DNA of 51,618 nucleotides from assembly GCA_022825665.1 (NCBI GenBank), contig JAJDWI010000003.1:1-51618 (forward strand), given 5' to 3'. The position numbers and the translations under genes were made by a program. Under the pieces are notes generated by a model that had not been told where the DNA came from, ran no database searches, and saw only the letters and a program-made list of their open reading frames with translations. This document shows, in pieces, positions 1-51,618 of this stretch (position 1 is its first letter; each line of letters starts with the position of its first letter). This DNA is from Candidatus Poribacteria bacterium (lineage in GTDB: Bacteria > Poribacteria > WGA-4E > WGA-3G).

Positions 1-239
1 GATGTAGAACGGCTAAAATGTTTTACTTGACAAAAAGCGTTTAGTCTGTTAGTATGTTCGTAGCAGTCGGCATTGGTTATAGTTGATGTTGTGGTAGACA
101 GCTAAGCAGTGAAACAACTATGTAAAAGCCTTGCGATTCAACACTGCTAAAGTTCTTTGTAACATCTATTGCACGTTCAGGGAAAGCAGCGTAATAGCTC
201 ATCCCGTCTAAATCACGTGTACTAATCGTTTTTAAGACC

Positions 240-381
240 TCCTTTGGAGGTGCAGTTGGGACATCAACTGTTGGAGTAGGCTTTGTAAGACTACTTTGTA
301 GCAAAGGTCATTGATCCCACGATTTCACAACTAATATAGGGATTGAAGAATCCCACTACTTTAGTTGTGGGAGTATGTCAA
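240..381 (+). mobile_element. Relic of an IS200/IS605-family right end with decayed tnpB tail
   Basis: At 351-372 a hairpin (TCCCAC, TTTAG-containing loop, GTGGGA) is followed by AGTATGTCAA ending at 381, the layout of a TnpB-type IS200/IS605 right end. On the plus strand just upstream, the frame through 255-318 reads AVGTSTVGVGFVRLL, resembling TnpB C-termini, and stops 30 bases before the hairpin. The frame is closed further upstream by TAATAG at about 190-200, so no intact transposase is present. A 75-aa minus-strand frame at 77-304 covers the same DNA; its middle looks protein-like but I recognise no family. Assignment rests on pattern memory and is moderate. Confidence 0.45.
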
Positions 382-420
382 ATAATAGTTTATGCTACGC
401 TACACCTACCAAATATTCAA

Positions 421-2667
421 CTATTTATCTAACTTACCCAAAATTGGAGTCTTTTGTTCTTTATCTTGAACTCCTAAAGCAGAATTTACTGCGGGAATTT
501 CAGGTTGTCCGTAAATCTCAATATAGTTGTCATAACTGTTGATGACTTTTTTAATGTGGAGTCGAGTTTCACGGATGGTGATTTTTTCAACGAATTCGTC
601 TATGTCCTTGATTTTTTTCGATTCCAACCACCGACTCATACGACCTGGACCACCATTATAAGCTCCAGAAACCAACATTGCATTACTCTCAAAAATTGAG
701 TTGAGATATCCAATATATTTTGTTCCCATTCGGATATTGATCTCTGGGATTTTGAGCATTGATGTGCGGAATCGACGGATATTGAGTTGTCTTGCAAGTT
801 CTCTACCTGTAGCAGGCATAATCTGCATCAGTCCAATTGCTCCTGCCCAACTTATTGCATCGGAACGGTATCTACTTTCCTCTAAAATCATTGCATAGAT
901 CAAAGCACTCTCTACATTATACTGTTTAGAATATTTCTCGACGTACTTTTCGTAATGTAGCGGGTAAAGGAGTTTACGGAGTCTGGCTAATTCGTCAGTT
1001 GATTTATTTGCAAATGATGGACTTAAAAGTGCTCTGTCTACTACTTCCCGTGCTTTGTCATACCTTTGCAGTTTTTCGTAGCATGTAACCAATGCATAAT
1101 AACATTCTTTAGCAGCTGTCGCGGTATTGTCTATGAAATGTGATAACAGATAGATACCATCCTCGTACAGCCTTAGTTTCAATATAGTTGATAAGTGTTC
1201 AGGACATGCTACATATTGTATTAGTTCTACATCAGGTACTGCTCTTGGTTCCAATTCGGAGGTAGTGATTCTAAGAATTGCCTTTGCTCTTGCACTATAA
1301 TACCAATAACGTGCCTTTGCTACTTCATTATATATTTCTTGTGCCAAATCAGGTTTATTTTGTCGTTCCCGGATTTTTGCCATCCAAAAATGTGCACCCA
1401 TTGCATATCGATTGCCTGGAAAGTTGTCCTTTAAGCCTTCAAAAGCCTTATAACTCTCTTCATAACGTTTTTCGTCAAATCTCTGCCAACCAATACGCCA
1501 CGCTGCCCAATCTGCGTATGGACTCCCAGGTTGAACATCTATCAATCGTGAATATGCCTTTAATGCTAATTCCGTTTTATCCCGTTTCTCCTGTATTTGT
1601 GCTATATCGTAAAGCGCGTTATCTACTAATTCACTCCACGGATATGTTTTCACAAAACTCTCAAGACGATTTACTGCAGTTGTTAGACTCCCTTTACTCC
1701 TATAGCATTGTGCAATCTGATAGTGTGCCCGAGTTAAGTATTCGGTTTTTGAACCGAGTGCTACAACAGCATTGTAATTTTTCGTAGCAGTATTGTACCA
1801 TTTTCTTCCTTGATTAGCGAGTCCCAGATGGTAAAGTGCTCTTCCTTTTAACCTTATATCTGAACTTTGCGTAAGAGGAGTAAATTCATTTACTGCTGAT
1901 TTCCAGTTTCCTCGGTAATAATGAACTAAACCGCAATTCAATCTGTCTTCCACAGTTAACTTAAGCGATTTATGATCACGAGCAAGCATTTTCAATTTCC
2001 CAACAGCATCATCAGCCACAGTATCCGATTGCTTATGACGAATCAGTTTTTGATGAATGTCAAATGCCTCTGTATAGTTTTCTAATCCTTCTTCACAACG
2101 AGCTAATCCGTATTTTGCTCCACGTGCGTAAGTCGGGTGGTCTGTTAAATCCACTAATATTGCTTTTGCTTGGGCATATTGTTTTAAATTAAGATGGAGT
2201 TCAGCCAAGTTCCATTTTGCTTCTGGTTGATAGACACTCGTAGAATAATCATTTACAAGTTGCGTATACCATTTTATTGATTTCGGAACATTTTTCATAT
2301 CTTCGTAAAGCTTAGCAAGACGAAATGCTGCGATATCCGCAAGTGGATAATCGTTTGTTATGACCCTAACATAATGTCCAACTGCTTTAGGACGATTCTT
2401 TAGTTTCTCATAGGCATTACCGAGTGCATGGTGAATCTCAAGTTTCTCCATGTTTGACATATCTGTGAGTAGCAAACTTTCTAATTTTGCTGCCGCCCGT
2501 TTATATTCACCATTATCTATGAGAGAAAATGCACTATCTCGAATTGGGTTTCGATCCTCCTCGGCAGAAATAGGCATACACATTACGCAGCAAAAACTAC
2601 CAAGAATAATTGAAACTATAAGGTAATTTAGTATCTTTGAAGTTGGCGTTTTAGAAAAAAGACGCAT
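421..2667 (-). CDS. slt: Soluble lytic murein transglycosylase with N-terminal TPR superhelix (Slt70-like)
   Basis: Predicted periplasmic enzyme that cleaves the MurNAc-GlcNAc bond of peptidoglycan, leaving 1,6-anhydro ends. The 748-residue protein starts with a hydrophobic signal segment (about residues 12-36, containing several Cys). A long run of TPR-like helical pairs follows (about 40-560), then a C-terminal SLT domain (about 585-720). The SLT hallmarks are visible: catalytic Glu597 in ILEESRY, GAIGLMQIMPATG about 20 residues later, and AYNGGPGRMSRW near the end. Length and order fit the Slt70 family, although the N-terminal part is read as TPR/bacterial-alpha-superhelix repeats. No clear Shine-Dalgarno precedes the ATG. 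It is monocistronic, with about 370 bases of gene-free DNA upstream. Confidence 0.9.
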   Translation of the reverse strand: MRLFSKTPTSKILNYLIVSIILGSFCCVMCMPISAEEDRNPIRDSAFSLIDNGEYKRAAAKLESLLLTDMSNMEKLEIHHALGNAYEKLKNRPKAVGHYVRVITNDYPLADIAAFRLAKLYEDMKNVPKSIKWYTQLVNDYSTSVYQPEAKWNLAELHLNLKQYAQAKAILVDLTDHPTYARGAKYGLARCEEGLENYTEAFDIHQKLIRHKQSDTVADDAVGKLKMLARDHKSLKLTVEDRLNCGLVHYYRGNWKSAVNEFTPLTQSSDIRLKGRALYHLGLANQGRKWYNTATKNYNAVVALGSKTEYLTRAHYQIAQCYRSKGSLTTAVNRLESFVKTYPWSELVDNALYDIAQIQEKRDKTELALKAYSRLIDVQPGSPYADWAAWRIGWQRFDEKRYEESYKAFEGLKDNFPGNRYAMGAHFWMAKIRERQNKPDLAQEIYNEVAKARYWYYSARAKAILRITTSELEPRAVPDVELIQYVACPEHLSTILKLRLYEDGIYLLSHFIDNTATAAKECYYALVTCYEKLQRYDKAREVVDRALLSPSFANKSTDELARLRKLLYPLHYEKYVEKYSKQYNVESALIYAMILEESRYRSDAISWAGAIGLMQIMPATGRELARQLNIRRFRTSMLKIPEINIRMGTKYIGYLNSIFESNAMLVSGAYNGGPGRMSRWLESKKIKDIDEFVEKITIRETRLHIKKVINSYDNYIEIYGQPEIPAVNSALGVQDKEQKTPILGKLDK

Positions 2668-3039
2668 TATTGTTTAAAAGCAAGAATAGATGTCGCTTTT
2701 ATCCTCCTGAGACGAAATCATATTATGTACAAATTACGTTGTAATTACTAATACGGTATTTAATATAAATAAAACATCGTTGATTTTCTTTTTCACTCAA
2801 AATAGTAATTATAACGTTAAATCATGCAGAATGACAACAAAATTTTGTGTTACAAGCATAATTCGGTAACAAGTTGCTCTAAAATATTGTTCAAAGTTTC
2901 CTTTGTAGAAGCATCTGCATGATGGGAAACATAAGGTATAGACGCCGTGTTGAAGTGGAGATGTTTATATAAAAATAAAACTTGGGATAAGTATCGGTTC
3001 CCAGACAGAATAGCTGCGTGATTGCTCATGCCAAAAACT
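2668..3039. other. Gene-free spacer between slt and the SMP-30-like gene
   Basis: AT-rich DNA holding the 5' region of slt and the 3' end of the lactonase gene. A short minus-strand frame (about 60 codons from an ATG at 3029) has no ribosome-binding site and no recognisable family. I see no terminator-like hairpin. Confidence 0.4.
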
Positions 3040-3882
3040 TTACACACCCCGGTACAACATCCAACTTCTACCTGCCGCGTTGACGCGAAACACCTCAATA
3101 TTCCCTCTATCTGCCATCGTGACATAACAAGTGCGTCCATCAGGACCACCGAATGCAACATTTGTGCAATTCTTGCCTGACAATTCTACTTCCAACAGTA
3201 CCTCACCATCTGGAGAGAGTTTTGCCACTGTCCCTTTGCCATGTCGAGTAACATAAAGATTACCTTCAACATCACATCGCATACCGTCCATTCCAAAATC
3301 TGGAAACTGAATGAGTAACTGCTTATTGCTTATTTCACCGTCTGGAGACAGTTCATATTTCCAGACATTTCTTTGTGATGATTCATTGACATATAGAACC
3401 TTCTCATCAGGACTTACCTCAATACCGTTAGTCGTTCCCATGTCCGCTTCCAATAGAGTTGTCTTACCATTTGTATCGACTCGCCAAAGTTGTCCAGTTG
3501 AAGCACCCCAATTTGGATCGCTTGCATAGAGAATATCGTTAGCACCAATAGCAAGGTCATTTGGTTGATTCATTTTCGGTTCATGAGCATGCACACTGAT
3601 CTCAAGTGTATCCATATCTACCTTCAGAACATTGTGATTCGTATAGTCTGCGATAAACATATATCCTTCGCTGTTGAACCGAATACCGTTGCCGATGCTT
3701 CCATTTGACAATTCGACAAAAACACTCGCTTCTCCCTCTGGTGTCACTTTTCCGATTGTATGTTGACGTTCAAAGTTGACTGCATATAGATTACCATCAG
3801 AATCACATGCAGGACCTTCTATACCAGATGTGAATCCGTTGACAGGTGTAAATTCTGAACTAATAAAAAGTTCTTCGTTCAT
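3040..3882 (-). CDS. SMP-30/gluconolactonase/LRE-family beta-propeller protein
   Basis: Probable cytoplasmic sugar-lactone hydrolase or related propeller enzyme of 280 residues. Repeated blade motifs are visible (DSDGNLYAVN, NSEGYMFIAD, GANDILYASD, SPDEKVLYVNE, DVEGNLYVT). The family's metal-site positions are recognisable: Glu22 in IEGP, Asn in QPNDLAIG, Asn in YVNESSQ and Asp in the DGMRCD strand. There is no signal peptide. AAGGAG lies 6 bases before the ATG. The substrate cannot be told from sequence; annotations such as gluconolactonase are generic for the family. No operon partner is evident. Confidence 0.82.
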   Translation of the reverse strand: MNEELFISSEFTPVNGFTSGIEGPACDSDGNLYAVNFERQHTIGKVTPEGEASVFVELSNGSIGNGIRFNSEGYMFIADYTNHNVLKVDMDTLEISVHAHEPKMNQPNDLAIGANDILYASDPNWGASTGQLWRVDTNGKTTLLEADMGTTNGIEVSPDEKVLYVNESSQRNVWKYELSPDGEISNKQLLIQFPDFGMDGMRCDVEGNLYVTRHGKGTVAKLSPDGEVLLEVELSGKNCTNVAFGGPDGRTCYVTMADRGNIEVFRVNAAGRSWMLYRGV

Positions 3883-4230
3883 ATTCTTCTCCTTAAAAAA
3901 CTATTTACTGTTGATGTTTTACAGATATATTATCACATTCCTGGATCATACAGACTCAATTTATACAAATCTGAATTATTAATGTGAATAATTTTCGACT
4001 TAATTACAGATTTTTTTTCACAATTTATTCATCACTTTTTCATACCAATTTACACTTTCATACACAAATTAAACCTATAATATGACACGTAGAAAATCGG
4101 ACATTCGTTAAGTAATTGCGTAGTTGATAAATTTTCAATGTACTAAAATATGTCTAAGTATATAATCTGGAAATTCATTACTACAACTTTTATTCTTATG
4201 ATTTATATATTCTATGGAGGAATTAAAATA
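3883..4230. promoter_or_regulatory. Divergent intergenic region between the SMP-30-like and PhoX-like genes
   Basis: Very AT-rich. It contains a TATAAT at 4076-4081 on the plus strand, but no -35 box at a good distance, so the promoter for the downstream gene is only a suggestion. GGAGG at 4216-4220 is the ribosome-binding site of the next gene. Confidence 0.35.
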
Positions 4231-6648
4231 GTGTATCAACAAATGAAGTTTTCAACATTCTTCTTAATTGTAGCAGTCACATTGCTTTCTGCCTTTAATG
4301 TTTCTGCACAGGTAATTCAAGGAGTCAGCAGTTCAGAAACACCATATATTGTACCAGTAGCACCGGGTGTACAAACATGGTCTATCTTAACAGTTGGCGA
4401 TGATGTAGGTGGTTACCGTTTGGTCGGGATACCGGATGGTACAGGTGCTTATAACAACGGTGACGGCACATTTACGTGGTTGGTTAACCACGAACTTCGT
4501 TCCACGCAAGGAGTGCCAAGAGCACATAGCACAACAGAAGGCGGTGCTTTTGTTTCAAAATGGATTGTAAATGGATTAACCGGGAATTCACAAACTATGT
4601 TGGAAGTACAATCTGGTGAAGACTTGATTCAACTCACTGCATTTTGGAATTCTGATACAAATACATACAATGAGCCTGCAAAAGGGGCAGTTTTTAATCG
4701 TTTCTGTTCCTCTGATTTACCTGCAATGGACGCATTTTACAACCATGAGACAGGAAATGGTTATGCAGGTAGAATCTATATGAATGGTGAAGAAACAAGT
4801 GAAGGACGCGCATTTGCCCATATTGTTGATGGAGCAAGTGCAGGAGTAACCTATGAGTTACCTTATTTTGGTAAATCTGCATGGGAAAATGTAGTCGTTC
4901 ATCCAAATACTGGTGACCAAACACTGGTAATCGGAATTGATGATTCATCACCAGGACAAATATATGTCTACATAGGAACAAAAACCGATGAAGGAAATGA
5001 TGCAGAGAAAGCAGGATTAGTGCATGGACAACTTTACGGTGTCGTGGTTGATGGTAATCCTGCGGAAGAACGTGAACCGGGAATACTAACAGGTACACGC
5101 TTCTCTCTCCACCATTTTGAAAATGTTGCAGCTATGAGTGGGGCAGAATTGGAGTCTGTAAGTGATGATGCGCAAGTAACTCGGTGGCTTCGTCCAGAAG
5201 ATGGTGTATGGGATCCAAATAATCATTCTGACTTCTACTTTGTAACCACAGACCGTTTTGATCAAACACAGGATGGTCTTGGGGATACTATCGGTCGTAG
5301 TCGTTTATATAGGTTGCGTTTCGACAATGTAATGAATCCACTTCAAGGTGGTATTGTGTATCAGATGTCTGATGGAACTATGGGTGTTATGTTTGACAAC
5401 ATGACAATGGATAACTATGGAAACATCCTAATTCAGGAAGATCCAGGTGGTTCTCCGAGAACCGCTAAAATTTGGCAGTATAGTACACGAAATAGCACAC
5501 TAAAAATCATCGCTGAACACGATCCTGCCCGATTCGGTAGCCTAAATTCGGATGCAGTAGAACCGTTTACAACAAACGAAGAGTCTTCAGGTATCATTGA
5601 TGCAACCGAAGTTCTTGGGGCAGGATGGTTTTTGCTTAATGTTCAAGCACATTATAGCCATGAGGACCCGGAACTTGTACAAGGTGGACAACTGGTAGCA
5701 CTTTTCAACCCGGATAGTGCAGCTGAAGGTGTAGTAGCAGAACATTCCGATTATGTATTTTTCAAGGAATTAAATGCAGGTCTAAATATGGTCAGTTTGC
5801 CATTGCAACCAGTTGTGCCTTATACTGCTCGTTCTTTAATGGATGAAATCGGGGCATCTGTCGTAATAAAATTAGATGAATCTTCAAATCACTTTGTCGG
5901 GTTCACTGCTATGAATGATGGTGACGGATTTGCAATTGAAGGTGGTAGCGGTTACATTGTTAATGTATCTGAGGCAAAAGTCGTATCGTTTGTTGGCGGC
6001 GCATGGCAAAACTCAGTACCTATCCATTCTGCACCTTCAGTTCTAAATTCAAAGGATGCATGGGCATTTATCCTTTCTGCTGATGTTTCTTCATTAGATA
6101 TTGGCAAAATAACTGTCCAAAATTCTCGTATAGGTGATGTTCAAACAATGACGGCGACTGACTCACATGGAAATATGCAAGCAGTTTGGGCTGATCTCAA
6201 CCGTCAATCTGTAGCCGCTGTGGGTGATGTATTGGAAATCCACGTTTTCAGTGATGTAGGACAGTTGGTCGGTGTCTTACATCATGAAGTTACACCGCAA
6301 GATATTAACAGGGCATTTACACACCTGAATTTGGATATAGAAACTATGAAACCAACACGTACCGCGTTGTTCACAAATTATCCAAATCCGTTCAATCCAG
6401 AAACATGGATGCCGTATCAGTTGGGTGAAGGCACAAACGTTGTATTCCGTATCTACAATTCGTCTGGACATTTAGTCAGAAATTTAGATCTCGGATTCAA
6501 AAACAGCGGTTTTTATCTCAACAGAGATAAAGCTGCATACTGGGATGGTCGCAACAATGCAGGTGAAAAAATGGCAAGTGGTGTATATTTCTATCAGCTT
6601 AATGCAGGAAAATATACTTCTACGCGAAGGCTTGTAATTGTGAAATAA
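4231..6648 (+). CDS. Secreted PhoX/DUF839-like protein with C-terminal FlgD-like sorting domain
   Basis: Large exported protein of 805 residues from the GTG at 4231, chosen because GGAGG lies 10 bases upstream. An open frame reaches back to 4150, and the next ATG is at 4243. The signal peptide is a hydrophobic run ending in SAFNVSAQ. Residues about 40-500 resemble the DUF839/PhoX propeller family: WLVNHELRS near the start, RPEDGVWDPNN and FYFVTTDRFDQ in the middle, with Asp/Glu-rich metal-type loops. A beta-rich linker follows. The last ~90 residues form a FlgD-like/T9SS-type tail with NYPNPFNPETWMPYQL at 716-731 and SGVYFYQL near the end. Phosphatase activity is plausible but unproven. A terminator follows at 6692. 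Confidence 0.72.
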   Translation: MYQQMKFSTFFLIVAVTLLSAFNVSAQVIQGVSSSETPYIVPVAPGVQTWSILTVGDDVGGYRLVGIPDGTGAYNNGDGTFTWLVNHELRSTQGVPRAHSTTEGGAFVSKWIVNGLTGNSQTMLEVQSGEDLIQLTAFWNSDTNTYNEPAKGAVFNRFCSSDLPAMDAFYNHETGNGYAGRIYMNGEETSEGRAFAHIVDGASAGVTYELPYFGKSAWENVVVHPNTGDQTLVIGIDDSSPGQIYVYIGTKTDEGNDAEKAGLVHGQLYGVVVDGNPAEEREPGILTGTRFSLHHFENVAAMSGAELESVSDDAQVTRWLRPEDGVWDPNNHSDFYFVTTDRFDQTQDGLGDTIGRSRLYRLRFDNVMNPLQGGIVYQMSDGTMGVMFDNMTMDNYGNILIQEDPGGSPRTAKIWQYSTRNSTLKIIAEHDPARFGSLNSDAVEPFTTNEESSGIIDATEVLGAGWFLLNVQAHYSHEDPELVQGGQLVALFNPDSAAEGVVAEHSDYVFFKELNAGLNMVSLPLQPVVPYTARSLMDEIGASVVIKLDESSNHFVGFTAMNDGDGFAIEGGSGYIVNVSEAKVVSFVGGAWQNSVPIHSAPSVLNSKDAWAFILSADVSSLDIGKITVQNSRIGDVQTMTATDSHGNMQAVWADLNRQSVAAVGDVLEIHVFSDVGQLVGVLHHEVTPQDINRAFTHLNLDIETMKPTRTALFTNYPNPFNPETWMPYQLGEGTNVVFRIYNSSGHLVRNLDLGFKNSGFYLNRDKAAYWDGRNNAGEKMASGVYFYQLNAGKYTSTRRLVIVK

Positions 6649-6691
6649 TTTACCTAACACAATTCTTAGCAATTTAACATGTATAGCAAAT

Positions 6692-6731
6692 ATAGTCTCC
6701 CAACCGCTTTAGGTTGAGAGACTATTTTATT
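6692..6731 (+). terminator. Rho-independent terminator of the PhoX-like gene
   Basis: The stem TAGTCTCCCAACC / GGTTGAGAGACTA has 13 positions with one mismatch and loop GCTTTA, and is followed by TTTTATT. It lies 44 bases after the stop codon at 6648. Confidence 0.75.
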
Positions 6732-6946
6732 ATTCTATATTCAAATGTAGCAGAAAATGGTATAATTACATAAACCGATACAGTTATAGTGAATTATAAC
6801 AATTGTAGGAACGATCTCCAAATCGCGACAGAATACTTTGACCTGAGATCGGAGTTCTCTCCTGTCAAATGCTAAACGCGCATTAGCGTTGATTCACAAG
6901 CAACTATATATAAAAATTATACTCTAAATTGGATAAAGGTGAATAA

Positions 6947-7717
6947 ATGTTAGGAGCAATTATCGGAGACATTGTTGGTTCCATCTATGAATGGGATCGG
7001 ATCAAAACCAAGGACTTTGAATTTTTCGGTCATGAATGTGAGTTTACAGATGATTCGGTATGCACTGTAGCAGTCGCAGACATTTTACTACATAACCTTC
7101 CTCCAGCAGAAACAATGCAGAAATGGTGTCTCAATTACCCAGGTAGAGGTTATGGTGGAATGTTTGGTAACTGGATTTATGAAAGCAGTCCTGAACCATA
7201 CAATAGTTTTGGCAACGGTGCAGCAATGCGTGTTTCACCCGCTGCCTTCCTGAACCGTGATGACTTGGATGCCGCTCTCGCTGCTGCCGATAAAGTAACG
7301 AAAATTACACACAATCATACAGAAGGCATGAAAGGGGCACGTGCAACAACACACGCTATTTGGCTGGCATTTCAAGGAGAAAATCCAACAGACATACGTA
7401 AAGTGATTTCAACAGAATATGATTATGACTTATCAATGTCAGTAGACGAAATTCGCCCCGACTATTCTTTTAACGAAACATGTCAACGCACTGTTCCGCA
7501 AGCAATTACATGTGCTTTGGAATCCGAAAGTTTTGAAGATGCCGTACGGAATGCTATCTCTCTTGGTGGTGATTCTGACACCCTCGGAGCAATTGCTGGT
7601 CCAATAGCAGAAGCAATGCACGGTATATCTAAGGAGTTTGTAGAAAGGACAATGAACGAATATCTTAATGATGCCACCGATATTTATGAGGTAGTTAAGG
7701 AAATGTATGACGATTGA
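6947..7717 (+). CDS. ADP-ribosylglycohydrolase family protein (DraG/ARH fold)
   Basis: A 256-residue all-helical hydrolase of the DraG/ARH family, which removes ADP-ribose from modified proteins or related substrates using two Mg ions. The metal-binding signatures are in place: GAIIGDIVGS at the N-terminus, FTDDSV (Thr34-Asp35-Asp36-Ser37), GNGAAMRVSP at about 89-98, and GGDSDT at 207-212 near the C-terminus. Length is typical. AAAGGTG precedes the ATG by about 6 bases. No dinitrogenase-reductase target gene is nearby, so the natural substrate is unknown. The region just upstream (6780-6900) carries AACGC/GCGTT inverted repeats of unclear role. Confidence 0.88.
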   Translation: MLGAIIGDIVGSIYEWDRIKTKDFEFFGHECEFTDDSVCTVAVADILLHNLPPAETMQKWCLNYPGRGYGGMFGNWIYESSPEPYNSFGNGAAMRVSPAAFLNRDDLDAALAAADKVTKITHNHTEGMKGARATTHAIWLAFQGENPTDIRKVISTEYDYDLSMSVDEIRPDYSFNETCQRTVPQAITCALESESFEDAVRNAISLGGDSDTLGAIAGPIAEAMHGISKEFVERTMNEYLNDATDIYEVVKEMYDD

Positions 7718-7800
7718 AGTTAGTTTAGAATTTAATTCATAGTAAAACCGGTATTCTTATACCATTTCTAAAATATAACATACCCTTTAAGAAATATCCG

Positions 7801-7913
7801 GTTCGTAGTCGCGCAATTAATTTCGCCCCTTACATTCCGTAGGGGCGAGGTCTCCTCGCCCGCATGCTCACACACAGTCCCGTAGGTCGGAGCGAGCAAA
7901 GCAACCGCCGACA
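7801..7913 (+). repeat. Composite intergenic repeat, copy A
   Basis: Begins GTTCGTAGTCGCGCAATT. Its centre has the perfect hairpin GGGCGAGG-TCT-CCTCGCCC, and it ends with CAGTCCCGTAGGTCGGAGCG and GAGCAAAGCAACC. The same order of blocks recurs at 11671-11817 and 51332-51449. Confidence 0.8.
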
Positions 7914-7941
7914 ACAAGCAATTCAGGCAGGTAAGAATCAC

Positions 7942-7993
7942 TAAATTGACGCTTATGGTTCGGTATCCTAACCGAACCATAGGTGTCAATTTA
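7942..7993 (+). repeat. Long palindromic repeat of the GGTTCGG family, full-length copy
   Basis: A 52-base near-perfect inverted repeat with arms TAAATTGACGCTTATGGTTCGG and the complement of TAAATTGACACCTATGGTTCGG (2 differences in 22). The core TATCCTAACCGAACC also occurs at 8228-8298, 11945-11987 and 51284-51320. Confidence 0.75.
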
Positions 7994-8040
7994 AGAACAT
8001 GTCTCTTGTGGTAGTTCCTTATCCGACCAATTTTAGACGA

Positions 8041-8204
8041 TACACCTTTCGCACCTTTGGTGCTTGGGTTTTTGCTGTATTATGTTCTACACACCTTCCG
8101 CACCGCTGGTGCTAAAATATACCTTGCTAAAGCCTCGGAGAGGCGAAAGGTGTATAGTAACGTTAATCCTGCTAACAGCAAGCCCCAGCGGGGCGAAAGG
8201 TGTA
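8041..8204. repeat. Cluster of four CCAGCGG/CGAAAGGTGTA hairpin repeats
   Basis: Four copies of a 23-25 base unit lie here: two on the minus strand (8041-8064 and 8091-8113) and two on the plus strand (8131-8155 and 8181-8204). Each unit is a short hairpin followed by CGAAAGGTGTA or a close variant. Stem sequences differ between copies (GCCTC/GAGGC, GCCCC/GGGGC, GCACC/GGTGC) but remain paired. Confidence 0.8.
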
Positions 8205-8227
8205 TTAGATGCCCTAACGTTACACAC

Positions 8228-8298
8228 TAAATTGACGCTAATGGTTCGGTATCCTAACCGAACCTGTGTAAATAGTGCGGTTAGGATACCGAACCTAC
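8228..8298. repeat. Two GGTTCGG-family palindromes in head-to-head arrangement
   Basis: AAATTGACGCTAATGG plus GGTTCGGTATCCTAACCGAACC is followed 14 bases later by GCGGTTAGGATACCGAACCTACC. Same family as 7942-7993. Confidence 0.65.
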
Positions 8299-8366
8299 CA
8301 GGGAGTGTGCTCTTATTTATAGGTCTCACTATAATATTCAATTGTTAATTTCTCGTTGCAAAAAAT

Positions 8367-8416
8367 AAAAACTGCTCCAATCAATACAATACATGACTGG
8401 AGCAGTTTTGTTTTTT
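8367..8416 (-). terminator. Terminator downstream of the first LamG gene
   Basis: AAAACTGCTCCA (8368-8379) and TGGAGCAGTTTT (8398-8409) form a perfect 12-bp stem. The flanks are T/A rich on both sides, so it could act in both directions. It lies 12 bases beyond the stop codon of the minus-strand gene that ends at 8428. Confidence 0.7.
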
Positions 8417-8427
8417 AAGTTATCAAC

Positions 8428-9198
8428 TTAGTAGACAGTTTTCAAACTTCCCCAAGTAGTTGATAGTTTACCAAGCGGATCTACAGGTGTGGCTTGGGCA
8501 CTTATATCTTTGAGGCTATTAATATCATCCTCACTAAGAGCACGGTTCCAAAGACGCACTTCATCAATCATACCTGTAAAAACGTTATTCGGTCTATCAC
8601 AATCTTGTGCAATACGTAAAGGATCGTCAATAGATCTAAGTGCTCCTGGGACTGCTCCTTCAGCAACAGCTTCACCATCAATATAAAGTATTGCCATTTC
8701 ACCATCGTTTGTAAAAGCAACATTCAACCACTTGTTGGTTTCCGGCAAGTCAGCATTGATGTCCGCGCGACCACTTTCGGTTTCAAAACGGAGCTTGAAA
8801 GTACCACCTTCACTGAACAAACCATATTGCGCTCTACCACTGCAGCCACCGTGAACAGATTTGCCAACTATCTGACGAGTACCATCCCAGGTTTCCGCAT
8901 ATATCCATGCCATAAACGTACATTCATTCACGTTGAGGGCATCAGTACTTTCAACGGTAACCCAAGTACCACTTCCACCACCAGCAAATTTCAACGCTTT
9001 TCCAAATTTACCATCTACCCAAGTAGGATTGTCAATTGTGCCATGGTGTTCGTTACCACTGGTATCTTCAGCAATATTACCTGCCCCTTCGTCAAATGAA
9101 AAATTCAGCACCAGTCCTTCTGAATAATCACCTTGGGTAATGAAAGGTGTTAGCAATACAAGAGCTAATGCTATTGTTATAATTCTAACTTTAGACAT
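8428..9198 (-). CDS. Exported LamG (concanavalin A-like) domain protein
   Basis: A 256-residue protein with a signal peptide (ALALVLLTPFITQG, cleavage near residue 23). It has one LamG/laminin-G-like beta-sandwich at about 28-225 (GLVLNFSFDEGAGN, ADTSGNEHHGTI, FTGMIDEVRLWNRALSEDDI). This fold usually binds glycans or acts as an adhesive module; no catalytic site is visible. Four Cys in the domain may form disulphides. AGGAGG lies 7 bases before the ATG. It is a close paralogue of, and in tandem with, the gene ending at 9220, 21 bases upstream, and both end in KLSTTWG followed by a short tail. Likely co-transcribed and ended by the 8367 hairpin. Confidence 0.85.
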   Translation of the reverse strand: MSKVRIITIALALVLLTPFITQGDYSEGLVLNFSFDEGAGNIAEDTSGNEHHGTIDNPTWVDGKFGKALKFAGGGSGTWVTVESTDALNVNECTFMAWIYAETWDGTRQIVGKSVHGGCSGRAQYGLFSEGGTFKLRFETESGRADINADLPETNKWLNVAFTNDGEMAILYIDGEAVAEGAVPGALRSIDDPLRIAQDCDRPNNVFTGMIDEVRLWNRALSEDDINSLKDISAQATPVDPLGKLSTTWGSLKTVY

Positions 9199-9219
9199 AA
9201 AACTTCCTCCTATTTTAAT

Positions 9220-10068
9220 TTAGAAAATAAATTTTATTTTTCCCCAAGTAGTTGATAGTTTGTCAGTTGGATTTACAGCAAGAACTTGATCTGCACCTTG
9301 GTCTTTATACTGATTAATTTCGTTTTCACTTAAAGAACGATTCCAAAGACGAACTTCGTCTATCATACCTGCAAAAACGTTATTGGGTCTATCACAATCT
9401 TGTGCAATCCTCAACGGATCCTCATTTGGTTTGAGTTTGCCTGGAACATTACCTGTCTGAACTTCTTTACCGTCAATATATATAATACCGGTAGTACCGT
9501 CGTTTGTAAAAGCGACATGGATCCATTTATCAGTTTCTGGAAGAGCCGTGACAATATCTGAACGACCCCCTTCTGTTTCAAATCGGAGTTTGAAACTTCC
9601 TCCTTCACTGAACAACCCGTATTGTCCTCTTCCACTACAACCACCATGCACGGATTTACCAACAATTTGCCGTGTACCATCCCAATGTTCAGCATTGACC
9701 CAAGCCATGAATGTACATTCGTCAACATTTAGGGCATCAGTGCTTTCAACGGTAACGATAGTACCACTTCCTGCCCCTTTAAATTGTAATGCAGTCTTGA
9801 ATTTACCTTCAACCCAAGTGGGTAAGTCAATTTTTCCCTCATGACCATTTCCGCTGATATCCTCTGCGATATCACCATTGCCTTTATCATAGGAATGATA
9901 AAGTATTAACCCATCCGAAAAGTCAGCAGAATTAACAATCGGTACTGATAATAGAACTAAAGTAAACAATAATATATATCTCAACATATTCTGGAAATTG
10001 ACACCGTTGTAAATCAACGAATCTAATTTTATTTTAGAAATTATCGTAGCTTTTGTGTGCAATTTCAT
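9220..10068 (-). CDS. Exported LamG domain protein, tandem paralogue
   Basis: A 282-residue paralogue of the downstream gene, with the same LamG domain order (GLILYHSYDKGNGD, DISGNGHEGKI, FAGMIDEVRLWNRSLSENEI) and the same KLSTTWG tail. The start at 10068 is supported by AGGAGG 8 bases upstream, which gives an unusually long n-region of about 28 residues before the hydrophobic stretch LRYILLFTLVLLSVPIVNS. The alternative ATG at 9987 gives a classical signal peptide but has no ribosome-binding site. Probably extracellular or periplasmic; ligand unknown. Confidence 0.82.
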   Translation of the reverse strand: MKLHTKATIISKIKLDSLIYNGVNFQNMLRYILLFTLVLLSVPIVNSADFSDGLILYHSYDKGNGDIAEDISGNGHEGKIDLPTWVEGKFKTALQFKGAGSGTIVTVESTDALNVDECTFMAWVNAEHWDGTRQIVGKSVHGGCSGRGQYGLFSEGGSFKLRFETEGGRSDIVTALPETDKWIHVAFTNDGTTGIIYIDGKEVQTGNVPGKLKPNEDPLRIAQDCDRPNNVFAGMIDEVRLWNRSLSENEINQYKDQGADQVLAVNPTDKLSTTWGKIKFIF

Positions 10069-10170
10069 TGTTATTTCCTCCTATGGAATAAAGTTGATAC
10101 ATAGTATCAATTAACACAAAAAATTACAACGATAATTTTGCAGACATATAGATATTAATACTTAGAATTG

Positions 10171-11352
10171 TTAGATTACCTCCATCCAAACACCTGGCAC
10201 AAATCCCGGATACTTACCTTCACTAAACGCAGGATAATACTCACCCTCACTTGTAAAATCGTGAACTGATTCCCCTCCATCTGGGTTAGGTATATGTACC
10301 CTGCAAATATAGTCGCTCTGTTGGAATAACTGTTGCGGTGTAGGTGTAGATGGGTCAACACGATACGCTGCTAATGCGTCCTCATCTATTGTAACCCCCA
10401 AACCGGGTGTATCAGGAACTTGTATTTCACCATCAACGACTTCAAGTCGTTTCTCGAGCAGATCTGATTCCCATAACTCATGACAAGTGATTGCAGGTAA
10501 TTCTGCTTGTGAAAGCACAGCACCAAGATGCACACAATATGCTGTTGTAATACCCGTGCCAACCATTTGTAACCAAAACGGTTGATCGAATGAAGAACAG
10601 AGCGCGTTTGTTCGTTGTAATGAATTGACTCCGCCTCCAACGACAAACCCTCCACAACAACGTGCGTGTAGACACGATTCGTTGTAATGCTCAACAATAC
10701 GTTTTTCAACTGCTTCTTGTAGTCTCTTGGCTCCTTCTATATCAGTTCCAAGATAGAATGGACTTTCGTAGATTGCTACATTTGGATGTTGGTCTAACTT
10801 CTGTAGGACAGGTATAGCATTGTCTGGTGTTAGCAGAAAACCGTTGAAGTCAATATCAAGACGATAGTCATCAGGTACCGCATCACCAACCGCATTGACT
10901 TGTGCAAATATATCGCGCCAAGGTCTTGCTTTCAACTTCGCAGATGTATAACCACGTTTGACAGATTCTTGTACTTCAGCAACCCAATCTTCCGGTGGCA
11001 TGTCGATATCCCACCAAGAAATAGGACATTTATCCCGCACTTTAGGACCTATCAAGTCAGACACAGGCACACCTACCGTTTTTCCAATAGCATCATAGAG
11101 GGACATCTGGATACCAAATCCTACGCCATCATTATTCATACATGCATAAGGATTTTGCCCTACTAAACCTTCAATATTTCCTGATTCATTATAAAGATTA
11201 TCGCCATACCCAACTACTCCATTACTAAGTTCCGTACGGTAAACATAGACTCTCTCACCATGTGTTGCAGCACGGTTCATATGACGACTAACGCGGTCAC
11301 AGTAAAATGGAATATTCAAAGTTATTGTCTCAATGTTTTTGATACTTAGCAT
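10171..11352 (-). CDS. Mandelate racemase/muconate lactonizing enzyme-family (enolase superfamily) protein
   Basis: A 393-residue cytoplasmic enzyme with the N-terminal capping domain (1-110) and TIM-barrel domain of the enolase superfamily, which abstracts a proton alpha to a carboxylate using Mg. Visible catalytic features: KLK motif at Lys139-Lys141, metal ligand Asp168 in LDIDFNG, and Glu196 in YESPF. The usual third acidic ligand and the His/Asp dyad are less clear, because the stretch 218-245 (ESCLHARCCGG) is unusually Cys-rich. Substrate is probably an acid sugar or similar compound, not determinable here. It stands alone, with its terminus close to the LamG pair. Confidence 0.82.
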   Translation of the reverse strand: MLSIKNIETITLNIPFYCDRVSRHMNRAATHGERVYVYRTELSNGVVGYGDNLYNESGNIEGLVGQNPYACMNNDGVGFGIQMSLYDAIGKTVGVPVSDLIGPKVRDKCPISWWDIDMPPEDWVAEVQESVKRGYTSAKLKARPWRDIFAQVNAVGDAVPDDYRLDIDFNGFLLTPDNAIPVLQKLDQHPNVAIYESPFYLGTDIEGAKRLQEAVEKRIVEHYNESCLHARCCGGFVVGGGVNSLQRTNALCSSFDQPFWLQMVGTGITTAYCVHLGAVLSQAELPAITCHELWESDLLEKRLEVVDGEIQVPDTPGLGVTIDEDALAAYRVDPSTPTPQQLFQQSDYICRVHIPNPDGGESVHDFTSEGEYYPAFSEGKYPGFVPGVWMEVI

Positions 11353-11514
11353 CTTATTCCTCCCAACTATATGTTATAACCAAATTGTAGCACAGATTTA
11401 ATTATATGTTAACATTCAATACCTTTGGGTCAGAGCCATTCAGTTTTCCACATCCTATTATTTTCAATATTAAGCCTCCCTTTGTAGAAGCACTCTCCGA
11501 ATCGCGACCTCTTC

Positions 11515-11539
11515 AGCACCAGTGGTGCGAAAAGTGTAT
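11515..11539 (+). repeat. CCAGCGG/CGAAAGGTGTA-type hairpin repeat, variant copy
   Basis: AGCACCAGTGGTGCGAAAAGTGTAT: stem GCACC/GGTGC with an altered loop and AAAGTGTA in place of AAGGTGTA. Same family as 8041-8204. Confidence 0.7.
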
Positions 11540-11670
11540 ACCCACCAGAACCCTCTTCCTTCCGTGTCTTCCGCGATTCAGACAAAACAGCGTCCATCTT
11601 CGTAGCACAAACTTTCTAGTTTGTGCCATTCACCACCAACACCATAAGCGTCAATTTAAGGAGAAAACGC

Positions 11671-11817
11671 GTTCGTAGTCGCGCAATTCATTGCCAAATC
11701 AACGCCAAATGCGCGTATGGCATTTGTCACCTCGGACATTCGTAGGGGCGAGGTTTCCTCGCCCGCATTGTTACATACAGTCCCGTAGGTCGGAGTGAGC
11801 AAAGCAACCTCCGATAT
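11671..11817 (+). repeat. Composite intergenic repeat, copy B, with internal insertion
   Basis: Same blocks as copy A, including GTTCGTAGTCGCGCAATT and a GGGCGAGG/CCTCGCCC hairpin (loop TTT). Between CAATTCATTG and CCTCGGACATTCG it carries about 36 extra bases containing the hairpin CAAATGC-GCGTATG-GCATTTG that copies A and C lack. The flank AGCGTCAATTTAAGGAG at 11647 is shared with copy C. Confidence 0.8.
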
Positions 11818-11824
11818 GGAAACT

Positions 11825-11900
11825 AAGTCCCAGCGGGACGAAAGGTGTATAGAACAAGTGATACACCTCTAATCTCAGCACCAGCGGTGCGAAAGGTGTA
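11825..11900 (+). repeat. Two more CCAGCGG/CGAAAGGTGTA hairpin repeats
   Basis: Copies at 11825-11850 (stem GTCCC/GGGAC) and 11877-11900 (stem GCACC/GGTGC), both followed by GAAAGGTGTA. Same family as 8041-8204. Confidence 0.78.
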
Positions 11901-11944
11901 GTCTAAAGTCGGTCAGACCAAGAAAATACCTCAAGAGACATGTT

Positions 11945-11987
11945 CTTAAATTGACGCTTATGGTTCGGTTAGGAAACCGAACCTACC
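11945..11987 (+). repeat. GGTTCGG-family palindrome
   Basis: TTAAATTGACGCTTATGG, then GGTTCGGTT-AGGA-AACCGAACC, a perfect 9-bp stem, then TACC. Apart from repeats, the gene-free stretch 11353-12221 holds only the promoter of the next gene. Confidence 0.72.
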
Positions 11988-12148
11988 AATGTGTCCAAGT
12001 AATTACGAATTTTACTATAATTGCTAACTGCATATATAATTGAAGAAAATATTTTCTATATCAACAAAAGTTGTGGATGATTTATGGATGTTAAGCTTTC
12101 ATGCTGTTGCAAGTCCTATTGTTAAAATATATTGTCATTCTATACTAT

Positions 12149-12178
12149 TTGACTCTGCCACTACTTTGTTGATATAAT
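12149..12178 (+). promoter_or_regulatory. Candidate sigma-70-type promoter of the PhyH gene
   Basis: TTGACT at 12149-12154, 18-base spacer, TATAAT at 12173-12178. Transcription would start about 37 bases before the ATG at 12222. Confidence 0.6.
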
Positions 12179-12221
12179 AACATTATCATATACCATTGTG
12201 TAGATAGAGCAGGAGTGCATT

Positions 12222-13085
12222 ATGACAAGAATTGAACCATTTACTGAATCAAATGAATTCTTAGGTCAACCAGAAAAACTACGCGAACAAGCGCGTCAAG
12301 ACGGATACCTCTTTTTCAGAAAATTAATTGACAAAGATTCCATCCAGAATTTAAGACACGATTTCTTAGAAATATGTCATAGACATGGATGGGCTAAAGG
12401 CGGAGAATCTCTAATGGAAGGTATCCGCATTGGTGGTCCTTTTATGGAAGGTGATGAAGGGTATTGGCCTGTGTTAGACGAGTTTCAGTCTCTTGAATCA
12501 TTTCATGGATTTGCTCATCATCCAGCAATCTTGGATATGTGCGACAAATTGTTTGAAGAAAAAACTCTCGTACATCCGAGAAATATCGGAAGAATTATGT
12601 TCCCAGAGAACACTAAATACACAACACCTGCACACCAAGATTTTATACATATCAGAGGAACTGAAGATACCTATACAGCATGGATTCCATTAGGTGATTG
12701 TCCAAAGTATTTGGGAGGTCTATCCGTATTATCTGGTTCACACCGTTCTGGTGTATATCCTGTTCAACCCGCACTTGGTGCTGGAGGACTTGGGATTGAT
12801 ACCGATCCACTTGAAGCAAATGGTATGCATTGGGTGTCAGGTGATTACGACATCGGGGATGCGCTATTCTTTCATAGCCATGCTGTCCACAAAGCACTTC
12901 CCAATCAGACTCCAGACAGGATTCGTCTTTCGGTTGATTATCGATATCAAGGTGGTTCACAACCTGTCACGGAGGGTTCGTTATTACCACATTTCAACCG
13001 AATGCCGTGGGAACAGATTTATGAAGGATGGGAATCCAAAGATTATCAATACTATTGGAAATCATTCGATCTTAATCTGGTATGA
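12222..13085 (+). CDS. Phytanoyl-CoA dioxygenase (PhyH) family protein
   Basis: A 287-residue Fe(II)/2-oxoglutarate-dependent oxygenase of the PhyH family. The double-stranded beta-helix facial triad is canonical: His138-x-Asp140 in TPAHQDFIHI, and a distal His (223 is best placed) in HKALPNQTPDRIRLSVDY, with Arg233 or Arg235 as likely 2-oxoglutarate ligand. AGGAG lies 6 bases before the ATG, and a good promoter is present. Members hydroxylate very diverse substrates, so the function cannot be fixed. It differs clearly from the three other PhyH proteins in the window. Confidence 0.85.
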   Translation: MTRIEPFTESNEFLGQPEKLREQARQDGYLFFRKLIDKDSIQNLRHDFLEICHRHGWAKGGESLMEGIRIGGPFMEGDEGYWPVLDEFQSLESFHGFAHHPAILDMCDKLFEEKTLVHPRNIGRIMFPENTKYTTPAHQDFIHIRGTEDTYTAWIPLGDCPKYLGGLSVLSGSHRSGVYPVQPALGAGGLGIDTDPLEANGMHWVSGDYDIGDALFFHSHAVHKALPNQTPDRIRLSVDYRYQGGSQPVTEGSLLPHFNRMPWEQIYEGWESKDYQYYWKSFDLNLV

Positions 13086-13123
13086 TTAGGACTGAACCTG
13101 TTTTGCTGTTGCTACTATATACA

Positions 13124-13246
13124 TAACGTGAGTTCGGTATAAGAAAAATGATATGCTCTTTTCCCAAATATTACCTTAATAACAACGGTAGGTGCGGTTT
13201 CCTAACCGCACAGCATGCCAAAATTCGTTTTCCCGAACTCACGTTA
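13124..13246. repeat. MITE-like element with 14-bp perfect terminal inverted repeats
   Basis: TAACGTGAGTTCGG at 13124-13137 and its exact complement CCGAACTCACGTTA at 13233-13246 bound a 123-base segment with no coding capacity. Inside lies GGTGCGGTT-TCCT-AACCGCAC at 13192-13211, a stem variant of the GGTTCGG family. A single related end, TAACGTGAGTTTGA, occurs at about 27767. The right end lies just before the ribosome-binding site of the PorV-like gene. Confidence 0.65.
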
Positions 13247-13274
13247 CATACTCTATTAGAAGGAATGGAAATCA

Positions 13275-14354
13275 TTGTTTAAATTAAAATACTTCACATT
13301 AATTGGATTTTTCTTTCTTGTGATTTTGTCCGCAACTGCGGAGAATTATACAGGTGATTTTCTAACAAACGGCATTGGTGCGCGGGCACTGGGACTTGGC
13401 GGTGCTTATGTTAGCATTGCTGATGATGCTACGGCTACATATTGGAATCCCGCAGGAATAGCAGGAGTTGAACAAAAGTATCAGGTATGTCTCATGCATG
13501 CTGCACGACGGTCAGGTTTAGGGGCATTTAGTTATGTTAGTGGAATAGGTAAAGTCTTACCACACCTCACCGTCGGTTTGTCTTGGATACGTGCAGGGAT
13601 TGATGATATTCCAATCTACTATGATGTGCCAGCATTTGACGAAAATACCAGTGCAGACCAACGGAAAAATGATCCAAAATTCCGTCCAAGAGAGGAAGAT
13701 TTTATCCCTGCAGGCTATCTAAATGATAGTGAAAACGCTTATGTCCTATCACTCGCGACAAGTTTTACTGTTAGTCAGTCGTGGTGGGATAATTTTGGGA
13801 GAGACTCTATTCCCCCCGAATTTCTGTTTGGGATAAATACAAAGGTTATCTTTCAAAGTTTCAGCGGTGTAGGTGACCTTGACGAGGCAACTTCTCAATT
13901 TGCAAATTACGGTAGCAGTGGCTACGGCTTTGATGCAGGTATGCTTATTCGTCTACCTGACCTAAATGCATTATTTGGTCTTGAAAACGTTGGCGGTTTC
14001 TCACTCGGATTCAATTTACAAGATATATCTCAAACGACATTAACTTGGAATACCGTTCCAGCTCAAAAAGAGTCAATTCCCTCTAATTTTAATATTGGAC
14101 TCACCTATTTCACAAACCTATTTTTTAATAGAGAGTTAATTGCCTCATATCAATGGCAGGCTCGCTATGGAGGGCAAACGCATTTCGGTGTTGAATATCA
14201 TCTTACCCCGCAATTAGCACTACGTCTTGGAGTACGAGATAGTCGGTTAACAAGTGGAATAGGAATACAACTTCAGCAATTTAGTCTGGATTACGCACTT
14301 CTTATTGGGGATCTAATTAACACACACTTCTTAAGTGTCTTGTGGACATTTTAA
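13275..14354 (+). CDS. PorV/PorQ-family outer-membrane beta-barrel protein
   Basis: A 359-residue exported protein with signal peptide (LIGFFFLVILSATAE). The N-terminal signature of the PorV/PorQ (UPF0164-like) family follows: GIGARALGLGGAYVSIADDA and ATYWNPAG. Beta-strand-rich sequence runs to an aromatic C-terminus (SVLWTF) typical of outer-membrane barrels. In type IX secretion PorV shuttles cargo, which is suggestive given the sorting-type tail of the protein at 4231-6648, but no other T9SS gene is in the window. The start is TTG at 13275, supported by AGAAGGA 10 bases upstream; the nearby ATG at 13265 is out of frame and stops at once. Its stop codon overlaps that of the convergent MFS gene. 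Confidence 0.75.
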   Translation: MFKLKYFTLIGFFFLVILSATAENYTGDFLTNGIGARALGLGGAYVSIADDATATYWNPAGIAGVEQKYQVCLMHAARRSGLGAFSYVSGIGKVLPHLTVGLSWIRAGIDDIPIYYDVPAFDENTSADQRKNDPKFRPREEDFIPAGYLNDSENAYVLSLATSFTVSQSWWDNFGRDSIPPEFLFGINTKVIFQSFSGVGDLDEATSQFANYGSSGYGFDAGMLIRLPDLNALFGLENVGGFSLGFNLQDISQTTLTWNTVPAQKESIPSNFNIGLTYFTNLFFNRELIASYQWQARYGGQTHFGVEYHLTPQLALRLGVRDSRLTSGIGIQLQQFSLDYALLIGDLINTHFLSVLWTF

Positions 14355-15580
14355 TCTGACTGTTGTTTGGACAAATCGGGCTGACCCTTCAGAAAAAACA
14401 CAAGGGGTGATACTATCAATGGCACAAATACCAATCCGTCAAGGACGATGGGTAATCCGTATTTATCACCTAATGCACCTACAATCAAATTCAGCAATCC
14501 ACCAACTCCCCACGATGCCCCCATCATAAAACTTGATGCGATGTTCTCATGTCCACGTAACATTATCTGTGCCCATATAATATTTAATGTAATTGAACTT
14601 GAAAGAACAACATTACCAAAAAATAGGAATATGAGTGAAGTGATTCCCTGAGTATGCAGTGCGACATAGAGTAATGGAGGGGCAATAACAAGTGAAAACA
14701 GCAACAGAACTAATGTATTTATTCGACTTAAGACCCATCCACTTCCCATGATTCCCATTGAACCTGCAAAGATATAGAGCGCGACAACTAAGGAACGCAT
14801 CTGATCAGAATAGTTTAAGTCATCTAAATGGATGGAGAGAAAGTTTTCTAAACCTATACCAGTGACCGTACGAAAAGAAGCAACAACAAACAAAATTATC
14901 AGTGGTAATAAATGGGGTTGAACAACATACAAAAATGATTCTTTCTGTGTTTCTCCTTTTTTAGATAGTACACGAGAAGAAGCACTTAAATCAAGTTCAT
15001 GTTCAAATTTTAACACCATCGGCACCAATAACGCTACTATTACACCGGGTATCATTTCCCATATTAAGTGTCCATATCCTAAACGGTATGGAATTAATAA
15101 TAAGATAACAGGACCTATAGCACGTCCAATGTTTCCTCCCGTTAGAAAAATGGAGATTCCCATACCTCTTGTTTCAGCTGCGAGAGCACCTGCATAAGTA
15201 GTCGCTTGTGGATGGAATGCAGCCACACCAGTACCGCCTAATGCTAATAATAGCATTACAACAGTTGTTGAAGGAACAATACTGACAAGACTTAAGCCAA
15301 TAACCGTGAAAGCAACACCGAACGTAATGAAATGTATAGTCCTAATTCTATCTGATAACCAACCGAAGAAAACCTGTCCCAGAGAACTAAAAAGACTATA
15401 AACGGAGATAAGAACCCCCGCAAAAATATTTCGTGTAGTTGCTGAAGCAAGATTGTCCAACAAACGTGGTTGTAGATGTGGAAACAGATTGGCATAAGAA
15501 TCAAGAATGGTGTGGGTGAATGTAAGGAAGTAGAATTGGTTTCGTGTAGAGGAATTTGACTGGTTTTCGTTATTTTGCAT
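14351..15580 (-). CDS. MFS transporter, fosmidomycin-resistance (Fsr)-like
   Basis: A 409-residue inner-membrane protein with about 12 hydrophobic segments in two halves separated by a charged loop (about 205-225). Family marks include GWLSDRIR after TM2 (the MFS loop 2-3 motif) and GTGVAAFHPQATTYAG followed by SIFLTGGNIGRAIGP, which resemble Fsr-type exporters. Substrate unknown; drug or small-acid export is possible. No ribosome-binding site is visible. It converges with the PorV-like gene with a 4-base overlap (the two stops share TTAA). Confidence 0.8.
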   Translation of the reverse strand: MQNNENQSNSSTRNQFYFLTFTHTILDSYANLFPHLQPRLLDNLASATTRNIFAGVLISVYSLFSSLGQVFFGWLSDRIRTIHFITFGVAFTVIGLSLVSIVPSTTVVMLLLALGGTGVAAFHPQATTYAGALAAETRGMGISIFLTGGNIGRAIGPVILLLIPYRLGYGHLIWEMIPGVIVALLVPMVLKFEHELDLSASSRVLSKKGETQKESFLYVVQPHLLPLIILFVVASFRTVTGIGLENFLSIHLDDLNYSDQMRSLVVALYIFAGSMGIMGSGWVLSRINTLVLLLFSLVIAPPLLYVALHTQGITSLIFLFFGNVVLSSSITLNIIWAQIMLRGHENIASSFMMGASWGVGGLLNLIVGALGDKYGLPIVLDGLVFVPLIVSPLVFFLKGQPDLSKQQSD

Positions 15581-15622
15581 TATAGAACTATCACTACAAT
15601 TTATATATGTTGGATTATAGCA

Positions 15623-17350
15623 CTATCCTTTTTTCATGTCAGTTGTTTTTTGCAAAGTCTTTCTACCATACCAGTATATTAATTGTCTAAAATAATATCT
15701 CATGTTTCTTTTTATTTTTTCAAACTCTGGCACAAACAGGCATTCTCCTCCAAGTATAACTAACTGCGATTTTGCTCTGGTGGTAGCAACATAGAAAATA
15801 CGACGTTCCTCTTCAAGGATATTATCTTGACGCGGATACTTCCGATCCAACGTATTGTGTATAAGGATAACCCGTTCCCATTCACATCCCTTCGCTTTAT
15901 GGATTGTCATAACTTCTACGGATTTAGATATAGTTCCCTCTGATAATAACGCTTGAACACGACCCACTTCATAGTTTGTCCGAACAAGAATCGCTGTTTC
16001 CACTGATTTTTTTAACTGGTTGGATAAATGTTCAGACAATGTGTATGGAGTCGTTTCAACAAACTCAATTTCACATTTCAAAGGAATATTTGCACGTAGA
16101 TTCTTCCTTATTCGAGGACTGTTTCGTTCAATTAACGCTCTTGAATGTTCTACAATAGTTGACTTGGAACGGTAATTTCTCGTAATTTCATACTTTGTTA
16201 CATCCGATCTATTAGAGAACTCCAACATTATCTGTGAATTTCCACCTCGGAAACTATATATCGCTTGGTCATCATCTCCAACTACGAATATATTGTCTGT
16301 TAATTGTGAAATCAGACGATAATCCGTAATGGCAATATCCTGAAATTCATCAACAAGCAGATACTGATACTTGTCTTGGTAAGTTTGTCTTATCTCAGAA
16401 TTAGTTTCAAGTAAGTTTGCAGAATAGATTATCATATCCTCATAATCAATAGCATTTGCTTCTGATTTTTGGGTTTCATATTTTTTACCAAATTCTCGTG
16501 CAACTGGATTATCTATTGACTTAGGATCAAAAAGACCTGATTTCACTTGACGTTTTGCTCGCATGACAATTTCTTTAATGTCATGAAAACGATCTGAAAG
16601 ATATTCAAAATCCGGATCTCTGTCCAAATGATCTGTATATTCCACCCCAAAATGTTGACAGAACATTTCAATCATGAGTTGATTGCTATACTGAACTCGC
16701 AAAGGATCAGCACGATTAAAAACACCACCATGATTTCTATAATGTCTAATCCAGTATGCTTCGCGTTGGTTTGCCTTTTTACCAACAACTCGTTCTAACA
16801 CCTCAAAAATGAATTGTGATTTGCCCATTGATCTTATTGATTGTCGTAGACGATCATTTGATGAATGTTCGAAATGTTCACGTCGTCTCCTATCAGGATT
16901 TGTAGATTGTCCAATATAACATTTACCTGTCTGAATATGCTCAATCTTATATATTGATACCTTTGATGAAGACGCTCTATTACCAATTTGTCTCTTTTCT
17001 TCTTCAAAGACTGAATCAAATTTACTTTCCCATATTTCTGGAGGATATTTAAAACCTGCAAGTTTATAATTGTTCTTGATAATTTCATTACCAAAAGCAT
17101 GAAGTGTACGAATAGTAGGTAGTTCGGATTTTGTCTTCAGCTGCGGAATTATCCTATTCTCCATTTCTTTAACTGCTTTTCTGTTGAATGCTATTGCAAG
17201 GATAGTTTTAGGAGGGATATTGTGTGATTGTATGAGATTCAGAATGCGTTCTGTTACGACAGTGGTTTTACCACTCCCGGGTCCAGCAACTACTATCGCC
17301 GGACCTGTGAAGTGATTAATTGCTTTAGCTTGGTTTTTATCAAGATGCAT
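15623..17350 (-). CDS. UvrD/PcrA-like SF1A helicase with an inserted GIY-YIG nuclease domain
   Basis: A 575-residue predicted DNA helicase-nuclease. SF1A motifs in order: GPGSGKTT (24-30), AFNRKAVKEM (54-63), TLHAFGN (82-88), LLVDEFQD (331-338), VGDDDQAIYSFRGG (357-370), NYRS (392-395), TIHKAKGCEWERV (482-494) and FYVATTRAK (519-527). Between TLHAFGN and Walker B, residues 130-206 form a GIY-YIG domain: IYKIE (133-137), CYIGQS (144-149), Arg-rich DRRRREHF (153-160) and catalytic-type Glu197 in QREAYWI. Subdomain 2B appears short. Adjacent genes are housekeeping (purine operon, MFS). A role in repair or phage defence is inferred only. Confidence 0.85.
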   Translation of the reverse strand: MHLDKNQAKAINHFTGPAIVVAGPGSGKTTVVTERILNLIQSHNIPPKTILAIAFNRKAVKEMENRIIPQLKTKSELPTIRTLHAFGNEIIKNNYKLAGFKYPPEIWESKFDSVFEEEKRQIGNRASSSKVSIYKIEHIQTGKCYIGQSTNPDRRRREHFEHSSNDRLRQSIRSMGKSQFIFEVLERVVGKKANQREAYWIRHYRNHGGVFNRADPLRVQYSNQLMIEMFCQHFGVEYTDHLDRDPDFEYLSDRFHDIKEIVMRAKRQVKSGLFDPKSIDNPVAREFGKKYETQKSEANAIDYEDMIIYSANLLETNSEIRQTYQDKYQYLLVDEFQDIAITDYRLISQLTDNIFVVGDDDQAIYSFRGGNSQIMLEFSNRSDVTKYEITRNYRSKSTIVEHSRALIERNSPRIRKNLRANIPLKCEIEFVETTPYTLSEHLSNQLKKSVETAILVRTNYEVGRVQALLSEGTISKSVEVMTIHKAKGCEWERVILIHNTLDRKYPRQDNILEEERRIFYVATTRAKSQLVILGGECLFVPEFEKIKRNMRYYFRQLIYWYGRKTLQKTTDMKKG

Positions 17351-17400
17351 TTATGGTGAGTAATGAAATTGCTAAAATACTAAAGAGGCAAAGCTTTATA

Positions 17401-17838
17401 TTACTTCGGGATACGGCGCACCCATAACATTAATGCTACATTCATTGCCCCTACAAATCCAAATATGTATGATTGAATTCCAACTAAATTTTCCGTTGTT
17501 TCAATAAAGATTGCTCCAAAAATTGGTAATCCGAGTGCTACACAAGTAAATAATGTCAAGGTCTTAGCACCTTTTGCTTGCCAAAAGGTTAACTCACGTC
17601 TTAATACTTGCATATACGACTGTTCCCACAGACGTGATGTCCACTTTCCTTGCATATATCCAAGAACAATTCCAAGTGCATATCCAAAACATGACCAACT
17701 TAGCAAATCTGGACGGTGATCTTTTGAAACTACAACTATCCATAATACCTCCCCAAGAAATGTTACGACAATAAATGCCCAAAATACTGGCAATTTCATA
17801 TAGAAGGGGAGTAACCGTCGTGATAGTGTATCTTTCAT
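17401..17838 (-). CDS. Membrane protein of unknown function, coupled to purQ
   Basis: A 145-residue protein with four predicted transmembrane stretches (about 15-37, 46-61, 92-112 and 122-139) and a basic loop between the second and third (WTSRLWEQSYMQVLRRE). Family not recognised. Its ATG overlaps the purQ TGA (ATGA at 17835-17838), so it is probably translationally coupled to purQ. Any link to purine synthesis is only contextual. Confidence 0.65.
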   Translation of the reverse strand: MKDTLSRRLLPFYMKLPVFWAFIVVTFLGEVLWIVVVSKDHRPDLLSWSCFGYALGIVLGYMQGKWTSRLWEQSYMQVLRRELTFWQAKGAKTLTLFTCVALGLPIFGAIFIETTENLVGIQSYIFGFVGAMNVALMLWVRRIPK

Positions 17839-18647
17839 CCAAAGTTCACTTTAACATATTCAACAGCGTTTTTGAAAATGGCAAGACCATCGCCTTCATC
17901 CGGAAGGTTCTCTCGTGTCCATCTCGGGTGGTTCCATTTTGTCAGGTATCTTTCTGGATGTGGCATCAAACCGAATATTCTCCCCGTTCTATCACATATT
18001 CCTGCTATATCTGCATCAGATCCATTTGGATTATGTGGATAAGGGGTTCTATCTATAGACGACTCTGCACTTTTGCCATAACGGAACACAACCTGTTTGT
18101 TCGATTCTAACTTTTCCAATACCTCAGATGGTGCAGTAAACCTACCTTCCGCATGTGCCACAGGCAAGTATAAGGCTGATTTTATACCCTTTGTAAATAC
18201 ACACGGACTCTGCTGTGTTTCCAAATCAACCCAACGACATTCAAATCTGGCAGAAGTATTCATTGCTAAACTTGTCTGTTGTGTATTCTCTATATTCTGA
18301 TTGTTACTACCATTATCCATTCCTGGTAATAAACCGGTTCTGACAAGAACTTGAAACCCATTACAAATACCAATTATCAATTTGTTATCAGCAACAAATT
18401 GACTCAACGTTTCTCTCAATTTGTGTTTCATCTCTACAGCAAGGAGTATTCCTGCTGATATATCATCACCATAGGAGAATCCACCAGGTATTGCGAGAAT
18501 GTGATAATCTGACAGATTGATCTTACTGGAAATCAGTTGTTGAACATGTACTAATTCAGTTTCAGCACCAGCAAGTTGAAATGCTACATCTGTTTCAGCG
18601 TCACAGTTCGTCCCTGCTGTACGTAAAATACATACTTTAGGTTTCAC
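17835..18647 (-). CDS. purQ: Phosphoribosylformylglycinamidine synthase, glutaminase subunit PurQ
   Basis: Class I glutamine amidotransferase that supplies ammonia to PurL for FGAR to FGAM in purine synthesis. In 270 residues the triad is visible: nucleophile Cys95 in GICNGFQ, plus His230 and Glu232 in LMPHPERYL. GGFSYGDDISAG (55-66) is diagnostic for PurQ. The start is GTG with AGGAGGA 5 bases upstream. It lies 42 bases after purL and overlaps the next gene by ATGA, forming a purL-purQ-membrane protein operon. Confidence 0.93.
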   Translation of the reverse strand: MKPKVCILRTAGTNCDAETDVAFQLAGAETELVHVQQLISSKINLSDYHILAIPGGFSYGDDISAGILLAVEMKHKLRETLSQFVADNKLIIGICNGFQVLVRTGLLPGMDNGSNNQNIENTQQTSLAMNTSARFECRWVDLETQQSPCVFTKGIKSALYLPVAHAEGRFTAPSEVLEKLESNKQVVFRYGKSAESSIDRTPYPHNPNGSDADIAGICDRTGRIFGLMPHPERYLTKWNHPRWTRENLPDEGDGLAIFKNAVEYVKVNFG

Positions 18648-18689
18648 TAAATCCTCCTATATTACATAAACACATGAAATATAAAAAAG

Positions 18690-21086
18690 TTATGTATGTA
18701 ACGGTGTTTGCCATGCAGATTTGAACATATCTATTGAACCTTCAATTATTCGCTTTCCTGACAATCCTGTGATGATAAATTCTGGTGTATCTGATATTGC
18801 ACCTATACATCCGATTGGTATATTAGCCATAAGGTTTTCAAAAGCATCTGCATTTTCAGAAGTGATCTCCACAAGAAACCGACTATTTGATTCAGAGAAT
18901 AACAGAAAATCATCAGATGTGATCGTTTCACCAGTAGGAATGTTTTCAAGATTTAGAAACATCCCATATCCACCAGAAAAAGCCATCTCTGCGGATGCCA
19001 CACCTATTCCTCCTTCAGAACAATCATGGCAAGAGCGAACTAACCCACTGTTAATAGCATCACTAAGTGCTTCCATGGTCAACTTCCCTTCCTCTGGACG
19101 TACAACTGGTGCCGTGTTTCCGATGAAACCGTGTAGACCATAATAGTGAGATCCACCCATTTCCGCATAAGTGTTACCAACTGCATAGATAAGGTTGCCA
19201 GGTGATTTTACATCCATCGTAACTGCCTTACTAATATCTGGCATTACACATATTGCTGATATTAGGAGAGTAGAAGGAATTGCACGTTGTTCACCTGTTG
19301 TTGTGTCGTGATATTCATTGTATAGACTATCTTTTCCTGATATGAAGGGCGTACCATAAGCAGTAGCAATGTCATAGCATGCCTTTGCTGCACGGACTAA
19401 CTCACCCAATCTATCGGGTTTGTCGGGATTACCCCAGCAGAAATTATCCAGAAGTGCAGTTTTTTCAAGAGAACCTCCAACAGCAATGATATTCCGTAGT
19501 GCTTCATCAATTGCAGACGCTGCACTTAGATATGGATCCACATCGCTATATTTTGGATTGATACCATTTGCAATAATAACTGCTTTCTCACTACCTATGA
19601 TCGGAGTAGTGACACAGGCATCACTTGGACCATCATTATTGACACCGACGAGCGGTTTAATAACAACTCCCCCTTGTACCTCGTGGTCATACTGCCGAAT
19701 AACAGATTCCTTACTTGCAATGTTTGGACTTGCCAGGAGACGAAGTAAATCATCGGTATAATCTTCTGTTTGACTATCCCGCGATGACATCTCCTTGTGC
19801 TGTGGCGGTTGCCAAACTGCTTCTTTTATATGTTGAGGTAAACCTTTGTGTAGGAAATCCATATCTAAATCCCCTACAATCTCACCTTCATAGAATACCT
19901 GAAGTCTGTGAGAATCAGTGAAATTACCAAGTACGGTTGCCTCTACCATTTCTGATTCGCAAATATCCTTAAGTTCTTCAATGTTTTCAGGTGGAACAGC
20001 AATTACCATTCGTTCTTGTGCTTCAGACAACCAGATTTCCCAAGGGGCTAACCCATCATATTTCAATGGCACGCGTTCCAGATGAACTTCTGCTCCTATT
20101 TCTTCTCCCATTTCACCTACTGCTGATGAAAATCCTCCAGCACCACAGTCAGTAATTGAACGGTAAAGATTACGATCACGTGCTTGTAAAAGAGCATCAA
20201 CAATTTTCTTTTCCATAATTGGGTTTCCAATCTGAACAACACTACCAAGATTTTCAGAGGTATCATCCAATTCTGCAGAAGAGAAGGTAGCACCGTGAAT
20301 TCCATCACGACCAGTTCGCCCCCCGACAGCCACAACCAGATCACCCGGTTCAACTGATTTATCACATCTATTCCTCGGTATTAATCCAACATTTCCACAG
20401 AACACAAGTGGGTTTGCAGTATAACCTTTGTCAAAGAGAATAGCACCGTTTGCTGTTGGAATTCCCATCCTATTTCCGTAATCACGCACACCTGATACAA
20501 CACCTTTAAACACACGTTTTGGATGAAGTGTCCCTTTAGGTAACTCATCGTAAGGCATGTCTGGTAGACCGAAACAGAAAACATCTGTATTTAGTATAGG
20601 TTTTGCACCGAGTCCAGTTCCGAGTGAATCCCGTATTACACCACCAATACCTGTTCCTGCACCACCATACGGTTCTATGGCAGAGGGATGATTGTGTGTT
20701 TCCACCTTGAATATGAGATTATATGTATCATCAAATTCAATGATTCCAGCATTGTCGGAAAAGACAGATACGCACCAAGGTTTGTCAATCACTTCTGTTG
20801 CCCGTTGAATATAAGTCGGAAAAAGACCCTCTATTTTCTCCGTTTCCTTACCTTCTTCAGCGTAGAGAATGATGCATTTAAATGTCTTATGAACGCAATG
20901 CTCAGACCATGTTTGTGCTATCGTTTCCAATTCTACATCGGTTGGATTGCGCTGCAATTTTGAAAAATGCGTTTGAATTGTCTGCATTTCCTTTAGGTTC
21001 AGGGACAATGTGCCCTCTCGACTAATTCGCATCAGTTCATCATCATCTGCGTTCAGAATTTGAAACTCATTGACATTACTTGGCAT
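18690..21086 (-). CDS. purL: Phosphoribosylformylglycinamidine synthase, synthetase subunit PurL
   Basis: ATP-dependent FGAM synthase subunit of 798 residues. The start at 21086 is preferred because GGAG lies 6 bases upstream; the longer frame to 21134 has none. Key elements: WSEHCVHKTF near the N-terminus, VETHNHPSAIEPYGGAGTG for ATP and Mg, a GIGGVIRDSLG loop, and the duplicated AIRS-like halves with SGKDSLYNEY in the second. About 30 residues precede the usual small-PurL start (LSLNLKEMQTIQTHF), as in PurSL-type proteins, but no PurS domain is attached. purS is not found in this window, although small PurL enzymes need PurS to form the complex with PurQ. Confidence 0.93.
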   Translation of the reverse strand: MPSNVNEFQILNADDDELMRISREGTLSLNLKEMQTIQTHFSKLQRNPTDVELETIAQTWSEHCVHKTFKCIILYAEEGKETEKIEGLFPTYIQRATEVIDKPWCVSVFSDNAGIIEFDDTYNLIFKVETHNHPSAIEPYGGAGTGIGGVIRDSLGTGLGAKPILNTDVFCFGLPDMPYDELPKGTLHPKRVFKGVVSGVRDYGNRMGIPTANGAILFDKGYTANPLVFCGNVGLIPRNRCDKSVEPGDLVVAVGGRTGRDGIHGATFSSAELDDTSENLGSVVQIGNPIMEKKIVDALLQARDRNLYRSITDCGAGGFSSAVGEMGEEIGAEVHLERVPLKYDGLAPWEIWLSEAQERMVIAVPPENIEELKDICESEMVEATVLGNFTDSHRLQVFYEGEIVGDLDMDFLHKGLPQHIKEAVWQPPQHKEMSSRDSQTEDYTDDLLRLLASPNIASKESVIRQYDHEVQGGVVIKPLVGVNNDGPSDACVTTPIIGSEKAVIIANGINPKYSDVDPYLSAASAIDEALRNIIAVGGSLEKTALLDNFCWGNPDKPDRLGELVRAAKACYDIATAYGTPFISGKDSLYNEYHDTTTGEQRAIPSTLLISAICVMPDISKAVTMDVKSPGNLIYAVGNTYAEMGGSHYYGLHGFIGNTAPVVRPEEGKLTMEALSDAINSGLVRSCHDCSEGGIGVASAEMAFSGGYGMFLNLENIPTGETITSDDFLLFSESNSRFLVEITSENADAFENLMANIPIGCIGAISDTPEFIITGLSGKRIIEGSIDMFKSAWQTPLHT

Positions 21087-21277
21087 CACTTTCTCCAATT
21101 TTAACAAAGTCCCTTTATTTACAAAGTTCACCATAATAGCGGTTAATGAACAATTTCGGGGAATCTACCGTGTAAATGTAGATACGGAATTGAAAAACAA
21201 GAGGATAGAAATAGTGTATGATCTTTGTTGTGACACAGATAAATACAAAAAGCCTATATTGTTGTAGTTTAAGCTGA

Positions 21278-21610
21278 TTACCGTAGGACAAATAATCCAG
21301 TATTTGCATCTTTCGAAAATTCTATAATTTCAGCGTAATGTTTTCTCAAAATCTGTTCTACTGCCCTCGTCATGCAATTTCCTATCCTGATCCAAATCAC
21401 CTTTGGTGGATAACCGTGAATAACACTATGATTCCTAAAGTCTGTATCTTTTGAAACGATGAAATAGTTGTTATCACGAGCGTAATCCCATAACTCGGTA
21501 TCTGTTGCTGTATCTAACCCTAACATTTTGACATGGGTAGAATTAGGAAACAGGTCCGTCAGCAGCACCACCAGTTGGTCGGACAGGTTCTGATCGAAGG
21601 GAAGTTTCAT
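21278..21610 (-). CDS. DUF5615 PIN-like toxin
   Basis: A 110-residue small PIN-like (Mut7-C-type) protein with N-terminal LPFDQNLS (Asp6), central GLDTATDTELWDYARDN, and IVSKDTDF, the acidic positions expected of the nuclease-like fold. By family it pairs with DUF433 antitoxins as a toxin-antitoxin module. Its ATG lies 68 bases inside the DUF433 gene in another frame, with no ribosome-binding site of its own, so translational coupling is likely. Confidence 0.82.
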   Translation of the reverse strand: MKLPFDQNLSDQLVVLLTDLFPNSTHVKMLGLDTATDTELWDYARDNNYFIVSKDTDFRNHSVIHGYPPKVIWIRIGNCMTRAVEQILRKHYAEIIEFSKDANTGLFVLR

Positions 21611-21836
21611 CTGTGTAAATGACTACCTGTGATTTTTCCTTGTCCGCAGCATAAGCAAAACAAGCACGAATATCTGTCTCGGTTAACTCGGGAAAATCGT
21701 GTAGGACTTCCGCTACTGTCATACCTGATGCGAGATATTCAAAAACATCGTAAACGGTGATCCGCATTCCCCGAATGCAGGGCTGTCCGCTGCGTTTACC
21801 TGGTTCAATGGTAATAATGTCTCTATAGTCATTCAT
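21543..21836 (-). CDS. DUF433 antitoxin
   Basis: A 97-residue helix-turn-helix-type DUF433 protein: ITIEPGKRSGQPCIRGMRI, then VYDVFEYLASGMTVAEVLHDFPELTETDIRA is the family core. The start at 21836 is chosen because the family begins close to this Met (a longer frame runs to 21881). The last ~25 residues after AADKEKS are an unusual low-complexity tail that overlaps the toxin gene by 68 bases. It should neutralise and autoregulate the DUF5615 partner. Confidence 0.82.
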   Translation of the reverse strand: MNDYRDIITIEPGKRSGQPCIRGMRITVYDVFEYLASGMTVAEVLHDFPELTETDIRACFAYAADKEKSQVVIYTDETSLRSEPVRPTGGAADGPVS

Positions 21837-22057
21837 GTTCCCTACCTCATTAGTAAAACATTTGAAGAGAGTGTACCACAACTTGTGTTGATTATCAATT
21901 ATTTTGGTAGGAAGTTTCTAAATTCACATAAACAAAACGCTTAATTGCTGTGCCTAAATCACGTGGATCAGCAAACCAACCGTTAGGATCGTTGACATGC
22001 TACCATTCCAGTCCGTGATGAGTGTTCTTTTTTCAATCTCACAAGACGTATAACTTT

Positions 22058-22879
22058 TCATTCCTTAAAGGAGGCAGTAACTCGCGGAATACTTTCCTCA
22101 CAAGCAAACCGTTCAATACTGGATGCACCAACAAACCCAACGGTATCGGTATTTTCGTTGATATATGCAGCGTCTGGTGCCGTAGCGATTGGTCCACCAT
22201 GTGACAAGCAGATTACATCTGAATTCTGTGACTTTGCTGCATCACATATCTCCTGTACACGTACGGCTGCATCCTTGAGAGTAAATGCGGTTTCTGCACC
22301 TATCGTACCGCCGACTGTTGTGTTCATGTGTGCGATTATAACATCTGCGCCTGCTTTTGCCATCTCTTCTGATTCTTCTGGATTAAAGACATAGACAATG
22401 GTGAACAAATCCATCTCATGGGCGGTACCAATTGTCTCAACTTCTTTATAAAAACCCATACCTGTTTCTTCAAGTGTCACCCGAAAAGTTCCATCAATCA
22501 CGCCAACAGTAGGAAAGTTATTGACTCCATCAAAACCTACATCACGAACTTGTTTCAGGAAGTTACTCATACGACGAGTGGGATCAGTTCCATTCACACC
22601 CGCAATAACAGGTGTTTCATTGACAACAGGCAATACCTCACGTTCACCCATCTCCATAACAATAGCATTTGCATCTCCATAGGCTAATAGTCCAGCACAT
22701 GACCCAAATCCCGACATGCGATAACGACCAGAGTTGTAAATTACAATAAGATCGGCACCACCCTTTTCCGCGAATTTGGCGGTGATACCAGTACCTGCAC
22801 CGACAGCAAGTAAATTATTTCCTTTATCTAACTCCCTCCTTAATCGACCTAAGACTTCATCTCGCGTATAATCTGGCAT
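22058..22879 (-). CDS. TIM-barrel protein of the phosphoenolpyruvate hydrolase-like family
   Basis: A 273-residue cytoplasmic TIM barrel. Sequence features match the PEP hydrolase-like (PF09370-type) family: LLAVGAGTGITAKFAEKGGAD, IVIYNSGRYRMSGFGS, PVIAGVNGTDP, GFDGVNNFPTVGVIDG and DVICLSHGGPIATAPDA. Related proteins occur alone or fused to sigma-54 activators, and the in vivo reaction is poorly known. AAGGA lies 7 bases before the ATG. It is monocistronic, lying 110 bases downstream of the neighbouring sulfatase-fold gene. Confidence 0.8.
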   Translation of the reverse strand: MPDYTRDEVLGRLRRELDKGNNLLAVGAGTGITAKFAEKGGADLIVIYNSGRYRMSGFGSCAGLLAYGDANAIVMEMGEREVLPVVNETPVIAGVNGTDPTRRMSNFLKQVRDVGFDGVNNFPTVGVIDGTFRVTLEETGMGFYKEVETIGTAHEMDLFTIVYVFNPEESEEMAKAGADVIIAHMNTTVGGTIGAETAFTLKDAAVRVQEICDAAKSQNSDVICLSHGGPIATAPDAAYINENTDTVGFVGASSIERFACEESIPRVTASFKE

Positions 22880-22989
22880 TCAAAATTCCTTTCTTAATGT
22901 ATATCAGACATAGATTGTCAATCATCAGAATGAGTCTTCTGATTTAATCAGATACCTATTACTGAGGACTGACCGCTGATAACTGATAA

Positions 22990-24384
22990 CTATTCATTAC
23001 GTGATTTTGCTTGTAAACGGGCTGCTTCACCAGGATTTCCAATGTGCATTGTATTGTACGCTTGATCGGATGATTTGAAGGGACCAATTCCTTTATGTCC
23101 ATGCCAATCTCCCTGATTCATAATTGGATTTGGCAATCCAGTTTCTTTCTCGCGCTGAAGTATCCAATTCTTCATCCGTGTTTCCAAGACACTCACGATA
23201 TCGGGATGTTTTTCAACTAAATTTTCGTTTTCGTCGGGGTCTTGTATGAGATTGTATAGTTCTACCGGAGGTTTGTAATGAAAATCAGGTTCAAGTGCCA
23301 CTATCAACTTCCATTCAGGTGTTCTCCAACCGTGTTTACGCATCCAAGTACATTCTGTAATATAGAACTCGCTATCGTAAGAGGCAATTTCTCCATTCAT
23401 AAGAGGAATTAGACTGTTCCCGTCGAAGGAAATATCTGTTTCAATATCTGCCAACTCAAGTATTGTTGGAACAAGGTCTTTATGTTGGTTATAACCAGAC
23501 ACACGTTTTCCAGATGGTACACGACCCGGAAAACGTATAATCAGCGGCACATGCAGCGTAACATCGTAGAGTCCATGATGATCAAACCAGCACTCGTGGT
23601 CATATAGGGTTTCACCGTGGTCTCCATTAATGATTACGATTGTGTCGTCCAATACACCGCGTGTTTCAAGTGCATTAAAAAGTGTCTGGATACATGCATC
23701 CATATATGCAATCGCACCATCATATTGGGCAATAACATAGTCTTTATCTGTTATCCCCACTGGCATCCATGAAGCAAAGTAATCACAGAAAGGTTTGAAG
23801 GACATTACAGGTTCCATAGATTTGTTACTTGGATCACATTCATCACCATGATAAAATGTCCGTTCATAAGGGGCGGGTGGCAAATATGGTGAATGTGGAT
23901 CCATGTGTCTCAGAAACAGAAAAAATGGTTTCTCATCATTTTGGTCTATCAACCGATTTAGTTCAGGAAGCGTAGTCTTGTTAAGATTTTCTGCTTTAGG
24001 ACTTCGTCCAGATTCGTCAGGTCCCCAACCAGCGAATTCAAGATAATTATCAAAACCTCGAGCACTCGGATTACTGAATCCAACACATGTTGTATCATAC
24101 CCAACTTCTCTTAGTATTTCCGCTAAAGTCTTTACCTCTTCTCGCAGTGGACCCTGATGCCTAAGTGCCACAACTTGTGTACTAAAGGTATCCATGCCAG
24201 TGAGCATAGATGCATAAGCACTTGTTGTCGGAATGTGTGCACTGTATGTTTTTTCAAAAAGTGTGCCACCCTCAGCAAACTTATCAATATGTGGTGTCGT
24301 GAGTCGTTCATATCCATAACAACTCATGTGTGTGGCGAGAAGAGAATCTACTCCCATCAATACTATATTCGGTTTTTTTGCCAT
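22990..24384 (-). CDS. Sulfatase-fold (alkaline phosphatase superfamily) enzyme lacking the formylglycine motif
   Basis: A 464-residue metal-dependent hydrolase: NIVLMGVDSL at the N-terminus, INGDHGETLYDH with metal-ligand Asp-His, and a C-terminal sulfatase subdomain (LYNLIQDPDENENLV). Where true sulfatases have C-x-P-x-R before ASLLTG, this protein has TTSAY before ASMLTG, so the nucleophile position is Thr53 and the Arg is Tyr57. That points to phosphodiester or phosphonate hydrolysis, or a non-sulfatase role. No signal peptide. AAGGAG lies 11 bases upstream. The next gene upstream is a PhyH on the same strand. Confidence 0.82.
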   Translation of the reverse strand: MAKKPNIVLMGVDSLLATHMSCYGYERLTTPHIDKFAEGGTLFEKTYSAHIPTTSAYASMLTGMDTFSTQVVALRHQGPLREEVKTLAEILREVGYDTTCVGFSNPSARGFDNYLEFAGWGPDESGRSPKAENLNKTTLPELNRLIDQNDEKPFFLFLRHMDPHSPYLPPAPYERTFYHGDECDPSNKSMEPVMSFKPFCDYFASWMPVGITDKDYVIAQYDGAIAYMDACIQTLFNALETRGVLDDTIVIINGDHGETLYDHECWFDHHGLYDVTLHVPLIIRFPGRVPSGKRVSGYNQHKDLVPTILELADIETDISFDGNSLIPLMNGEIASYDSEFYITECTWMRKHGWRTPEWKLIVALEPDFHYKPPVELYNLIQDPDENENLVEKHPDIVSVLETRMKNWILQREKETGLPNPIMNQGDWHGHKGIGPFKSSDQAYNTMHIGNPGEAARLQAKSRNE

Positions 24385-24443
24385 GTTTTAATATACTCCT
24401 TCTATAAACTAATTCCTATTTCAAAGACAACTGCTTATATGTA

Positions 24444-25253
24444 TTATTCTTTTTCCCAATCTTTGTGCCAAACAAGTGTATTCTGCACATCGTCGTCAAG
24501 TACATCACCAACTGTCAATGAGTTAAAATACGGTTCAGGTAGTATGTTTCTTTTACCATTAAAGGTGCACCCATCTGGCATAAATCCACAAGTCATAGCT
24601 CGACGATGTGAAAATGTCATATTTGCCCCTGCACCATGTGCAGTTAATCCGTTATGCCACACCATTGATCCCGCAGGACACGGTGCTGACTGTGGTTCAA
24701 GTTCTTTCCACTCTGGATAGACATCAAATAAAGCACCGATGTTTTCTCCAATACCAACGTTGTCAAAACGTGCTAATTTGTGTGTACCGGGCAAATACCA
24801 CATACAACCATTTCCCATCGTAGCATCATCTAAAGCGACCCAGAACGAAACAGCATCACGCGAGTCAAATGACCAATATGGAACATCAAGATGCCATGCA
24901 GTCGGGTTACCGTTAGGTGGTTTAATCAATGCTTGGTCATGCCATATACGCATACCATCTACACCAGCTAATTGTGTTGCCATCTGACCAATTTTTGGAT
25001 CATGCACCAACTTTCGCATACCTGTATGTGTGTCTGAAAGTCGTAAGCACTGAGTAAATACTCTCGCATAAAAATTCGATGGATCCAATTGATTTGTCAT
25101 AACTTCAACTGAACCACCAAGTCGTTCAGTTACTGCTTCATCGGTGCATCTACGCCATTCTGCAAGCTCATCTGCATCAAGAAAATTTTCAATTACAAGA
25201 TAGCCATTTTCCTGATAAAAGTTAATTTGTTCTGCGGTGAGTTCGTGCCGCAT
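24444..25253 (-). CDS. Phytanoyl-CoA dioxygenase (PhyH) family protein
   Basis: A 269-residue Fe(II)/2-oxoglutarate oxygenase. Facial triad His121-x-Asp123 (AWHLDVPYW) and His206 (GLTAHGAGANM), with Arg217-Arg218 for 2-oxoglutarate. QENGYLVIENFL near the start is typical. The ATG at 25253 is chosen: GGAG lies 9 bases upstream, whereas the GTG two codons earlier is only 3 bases from it. It probably forms a pair with the sulfatase-fold gene 59 bases downstream. Confidence 0.86.
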   Translation of the reverse strand: MRHELTAEQINFYQENGYLVIENFLDADELAEWRRCTDEAVTERLGGSVEVMTNQLDPSNFYARVFTQCLRLSDTHTGMRKLVHDPKIGQMATQLAGVDGMRIWHDQALIKPPNGNPTAWHLDVPYWSFDSRDAVSFWVALDDATMGNGCMWYLPGTHKLARFDNVGIGENIGALFDVYPEWKELEPQSAPCPAGSMVWHNGLTAHGAGANMTFSHRRAMTCGFMPDGCTFNGKRNILPEPYFNSLTVGDVLDDDVQNTLVWHKDWEKE

Positions 25254-25259
25254 CTCCAC

Positions 25260-25561
25260 GTTCTCCTTTACATCTAACGGGTCTTATTTCAGTAGAATTT
25301 CAATATTGAAATCCATAAATCCTTTACAATTATCGTATCATGTATAGAGAAATTAGACAAATGAATTTTATGTAACTTGTACATATAATGTAAGGTATTG
25401 TTCGTTTAATGAAGTTCTCTATTTGATTGACATATAGGGATGGATCGGTTATACTAAGCATGTCATGATTATAACAAATAACAAAGCATAAGACTTAGAT
25501 ACAACAAAATACACAATCCAACTAAAATTAGTTAAGTAGTGAATTCATAAATACACATCAA
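25260..25561. other. Divergent intergenic region upstream of PhyH and the toxin gene
   Basis: AT-rich and gene-free. It contains the strong plus-strand promoter at 25427-25455; nothing else is recognised. Confidence 0.5.
25427..25455 (+). promoter_or_regulatory. Strong sigma-70-type promoter of the toxin-antitoxin pair
   Basis: TTGACA (25427-25432), 17-base spacer, TATACT (25450-25455). It predicts a leader of about 100 bases before the toxin ATG at 25562. Confidence 0.7.
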
Positions 25562-25900
25562 ATGCAAAATTCACAACAGAGAGAATTAGTTTTCTATCAA
25601 ACAAAAAACGGACAAATACCATTTACAAAATGGTTTGAATCGATTCGGGATCAGAAAACCCGGACAAGACTACGGGGACGGCTCACACGCCTTGAGTTTG
25701 GTAATTATGGGGACTGTCAGTCTGTTGGAGAAGGTGTTTATGAATTGCGTATCCACTTTGGTCCTGGATATCGTATCTATTTTAGTGAAGTGGATAATAC
25801 TGTTATCCTTTTGCTTTGTGGAGGAGACAAGTCATCTCAGCAGCGCGATATCAATCAAGCAAAATCATATTGGCGAGACTATAAGGAGAAACACAGATGA
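25562..25900 (+). CDS. RelE/ParE-superfamily addiction module killer protein (HigB-like)
   Basis: A 112-residue toxin of the TIGR02683 type. Family signs: FTKWFESIRDQKTRTRLRGRL and LEFGNYGD in the N-terminal helices, GVYELRIHFGPGYRIYF in the central strands, and LLLCGGDKSSQQRDI towards the end. Members act as ribosome-dependent mRNA nucleases or related poisons. There is no obvious ribosome-binding site. Its stop overlaps the antitoxin ATG (ATGA at 25897-25900). Toxin-first order is usual for this subfamily. Confidence 0.87.
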   Translation: MQNSQQRELVFYQTKNGQIPFTKWFESIRDQKTRTRLRGRLTRLEFGNYGDCQSVGEGVYELRIHFGPGYRIYFSEVDNTVILLLCGGDKSSQQRDINQAKSYWRDYKEKHR

Positions 25901-26262
25901 ACAAACTGAGAACATGGCGTGAGTATTTAATTAAAGATTTGTCTGCAAATCGCATGGAAGCAATAGATTATATTCGATACTCTATAGAGGAATACCAAAA
26001 TGATAACAATGTTGCTGTTTTTTTATTATCATTAAAAACCTTCATAGAGTCACAAGGTGGAATGATTGAACTTGCTAAGCGAACACACATGTCTCCTGAT
26101 GCCATACAAAAGATCCTTTCAAGTGATAATGCACCAGATATTGAATCACTCTGTACAATTCTCAATGCACTTGGGTGTAAGCTTTCAATTCAACCATTAG
26201 AAGGCACAAATCAAGAAATCAAATCTACATCTGAGGATCAGAGAACTTCCGCAGCAGGATAA
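25897..26262 (+). CDS. HTH-type addiction module antidote protein
   Basis: A 121-residue XRE-like antitoxin of the TIGR02684 type: YLIKDLSANRMEAIDYI at the N-terminus, a helix-turn-helix near residues 50-75 (GGMIELAKRTHMSPDAIQKI), then LCTILNALGCKLSIQPL. Expected to bind the toxin and repress the 25427 promoter. Its last 25 bases overlap the 3' end of the convergent sulfatase gene, so the C-terminal tail after IQPL may be a recent read-through extension. Confidence 0.87.
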   Translation: MNKLRTWREYLIKDLSANRMEAIDYIRYSIEEYQNDNNVAVFLLSLKTFIESQGGMIELAKRTHMSPDAIQKILSSDNAPDIESLCTILNALGCKLSIQPLEGTNQEIKSTSEDQRTSAAG

Positions 26263-27566
26263 CTTTTATCCCCTGGTGATAAATCAGTTGGATCATTCAG
26301 TACTGCAGTATCTGGTGGTATCATGATATTGTTATCATCCACTGGATCGTTTGTTTCCTTTCGCCATTCCTCTAACCTTTCACGCATTTCTGACAGCACA
26401 TCTGCATATTTCGGATTATGTGCCAGGTTATGTGCCTCCGATGGATCAAACACCACATCATATAACCGTTCAGATTCAACTGGTTGGTCTTTCCAGTCAT
26501 TCTCCAACATAAAGGATTTACTGATACTATCGTCACAGTTGGGAAGTGCCCACTGTTCAGCGTTGTCGTAACGTCTAATATACTTCCACCGTTTCGTGCG
26601 AACAGCGCGTTGCGGTTCATAGCAACAGTGGTAATTTACTTCAGCAAAGATTGCATCACGGATATCCTCGGTTTCACCGCGAACCAAGGGAAGCGTAGAG
26701 TTGCCTTGTAACCACTCAGGTTGTTCAATCTCAGCCAATTCACAGATTGTTGGAAACAGATCGATTTGACTAACCAGACCATCTACCACCTGTCCACCAT
26801 CAAATCCTCCAGGACCTCGCATAATTAGCATTACACCAATTCCATGATCAGTAACATGACACTTCATTCGTGGAAAAGCAAGTCCATGATCAGTGGTACA
26901 GATAACAAGCGTATTCTCAGCAAGACCATTTTTCTCCAATGCGTCAAATACCTTTCCCATTTTCATATCAAGTGTCCGTGCAGAATCTATATATTCCGCC
27001 ATATCTTGTCGTGTTATTGGGTTGTCAGGAAATGTTGGAGGAGGTTTCACATAGCGAGGATCAGTTTTTTCTTCACCTTCTGGAGGTGGAGCAAACCCTT
27101 TTGCTCTGCGATGTGTCTCACCAAATCCGACATCTAAGAAAAATGGAGAATCATGATCTTCTTCAAGAAAAATGCATGCGCGTTTTTCCGCTCCAGCATT
27201 ACCGATTTCTTGAGTTAAGATTCGCTGATAACCTGTTTCCTCAACATTTCGAACAACATGTTGGAATCCTGCCAGTGCTGTAACATATCCTGCTTTATTT
27301 AACGTATGAGGGATAAGATGTTCTGGTACAGGGAGGCTCCATCCTCGGTTTGCTAATCCTCCCATACCACAACTATGTGCCCACTGACCTGTTAGTAACG
27401 ATGCACGAGATGGAGAACAGGTTGGGTTAGCGCAAAATGCATTTCTAAGTAAAACACCCTCTTCTGCTAATTTTTGAATGTTTGGAGTAGGAATTGCATG
27501 ACCATAAGGTTGCACATACCTGCCGGTATCGTGTGAATGGATATAGACAATATTAGGTTTATTCAT
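26238..27566 (-). CDS. Sulfatase with canonical formylglycine motif
   Basis: A 442-residue type I sulfatase. The modification motif C-S-P-S-R begins at Cys50 and is followed by ASLLTGQW. Metal ligands include the N-terminal HSHDTG and VICTTDHGLAF. No signal peptide is visible, so the product may be cytosolic or exported by another route. Substrate unknown; sulfated polysaccharide or organosulfate is likely given the family. It needs a formylglycine-generating enzyme encoded elsewhere. AAAGGTG precedes the ATG. Confidence 0.88.
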   Translation of the reverse strand: MNKPNIVYIHSHDTGRYVQPYGHAIPTPNIQKLAEEGVLLRNAFCANPTCSPSRASLLTGQWAHSCGMGGLANRGWSLPVPEHLIPHTLNKAGYVTALAGFQHVVRNVEETGYQRILTQEIGNAGAEKRACIFLEEDHDSPFFLDVGFGETHRRAKGFAPPPEGEEKTDPRYVKPPPTFPDNPITRQDMAEYIDSARTLDMKMGKVFDALEKNGLAENTLVICTTDHGLAFPRMKCHVTDHGIGVMLIMRGPGGFDGGQVVDGLVSQIDLFPTICELAEIEQPEWLQGNSTLPLVRGETEDIRDAIFAEVNYHCCYEPQRAVRTKRWKYIRRYDNAEQWALPNCDDSISKSFMLENDWKDQPVESERLYDVVFDPSEAHNLAHNPKYADVLSEMRERLEEWRKETNDPVDDNNIMIPPDTAVLNDPTDLSPGDKSYPAAEVL

Positions 27567-28128
27567 AAAACACCTTTATGCGTATTCAAACGCAAACTAT
27601 GATTGAATTTGTTGTCAATGATATAATAAAATAATAATACCATAAGTATGTTAGAATATTGTGATTATACGCACATAACGAAGACATGTCAAGCACATTG
27701 CTGTGTTAAAAAAATAGAATAATCATCAATTCTTGAAAAACTAAGACTTAATAGGTATAATAAATAACGTGAGTTTGATTAAATGAATAGTGTTGTATGC
27801 CAGAAATCAATCCTTTTTATATGATGATATTTACTTTACTTTCATTCTAAAGATTCAGAGTTTTCAGAGTCAAGCAGAAAATTGAACAATTTATTCATGT
27901 GTTGTAGACCTATATACTGTATGGTTTTACAGGGCTATTATGGCCTATTTAGTCAAGAATGACTCTGAAAATTCTGATTATTTTACCAAAACAATAACAA
28001 CGGAATTTAAGATGTGGATTCAACCAATTCCAACAGTTACATATTACGATTTCATGTCATATATTTTAACTCGCTATTAATACCGAGCTCATGTTAAATA
28101 AGAATACAATCAATTCGGAGGATGTTAC
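27567..28128. other. Gene-free divergent region upstream of trpD with an inverted-repeat relic
   Basis: Holds an inverted-repeat segment at 27853-27979 and a lone MITE-type end (TAACGTGAGTTTGA) at about 27767. No leader peptide rich in Trp codons and no T-box-like element was seen, so trp attenuation is not supported. GGAGGA at 28117-28122 serves trpD. Confidence 0.5.
27853..27979. repeat. Inverted repeat bounding a 127-base non-coding segment
   Basis: TCAGAGTTTTCAGAGTCA at 27855-27872 and TGACTCTGAAAATTCTGA at 27960-27977 are complementary with one mismatch in 18. Each arm contains two near-copies of TCAGAG. Could be a decayed small mobile element. Confidence 0.55.
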
Positions 28129-29139
28129 GTGATTCGTGAAGCAATACAAAAGGTTATTGAGGGAAACAATCTTACTGAAACAGAGATGGTAGAAACCATG
28201 AATGAAATCATGGCGGGCGAAACGACCGATGCACAGATTGCATGTTTTTTGACAGCATTACGTCTTAAAGGTGAAACGATTGAAGAGATTACTGGTGCAG
28301 CGCGTGTGATGCGAGAAAAAGCAACAAAAGTACCCACAACACAACCATTGGTCGTAGATACTTGTAGCACAGGTGGAACGGGAATGAATTCATTCAATAT
28401 TTCTACTACTTCTGCATTTGTTGTAGCAGGTGCAGGTATTCCTGTTGCCAAACATGGCAACCGTGGTGTGACTCGACAAAGTGGCAGTGCAAATGTTCTT
28501 ATGGCATTGGGTGTGAACATTGAGATACCACCTGAACACGTCGGTCAATGTATTGATGAAATCGGTATCGGTTTTCTTTTTGCCCCAATGTTGCATAGCG
28601 CGATGAAATATGCGATAGGACCAAGGAGGGAAATAGGAATCCGTACGATTTTCAATGCACTCGGACCACTTACCAATCCTGCTGGCGCACAAGCACAAGT
28701 ATTAGGTGTCTATGCCCGAGAACTCACACCGGTGCATGCAAATGTCCTCAAAAATCTTGGAACACAACACGCTTATGTAGTGCATGGAAATGATGGGTTA
28801 GATGAAATCACAATCACAACAAATACACGTATGTCTATCCTAAAAGATGGTGATGTGAATACATATATATTTGACCCAACTACGCTTGGAATTGAGAAGA
28901 CTAATCCCACATCACTTGAAGGTGGAACTCCGGAGCAAAACGCAGATATTACAACAAACATCCTTAAGGGTGAGATGGGACCGAAACGTGATACTGTACT
29001 GTTGAATGCTGCAGCTGCTATTGTTGTTGGAGGAAAAGCAGAGGATATCGAATCTGGTTTGAAACTTGCTGCTGAGTCTATTGATTCTGGATGTGCTTTA
29101 GAGAAATTGGAAGCATTGAAAAAGGTATCAAATGAATAG
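28129..29139 (+). CDS. trpD: Anthranilate phosphoribosyltransferase
   Basis: Tryptophan pathway enzyme that joins anthranilate to PRPP. A 336-residue protein with the phosphoribosyl-binding loop STGGTGMNSFNIST (80-93), KHGNRGVTRQSGSAN (108-122) and RTIFNALGPLTNP. The start is GTG with GGAGGA 6 bases upstream. It is followed 68 bases later by trpC in the same direction; other trp genes are not in the window. Confidence 0.95.
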   Translation: MIREAIQKVIEGNNLTETEMVETMNEIMAGETTDAQIACFLTALRLKGETIEEITGAARVMREKATKVPTTQPLVVDTCSTGGTGMNSFNISTTSAFVVAGAGIPVAKHGNRGVTRQSGSANVLMALGVNIEIPPEHVGQCIDEIGIGFLFAPMLHSAMKYAIGPRREIGIRTIFNALGPLTNPAGAQAQVLGVYARELTPVHANVLKNLGTQHAYVVHGNDGLDEITITTNTRMSILKDGDVNTYIFDPTTLGIEKTNPTSLEGGTPEQNADITTNILKGEMGPKRDTVLLNAAAAIVVGGKAEDIESGLKLAAESIDSGCALEKLEALKKVSNE

Positions 29140-29207
29140 TCAGAATCTAAAGACACCATTCATACGAATGACACTGACTTTTGCTACACAACAACAAAGG
29201 AATACCA

Positions 29208-29981
29208 TTGATATTAGACAAGATTATTTCTCATAAACTGAAGGAACTTCATTCAGAACAGAAACAAGTTCCGCTTACAATACTGAAATCGAAGTTAGAT
29301 AATATACCACCAACAAAGGATTTTAGAAGCGCGATTGCACAATCAAATGGTATTAACCTAATCGCTGAGGTAAAAAAGAAATCTCCGAGTAAAGGTATAA
29401 TCAGAGAAGATTTTGATCCAATAGATATTGCGGAAATATATTCTGAAAATGGGGCATCTGCAATTTCCGTGCTGACTGATGTCAGGTTTTTTGATGGAAG
29501 ACTTGATTACCTGTCATCAATCCAGAAAGTTGTAGATATTCCATTACTACGTAAAGATTTCACTATTGATGAATACCACATATATCAAGCGAGAGTTGCC
29601 GGTGCAGATGCGATACTTCTCATAGTTGCTGCATTGACACCATCTCAGCTGCATGAGTTTATGAAGATTGCTGCATCACTTTCATTAGCGTCCCTGGTGG
29701 AAGTACATACAAAATCTGAATTAGACATTGCATTGGATGTTGGTGCAGAAATCATAGGCATAAATAATCGAGATTTGCGGACATTTAATACCGATATTGT
29801 AACAACATTCCAACTCCTTGATTCTATACCCTCAGACAAAGTCGTTGTAAGTGAAAGCGGTATTTATACACGTGCTGATGTCAAGGCTTTAGAAGATGCT
29901 GGGGTTAATGCAATTCTGGTTGGAGAATCGTTGATGCGTAGCAGAAATATAGGTGAGAAAGTTTTGGAATTGATTAGATAG
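29208..29981 (+). CDS. trpC: Indole-3-glycerol phosphate synthase
   Basis: TIM-barrel enzyme that ring-closes CdRP to indole-3-glycerol phosphate. 257 residues from a TTG at 29208, chosen because AAAGGA lies 6 bases upstream and MILDKIISHK matches family starts; another TTG in frame at 29181 would add nine atypical residues. Signatures: LIAEVKKKSPSKG (51-63, with catalytic Glu54 and Lys56), LRKDFTIDEYHIYQAR, IIGINNRDLRTF, VSESGIYTRAD and ILVGESLMRS. Probably in one operon with trpD. Confidence 0.94.
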   Translation: MILDKIISHKLKELHSEQKQVPLTILKSKLDNIPPTKDFRSAIAQSNGINLIAEVKKKSPSKGIIREDFDPIDIAEIYSENGASAISVLTDVRFFDGRLDYLSSIQKVVDIPLLRKDFTIDEYHIYQARVAGADAILLIVAALTPSQLHEFMKIAASLSLASLVEVHTKSELDIALDVGAEIIGINNRDLRTFNTDIVTTFQLLDSIPSDKVVVSESGIYTRADVKALEDAGVNAILVGESLMRSRNIGEKVLELIR

Positions 29982-30005
29982 ACTGTATGGAGTTTTACTA
30001 CCAAC

Positions 30006-30446
30006 TTAGATAGAAACTACATCTATTCCATGACGTTTAAGAAGTGCTGTTGTAACACCATCCCCTGATATAAGTGTTCCTGAAAAAGAACCATCATAAA
30101 CTTCACCACATCCACATGATGGACTCCTGGCTTTAAAAATAACAGATGTCGCACCTTGTGACTGTGCCAATTCAAGGGCATGTTGTGCTCCTTTCAATAT
30201 CTCCTTTGTCTTATCTTGTCCATCAGCAGTCATGACTCTTGCCTTACCATCCAATACATCATTACCATCACCACCAACAATTTCTACTGCAGGACGAGGT
30301 GTTGGAAGTCCACCTGATTCTTCTGGACATACAGATATAAGGTCCCCTGATTGTTGGTGTTTATTTAACTTTTCGCTGCGACTGTTCCCACCATCGTAAC
30401 GACAATTTACACCAAGAAGACAAGCACTGACAAGAATCTTTGTCAT
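30006..30446 (-). CDS. DUF523 family protein
   Basis: A 146-residue protein of unknown function with the conserved Cys motifs SACLLGVNCRYDGG near the start, VCPEESGGLPTPRPA, and ARSPSCGCGEVYDGSFSG. The ATG at 30446 overlaps the biotin-ligase stop (ATGA), with GGGAAG upstream; four extra residues to 30458 are possible. It is the last gene of a tpr-birA-DUF523 cluster. Confidence 0.84.
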   Translation of the reverse strand: MTKILVSACLLGVNCRYDGGNSRSEKLNKHQQSGDLISVCPEESGGLPTPRPAVEIVGGDGNDVLDGKARVMTADGQDKTKEILKGAQHALELAQSQGATSVIFKARSPSCGCGEVYDGSFSGTLISGDGVTTALLKRHGIDVVSI

Positions 30447-31099
30447 TTTTCTTCCCATACCTTTACTTGATCCTGAATAAGTGTTACGTTCCCAGTCTTC
30501 AGGGTGAGATAGTATTCTTCAAGACGTTCCAAAATGGAATGTAGGACTGTTAGACGACAGATTTCAATGTTTTGTGAACCTGAGACAGCAATCTGTAGAG
30601 ATGTAGCTGTATTGTGCAAATCAGCTGGCAATTCTGCAAGTGATATATTTACATTAACTCCAAAACCTAACACAAAGAAAGGGTGACGGTGCTGGTCGTA
30701 TTCAATTTCGGTTAGCACGCCAGCGACCTTCTTTTGCTCAATTCGCACATCATTTGGATGTTTTATTTTGGCAGATAGTCCGGTGACCAAATGAATCCCT
30801 TGAGCAATTGCAAGTGCCCCGATTAAATTCGGTAAATGCACTTGCTCCTTCTTTAGACGGTGCCTGAAAATTACAGATGCAAGTATACATTTACCTGAAG
30901 GGGATTTCCATGTTCTACCATACCTTCCTCGACCAGCGGTTTGATAGTCAGTGATGACAAGTGTCCCTTCTTCTGCTCCCTCGTTTTTCGCAAGTTCAAT
31001 TGCAACATCGTTTGTAGATGTAACCTCGGTGAGATATACTATATCGTGTTTTCCAACGATTCTGTTCTTTAGTTTCCCACGGAAGGTTTCAAAATCCAT
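30443..31099 (-). CDS. birA: Biotin-[acetyl-CoA-carboxylase] ligase, catalytic domain only
   Basis: Attaches biotin to the carboxylase carrier protein. A 218-residue protein with TEVTSTNDVA (24-33), the biotinyl-AMP loop GRGRYGRTW (56-64), KHPNDV (the usual Trp is His here) and KVAGVLTEI. It lacks an N-terminal HTH, so it is not a repressor. It also ends just after the central domain, where most ligases have a further SH3-like C-terminal domain of about 50 residues. The start ATG at 31099 is preceded by GTG at 31102, and no clear ribosome-binding site is seen. Stop overlaps the next gene. Confidence 0.86.
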   Translation of the reverse strand: MDFETFRGKLKNRIVGKHDIVYLTEVTSTNDVAIELAKNEGAEEGTLVITDYQTAGRGRYGRTWKSPSGKCILASVIFRHRLKKEQVHLPNLIGALAIAQGIHLVTGLSAKIKHPNDVRIEQKKVAGVLTEIEYDQHRHPFFVLGFGVNVNISLAELPADLHNTATSLQIAVSGSQNIEICRLTVLHSILERLEEYYLTLKTGNVTLIQDQVKVWEEK

Positions 31100-31108
31100 C
31101 ACTATATT

Positions 31109-33982
31109 TTATGATCCACCAAGTTTCCTGAGATGACTCTGTGCTTGCACTTTCCACTGTTCGGGTGGATTTAAATCAAGAAAACGTTTCCACTGTTTTT
31201 TTGCAAGTTCAATACGCTCAGTGTATTCATACATTAATGCCAGGTTGAAGTTTGCTGTTAAGTTACGTGGTTCCAATTGAATCACACGTTCAAATTGATC
31301 TGCGGCGGCTCCGAGTTTATCCATACTATATAATACATTCGCATACACAATTATTGTATTCACATGCTTGTCGTTCAGGTCAAGTGCAATTTCCAACATG
31401 GTCTTTGCTTTGTTATATTGCAACTCAGAATTGTAATAAAGATCACCCAGACGTTGGTACGCTTCTGTGGCTTTATCATCAATTGTAAGTTCTTTTTCAT
31501 AGAATTGGATTGCCTCTTTCCATTCCTGATTGCGTTCTGCAAGTTTACCAAGTTGAATATGAACACCTTTATATTTGGGTTTCAAGCGAATTACTTTTTT
31601 GAAGGTATTTTCTGCTTGTTCAAATTTCTCAGTATATATTTGAAGAACTCCAATGTGATAATGTGCCTCCACATTTTTTGGATCTAATTCAACAACTTGC
31701 TGAAAATCACCCAATATCTGCGAACTACGATATAACTTACCTTTGATATGCTTATATCTATTTGTAATCATACCACGATAAAAATATGCGTCAACAAATC
31801 CCGGATTGAGTTCAATTGTCTTAGTATACTCAGTGACAGCCTTATCAGCAGGTGTATTGTAGTTTTCAAGAGTTGCTGCATGGGTATCTAACAACCTTGC
31901 GTATTGATAGTGCCACTCAAAATGAATTGGATCATGTTCGTTAGCTAAAGCGTAATGATGTAATGCATGTTTGATGTTCTCATCATACTTTTCTTTGGGT
32001 TCAGCCTTACTACGTTTGTTAAAAACAACTGCCAGTGTATGGTGGACATTTGGATGATTCGGTTCCAGTACCAATGCTGGTTGATAAAAACGTATCATGT
32101 TATCTTCGTCTTCACGCACTTGGTAGATGGCACCCAGTTGGAAAAATGGTTTTGCGTTCTCAGGATTTAACTCAGTCGTCTTTTCATATTGCACAATTGC
32201 GTTGTCAATATCCCCTCTTTTTTCATATAACAATCCTGCTTGATATTGAGCATCAACGTTGTCAGGTTCAAGACGAACGGTTTCCAAAAATGCTGATAAC
32301 GCTTCATCGTGTTGTTCCAATGCCAGATAAGACTTAGCAGACATATAATGTGCTTTGGCATCTGCGGGATTAAGTGCAATAATCTTCTTCAATGCTTGCA
32401 ACGAGTCTTGATGTGAACCTATTTCGTTGAAGATATGCACCATTCTATATAGCACATCTGAACGATCTGGGTTTAACTGCAATGTTTTTTCATAAAATAT
32501 AAGTGCATTATCGTTGTCATCTATCCATTCATAAGATTGACCTAACAGATCGGTTACTACAATCTCATCAGGATATAGAATGTGATGTATGTTTAATGGT
32601 TCTATTGCATCTTTATAGTTTCCTGCTTCGAATTCTGATTTTCCCTGTTCTATAAAACGGGTTGCAAGTGTTGGGTTCACCTCAAGCGCGCGACGATAAT
32701 GGGTAGCAGCTGTTTCTAATTCACCTTTTCGTCGATACAAGTCCCCTAAATGAATATGAGAATCTTGGAAGTTGCCATTTAGAAGCTGCATGTCAAGTAG
32801 ACTCGGATCTGCATTCACAATCTCAAGTGTTTTCTTATAATGTTCAATGGCTTTATCTATATTACTGGTATCCAACTCCAGTTTACCCATATAGAAGTAG
32901 GATCTTGGGTCATTTGGTAGAACTACCATCGCCTTTTCCAACAGAGCGCGGGCATCATCTACATTCATAATTCCTACAAAGTATGATTCCAAAGGTTGAT
33001 AGATGCTGTCTTTGAGTGTCGGATCATTGTCAATAGCTCTTTGATAGTGAATTACAGCAGTTTTAACATCACCTTGTTTATACAGAACATCCGCTATGGC
33101 AAAATGTGCGGAAGCATGCGTGGGTTCAATCTCAAGTGTACGATGATACAACTGGATAGCACCGTCTGTATTACCAGTTTCAGCGAATATAACTGCCAAA
33201 TCATATACATCAGTTGCTGTGTAAGGTTGATATTCTGCAGATTTTTTGTATTCCTGAAGTGCTTCATCAAAAAAGTTCTCATACGCAAGCACTTGTCCAA
33301 GTTTTATATATGCTGGTGCGAATTTACGGTTGTTTTGTATTGCACGTTCAAATGTTTCACGTGCCCTATTTAAGTCACCTTGGTCAAAATAAACCAAACC
33401 TACACCATAAACTGGATATTCCCACTTAGGATTCAAGGTTTGTGCATTATCAAACGATTGTAATGCCTCTGTGTGGTTACCCTGTTTGAGATGAATTTCA
33501 CCGATGTAGTAGTGCGCAGGATAATACTTTGGATTTAGGGTAAGACTTGTCTTAAATTTGGTGAGTGCCTGATCGTATTTTTCCTGTTGCTGAAAGATTG
33601 CACCGAGACCGAAATGTGCCCAAAACATTGATGGATCAAGTTCAAGTGCAGTTTCATAATTGGTGATTGCTTTTGTTTCTGCATCTGGATTGTCTTTTAC
33701 ATTAGTAAGAGCATAAGTGTATCCCAAGCCGTATATCAATGCGGCATCGTCGGGGTGTTTTTCTTTTACTCTTTCATACAGTTGCGTCAGTTCAGATAGG
33801 TATCCCTTTTTTCTCCAATCAACAATGAGTTCTCGATGTTTTTGTGGGGCATTCTTTTTTGTATTTAAAACCTTAGAAAAATCTTTTTGCATATCCTTTT
33901 CCCATTTCTCTTGTGCTAATGTAGAAAAAGTAATTGCAACTATAGAGAGAGAAATAATAAGTGCGGTTGTAAGTTTTTTCAT
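31109..33982 (-). CDS. Large exported tetratricopeptide-repeat protein
   Basis: A 957-residue protein: signal peptide (LIISLSIVAITFSTLAQ) and then almost nothing but TPR units of 34 residues, roughly two dozen, such as AHFGLGAIFQQQEKYDQALT, VYGVGLVYFDQGDLNRARET and AYQRLGDLYYNSELQYNKAK. TPR superhelices are protein-binding scaffolds; no enzymatic domain is present. Probably periplasmic. The birA start follows its stop by 9 bases, so they are co-transcribed. The ribokinase gene upstream may begin the transcript. Confidence 0.88.
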   Translation of the reverse strand: MKKLTTALIISLSIVAITFSTLAQEKWEKDMQKDFSKVLNTKKNAPQKHRELIVDWRKKGYLSELTQLYERVKEKHPDDAALIYGLGYTYALTNVKDNPDAETKAITNYETALELDPSMFWAHFGLGAIFQQQEKYDQALTKFKTSLTLNPKYYPAHYYIGEIHLKQGNHTEALQSFDNAQTLNPKWEYPVYGVGLVYFDQGDLNRARETFERAIQNNRKFAPAYIKLGQVLAYENFFDEALQEYKKSAEYQPYTATDVYDLAVIFAETGNTDGAIQLYHRTLEIEPTHASAHFAIADVLYKQGDVKTAVIHYQRAIDNDPTLKDSIYQPLESYFVGIMNVDDARALLEKAMVVLPNDPRSYFYMGKLELDTSNIDKAIEHYKKTLEIVNADPSLLDMQLLNGNFQDSHIHLGDLYRRKGELETAATHYRRALEVNPTLATRFIEQGKSEFEAGNYKDAIEPLNIHHILYPDEIVVTDLLGQSYEWIDDNDNALIFYEKTLQLNPDRSDVLYRMVHIFNEIGSHQDSLQALKKIIALNPADAKAHYMSAKSYLALEQHDEALSAFLETVRLEPDNVDAQYQAGLLYEKRGDIDNAIVQYEKTTELNPENAKPFFQLGAIYQVREDEDNMIRFYQPALVLEPNHPNVHHTLAVVFNKRSKAEPKEKYDENIKHALHHYALANEHDPIHFEWHYQYARLLDTHAATLENYNTPADKAVTEYTKTIELNPGFVDAYFYRGMITNRYKHIKGKLYRSSQILGDFQQVVELDPKNVEAHYHIGVLQIYTEKFEQAENTFKKVIRLKPKYKGVHIQLGKLAERNQEWKEAIQFYEKELTIDDKATEAYQRLGDLYYNSELQYNKAKTMLEIALDLNDKHVNTIIVYANVLYSMDKLGAAADQFERVIQLEPRNLTANFNLALMYEYTERIELAKKQWKRFLDLNPPEQWKVQAQSHLRKLGGS

Positions 33983-34030
33983 TTCTTGTCTCCTTCCTAT
34001 CTGTTCATTTACAAGTTCAGTTATGTTTTA

Positions 34031-34957
34031 TTACTGAAGGATTGCTTTTAGTTTTTCTTGAGTCGGCATTGACGGTGTCGCACCAAGTACTGTGCATGCC
34101 GCTGCACCTGCAGCTGTAGCATACCTTACCGATTCAGTTATATTGTTTCCATTTGCAAGTGCAGTTGCCAAAGCACCACTGAATGCATCTCCAGCCCCTG
34201 TTGTATCTATTACATCAACAGGAATCGCAGGAATATGTTCGGTTTCCGTTGGCGCACAAAGCAGGACACCTTGTTCTCCAAGTGTCAGCACAACTGACGA
34301 AAGTCCATCTTGGTTTATTTGCTTTTGCATGGTCTTTGCTGTTGTTATACTATCTGGTGTGGAAACCTCTTGTCCTGATAAAACTGTAGCCTCGGATGCA
34401 TTAGGTGTCAATATATCAATTTTCTTCAATAAATCAACAGGCAACTGACGTGCTGGTGCTGGATCAAGCAGGACAATTGTCCCGTTTTGCCTTGCAATCT
34501 CGGCAGCGCGTTGCGAGGCATCAATCGGTGTCTCTAATTGTAGCAGCAACACATCTGCGTTTGCAATGCTATCTCCAGCAGCGTCTATATCTGTTGGTGT
34601 GATACACATATTGGCACGTGGTACGACGATGATGCTATTGTCTCCATCCGGTTCGACGACTATTGTTGCGATACCTGTACCGTTATCAGCATCGATTTTA
34701 ACATATCGTGTGTCAATTTGTTCCGATTCCATTGCAGACCGTAGCATCTCACCGAATGCATCCTCACCAATTCTACCGATGAACGTGACTTCTGCTCCTA
34801 AACGCGCTGCTGCTGTTGCCTGATTGAATCCCTTGCCACCGGTGAAAATGTCAAATGCTTCTCCGATGAGGGTTTCACCTTTGTTTGGCATCCGTTCTGC
34901 GCGAATAACAAGGTCAACATTTGCACTGCCAACTACAGTGACTTTGGGGTGGTGCAT
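34031..34957 (-). CDS. rbsK: Ribokinase (PfkB family)
   Basis: Cytoplasmic sugar kinase of 308 residues. PfkB signatures: GSANVDLV near the start, TGGKGFNQATAAARLG (39-54), and DTTGAGDAFSGAL (251-263) with catalytic-base Asp257. NASEATVLSGQEV and VLTLGEQGVLL are typical of ribokinases. Related purine-nucleoside or deoxyribose kinases cannot be excluded. The TPR gene lies 48 bases downstream on the same strand. More GC-rich than many neighbours by eye. Confidence 0.88.
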   Translation of the reverse strand: MHHPKVTVVGSANVDLVIRAERMPNKGETLIGEAFDIFTGGKGFNQATAAARLGAEVTFIGRIGEDAFGEMLRSAMESEQIDTRYVKIDADNGTGIATIVVEPDGDNSIIVVPRANMCITPTDIDAAGDSIANADVLLLQLETPIDASQRAAEIARQNGTIVLLDPAPARQLPVDLLKKIDILTPNASEATVLSGQEVSTPDSITTAKTMQKQINQDGLSSVVLTLGEQGVLLCAPTETEHIPAIPVDVIDTTGAGDAFSGALATALANGNNITESVRYATAAGAAACTVLGATPSMPTQEKLKAILQ

Positions 34958-35038
34958 CTGAACATACTATCCTTTGTAATGGGCAATTGTTGATTAATCT
35001 GACGAGGGGTTGGAAATTGCACTCATATAAGATGCTTT

Positions 35039-35932
35039 TTATTCTTCCGATCCGTCTAATTCTTGCATGAACGATTCAACACTGACTGTCTGGACTGCTG
35101 TCCGAAGCAACTCTGTCAAACGATCAAGGTCCAGAATAGATTCAAGGGCATCCGACACAGGTTGTATATCACTCAGCGGGAAACGCTCAGTGAGTACCGA
35201 CAGAATATTTTTTATGGACGTTTCACGTGAGCCTAGTTCATAACCTTGGTCAACGCCCTTCTGCATTAAGTGTTCTATAAAAGGAGATTCTCGCATCATT
35301 TCCTCCGATATAAGTTTTTGTAAAAATGAAAGGTCATAGGCTAAACTACCTAACGTTGACATCGCAAACAAAAGTGTTCCACGCGTCTGTGTATCAACTG
35401 GTGCGGTAACCGTCTTCTCAACACATCTTTCCAACCATGCTTCCGTGTTTATACCTTCAGGTGGTTTCATCAAAGGCGTAAACGGTAAAAGTCCAACCGA
35501 TGCTGTATCTAAAATCGCTTCCCCTTCTAAATCCGCCAACCGAATCATCTGATACTTGTGCTGCAAACCAAATACATCATTTCCATAACTATAGCCGCCA
35601 GGGTCGGTCTGCCCCGCATTTGGACTTAGATATAGTACTACGGAATAGACAGGAATCTCATGCCGCAGCAAGAGTTCACTTGCATAAGCGAGTACCCGCA
35701 ACGGCATCGGTTTATCTCTACTATCTTCAGTTTGCACCTCTATATGAAGGAGGACTGTCTCATTCTGCCATCGCACCTTAAATGTCATGTCATTGCGATG
35801 CACCTTAACCGTTTGTTGTTCCGTGTCAAGTGTCTCTAAGACTTCAACATCGGGTGTATCAAAGGATAGCATGGCGAAGTCATCAGCGAACCGATCCATC
35901 AGATGCTTCACGATTTCATCATATTGTGCCAT
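35039..35932 (-). CDS. Rpn-like PD-(D/E)XK nuclease / DUF4351-type protein
   Basis: A 297-residue protein from the ATG at 35932; the longer frame to 35998 adds a low-likelihood leader. The N-terminal half has a PD-(D/E)XK-like core: Asp48 in RNDMTFKV and Glu65-x-Gln67 in LLHIEVQTED. The C-terminal half holds ILSVLTERFPLSDIQPVSD and a Leu-rich helical tail similar to the DUF4351 module seen in Rpn recombination-promoting nuclease/transposase-like proteins. Such genes are common in bacteria with many repeats. It may be a stray mobile or defence gene. Confidence 0.68.
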   Translation of the reverse strand: MAQYDEIVKHLMDRFADDFAMLSFDTPDVEVLETLDTEQQTVKVHRNDMTFKVRWQNETVLLHIEVQTEDSRDKPMPLRVLAYASELLLRHEIPVYSVVLYLSPNAGQTDPGGYSYGNDVFGLQHKYQMIRLADLEGEAILDTASVGLLPFTPLMKPPEGINTEAWLERCVEKTVTAPVDTQTRGTLLFAMSTLGSLAYDLSFLQKLISEEMMRESPFIEHLMQKGVDQGYELGSRETSIKNILSVLTERFPLSDIQPVSDALESILDLDRLTELLRTAVQTVSVESFMQELDGSEE

Positions 35933-36120
35933 GCTAATTGTTTGCCTTTTCCTACTGATTATTTTACTGATTATACTTGATGGGTGGTGGATTGTCAAGG
36001 AGGGTTTTTTGGTAGTGGAGTAAAATGTCGTGATTTATGTCAATTGCATTCTATATTGTTGAATACTCAATTTATTATTATTTCAAAAGTGGTTTACATC
36101 TAATAAAAAATCGTTCATTG

Positions 36121-36483
36121 TTATCTCATTAGTTCTTCTTTTGAAGGTGGGTTGTAGTTGCTTGGTATGTTATTTGGTCCGAAATCCCACAATGGAATAT
36201 ATCCTTTACAATTCTTGTATTTCTCACCTGATCCTATTAGTCGATCCGTATGGATATGCATGACTAAAAACCATATTTCTGCTTTCTGTTCATCTGTTTC
36301 AGCGTAGTCAAGAGCTTTTTTATAATAGTGAAGTGCTTTTCCTAATTGCTTTTTGGATTCTTTTATATCTATACCTTTGTCTTTGAAAGACTGAAATTTT
36401 GCAGCACTACTCTTTCCTACAAGTGATACGCTCATTCCAATAATTGAACAAAGTGAACCAATGTATGTGATTATGTTTAACAT
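36121..36483 (-). CDS. Small protein with one membrane helix and TPR-like helices
   Basis: A 120-residue protein of unknown family. One hydrophobic segment (residues 3-23), then a basic region and an amphipathic pair (QLGKALHYYKKALDYAETDEQKAEIWF) resembling one TPR. It follows the HNH nuclease gene by 56 bases on the same strand, so it may belong to that operon as a membrane partner. No function is assigned. Confidence 0.6.
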   Translation of the reverse strand: MLNIITYIGSLCSIIGMSVSLVGKSSAAKFQSFKDKGIDIKESKKQLGKALHYYKKALDYAETDEQKAEIWFLVMHIHTDRLIGSGEKYKNCKGYIPLWDFGPNNIPSNYNPPSKEELMR

Positions 36484-36539
36484 AAAAGTGACCTTGATGA
36501 TATATAGATAGGAAATTTAAGTTAGTTGGATAAACGGAC

Positions 36540-37478
36540 CTATAATTCCCAATAATCCCCTTTAAACACTTCTCTGACGTGCCACCCGACAAACTCTAAT
36601 TCTGGATAATATAATTGCCTTTGCGGTAGGGATATTTTTTTACCATGAAAATCCATAAGCCATTCCTTAAAACCTTTCGTTCCGTGTGCATCATCCGATA
36701 CCAAGATTTGTCGTTGTCTGGACAATGTGAATGCCCCACGGTCAAATAACTTGTGATGGAGAGAACATAGTGCTAATCCGTTGGATTCAATATCTGGTCC
36801 CTCCGCCCTATGCCATTTAATATGTGCAGCTTCCAAGGCAACCAGTTGGTCAAGTAATCTGACTTGGAATCCACAAACAGCACATTTATTTTTATACGCA
36901 TTCAAAATCTTTTTCCGAAAATGTGGGTCTCGAGGACGCGTAGTCCTTCTATCGGGTCTTATTTCAGTCGGATAAAACCTAATTTGGGTTGGATAAGAAA
37001 TACCAACCGCCTGCAATATATCTTCATGGTAAGTAATAGGGAAATGCGAATCCAATAGGTTCATAGCAACTTCATAAACTAATCTTTGATTTTTCTCAAA
37101 TTTTCTCGCAATAGGTTCAATAAAACCACCTACACCGTACTGCTCAAGATCCTTAATGATTGCATCACCAGTAGGTTTCCTATTACTTCTTAAAGTTTCC
37201 CCAATCATATATTCATTAGGTATATCCCAAACTCTTTCTTTTTCATTTCGTAACCGCCAAAATGGATCCTGAGGACGATAATATTTTCTAGGAGGTCCGA
37301 ATTCCTTTAGTAAATTTCTTAAATCCTCTTTTATATCAATATAGGCTAATTGCTTGTCACCACTTAGTAATTTTCCAATTGCGTACAGGACAAGGAGAGG
37401 TTTATGAGGTGCTCTTTCATCACCTCTTTGCCATATATTTAGGTCATGAAATCTTCTAAGTATTTCTCTATTCTTCAA
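36540..37478 (-). CDS. HNH endonuclease with phosphorothioate-DNA sulfur-binding domain (ScoMcrA-like)
   Basis: A 312-residue protein combining an N-terminal SBD-like module with a C-terminal HNH nuclease. Residues 22-77 (RAPHKPLLVLYAIGKL, EFGPPRKYY, PFWRLR) match the sulfur-binding domain known from ScoMcrA-type enzymes that cut near phosphorothioate DNA. The HNH part has Cys199-x2-Cys202, His219 in AAHIKWH, Asn233, Cys238 and His241-His242 in CSLHHKLFDRGAF. It lies 16 bases after the DndC-like gene, probably in one transcript. Whether it attacks or spares modified DNA cannot be told from sequence. Confidence 0.85.
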   Translation of the reverse strand: MKNREILRRFHDLNIWQRGDERAPHKPLLVLYAIGKLLSGDKQLAYIDIKEDLRNLLKEFGPPRKYYRPQDPFWRLRNEKERVWDIPNEYMIGETLRSNRKPTGDAIIKDLEQYGVGGFIEPIARKFEKNQRLVYEVAMNLLDSHFPITYHEDILQAVGISYPTQIRFYPTEIRPDRRTTRPRDPHFRKKILNAYKNKCAVCGFQVRLLDQLVALEAAHIKWHRAEGPDIESNGLALCSLHHKLFDRGAFTLSRQRQILVSDDAHGTKGFKEWLMDFHGKKISLPQRQLYYPELEFVGWHVREVFKGDYWEL

Positions 37479-37494
37479 GGTTTATCCCAAATTT

Positions 37495-38337
37495 TCATTT
37501 ATGACAAATCAAGCACGGTTCTTCATCATCCTCATCATCGTGAATATCGGTTAATATTTCTATCAGTCGCCGATTTGGTTTTTCCTTTTTCTTAGAAGTC
37601 TTTGCTTTTTCAGTCTTTGACTTGATTTGTGCTATTCGTTCTGGATCTGCAAGTTCCTCCAAACTTTCACCTTGACTCCACGTGAACCTTTCACCTGTCT
37701 CTGAATTGAACTTCTCATAACCTTTAGCAAGTTCAAAAAGGTCTGGGTGTTGTTCCAAGAGTCCCACCCATTCGGATTTGCGTTGGAAAAAGCAGAAATA
37801 GCACCCGGAACGTGTGCGCCACTTGTAATAGTCAGGTAAACCGAGTCCACTTTCCTCAAGGATTTGGAAAACGTCATCTTTGGTAATACCATCATCTTTG
37901 AATGGATATTTGGGTATAATGTTTTGAAAGGAACTTATTTTTGGTGGTTTGTAACCGATTCGATCTTCGTCAGCACGGATAGCGATGTAATGATAAACTT
38001 CGTCATCACCAACGTATTCTTCAAAAGGTTTTATCTTGAGTTTGATTGTGCACCAACGGACTTGAGAGGAGGGCAGTAGACCGCCGTGTAATGTCAACCA
38101 ATGATCGAAATCACGATCCATGTTGAGCCGCTCTATCGGTTTACCAAGGAATGCTTCAAGTCGATCTAAAAAGTCGTAGGTCTCAGGCAATTCCTTGCCA
38201 GTATCAGTGAAGAAGTATTCCATTTCAGGCACTCTGTCACGCATGTAGACAGCAAGTGCTGAACTGTCTTTTCCACCAGATAGAACGAGAAGATGTCGTC
38301 TTTTTTCTGCCAATCTGTCCCTCTCAAATTGGTTCAT
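37495..38337 (-). CDS. DndC-like PP-loop ATP pyrophosphatase / PAPS-reductase-family protein
   Basis: A 280-residue protein from the ATG at 38337; a GTG two codons earlier is possible. It has the PP-loop LSGGKDSSA near the N-terminus, FFTDTGKELPETYDFL, RWCTIKLKIKPFEEY, IRADEDRIGY and SGCYFCFFQRKSEW with a Cys-x2-Cys pair. The C-terminus is Lys-rich, then acidic, and ends in another Cys-x2-Cys (CLICHK). DndC proteins of DNA phosphorothioation share these motifs, but dndA, B, D, E and ssp genes are absent here. It may activate a substrate for sulfur insertion. Transcribed from the promoter at 38352-38380. Confidence 0.8.
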   Translation of the reverse strand: MNQFERDRLAEKRRHLLVLSGGKDSSALAVYMRDRVPEMEYFFTDTGKELPETYDFLDRLEAFLGKPIERLNMDRDFDHWLTLHGGLLPSSQVRWCTIKLKIKPFEEYVGDDEVYHYIAIRADEDRIGYKPPKISSFQNIIPKYPFKDDGITKDDVFQILEESGLGLPDYYKWRTRSGCYFCFFQRKSEWVGLLEQHPDLFELAKGYEKFNSETGERFTWSQGESLEELADPERIAQIKSKTEKAKTSKKKEKPNRRLIEILTDIHDDEDDEEPCLICHK

Positions 38338-38351
38338 TAACACTAAATATT

Positions 38352-38380
38352 ATTATAGCATTTTCACTGATTTAATTCAA
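38352..38380 (-). promoter_or_regulatory. Near-consensus promoter of the DndC-like/HNH operon, probably leaderless
   Basis: On the minus strand TTGAAT, a 17-base spacer and TATAAT with a TGC extension directly before it. Transcription would start near 38345, 2 bases before the GTG at 38343 and 8 before the ATG at 38337. No Shine-Dalgarno is present. Confidence 0.65.
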
Positions 38381-38524
38381 GATGTTTTTTCGGATTCATC
38401 TGTTAGTATGTAGAATTATATTAGTCCGAAATGATTAATATCAATGTAATTTCACTAACCACCCATCCTGTTTTCTGTCCGATTAACTATAGCCTGAGAA
38501 AAGACATTTAGTTGAGAAAAAACC

Positions 38525-38550
38525 AATCCTGAAAATCCTGGTTCAGACAA
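38525..38550 (+). repeat. Intergenic repeat AATCCTG-AAAATCCTG-GTTCAGACAA, copy 1
   Basis: Short AATCCTG units end in GGTTCAGACAA. Related copies lie at 45373-45426 and 51554-51600. A further TAATCC-CGTGTAATCCT motif follows about 30 bases later. Confidence 0.75.
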
Positions 38551-38707
38551 AGCATAGAGAACACAAACCCATCCACGTAATCCGTGTAATCCTCTCCCAC
38601 ACATATTAACCACAATTCCACAAAAACACATAAAACATATTGGATATATATTGTTTCCAAACCCAAAAACTCCACAATACCAATCAATCACAAGATATAA
38701 TAATACG

Positions 38708-38803
38708 CAAACCAAAAGCAGCAGACAAACTCCTAAAAGGAACAAAACCAGCAACAAACACAAAAAAAAACAACTAAACGGTATGGTTTTAGTTGTTTTT
38801 TTT
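38708..38803 (+). ncRNA. Candidate small G-poor transcript, locus 1
   Basis: TATAAT at 38696-38701 is preceded by TCCACA 19 bases upstream. About 100 bases later, the terminator at 38762-38803 closes a C/A-rich, nearly G-free transcript. No start codon with a ribosome-binding site lies inside. Two more copies of CAACTAAAA follow at about 38884-38902 and could pair with the terminator arm. The locus begins near the GGTTCAGACAA repeat, as does the similar one at 45514-45719. Inference only. Confidence 0.4.
38762..38803 (+). terminator. Rho-independent terminator of the locus 1 transcript
   Basis: CAACTAAA (38771-38778) pairs with TTTAGTTG (38788-38795) around loop CGGTATGGT. Flanking A9 and T8 tracts extend the stem and provide the U-tract. 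Confidence 0.7.
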
Positions 38804-38982
38804 AAATTGCAAGAGAAAACAAAACTGCTACAAACCCGCATTACTACGCCATCGAAGGCACTATACAAAAAATTACAAAAAAACAACTAAAAAACAACTA
38901 AAGTTATGTTTCAATCTGAAAATATTGATAAATTGCATCAAATATTTCAAAACCAAATATCATTTCACCACATGAATTACAT

Positions 38983-39012
38983 TTGACAACTTTCACAAAA
39001 CCATGCTATCAT
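38983..39012 (+). promoter_or_regulatory. Promoter of the small membrane protein and solute-binding protein genes
   Basis: TTGACA (38983-38988), 18-base spacer ending in TGC, TATCAT (39007-39012). Leader of about 50 bases to the ATG at 39072. Confidence 0.6.
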
Positions 39013-39071
39013 AATCGGAATAATTTCCGAGACCGAATACATCACATCAGACACGCACAAGGAGCAAGAAA

Positions 39072-39203
39072 ATGAACCAAAGGAAACCCCGCACGTTCTT
39101 CAAACAGAAGAACATAAAATTGATGATAGCGTGGTATATACTATTACTCGGAGGAATCGCGATTTTAATATGGAAGATGCCTGCACTTGTTTCATTGATA
39201 TAA
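39072..39203 (+). CDS. 43-residue single-pass membrane protein
   Basis: A short gene: basic N-terminus (MNQRKPRTFFKQKNIK), then a hydrophobic span of about 20 residues (LMIAWYILLLGGIAILIW) and KMPALVSLI. AAGGAG lies 7 bases before the ATG and a good promoter lies upstream, which favours a real gene. It is 48 bases ahead of the solute-binding protein gene, so probably in the same transcript. Family unknown; a small accessory subunit of a transport system is possible. Confidence 0.6.
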   Translation: MNQRKPRTFFKQKNIKLMIAWYILLLGGIAILIWKMPALVSLI

Positions 39204-39251
39204 CCACAATAATTCGCTTACTCAGGAAAGATTAGAGGAGTATTCAGCAAA

Positions 39252-40628
39252 ATGTCCTACTTTTATTCGCTTACATCTACAATAAGAACAACATTTATCC
39301 CATCGTTAGGTATACTACTTTGTTTATTACTATTTTGGCAATGTCAACCATCCGATAAACAGCAAGATCAACTCATCATCATCTCACCACATCCAGAGAG
39401 TATTCAGACAGAATTCGGTGATGGCTTTGAAAAATGGTATGAAGAACAAACGGGTAAAACAGTCGAAACGGACTGGCGTGATGCTGGTGGAACATCACGT
39501 AACTATAGATTTATTGTATCTGAGTTTGATAGAGTACCTGATGGTATTGGTGTTGACATAGTATTTGGTGGTGGGACAGATAATTATCTCCGTTTTGCTG
39601 ATATGGGGTTATTGACATCATACAAACTACCTGATACCCAATTAGAAAAGATACCACAGACCTATCATGGCATACCTGTTTACGATGCAGAACACCGATG
39701 GTATGGAGCAGTTATGTCAAGTTTTGGAATCATGTATAATGAACAACTGCGTGAGTTGCATAAATTACCGAAAGTCACAAGATGGGATGAATTGGGAGAT
39801 ACAGCACTAATCAGTAATATAGGTGCTGCAGATCCAAGAGAAAGTGGCAGTGCTCACATGGTATATGAGATTATCCTTCAGACACACGGATGGAATAAAG
39901 GATTTGCTCTTCTCACAAAATTGGGTGCTAATGTCAAAAAGTTTTCAGCAGGTGCAAATGAAATTCCAAGAGCCGTTGTAAATGGTGATGTGATATATGG
40001 ATTAGCAATTGATTTTTATGCATACAGCCAAATTTCAATAATTGGATCTGACAAAATAAAATATGTTCTACCAAAAGACGGGGCAGTTGTAAATCCAGAT
40101 TCGATCGCTATCTTCAAGGGTGCACCCAATATGGCAGTAGCAAAAAAATTTGTAGATTATGTTATGTCCGAACAAGCACAAAAACTATGGATGCTCCCTG
40201 ACACTGATCCAGAAGGACCCAAATGGGATGGAGGAATAAACCGATCCAGTGTCATGCCATCACTATATGACAAGTACAAGGATCGTTATATTGTTATCAA
40301 TCCATTTAGTTCAGAATTAACCCCATTTCCCCATGATAGCAATAAAGGTAGTGCGCGTTGGGACATTGTTAATGATCTCTTTGGTGTTCTCATTATTGAT
40401 TCGCACACTGACCTAATTGATGCATGGAGTGAAATCGGAAAATGTACAGATGAAAATAAACGCTCAGCAGCAATAGCAGCACTTGTGGAGATGCCACTAA
40501 CTGAAGAAGAAACCATGAAAATTGCTGAGTCAGACTGGGAAAACCAAGCATTCAGAAACGAAAAGATCAAGGAATGGGGACAATTCGCCAAACAGAAATA
40601 CAAAAAAGCCAAAGATTTAGCAAAGTAG
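39252..40628 (+). CDS. Extracellular solute-binding protein, probable lipoprotein
   Basis: A 458-residue periplasmic-binding-protein fold, class of iron/thiamine/sugar-type binders. N-terminal hydrophobic segment (LGILLCLLLFWQCQPSDK) with a Cys that could be lipidated, although the lipobox is poor. Domain features: FGDGFEKWYEEQTGKTVETDW, DIVFGGGTDNYLRFADMGLL, SSFGIMYNEQLREL and AKKFVDYVMSEQAQKLW. No permease or ATPase gene follows, so the partners lie elsewhere. GAGGAG lies 11 bases upstream. Confidence 0.82.
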   Translation: MSYFYSLTSTIRTTFIPSLGILLCLLLFWQCQPSDKQQDQLIIISPHPESIQTEFGDGFEKWYEEQTGKTVETDWRDAGGTSRNYRFIVSEFDRVPDGIGVDIVFGGGTDNYLRFADMGLLTSYKLPDTQLEKIPQTYHGIPVYDAEHRWYGAVMSSFGIMYNEQLRELHKLPKVTRWDELGDTALISNIGAADPRESGSAHMVYEIILQTHGWNKGFALLTKLGANVKKFSAGANEIPRAVVNGDVIYGLAIDFYAYSQISIIGSDKIKYVLPKDGAVVNPDSIAIFKGAPNMAVAKKFVDYVMSEQAQKLWMLPDTDPEGPKWDGGINRSSVMPSLYDKYKDRYIVINPFSSELTPFPHDSNKGSARWDIVNDLFGVLIIDSHTDLIDAWSEIGKCTDENKRSAAIAALVEMPLTEEETMKIAESDWENQAFRNEKIKEWGQFAKQKYKKAKDLAK

Positions 40629-40723
40629 TAGACACACTTCGTGTGACGTTTTGCATCAAGCCTTTATATAACGCAGATTTTTTCTGCAAATAATGGTAAT
40701 ATCAATTCACAGGACCTTATAGT

Positions 40724-41482
40724 ATGCCACAAGACCCTATCTTTCATTCTTACGCTTTTGGTGACCAAGAACGTGAACAATTGGATTTTGATGGTCATTT
40801 TGTGTTCCCCGGACTATTAACGTCGGATGCTCAGGAACGATTAACAGAATCGTTGGCTCATATTCAATCACTTATTCCTGGTTGTAAAGAGGGACATGAA
40901 CCCAACCGATTTTCTGCTGAATATGATTCCTATCTTGAAAGTCTAATCGCACATCCACAAATGCTAAAACTGGCACGTGAAGCACTTGGTGAAGATATTC
41001 GGTATGATCACTGTGTAAGTCTTAACCGTCATGGAGGTAATGGAGGAATCGGATGGCATAGCCATGGATACTCAGACGATGATCCGCGCTACGGTTTCCT
41101 CCGCATCTTCTTCTATGTCAATGGATTTGAGGTAGATGATGGCGGTTTAAAGGCAGTTCCCGGTAGCCATCTTTACAGAGATGGAAGAATTCACGGTGGA
41201 ACGGATGATATTCTAAGAGAAGGATGGTTAGCAGACAAAACACATCCTGAGACCGGTGAACCGTTAAAGGTTCAGACCTTATCAGTACCAGCAGGAACAG
41301 TAATACTAATGTGGACTCATGCAGCACATGCCGTATCTTCAAGAAAACCAGACAGTGACACACGATGGACAGTCGTTTATGCCTATCGTAATCCTGGAAA
41401 ACCTTCTGGCGCACGTTGGATTACACCCGAATTTGAACAAAAACCGATTCCCGGTACAGAAGGTTTAATGTCACTTTATTGA
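40724..41482 (+). CDS. PhyH-family dioxygenase-like protein, tandem copy 1
   Basis: A 252-residue protein with the PhyH double-stranded helix: FDGHFVFPGLL near the start, GGLKAVPGSHLYRD, and a distal site THAAHAVSSRKPDSDTRW (His202, Arg214). At the usual His-x-Asp metal position it reads His112-Ser-His114 (GIGWHSHGYSDDD), so the iron-ligand set may differ. It is about 80% similar by eye to the next gene. Likely cytosolic. AGGA lies about 9 bases upstream. Confidence 0.8.
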   Translation: MPQDPIFHSYAFGDQEREQLDFDGHFVFPGLLTSDAQERLTESLAHIQSLIPGCKEGHEPNRFSAEYDSYLESLIAHPQMLKLAREALGEDIRYDHCVSLNRHGGNGGIGWHSHGYSDDDPRYGFLRIFFYVNGFEVDDGGLKAVPGSHLYRDGRIHGGTDDILREGWLADKTHPETGEPLKVQTLSVPAGTVILMWTHAAHAVSSRKPDSDTRWTVVYAYRNPGKPSGARWITPEFEQKPIPGTEGLMSLY

Positions 41483-41525
41483 GGTAATACCTACACGTAC
41501 TATTATGAGAATAATTACGAAATAA

Positions 41526-41559
41526 CCTATGTTCCACTATAAAAAGAATAACATAGGAG
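41526..41559 (+). promoter_or_regulatory. Hairpin sequestering the ribosome-binding site of the second PhyH copy
   Basis: CCTATGTT (41526-41533) and AACATAGG (41550-41557) form a perfect 8-bp stem with a 16-base loop. The right arm contains part of the AGGAG that precedes the ATG at 41564 by 4 bases. Confidence 0.45.
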
Positions 41560-41563
41560 ATTT

Positions 41564-42322
41564 ATGGCACAGAACACAATCTTTCATAATTACACTTTCG
41601 GTGATCAAGAACGTAAACAATTAGATCGTGATGGTCATTATGTCCTACCAGAACTATTGACGAATGATGCTCGCAAACGATTGACTGAATCCTTAACCCG
41701 TATTGAATCACTTATTCCTGGTGGTAAAAAAGGTTATGAACCCAATCGTTTTGCAGCGGAGTATGACATTTATCTTGAAAGTCTAATTCCACATCCTCAG
41801 ATGCTAAAACTTGCACGCGAGGTGCTTGGTGATGATATAAGATATGACCATTGTGTTAGTCTTAACCGTCCAGGTGGCAATGGTGGTATCGGATGGCATA
41901 GTCATAGCTATTCTGAAGATGATTCACGATACGGTCTTGTCCGAATTTTCTTCTACGTCAACGGTTTTGAAAAAGATGACGGAGGATTGAAAGCAGTACC
42001 TGGCAGTCACCTTTACCGAGACCCAAAAATACACGGAGCAACCGATAAGGCATTACGTGAAGGATGGTTAGCAGGTAAAACCCATCTTGATACAGGTGAT
42101 CCATTAGAAATTCAGGAATTATCAGTACCACCAGGAACAGTCGTTTTGATGTGGACACATGCAGCACATGCTGTAACACCCAGAAAACCAGATAGTGATA
42201 CCAGATGGACTATAGTGTATGCCTATTATAAACCCGGTAAAAACCCTGGTGCCCGTTGGATTACACCTGAGTTTGAAAATAAACACATCCCAGGTGCAGA
42301 AGGATTGATGTCTCCATATTAA
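41564..42322 (+). CDS. PhyH-family dioxygenase-like protein, tandem copy 2
   Basis: A 252-residue paralogue of the previous gene with the same length, the same order of motifs and the same His-Ser-His substitution (GIGWHSHSYSEDD). The distal site reads THAAHAVTPRKPDSDTRW. Divergence is concentrated in loops, as expected after tandem duplication with retained fold. It is followed 52 bases later by a sulfatase gene; the three genes probably form an operon. Confidence 0.82.
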   Translation: MAQNTIFHNYTFGDQERKQLDRDGHYVLPELLTNDARKRLTESLTRIESLIPGGKKGYEPNRFAAEYDIYLESLIPHPQMLKLAREVLGDDIRYDHCVSLNRPGGNGGIGWHSHSYSEDDSRYGLVRIFFYVNGFEKDDGGLKAVPGSHLYRDPKIHGATDKALREGWLAGKTHLDTGDPLEIQELSVPPGTVVLMWTHAAHAVTPRKPDSDTRWTIVYAYYKPGKNPGARWITPEFENKHIPGAEGLMSPY

Positions 42323-42374
42323 CAAGTATAGGAAAGGAATACTACTGAAGGAACACTACTGTTTATAAAATACC

Positions 42375-43793
42375 ATGCCAGAAAAGAAACCAAACATTCT
42401 ATTACTCATCAACGATGAGCACAGACCAGATGTACTACCTATAGAAGGCAACACAGCCATCCGCACACCGACTCTCTCTCGGTTCATGGATGAAGGCACA
42501 TACTTCCGCAACGCCTACACATCATCGCCTGTCTGTGTTCCTGCACGGCAAAGTTTCCTCTCAGGTCTCTATCCACGCAACTGTGGTTGTTTAAACTTTG
42601 GCGACCCTATGCCAACAGAAGTCCGAACCATTCCCGGACATCTTGGAAACTACGGATATTACACATGTTGTGCTGGAAAAATGCACTTTGTCGGCACAGA
42701 TGTAATGCACGGATGGCAAGAACGGATTGGACGCGATATTATTGGAAACAACGGCTACCCATATCCTCCTGTAAAAGATGAACATACAGCACAAGTTGAA
42801 AGAGAACATGGTACAGGTATGAAAAGCGACAAGACCAGGCAAGAAATACGAGACGCTCAACCCGGAATTGGTCATTGGATGCTTCATGATCAATACAATG
42901 TAGACGGTGCTCTTCTATTCCTTGAGGAGTATTTCGTCAATGCAACTTATGACCGTCCCAGAGCAAACCCGCTTTGTATGGCAGTAAGCCTCATCGCACC
43001 GCACTATCCGTATCAGTGTCCACTTGATCTATTCAATTATTACATGCAACGCGTGGAACCGATTGTTGAAGAACCAAACGAAAACTTTGACTACGATAAC
43101 TTTTTTAGGGTAAAGGTAAATAAAGACGTTACCTACCGACAAGCACACCGGGCTACCGCAGCATATTACGGTATGATTGAGTGGATGGATGCACAGTTTG
43201 GAAGAGTAATTGAGAAACTGGAACATCTAAATGTACTTGACGATTTCATCATTGTGTTTTTCTCTGACCACGGTGAGATGCTTGGTTCAAAAGGACTATG
43301 GGAAAAACAGCACTATTTTGAACCTTCTGTCCGTGTCCCTCTTTCAATCTGGTATCCCAAAAAGTTTGGTGTTGAACCAAAAATAATTCAACAGAACGTA
43401 TCCTTAGTTGACCTTTTTCCTACACTATGTGAATTAGCAGAAATCCCTGCTCCAGAAGAACTTGATGGAAAGTCACTTGTTCCGTTGATTGAAGGAAATA
43501 CCACTGACTGGAACAATACCGTATATAGTGAACTGTGGCGTGCGATTAATGGTCCTTCTGTAATGGTAAAAGAAGATGACATGAAGTATTTTCGCTTTGA
43601 CAACAATAAAGGATGGCAAGACCAACTTTTTGACCTATCAAATGATCCTGATGAGTGTAACAATCTGATAGACAATCCTGACTATGCTGATATGCTTTCA
43701 AGACTACGCGCTAAAGCTGATGCGTTACCAGTGCCGCGTCAAAAGGATGACAATAACAGATTCGTTGATCCGCATAACCCTATTCCAGAGTAA
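42375..43793 (+). CDS. Sulfatase with CxPxR formylglycine motif
   Basis: A 472-residue sulfatase-family hydrolase. Cys54 in PVCVPARQSFLSG is the formylglycine candidate. Metal-site motifs include ILLLINDEHRPD at the N-terminus and VFFSDHGEMLGS. A C-terminal sulfatase subdomain (LFDLSNDPDECNNLID) is present. No signal peptide. Substrate not identifiable. Neighbouring PhyH genes suggest a shared organosulfur or sulfated-compound pathway. Confidence 0.87.
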   Translation: MPEKKPNILLLINDEHRPDVLPIEGNTAIRTPTLSRFMDEGTYFRNAYTSSPVCVPARQSFLSGLYPRNCGCLNFGDPMPTEVRTIPGHLGNYGYYTCCAGKMHFVGTDVMHGWQERIGRDIIGNNGYPYPPVKDEHTAQVEREHGTGMKSDKTRQEIRDAQPGIGHWMLHDQYNVDGALLFLEEYFVNATYDRPRANPLCMAVSLIAPHYPYQCPLDLFNYYMQRVEPIVEEPNENFDYDNFFRVKVNKDVTYRQAHRATAAYYGMIEWMDAQFGRVIEKLEHLNVLDDFIIVFFSDHGEMLGSKGLWEKQHYFEPSVRVPLSIWYPKKFGVEPKIIQQNVSLVDLFPTLCELAEIPAPEELDGKSLVPLIEGNTTDWNNTVYSELWRAINGPSVMVKEDDMKYFRFDNNKGWQDQLFDLSNDPDECNNLIDNPDYADMLSRLRAKADALPVPRQKDDNNRFVDPHNPIPE

Positions 43794-43821
43794 AATAGGG
43801 TAGGGTCAAGTATGCAATATT

Positions 43822-45243
43822 CTATTCCTCAAATAGATCATATACGTCAACAAGTATAACTCCTTCTTCAGATGCTCTCTTTATAAGTGACTCCGTAAAA
43901 CCACCAACTGAGAACAGTATATATCTCGGATCCTGCTGCCATTGAGTTGGTACTCTTTTTGACTTTTCAATCAGACGGTCCAATACATTTTCTCCAACTG
44001 GTTGATTCCACCATTTGCATTCACCAAATGTATGGCTACCATCTAAGTTCTCTGTCATTATGTCAATTTCAATATCTGATTCCCAGTGTCTACCGACAAG
44101 TATTGGAGGACTCATTAACTTTTCCTTCCCAAATAGACTAACATACTGTATACATATATCTTCAAAGATTTCTCCCATATACTGAGATAAGTTCGGCTCA
44201 ATCATTTGTTTATATACCAAATCTGAATTCTCTGATTCTATAAGACTCCTATTAGGTAACACAAAGCGAAACCAGAATTTTATATAGTTTTCTGCTATTT
44301 TATATATACCTTTTTTGCTTTTTAGTGGTGCTCGTTCCGTCACTGGAGTTTCTCGTTCTATCAATCCTAATTCTCTGAGAACACTTAAGTATTTATTTAC
44401 ACTCGTTGTACTAAGTCCAACTCTTTGTGATATTTCATTTAATCGCGTCATTCCACCAGCAACTGCTTGTAATACACTGGCATAAGTTCTGGGTTCTCTT
44501 AGTTCGGTTCGTAACAGAAAATTTACTTCATCAAATAAATATCCCTGAGGTGTGAGTAACTCATTTATGATACTTCGTTCAATATTTTTATGATATGTTT
44601 CTTTCAAATTTTGGGAAAAGTCTATAGTAAAACGATTCAGATAGGATGGTATTCCACCAAGCATTCCATATACAAGCAATTTCTCTTTGTTTGTATAGTC
44701 AGGAAAGAACTTACCACTATCTCTATAGGATAATGCTGTTAACTTTTTTTGGCTTGTCCTTCTCCCAAACAATGGTGATTTTTCAGCCAGCACTTCACCT
44801 TCCATAAAACTAACATGCGATCCACATAATATAAGGAAGATTCTACTGTTCTTTCCATGCAAGTCCCAAAACCGTTGTATAAGAGATGGTAGTGCAGGGT
44901 TGTCTTCACAGAGATATTGAAATTCATCAAGAACCACAACTAACCGTTCTTCCTGAGCCTTTTGTGCAAAATAGATTAATGCAGATTCCCAATCTCTAAA
45001 TGTCATATTCTTTAGTAAAGGATCATCAATGACATGCTGTGCAACTTCCATTACCTGTTTAAGGTGATCGCTTTCTTTCAACTGACTTGCCAGAAAGTAG
45101 ATACTCCGTTTGTCTTTACAAAACTGCAACAGTAACTCAGTTTTTCCTATTCTCCGCCTTCCATATAACACAAACAATTCTGCTCTTTGTGTTAGATATA
45201 TTTTCTCTAAGTGATCAAGTTCTTGTTCCCGATTTATAAACAC
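43822..45243 (-). CDS. AAA-type ATPase with DUF234 C-terminal domain
   Basis: A 473-residue protein: Walker A GRRRIGKTELL near residue 28, Walker B VVVLDEFQYL at about 102-111, a central HTH (ISQRVGLSTTSVNKYL) and a C-terminal DUF234 domain with a nuclease-like core (EIDIMTENLDG, TFGECKWW). Such proteins are widespread in archaea and some bacteria, with unknown biological role; a DNA-handling or defence function is guessed. Lies alone on the minus strand. Confidence 0.85.
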   Translation of the reverse strand: MFINREQELDHLEKIYLTQRAELFVLYGRRRIGKTELLLQFCKDKRSIYFLASQLKESDHLKQVMEVAQHVIDDPLLKNMTFRDWESALIYFAQKAQEERLVVVLDEFQYLCEDNPALPSLIQRFWDLHGKNSRIFLILCGSHVSFMEGEVLAEKSPLFGRRTSQKKLTALSYRDSGKFFPDYTNKEKLLVYGMLGGIPSYLNRFTIDFSQNLKETYHKNIERSIINELLTPQGYLFDEVNFLLRTELREPRTYASVLQAVAGGMTRLNEISQRVGLSTTSVNKYLSVLRELGLIERETPVTERAPLKSKKGIYKIAENYIKFWFRFVLPNRSLIESENSDLVYKQMIEPNLSQYMGEIFEDICIQYVSLFGKEKLMSPPILVGRHWESDIEIDIMTENLDGSHTFGECKWWNQPVGENVLDRLIEKSKRVPTQWQQDPRYILFSVGGFTESLIKRASEEGVILVDVYDLFEE

Positions 45244-45318
45244 GGTTTTTACCTTATACTTTAGATTATTATACTTTAGATTATAACATTATGCAATGAT
45301 ATTATCTGAATTTTCAGA

Positions 45319-45371
45319 TGTTCCTTTACAAAAGGTAGCCTTTCATCCTTTCCAACGGAATATATACTCAC
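45319..45371 (-). repeat. 53-base block, inverted relative to the copy at 51486-51538
   Basis: Reads GTGAGTATATATTCCGTTGG on the minus strand, then an AAGG-rich centre and GCTACCTTTTGTAAAGG. It matches 51486-51538 at 45 of 53 positions without gaps, but in the opposite orientation relative to the flanking TATCTGAAT and AATCCTG repeats. Confidence 0.8.
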
Positions 45372-45372
45372 C

Positions 45373-45426
45373 AATTCCTAATCCTGTAAATCCTGAAATC
45401 CTGTAAATCCTGGTTCAGACAAAACT
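45373..45426 (+). repeat. Intergenic repeat with AATCCTG units and GGTTCAGACAA, copy 2
   Basis: Four tandem variants of ATCCTG(T/A)A end in TCCTGGTTCAGACAA. Confidence 0.78.
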
Positions 45427-45478
45427 GAAAACTATATAAAACATACATGAAACATATTGTTCCAATCCCCATAACCCC

Positions 45479-45507
45479 TTCACATTCTTCCAAACACCTG
45501 TTATAAT
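45479..45507 (+). promoter_or_regulatory. Candidate promoter of locus 2
   Basis: TTCACA (45479-45484), 17-base spacer, TATAAT (45502-45507). The first ATG is 10 bases after the -10 box. Confidence 0.55.
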
Positions 45508-45513
45508 ACTACC

Positions 45514-45719
45514 ACTATGAAAAACAAAAAATACCCACAACCCATAACATTAACAAAAACCATCATCCATTACCCAAAAACCGACCATAACCAAGCAAAT
45601 AAAAAACGAACCAAAATGAAATTTTCGCACACACCTATAAACCCAGTCCCAGACTGGTAGAACCTCAAAAAGCAAAACGAACCAAAAGCCGAAAAACACC
45701 CTTTTTTGGTTCGTTTTTT
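45514..45719 (+). ncRNA. Candidate small G-poor transcript, locus 2
   Basis: A promoter at 45479-45507 and a terminator at 45674-45719 define a transcript of about 205 bases. A 47-codon reading frame (ATG at 45517, TAG ending at 45660) could be translated as a leaderless peptide starting MKNKKYPQPITLTKT, but its composition (Lys, Asn, Pro, Thr) looks like A/C-rich DNA rather than a known family. Inside is the perfect hairpin CCAGTC-CCA-GACTGG (45643-45657). AAACGAACCAAAA occurs at about 45604-45616 and again in the terminator. The upstream flank (ACATGAAACATATTG, TTCCAATCCCC) resembles locus 1. Confidence 0.4.
45674..45719 (+). terminator. Rho-independent terminator of locus 2
   Basis: AAAACGAACCAAAA (45674-45687) pairs perfectly with TTTTGGTTCGTTTT (45704-45717), then T. 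Loop of 16 bases. Confidence 0.75.
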
Positions 45720-45753
45720 ACAAGGAACAATTTTATGTGATTCATAAACCCTT

Positions 45754-45821
45754 GTAGGGGCGAGGTATACTTGTCCATCTAATCAATATTCGCTCATCGG
45801 GTGGAGAAACCTCGCCCCTAC
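45754..45821. repeat. Hairpin with GTAGGGGCGAGGT arms
   Basis: A 13-bp perfect inverted repeat (45754-45766 and 45809-45821) with a 42-base loop. Its arm matches the core of composite repeats A-C (GTAGGGGCGAGGT), so it may be a rearranged member. The remaining spacer to 46000 holds the ribosome-binding site of the next gene. Confidence 0.7.
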
Positions 45822-45999
45822 TATGGAGATGGACTATAGGATCAAAATTTTTGCACCCTATGCATCTAATGAATGTCTATATTGAAAATTAAGTATTTAA
45901 TTGCACTTATATTATTTTTATGATAAATTACTTGTCACCAGAAATCTATCGGTTAAGAAACTGAATAATGCACATCCTGTGAGGAGGAGATGTTCAACC

Positions 46000-48900
46000 A
46001 TGCTTTGGTCTTGCAATGTAATAAAGATATTATTATCCAAGCAATTCAATAGAAAGATAATTGTCCTTATAACTATCGCGTTGTGTCTTGTAATCTCAAT
46101 ACAGTTCTCATACGCTGATAAACTCCAGTTTGACAAGGATATCAGACCAATATTATCTGACAAATGCTATGCGTGTCATGGACCAGACCCTGCGACGCGA
46201 CAAGCAGATCTACGTCTCGATACAAAAGAAGGGGCATTCTCTGAACCAAGTGGTTATCCAATTATTGTCCCTGGAAAACCGGAAGAAAGCGAATTAGTAC
46301 TACGCATTACACATGAAGATATTGATAGACGCATGCCTCCACAGATTTCTAATCGACAACCCACACAAGAACAAATTGATACCTTAATCCAGTGGATCAA
46401 GGAAGGGGCTGAATGGGAAGAACATTGGGCATATTTTCCACCCAAAAAAGTTAATCCACCAGATGTGAAAACTATGGAATGGATTAAAAATCCCATTGAT
46501 CAGTTTATACTTGGTAAATTAGAAGCGGAAGGACTTGAACCCTCTCCAGAGGCAGATAGACGCACACTTATAAGACGACTACATTTCGACTTAACAGGGT
46601 TATTACCAACACCTGGAGAGGTAGATCAATTTCTACGTGACCAACGACCAGAAGCCTATGATCATCTTGTTAATCGTTTACTGTCTAATCCACAATTCGG
46701 TGAACGTCTGGCAATCTATTGGCTTGATTTGGTACGTTATGCTGATACAAGTGGGTATCATTCGGATGAAAATGTTAGTATTTGGCCCTACAGAGACTAT
46801 GTGATTAAAGCATTTAACGACAATATGCCTTATGACCAATTTACCATAGAAAACCTTGCAGGAGACTTACTTACAAATGCCTCACAAGAACAGAAGGTGG
46901 CATCTGGTTACAATAGATTAAATCAAACAACCGCTGAAGGTGGTGCACAAGCAAAAGAATATCTGGCAATCTATGCTGCAGATAGAGTTCGCACAACTGC
47001 ATCAGTGTGGTTGGGTGCTACACTTGGATGTGCACAATGTCATGACCATAAATTTGATCCTTATACTGCAAAGGATTTTTACAGTTTCGCTGCGTTTTTT
47101 GCTGATATTGAAGGTCCTGGTGTTTATAGAGGTGGCAGCAAATGGGATCCGGTTGTAATGTTACCAACTCAAGAACAACAAACGGAATTACAAGAAATTG
47201 ATATTGAATTAGATAGATTACAAAAAGTGTTAAAATTGCCTTCTACTGGATTAGAAGTTGAACAGAAAAAGTGGGAGGAAAAAATTCAATTACTTCTCAC
47301 ATCAACAGATGCCGCTGATTTTGCATGGGTAGACGATTCCCAATCAAATGGCGGTAAAACAGAGGGCACATGGAAATTTGTTGGGAAAAATGAAGCACCA
47401 GTTTTCAGCAAAGAACGATCACGAATACAGACAGCTGCACCTGAACAACTTGTCCAACATTCATTTCATAGCGCAAATCGCAAAGTCACACTAACTGATG
47501 GTGACAAACTTTACGCGTATGTTTGGTTAGACCCAGACAATCCACCCCAGACAATCATGCTACAATGGAACGATGGAAACTGGGAACATAGAGCATTCTG
47601 GGGTGAAGACAAAATCAAGTATGGTGAGATTGGAAATAATACACCTGCCCACAAACCAATGGGAGATCTACCAAATCTTGGTGAATGGACACGACTTGAA
47701 GTTGACCCCACTGTTGTTGGATTGAAAGCTGGCAGTGTTCTGAATGGGATGGCTTTCACTCAATTTGGTGGTAAAGCATATTGGGATGCAGCTGGTATAG
47801 CAACCACCCTTGGTAATGTAACAAAGAATTCACACGACAGCAATGTAATTAAAGCAATTCAAGTTGATCCTTTCATCAGAACGACAAACCATCGAAAACA
47901 GATTTCTGATTACTATCGCCGTATTGCTCCAGCCTTTGACGGTATCCGCAACCAGATATCTGACTTGGAAAAACGGAAAAATGAAATCAGATCCAAGACT
48001 CCGTATTCTCTAACTACCGTATCTGTTCAACCTCGTACAACACGGATACTACCGAGAGGAAATTGGCTTGACGACTCTGGTGATATCGTAGATCCAATGA
48101 TACCCGAATTCTTAGGCAATCTAAATATAAACAATCGTCGTCCATCACGTCTTGATCTTGCAAAATGGGTGGTCTCAAAGGACAATCCGTTGACTGCTCG
48201 TACATTTGTAAATAGGTTGTGGGCTCTTTACTTCGGTACTGGTATCTCGCGTGTTCTTGATGACCTTGGAGCACAAGGTGAACCACCTGTACATACAGAG
48301 TTGCTTGATTGGTTAGCTGTGGAATTTATGGAAAGTGGTTGGAACGTCAAACACATGGTGAAACTCATTGTCTCGTCAAACGCTTACCGACAATCTTCTA
48401 AACCCAATGAAGTATTACAAGAAAAAGATCCCTATAACCGACTAATTGCGCGTCAATCAAGTTGGAGACTCGATGCAGAAATAGTACGTGACAATGCACT
48501 ATTACTGAGTGGACTTCTTGTTAAGAAGATCGGAGGTCCAAGTGTTAGACCATATCAACCAATAGGATATTATTCAAATCTAAACTTCCCCAAGCGGAAA
48601 TATGTTCATGACACTGGCGAAAGTCAATACCGTAGAGGGTTATATACTCACTGGCAGCGCACCTTCCTACATCCAAGTATGATGGCATTTGATGCTCCCA
48701 GTAGACAGGAATGTACTGCTGAAAGGTCTACTTCAAATACTCCAATGCAAGCACTTACGTTACTCAATGATCCGACTTATGTTGAAGCTGCAAGAGAGTT
48801 TGCTGCACGGATAATCCGTGAAGGTGGTGAAACTTCAACTGATCGTATCAATTGGGCATACCGAAAAGCCTTATCACGAGTGCCTGAACAGAAAGAACTC

Positions 48901-49086
48901 GAAATCATAACGAGTCTGATTGATAAACATTCAGAAGAATACACAAGCAATCCAGATGCAGCAAAAGCATTAGTTGCACTGAGAGAGACACCATCAACAA
49001 AGGGACTTGATCCTACTGAACTCGCTTCTTGGACATCAGCCGCACGAGTGCTATTGAACCTACATGAAACCATTACGCGATATTAA
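46000..49086 (+). CDS. Planctomycete-type cytochrome-c-like DUF1549/DUF1553 protein (PSD1 family)
   Basis: A 1028-residue exported protein from the ATG at 46000, chosen because GAGGAGGA lies 11 bases upstream; an open frame extends back to a TTG at 45901. Signal or anchor segment IIVLITIALCLVISIQFSYAD. A c-type haem motif Cys56-x2-Cys59-His60 (PSCyt1-like), then DUF1549 (DQFILGKLEAEGLEP, RRLHFDLTGLLPTPGEV, CAQCHDHKFDP), an inserted beta-sandwich domain of about 100 residues near 500-600 (LYAYVWLDPDNPPQTIMLQW), and DUF1553 (VNRLWALYFGTGIS, TPMQALTLLNDP). Partner of the DUF1501 protein. Function unknown; redox or sulfated-sugar processing has been suggested for the family. Confidence 0.9.
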   Translation: MLWSCNVIKILLSKQFNRKIIVLITIALCLVISIQFSYADKLQFDKDIRPILSDKCYACHGPDPATRQADLRLDTKEGAFSEPSGYPIIVPGKPEESELVLRITHEDIDRRMPPQISNRQPTQEQIDTLIQWIKEGAEWEEHWAYFPPKKVNPPDVKTMEWIKNPIDQFILGKLEAEGLEPSPEADRRTLIRRLHFDLTGLLPTPGEVDQFLRDQRPEAYDHLVNRLLSNPQFGERLAIYWLDLVRYADTSGYHSDENVSIWPYRDYVIKAFNDNMPYDQFTIENLAGDLLTNASQEQKVASGYNRLNQTTAEGGAQAKEYLAIYAADRVRTTASVWLGATLGCAQCHDHKFDPYTAKDFYSFAAFFADIEGPGVYRGGSKWDPVVMLPTQEQQTELQEIDIELDRLQKVLKLPSTGLEVEQKKWEEKIQLLLTSTDAADFAWVDDSQSNGGKTEGTWKFVGKNEAPVFSKERSRIQTAAPEQLVQHSFHSANRKVTLTDGDKLYAYVWLDPDNPPQTIMLQWNDGNWEHRAFWGEDKIKYGEIGNNTPAHKPMGDLPNLGEWTRLEVDPTVVGLKAGSVLNGMAFTQFGGKAYWDAAGIATTLGNVTKNSHDSNVIKAIQVDPFIRTTNHRKQISDYYRRIAPAFDGIRNQISDLEKRKNEIRSKTPYSLTTVSVQPRTTRILPRGNWLDDSGDIVDPMIPEFLGNLNINNRRPSRLDLAKWVVSKDNPLTARTFVNRLWALYFGTGISRVLDDLGAQGEPPVHTELLDWLAVEFMESGWNVKHMVKLIVSSNAYRQSSKPNEVLQEKDPYNRLIARQSSWRLDAEIVRDNALLLSGLLVKKIGGPSVRPYQPIGYYSNLNFPKRKYVHDTGESQYRRGLYTHWQRTFLHPSMMAFDAPSRQECTAERSTSNTPMQALTLLNDPTYVEAAREFAARIIREGGETSTDRINWAYRKALSRVPEQKELEIITSLIDKHSEEYTSNPDAAKALVALRETPSTKGLDPTELASWTSAARVLLNLHETITRY

Positions 49087-49202
49087 TGCATGAAGGTTCT
49101 ATTTACTATATGTAACTCTGATGAAGAATGGAATTGAGTAGAGACAAATTACATGAAGGATGTTAATGTTAGCATAGGTTTCAATTCTTGTTGGTAATTT
49201 AG

Positions 49203-49610
49203 ATGGTACAGGTTATGAGGTCTAAAGTAATAAAAATCTTATTAGCATTACTTGTAGTTCTATGTATTCTATTTGGAATTGCAAGTGGTATTTCCTATCA
49301 ATTTACAGATGAGAGTAATGATATTAATGGCAAAACAGCCAATTTTAAAAAAGGTTTTTTCAGATTAGTGCTTGTTGTTTCAATCGTTGTTAGTATTCTG
49401 GGAGGAGTTTTCTTCGCACATCTTGCAAAGAAAGATGAACTTGCTGATGAAGATGATGGAGATCCACCTCCAAGACATTACACTAAACCTAAGTTGACAT
49501 TCTTTAGTTTTTCTACTGTTATCTTTGGATTTATTTGGTTAGTGTACTTTATAATTCAATGGCCGGTTTATTATGTAATTGTATTTGTTATAAATGGTTT
49601 TACAAGTTAA
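49203..49610 (+). CDS. Hypothetical membrane protein between the PSD1 and DUF1501 genes
   Basis: A 135-residue protein with three hydrophobic spans (about 8-28, 52-72 and 99-130) and an acidic/Pro-rich loop (KKDELADEDDGDPPPRHY) between the second and third. A second in-frame Met five codons downstream is possible. No ribosome-binding site stands out and no family is recognised. Same direction as, and placed between, two genes that normally adjoin. Confidence 0.6.
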   Translation: MVQVMRSKVIKILLALLVVLCILFGIASGISYQFTDESNDINGKTANFKKGFFRLVLVVSIVVSILGGVFFAHLAKKDELADEDDGDPPPRHYTKPKLTFFSFSTVIFGFIWLVYFIIQWPVYYVIVFVINGFTS

Positions 49611-49762
49611 TTCAATTGATTATGGAATGAGCTAAATTTGTATGAATAAAGTAATCTTCAAGAGTTTTTTATATTGTTATTAACCACAGTAAATTGATGA
49701 ATATTATTGGACAAACCCGCATAAACACTTCACCTGATTCTAAATCACGAGAGGTATGAGAT

Positions 49763-51202
49763 ATGGCTATAGATATTAATGAAGAAACAAAACTCAACCT
49801 TACAAGACGTACATTTCTGGGAAAATCAGTGCGTGGTATCGGGTCACTTGCACTTGCTTCTCTGTTATCACCCTCACTGCTTAAAGCTGCGCCAAAGATT
49901 GAGAAATGGCAAGGTATAATCACAGAACCACACATAACTCCAAAGGCAAAACGAGTTATTCACCTATGTATGGCAGGCGGACCATCACATTTAGAGACCT
50001 TAGATTATAAACCTAAACTTGCGGAAATGCACGGTAAACCGATGCCGCAGTCATATACAAAAGGACAACCAATTGCCCAACTTCAGGGACAAGCTAATTC
50101 ACTCAAGTGTCTTGGACCAACCCATGAATTTAAAAAGTTTGGTGAATCAGGTCAAGAGATGAGTTCCGCATTTCCACATATTGGTAGCCTTGCTGATGAC
50201 ATCTGCATAGTTAGATCACTTCGTACTGAACAGATCAATCATGACCCCGCACATACCTTCATGAACACTGGAACAGCAATCTCAGGCAGACCCAGTATGG
50301 GTTCATGGTTGCTGTATGGACTTGGTAGTGAAAACGAAAACCTACCGGGATATGTCGTTTTAATCTCATCTGGCGGTGGACAGGACCAACCTATTGCAAA
50401 CCGACAATGGCATAGTGGTTTCCTGCCGGGACAATTTCAAGGTGTTCAGTTCAATTCAAGCGGGGATCCCGTTCATTACGTCTCAAGTCCTGATGGAGTC
50501 AGTCAAGAACAACAGCAAGACGTTGTTGGTGCAGTGCAGTCTTTAAACAGCATTCTCAATGAGACCGTTGATGACCCAACGATTGCCACACGAATCAATC
50601 AATATGAGATGGCATTCCGCATGCAGACGAGTGTCCCCGAATTGACCGACATATCAAAAGAACCACAGGATATACTTGATATGTACGGTGCAAAACCGGG
50701 AGATGGTTCGTATGCTTCTAACTGTCTACTTGCACGAAGATTAGCAGAACGCGGAGTACGTTTTATCCAACTATACCATCGCGGATGGGATCATCACGGT
50801 GGAATTCAAAACGCTATCAAAACAACTGCTGGATATGTGGACAAAGCAACAGCAGCACTTGTGAATGATTTAAAGCAACGTGGTATGTTAGATGATACAT
50901 TAGTTATCTGGGGTGGAGAATTTGGTCGGACACCAATGGCACAAGGTAGTGGACGCGATCACCACATAAAAGGTTTCTCAATGTGGATGGCAGGCGGCGG
51001 AGTCAAAGGTGGTATAAGTTACGGAAACACCGATGAATTGGGTTACAATGCCGTTGAAAACATCGTCCATGTCCATGACTTCCATGCAACAATGCTCCAT
51101 CTATTCGGTATTGACCATGAAAAACTGATATATCGTTTCCAAGGTCGCGATTTCCGCCTTACAGATGTCCACGGACATGTTGTCAAAGATATATTGACTT
51201 AG
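49763..51202 (+). CDS. DUF1501 protein with Tat signal
   Basis: A 479-residue exported protein. The N-terminus carries a twin-arginine motif TRRTFLG (Arg15-Arg16) and a hydrophobic stretch ending at LLKAAP. The DUF1501 body has GGPSHLETLDYKP, FPHIGSLADDI, IVRSLRTEQINHDPAH, LYHRGWDHHG and WGGEFGRTPMAQG, an alkaline-phosphatase/sulfatase-like fold (inference from family). Usually paired with DUF1549/1553 proteins in planctomycetes and poribacteria. AGAGG lies upstream of the ATG. Confidence 0.9.
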   Translation: MAIDINEETKLNLTRRTFLGKSVRGIGSLALASLLSPSLLKAAPKIEKWQGIITEPHITPKAKRVIHLCMAGGPSHLETLDYKPKLAEMHGKPMPQSYTKGQPIAQLQGQANSLKCLGPTHEFKKFGESGQEMSSAFPHIGSLADDICIVRSLRTEQINHDPAHTFMNTGTAISGRPSMGSWLLYGLGSENENLPGYVVLISSGGGQDQPIANRQWHSGFLPGQFQGVQFNSSGDPVHYVSSPDGVSQEQQQDVVGAVQSLNSILNETVDDPTIATRINQYEMAFRMQTSVPELTDISKEPQDILDMYGAKPGDGSYASNCLLARRLAERGVRFIQLYHRGWDHHGGIQNAIKTTAGYVDKATAALVNDLKQRGMLDDTLVIWGGEFGRTPMAQGSGRDHHIKGFSMWMAGGGVKGGISYGNTDELGYNAVENIVHVHDFHATMLHLFGIDHEKLIYRFQGRDFRLTDVHGHVVKDILT

Positions 51203-51283
51203 GATAGTATATACAATCTGAATATTTACTATGCTATGAAGACAGACAGTTTATAGTAATAACCATAATTATTTACACACTAC

Positions 51284-51320
51284 GGTTCGGTTAGGATACC
51301 GAACCATTAGCGTCAATTTA
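51284..51320 (-). repeat. GGTTCGG-family palindrome with one long arm
   Basis: GGTTCGGTTAGGATACCGAACC followed by ATTAGCGTCAATTTA. Matches the right half of 7942-7993 and abuts composite copy C. Confidence 0.72.
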
Positions 51321-51331
51321 AGGAGAAAACG

Positions 51332-51449
51332 CGTTCGTAGTCGCGCAATTCATTGCGCCTCGGACATTCCGTAGGGGCGAGGTCTCCTCGCCCGCATGCT
51401 CACATACAGTCCTGTAAACCGAAGCGAGCAAAGCAACCTTCGACATATA
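51332..51449 (+). repeat. Composite intergenic repeat, copy C
   Basis: Starts GTTCGTAGTCGCGCAATTC, has the GGGCGAGG-TCT-CCTCGCCC hairpin, and ends with GAGCAAAGCAACC. It lacks the insertion found in copy B. The gene-free end of the window (51203-51618) consists almost wholly of repeats. Confidence 0.8.
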
Positions 51450-51485
51450 TGTTATCTGAATCAAGATTTCCAGGATCGGGAGTTA

Positions 51486-51538
51486 GTGGGTATATATTCC
51501 GTTGTCCAGGAGGAAGGACTACCTTTTGCAAAGGAACA
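51486..51538 (+). repeat. 53-base block, forward copy
   Basis: GTGGGTATATATTCCGTTG ... CTACCTTTTGCAAAGGAACA. 45 of 53 positions match the complement of 45319-45371. Confidence 0.8.
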
Positions 51539-51553
51539 TCGGCATACAATCTC

Positions 51554-51600
51554 TTATCCTGAAAATCCTGTAATCTTGCAAATCCTGGTTCAGACAACAA
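51554..51600 (+). repeat. Intergenic repeat with AATCCTG units and GGTTCAGACAA, copy 3
   Basis: TATCCTGAAAATCCTG, TAATCTTGCAAATCCTG, GTTCAGACAA, then C/A-rich DNA to the window end. A third G-poor locus may continue outside. Confidence 0.72.
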
Positions 51601-51618
51601 ACAATTCAAACGGACAAG

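Follow-up and report, generated by a model that had tools for sequence, protein, structure and literature searches.

An sspD gene followed by a gene for a sulfur-binding HNH nuclease at reduced Ssp loci of Poribacteria

Introduction

What does a gene for a PP-loop sulfur enzyme do immediately ahead of a gene for a nuclease of the kind that reads sulfur-marked DNA? The question is raised by a stretch of 51,618 nucleotides (the window) that is one entire contig of the genome of a Candidatus Poribacteria bacterium (G000 in our sample; 4.53 Mb in 170 contigs, 95% complete). An original prediction, made from the sequence alone, described the first gene as DndC-like and the pair as a compact modification/restriction unit, or an orphan restriction pair, lacking other phosphorothioation genes. 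Enzymes that join a sulfur-binding domain (SBD) to an HNH domain, such as EcoWI, cleave phosphorothioate (PT) DNA and, in vivo, restrict plasmids that carry PT (PMC7461809), and fewer than 3.6% of SBD-HNH enzymes lay near dnd genes in a published survey (PMC7461809, PMC6224610). Single-strand phosphorothioation is the work of SspBCD, with SspE or SspFGH as effectors (PMC8092258, PMC7188994). SspB nicks DNA and is required for PT formation (PMC8092258); SspD, an ATP pyrophosphatase, binds to the cysteine desulfurase SspA, which is probably the source of its sulfur (PMC7188994). We have asked which of these systems the pair belongs to, what else the cell possesses, and whether the two genes look maintained.

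The two genes

Both open reading frames are present as predicted, on the same strand and 16 nt apart:

37495..38343, minus strand: sspD-type gene, PP-loop ATP pyrophosphatase / sulfur carrier, 282 aa, GTG start
37479..37494, minus strand: intergenic gap between sspD and the HNH gene, 16 nt
36540..37478, minus strand: SBD-HNH nuclease gene, 312 aa, 16 nt downstream of sspD
37008..37478, minus strand: sulfur-binding domain at the N-terminus of the HNH protein, residues ~1-157, pocket H25, K26, P72
36723..36920, minus strand: HNH nuclease domain, residues ~187-252, Pfam PF13391

The PP-loop protein contains the SGGKDS and cysteine motifs (RWCT, CYFC, CLIC) that had been read in it, and the HNH protein the RAPHKPLL and PFWRLR signature. 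Relatives of sspD begin at the equivalent of the TTG codon at 38310, and at other pair loci the gap between the genes is -4 to +42 nt, with a 4-nt overlap in two. A scan for promoters and terminators gave hits below chance; one 11/12 site lies ~70-100 nt upstream of sspD.

The PP-loop protein proved to be of the SspD type and not DndC-like. It matches the PADLOC SspD model at full length (residues 16-282, 393 bits, E=1.6e-118) and the PADLOC DndC models at about 20 bits, and it scores 14.7 bits with the DndC equivalog TIGR03183, the cut-off of which is 290.4. Structure comparison gives its predicted fold as that of PAPS/APS reductases and PP-loop thiolases, and the PP-loop and C98, C181, C184, C277 and C280 are invariant. 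It is thus a full-length member of the SspD family known from SspABCD (PMC8092258, PMC7188994). Among PDB sequences it has a weak match to 'PptA' (21fy), an entry for which no paper was found in the literature searched. Its phage relatives are weak or partial, except for one faecal phage contig record at 42%.

The assignment of the second gene to SBD-HNH enzymes of the ScoMcrA/SprMcrA/EcoWI kind stands. Its product passes the NCBIfam model PT-DNA_restrict (NF045808; 317.6 bits, cut-off 180) and matches Pfam HNH_2 (PF13391) with 45.6 bits. Confidence in the AlphaFold model is low over the HNH half (most blocks below 60), and we therefore interpret the SBD half alone; this predicted structure resembles the SBD of ScoMcrA (5zmo; Foldseek E=9.7e-5, TM 0.73 over target) and has matches also to SprMcrA and Hga (entries 5zmo, 7cc9, 8h0l). 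The pocket residues H25, K26 and P72 are invariant among relatives and correspond, by motif rather than by superposition, to H116, R117 and P165 of ScoMcrA (PMC6224610), while the HNH/zinc residues C199, C202, H219, N233, C238, H241 and H242 are invariant in 29 relatives. The window protein has the domain order of EcoWI and SprMcrA (PMC7461809, PMC6224610) and shares the SBD fold, the sulfur-pocket H, K and P and the HNH residues with EcoWI, SprMcrA and ScoMcrA; unlike these three it is operonic with SspD, and the residue preceding its pocket proline is D where ScoMcrA has Y. HNH genes of this group are under purifying selection (omega 0.12).

Phosphorothioation genes elsewhere in the genome

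A search of the whole genome for dnd and ssp genes found cysteine desulfurases and DndC, DndD and DndE and failed to find SspB or SspC. The DUF4007 nickase SspB gave no match in this genome with a model that is positive in 47 of the 85 genomes searched, and the SspC AAA+ ATPase gave none at 1e-5 with a model that is positive in 50/85. Just upstream of the pair there is no convincing remnant of either gene (best tblastn E=0.72). The sulfur donor must lie outside the pair, as had been foreseen, and the genome holds eight PF00266 cysteine desulfurase matches over the cut-off, the best at 511 bits.

A second contig, C57, carries DndC (566 bits), DndD (540) and DndE (83.6) in one cluster, all over curated cut-offs. 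Proteins of the PbeA and PbeC types are encoded there too, as is a dnd_assoc_4/PbeD-like protein with a weaker match. The statement that the pair stands without other phosphorothioation genes is therefore true of the window and untrue of the genome; a dnd cluster elsewhere with its own dndC had been named as evidence against the original prediction, and that is what C57 contains. Because the three Dnd proteins exceed their cut-offs, the cell is predicted to be PT-positive, making PT DNA by way of its Dnd-Pbe genes and not by way of the genes in the window. At C57 (L004 8561-18094) the DndC-DndD-DndE operon faces the PbeA-, PbeC- and PbeD-like genes and an HTH regulator, the layout of a Dnd-Pbe system. 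Published Dnd systems with Pbe or SBD-SRA-HNH neighbours likewise place a PP-loop sulfur enzyme near a PT-reading nuclease (PMC10853773), but the window protein differs from the DndC of DndABCDE in failing its model, and this genome has its real DndCDE-Pbe cluster on the other contig.

It might be supposed that this Dnd cluster, the components of which are available in the genome, supplies what the pair lacks as a PT modification/restriction unit. We consider that very improbable. The pair is found without DndC in G036, G043, G045 and the closed genome G046, and so is independent of Dnd, and the co-occurrence of class-1 HNH proteins with DndC is random (13/34 vs 15/51, p=0.48). More broadly, PT-reading nucleases in the phylum co-occur with both Dnd and Ssp genes, with no sign of Dnd avoidance.

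A second SBD-HNH-like class, sometimes in tandem and scoring 115-148 bits with NF045808, which is below the cut-off, lies within 8 kb of DndC at 11/28 DndC loci (G041:C41, G063:C83, G065:C47, G016:C34 and seven more Poribacteria loci), in contrast to the published figure for SBD-HNH enzymes (<3.6%).

Comparison across the phylum

The 85 genomes of the phylum in our sample contain 56 SspD loci. At 14 of these, in 14 genomes, an HNH gene lies directly downstream of SspD, bearing out the expectation that the two genes would recur side by side. None of the 14 pair loci has both SspB and SspC intact, whereas the genomes of the other 42 SspD loci have SspC in every case (42/42) and SspB too in 41/42 (Fisher p ~2e-9 for pair state against SspB/SspC loss, uncorrected for kinship). 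SspC is missing altogether from 11 of the 14 pair genomes, nine of which also lack any SspB match; G013, without SspC, has SspB several kb off, and G020, also without SspC, has an SspB fragment only. Elsewhere the damage is partial: in G034 SspB is a fragment and SspC is broken, the SspB of G081 has two stops, and SspB is missing from G082. The pair state changes about eight times on the SspD tree, so the reduced state arose repeatedly. The closed genomes G046 and G084 show the same state, and an assembly gap is therefore not the cause of the missing genes.

The usual locus in the phylum is SspB-SspC-SspD with variable effectors before or after it: SspE, PbeA/PbeC-like pairs, DndB-like proteins, GHKL ATPases, or SBD-HNH in front. 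The order HNH-SspB-SspC-SspD with an intact HNH gene occurs in 11-12 genomes, so the presence of HNH does not in itself exclude Ssp genes. The right-hand neighbours of the pair in the window (families c9, c12 and c28) also flank the complete SspBCD locus of G035, so the pair sits at a standing Ssp site. What separates it from SspABCD is that both the SspB nickase and the SspC ATPase are missing from the genome, and SspE and SspFGH from the locus, the effector being SBD-HNH; since the two defining genes were searched for and are absent, we set the pair apart from the SspBCD system proper. As for the compact modification/restriction unit of the original prediction, a recurrent two-gene unit is what remains of it. 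Modification is unsupported because the genome lacks SspB and SspC, both of which belong to the known SspBCD machinery, and the 120-aa ORF at 36121-36483, put forward as a possible third member, falls outside the unit because it has no relative at any of the 56 comparable loci and belongs to no family above a curated cut-off in profile searches.

Loss of sspB and sspC and selection on sspD

Just upstream of SspD, G031 and G037 still carry the opening codons of SspB (METQLIVENTNTPYLKNPSFSGHQTF in G031; compare MENLLLAEHTATPYIINPSFSGHQTF at complete loci); read from the sequence, this scar is that of an internal deletion that took the remainder of SspB and the whole of SspC. G084 has a similar SspB remnant. 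At the G000 locus no deletion scar was seen. G000, G040 and G043 share the left neighbour c29 and the intergenic sequence, with neither SspB nor SspC between, and on this shared flanking sequence and on parsimony the loss would be older than the split of G000 and G043.

Selection on SspD was estimated from extant sequences by pairwise dN/dS and by a codon likelihood model with 47 full-length genes. Omega is 0.048 on the terminal branches of pair-only genomes vs 0.069 elsewhere, and omega = 1 is rejected (2dlnL 714; 65.5 for the G000 branch alone). Terminal branches may span time before the loss, so species pairs that share the loss provide the stronger test. G000 and G043 differ by dN 0.025 and dS 0.95 (dN/dS 0.026), and G031 and G037, with their common scar at the SspB start, by dN 0.021 and dS 0.77 (dN/dS 0.027), a single in-frame TGA in the G037 gene being excluded from the count. 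The Fe-S cysteines and the PP-loop are intact in 12/12 full-length SspD copies at pair loci. Residues that might mark the pair state were sought in both proteins: in SspD none distinguishes pair from complete loci after correction for 320 tests, and in the SBD of the nuclease residue 71 varies, but its variation tracks the HNH clade as well. With purifying selection continuing after the loss, and with no residue peculiar to the reduced state, SspD has the look of an enzyme that still works, unchanged, in cells lacking SspB and SspC.

The main rival to a maintained SspD is a relic in decay. The SBD-HNH protein would be a stand-alone type IV PT-dependent enzyme, incompatible with Ssp modification or making it superfluous; sspB and sspC would have been lost, and sspD would be a leftover beside a nuclease that is itself under selection. 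The loci can be arranged in just such a graded series from the 5' side, in which SspB is broken (G081), then gone (G082 and the contig L151), SspC is broken too (G034), SspD acquires one stop (G037) and is half deleted (G040), and finally HNH stands alone beside c29 (G041). HNH is alone at the related loci of G075 and G079 as well, SspD fragments adjoin HNH in the Desulfobacterales contigs L158, L166 and L170, and HNH genes that so often stand alone can evidently do without SspD. A leftover gene is hard to reconcile with the dN/dS of ~0.026 that two independent species pairs show after the loss or with active sites intact in every full-length copy, and the supposed incompatibility with the genomes where intact HNH coexists with complete SspB-SspC-SspD. 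We treat decay as a serious but unlikely account.

The reduced arrangement reaches beyond Poribacteria: in the Gemmatimonadetes contig L151 (2250-9888) SspC-SspD-SBD-HNH, without SspB, lies directly behind a TonB-receptor-like gene.

SspD might also be kept in repair from outside. SspB and SspC would then be a polymorphism within species, and pair-only genomes would regain a working sspD by recombination with complete strains. SspD proteins of pair and complete loci do intermingle on the tree, HNH does not follow the SspD tree, and no SspD residue separates the two states. The common scar of G031 and G037 and the common flanks of G000, G040 and G043, each set clustering on the SspD protein tree, favour descent without import, however, and we think upkeep by recombination quite improbable.

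Proposed role of the pair

The reading that we favour, with moderate confidence, is that sspD and the SBD-HNH gene form a two-gene operon, a recurrent and selected derivative of SspBCD without sspB and sspC, in which SspD works with the nuclease. Deletion of sspB and sspC from an SspB-SspC-SspD operon would have left sspD and the HNH gene. The HNH protein would be a PT-sensing nuclease that cuts sulfur-marked foreign DNA, with a target PT motif that may differ from that of the host's own Dnd system. A housekeeping cysteine desulfurase would charge SspD with sulfur, and SspD would retain its ATP-pyrophosphatase and sulfur-carrier chemistry, serving no longer SspB and SspC but the nuclease, perhaps as partner, activator or self-protection factor. 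The pattern of conservation suggests that SspD probably has a job of its own alongside the cutting enzyme.

A bolder version makes the two proteins a minimal sulfur defence by themselves. HNH would bind and nick DNA in place of SspB, and SspD would add or use sulfur at the nicked sites, as a self mark or as a mark-and-cut signal on invading DNA, so that marking and cutting would both fall to one compact pair without SspB or SspC. We hold this to be improbable.

Under the favoured reading of a maintained SspD that works with the nuclease, the loci amount to a natural knockout, apparently repeated, in which SspB and SspC are lost while SspD survives intact under strong selection and has an SBD-HNH gene beside it every time. 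Should SspD function without SspB and SspC, one of two things would follow: sulfur marking needs a smaller minimal machinery than has been assumed, or SspD plays a further part, in the control of a nuclease that reads PT. The loci also bear on the puzzle of how PT-reading nucleases coexist with PT-making hosts. In the literature searched we found no paper on SspD outside SspABCD and none combining SspD with a sulfur-binding domain; the parts are of known kinds, and as far as we found it is their combination without SspB and SspC, its recurrence and the maintained SspD that are undescribed.

Other observations

Among the effectors that follow SspBCD in Poribacteria (L088-L122), several belong to no assigned system. 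They are a GHKL ATPase of 818 aa (c11), a protein of 725 aa that is DndB-like over one stretch, with its small partner (c18/c19), an MzaB-like ATPase pair (c25/c33), GmrSD_N-HNH proteins (c51), and PbeA/PbeC-like genes joined to Ssp and not to Dnd (c14-c16). The neighbour c9 (35039-35998 in the window) has a weak Rpn/PD-(D/E)XK transposase-like match and forms the right edge of the locus in ~10 relatives, with or without SspBCD. A small ORF, c10, which by eye has the look of a BrnT-type toxin-antitoxin antitoxin, often precedes SspD, SspB or HNH (L069, L092, L079, L123), and G040 too carries a BrnT-like ORF in front. Also by eye, a UvrD/Rep-type helicase ORF at 15623-17350 in the window appears to have a GIY-YIG-like sequence (KCYIGQSTNPDRRRREHF...) inserted among the helicase motifs of its N-terminal part.
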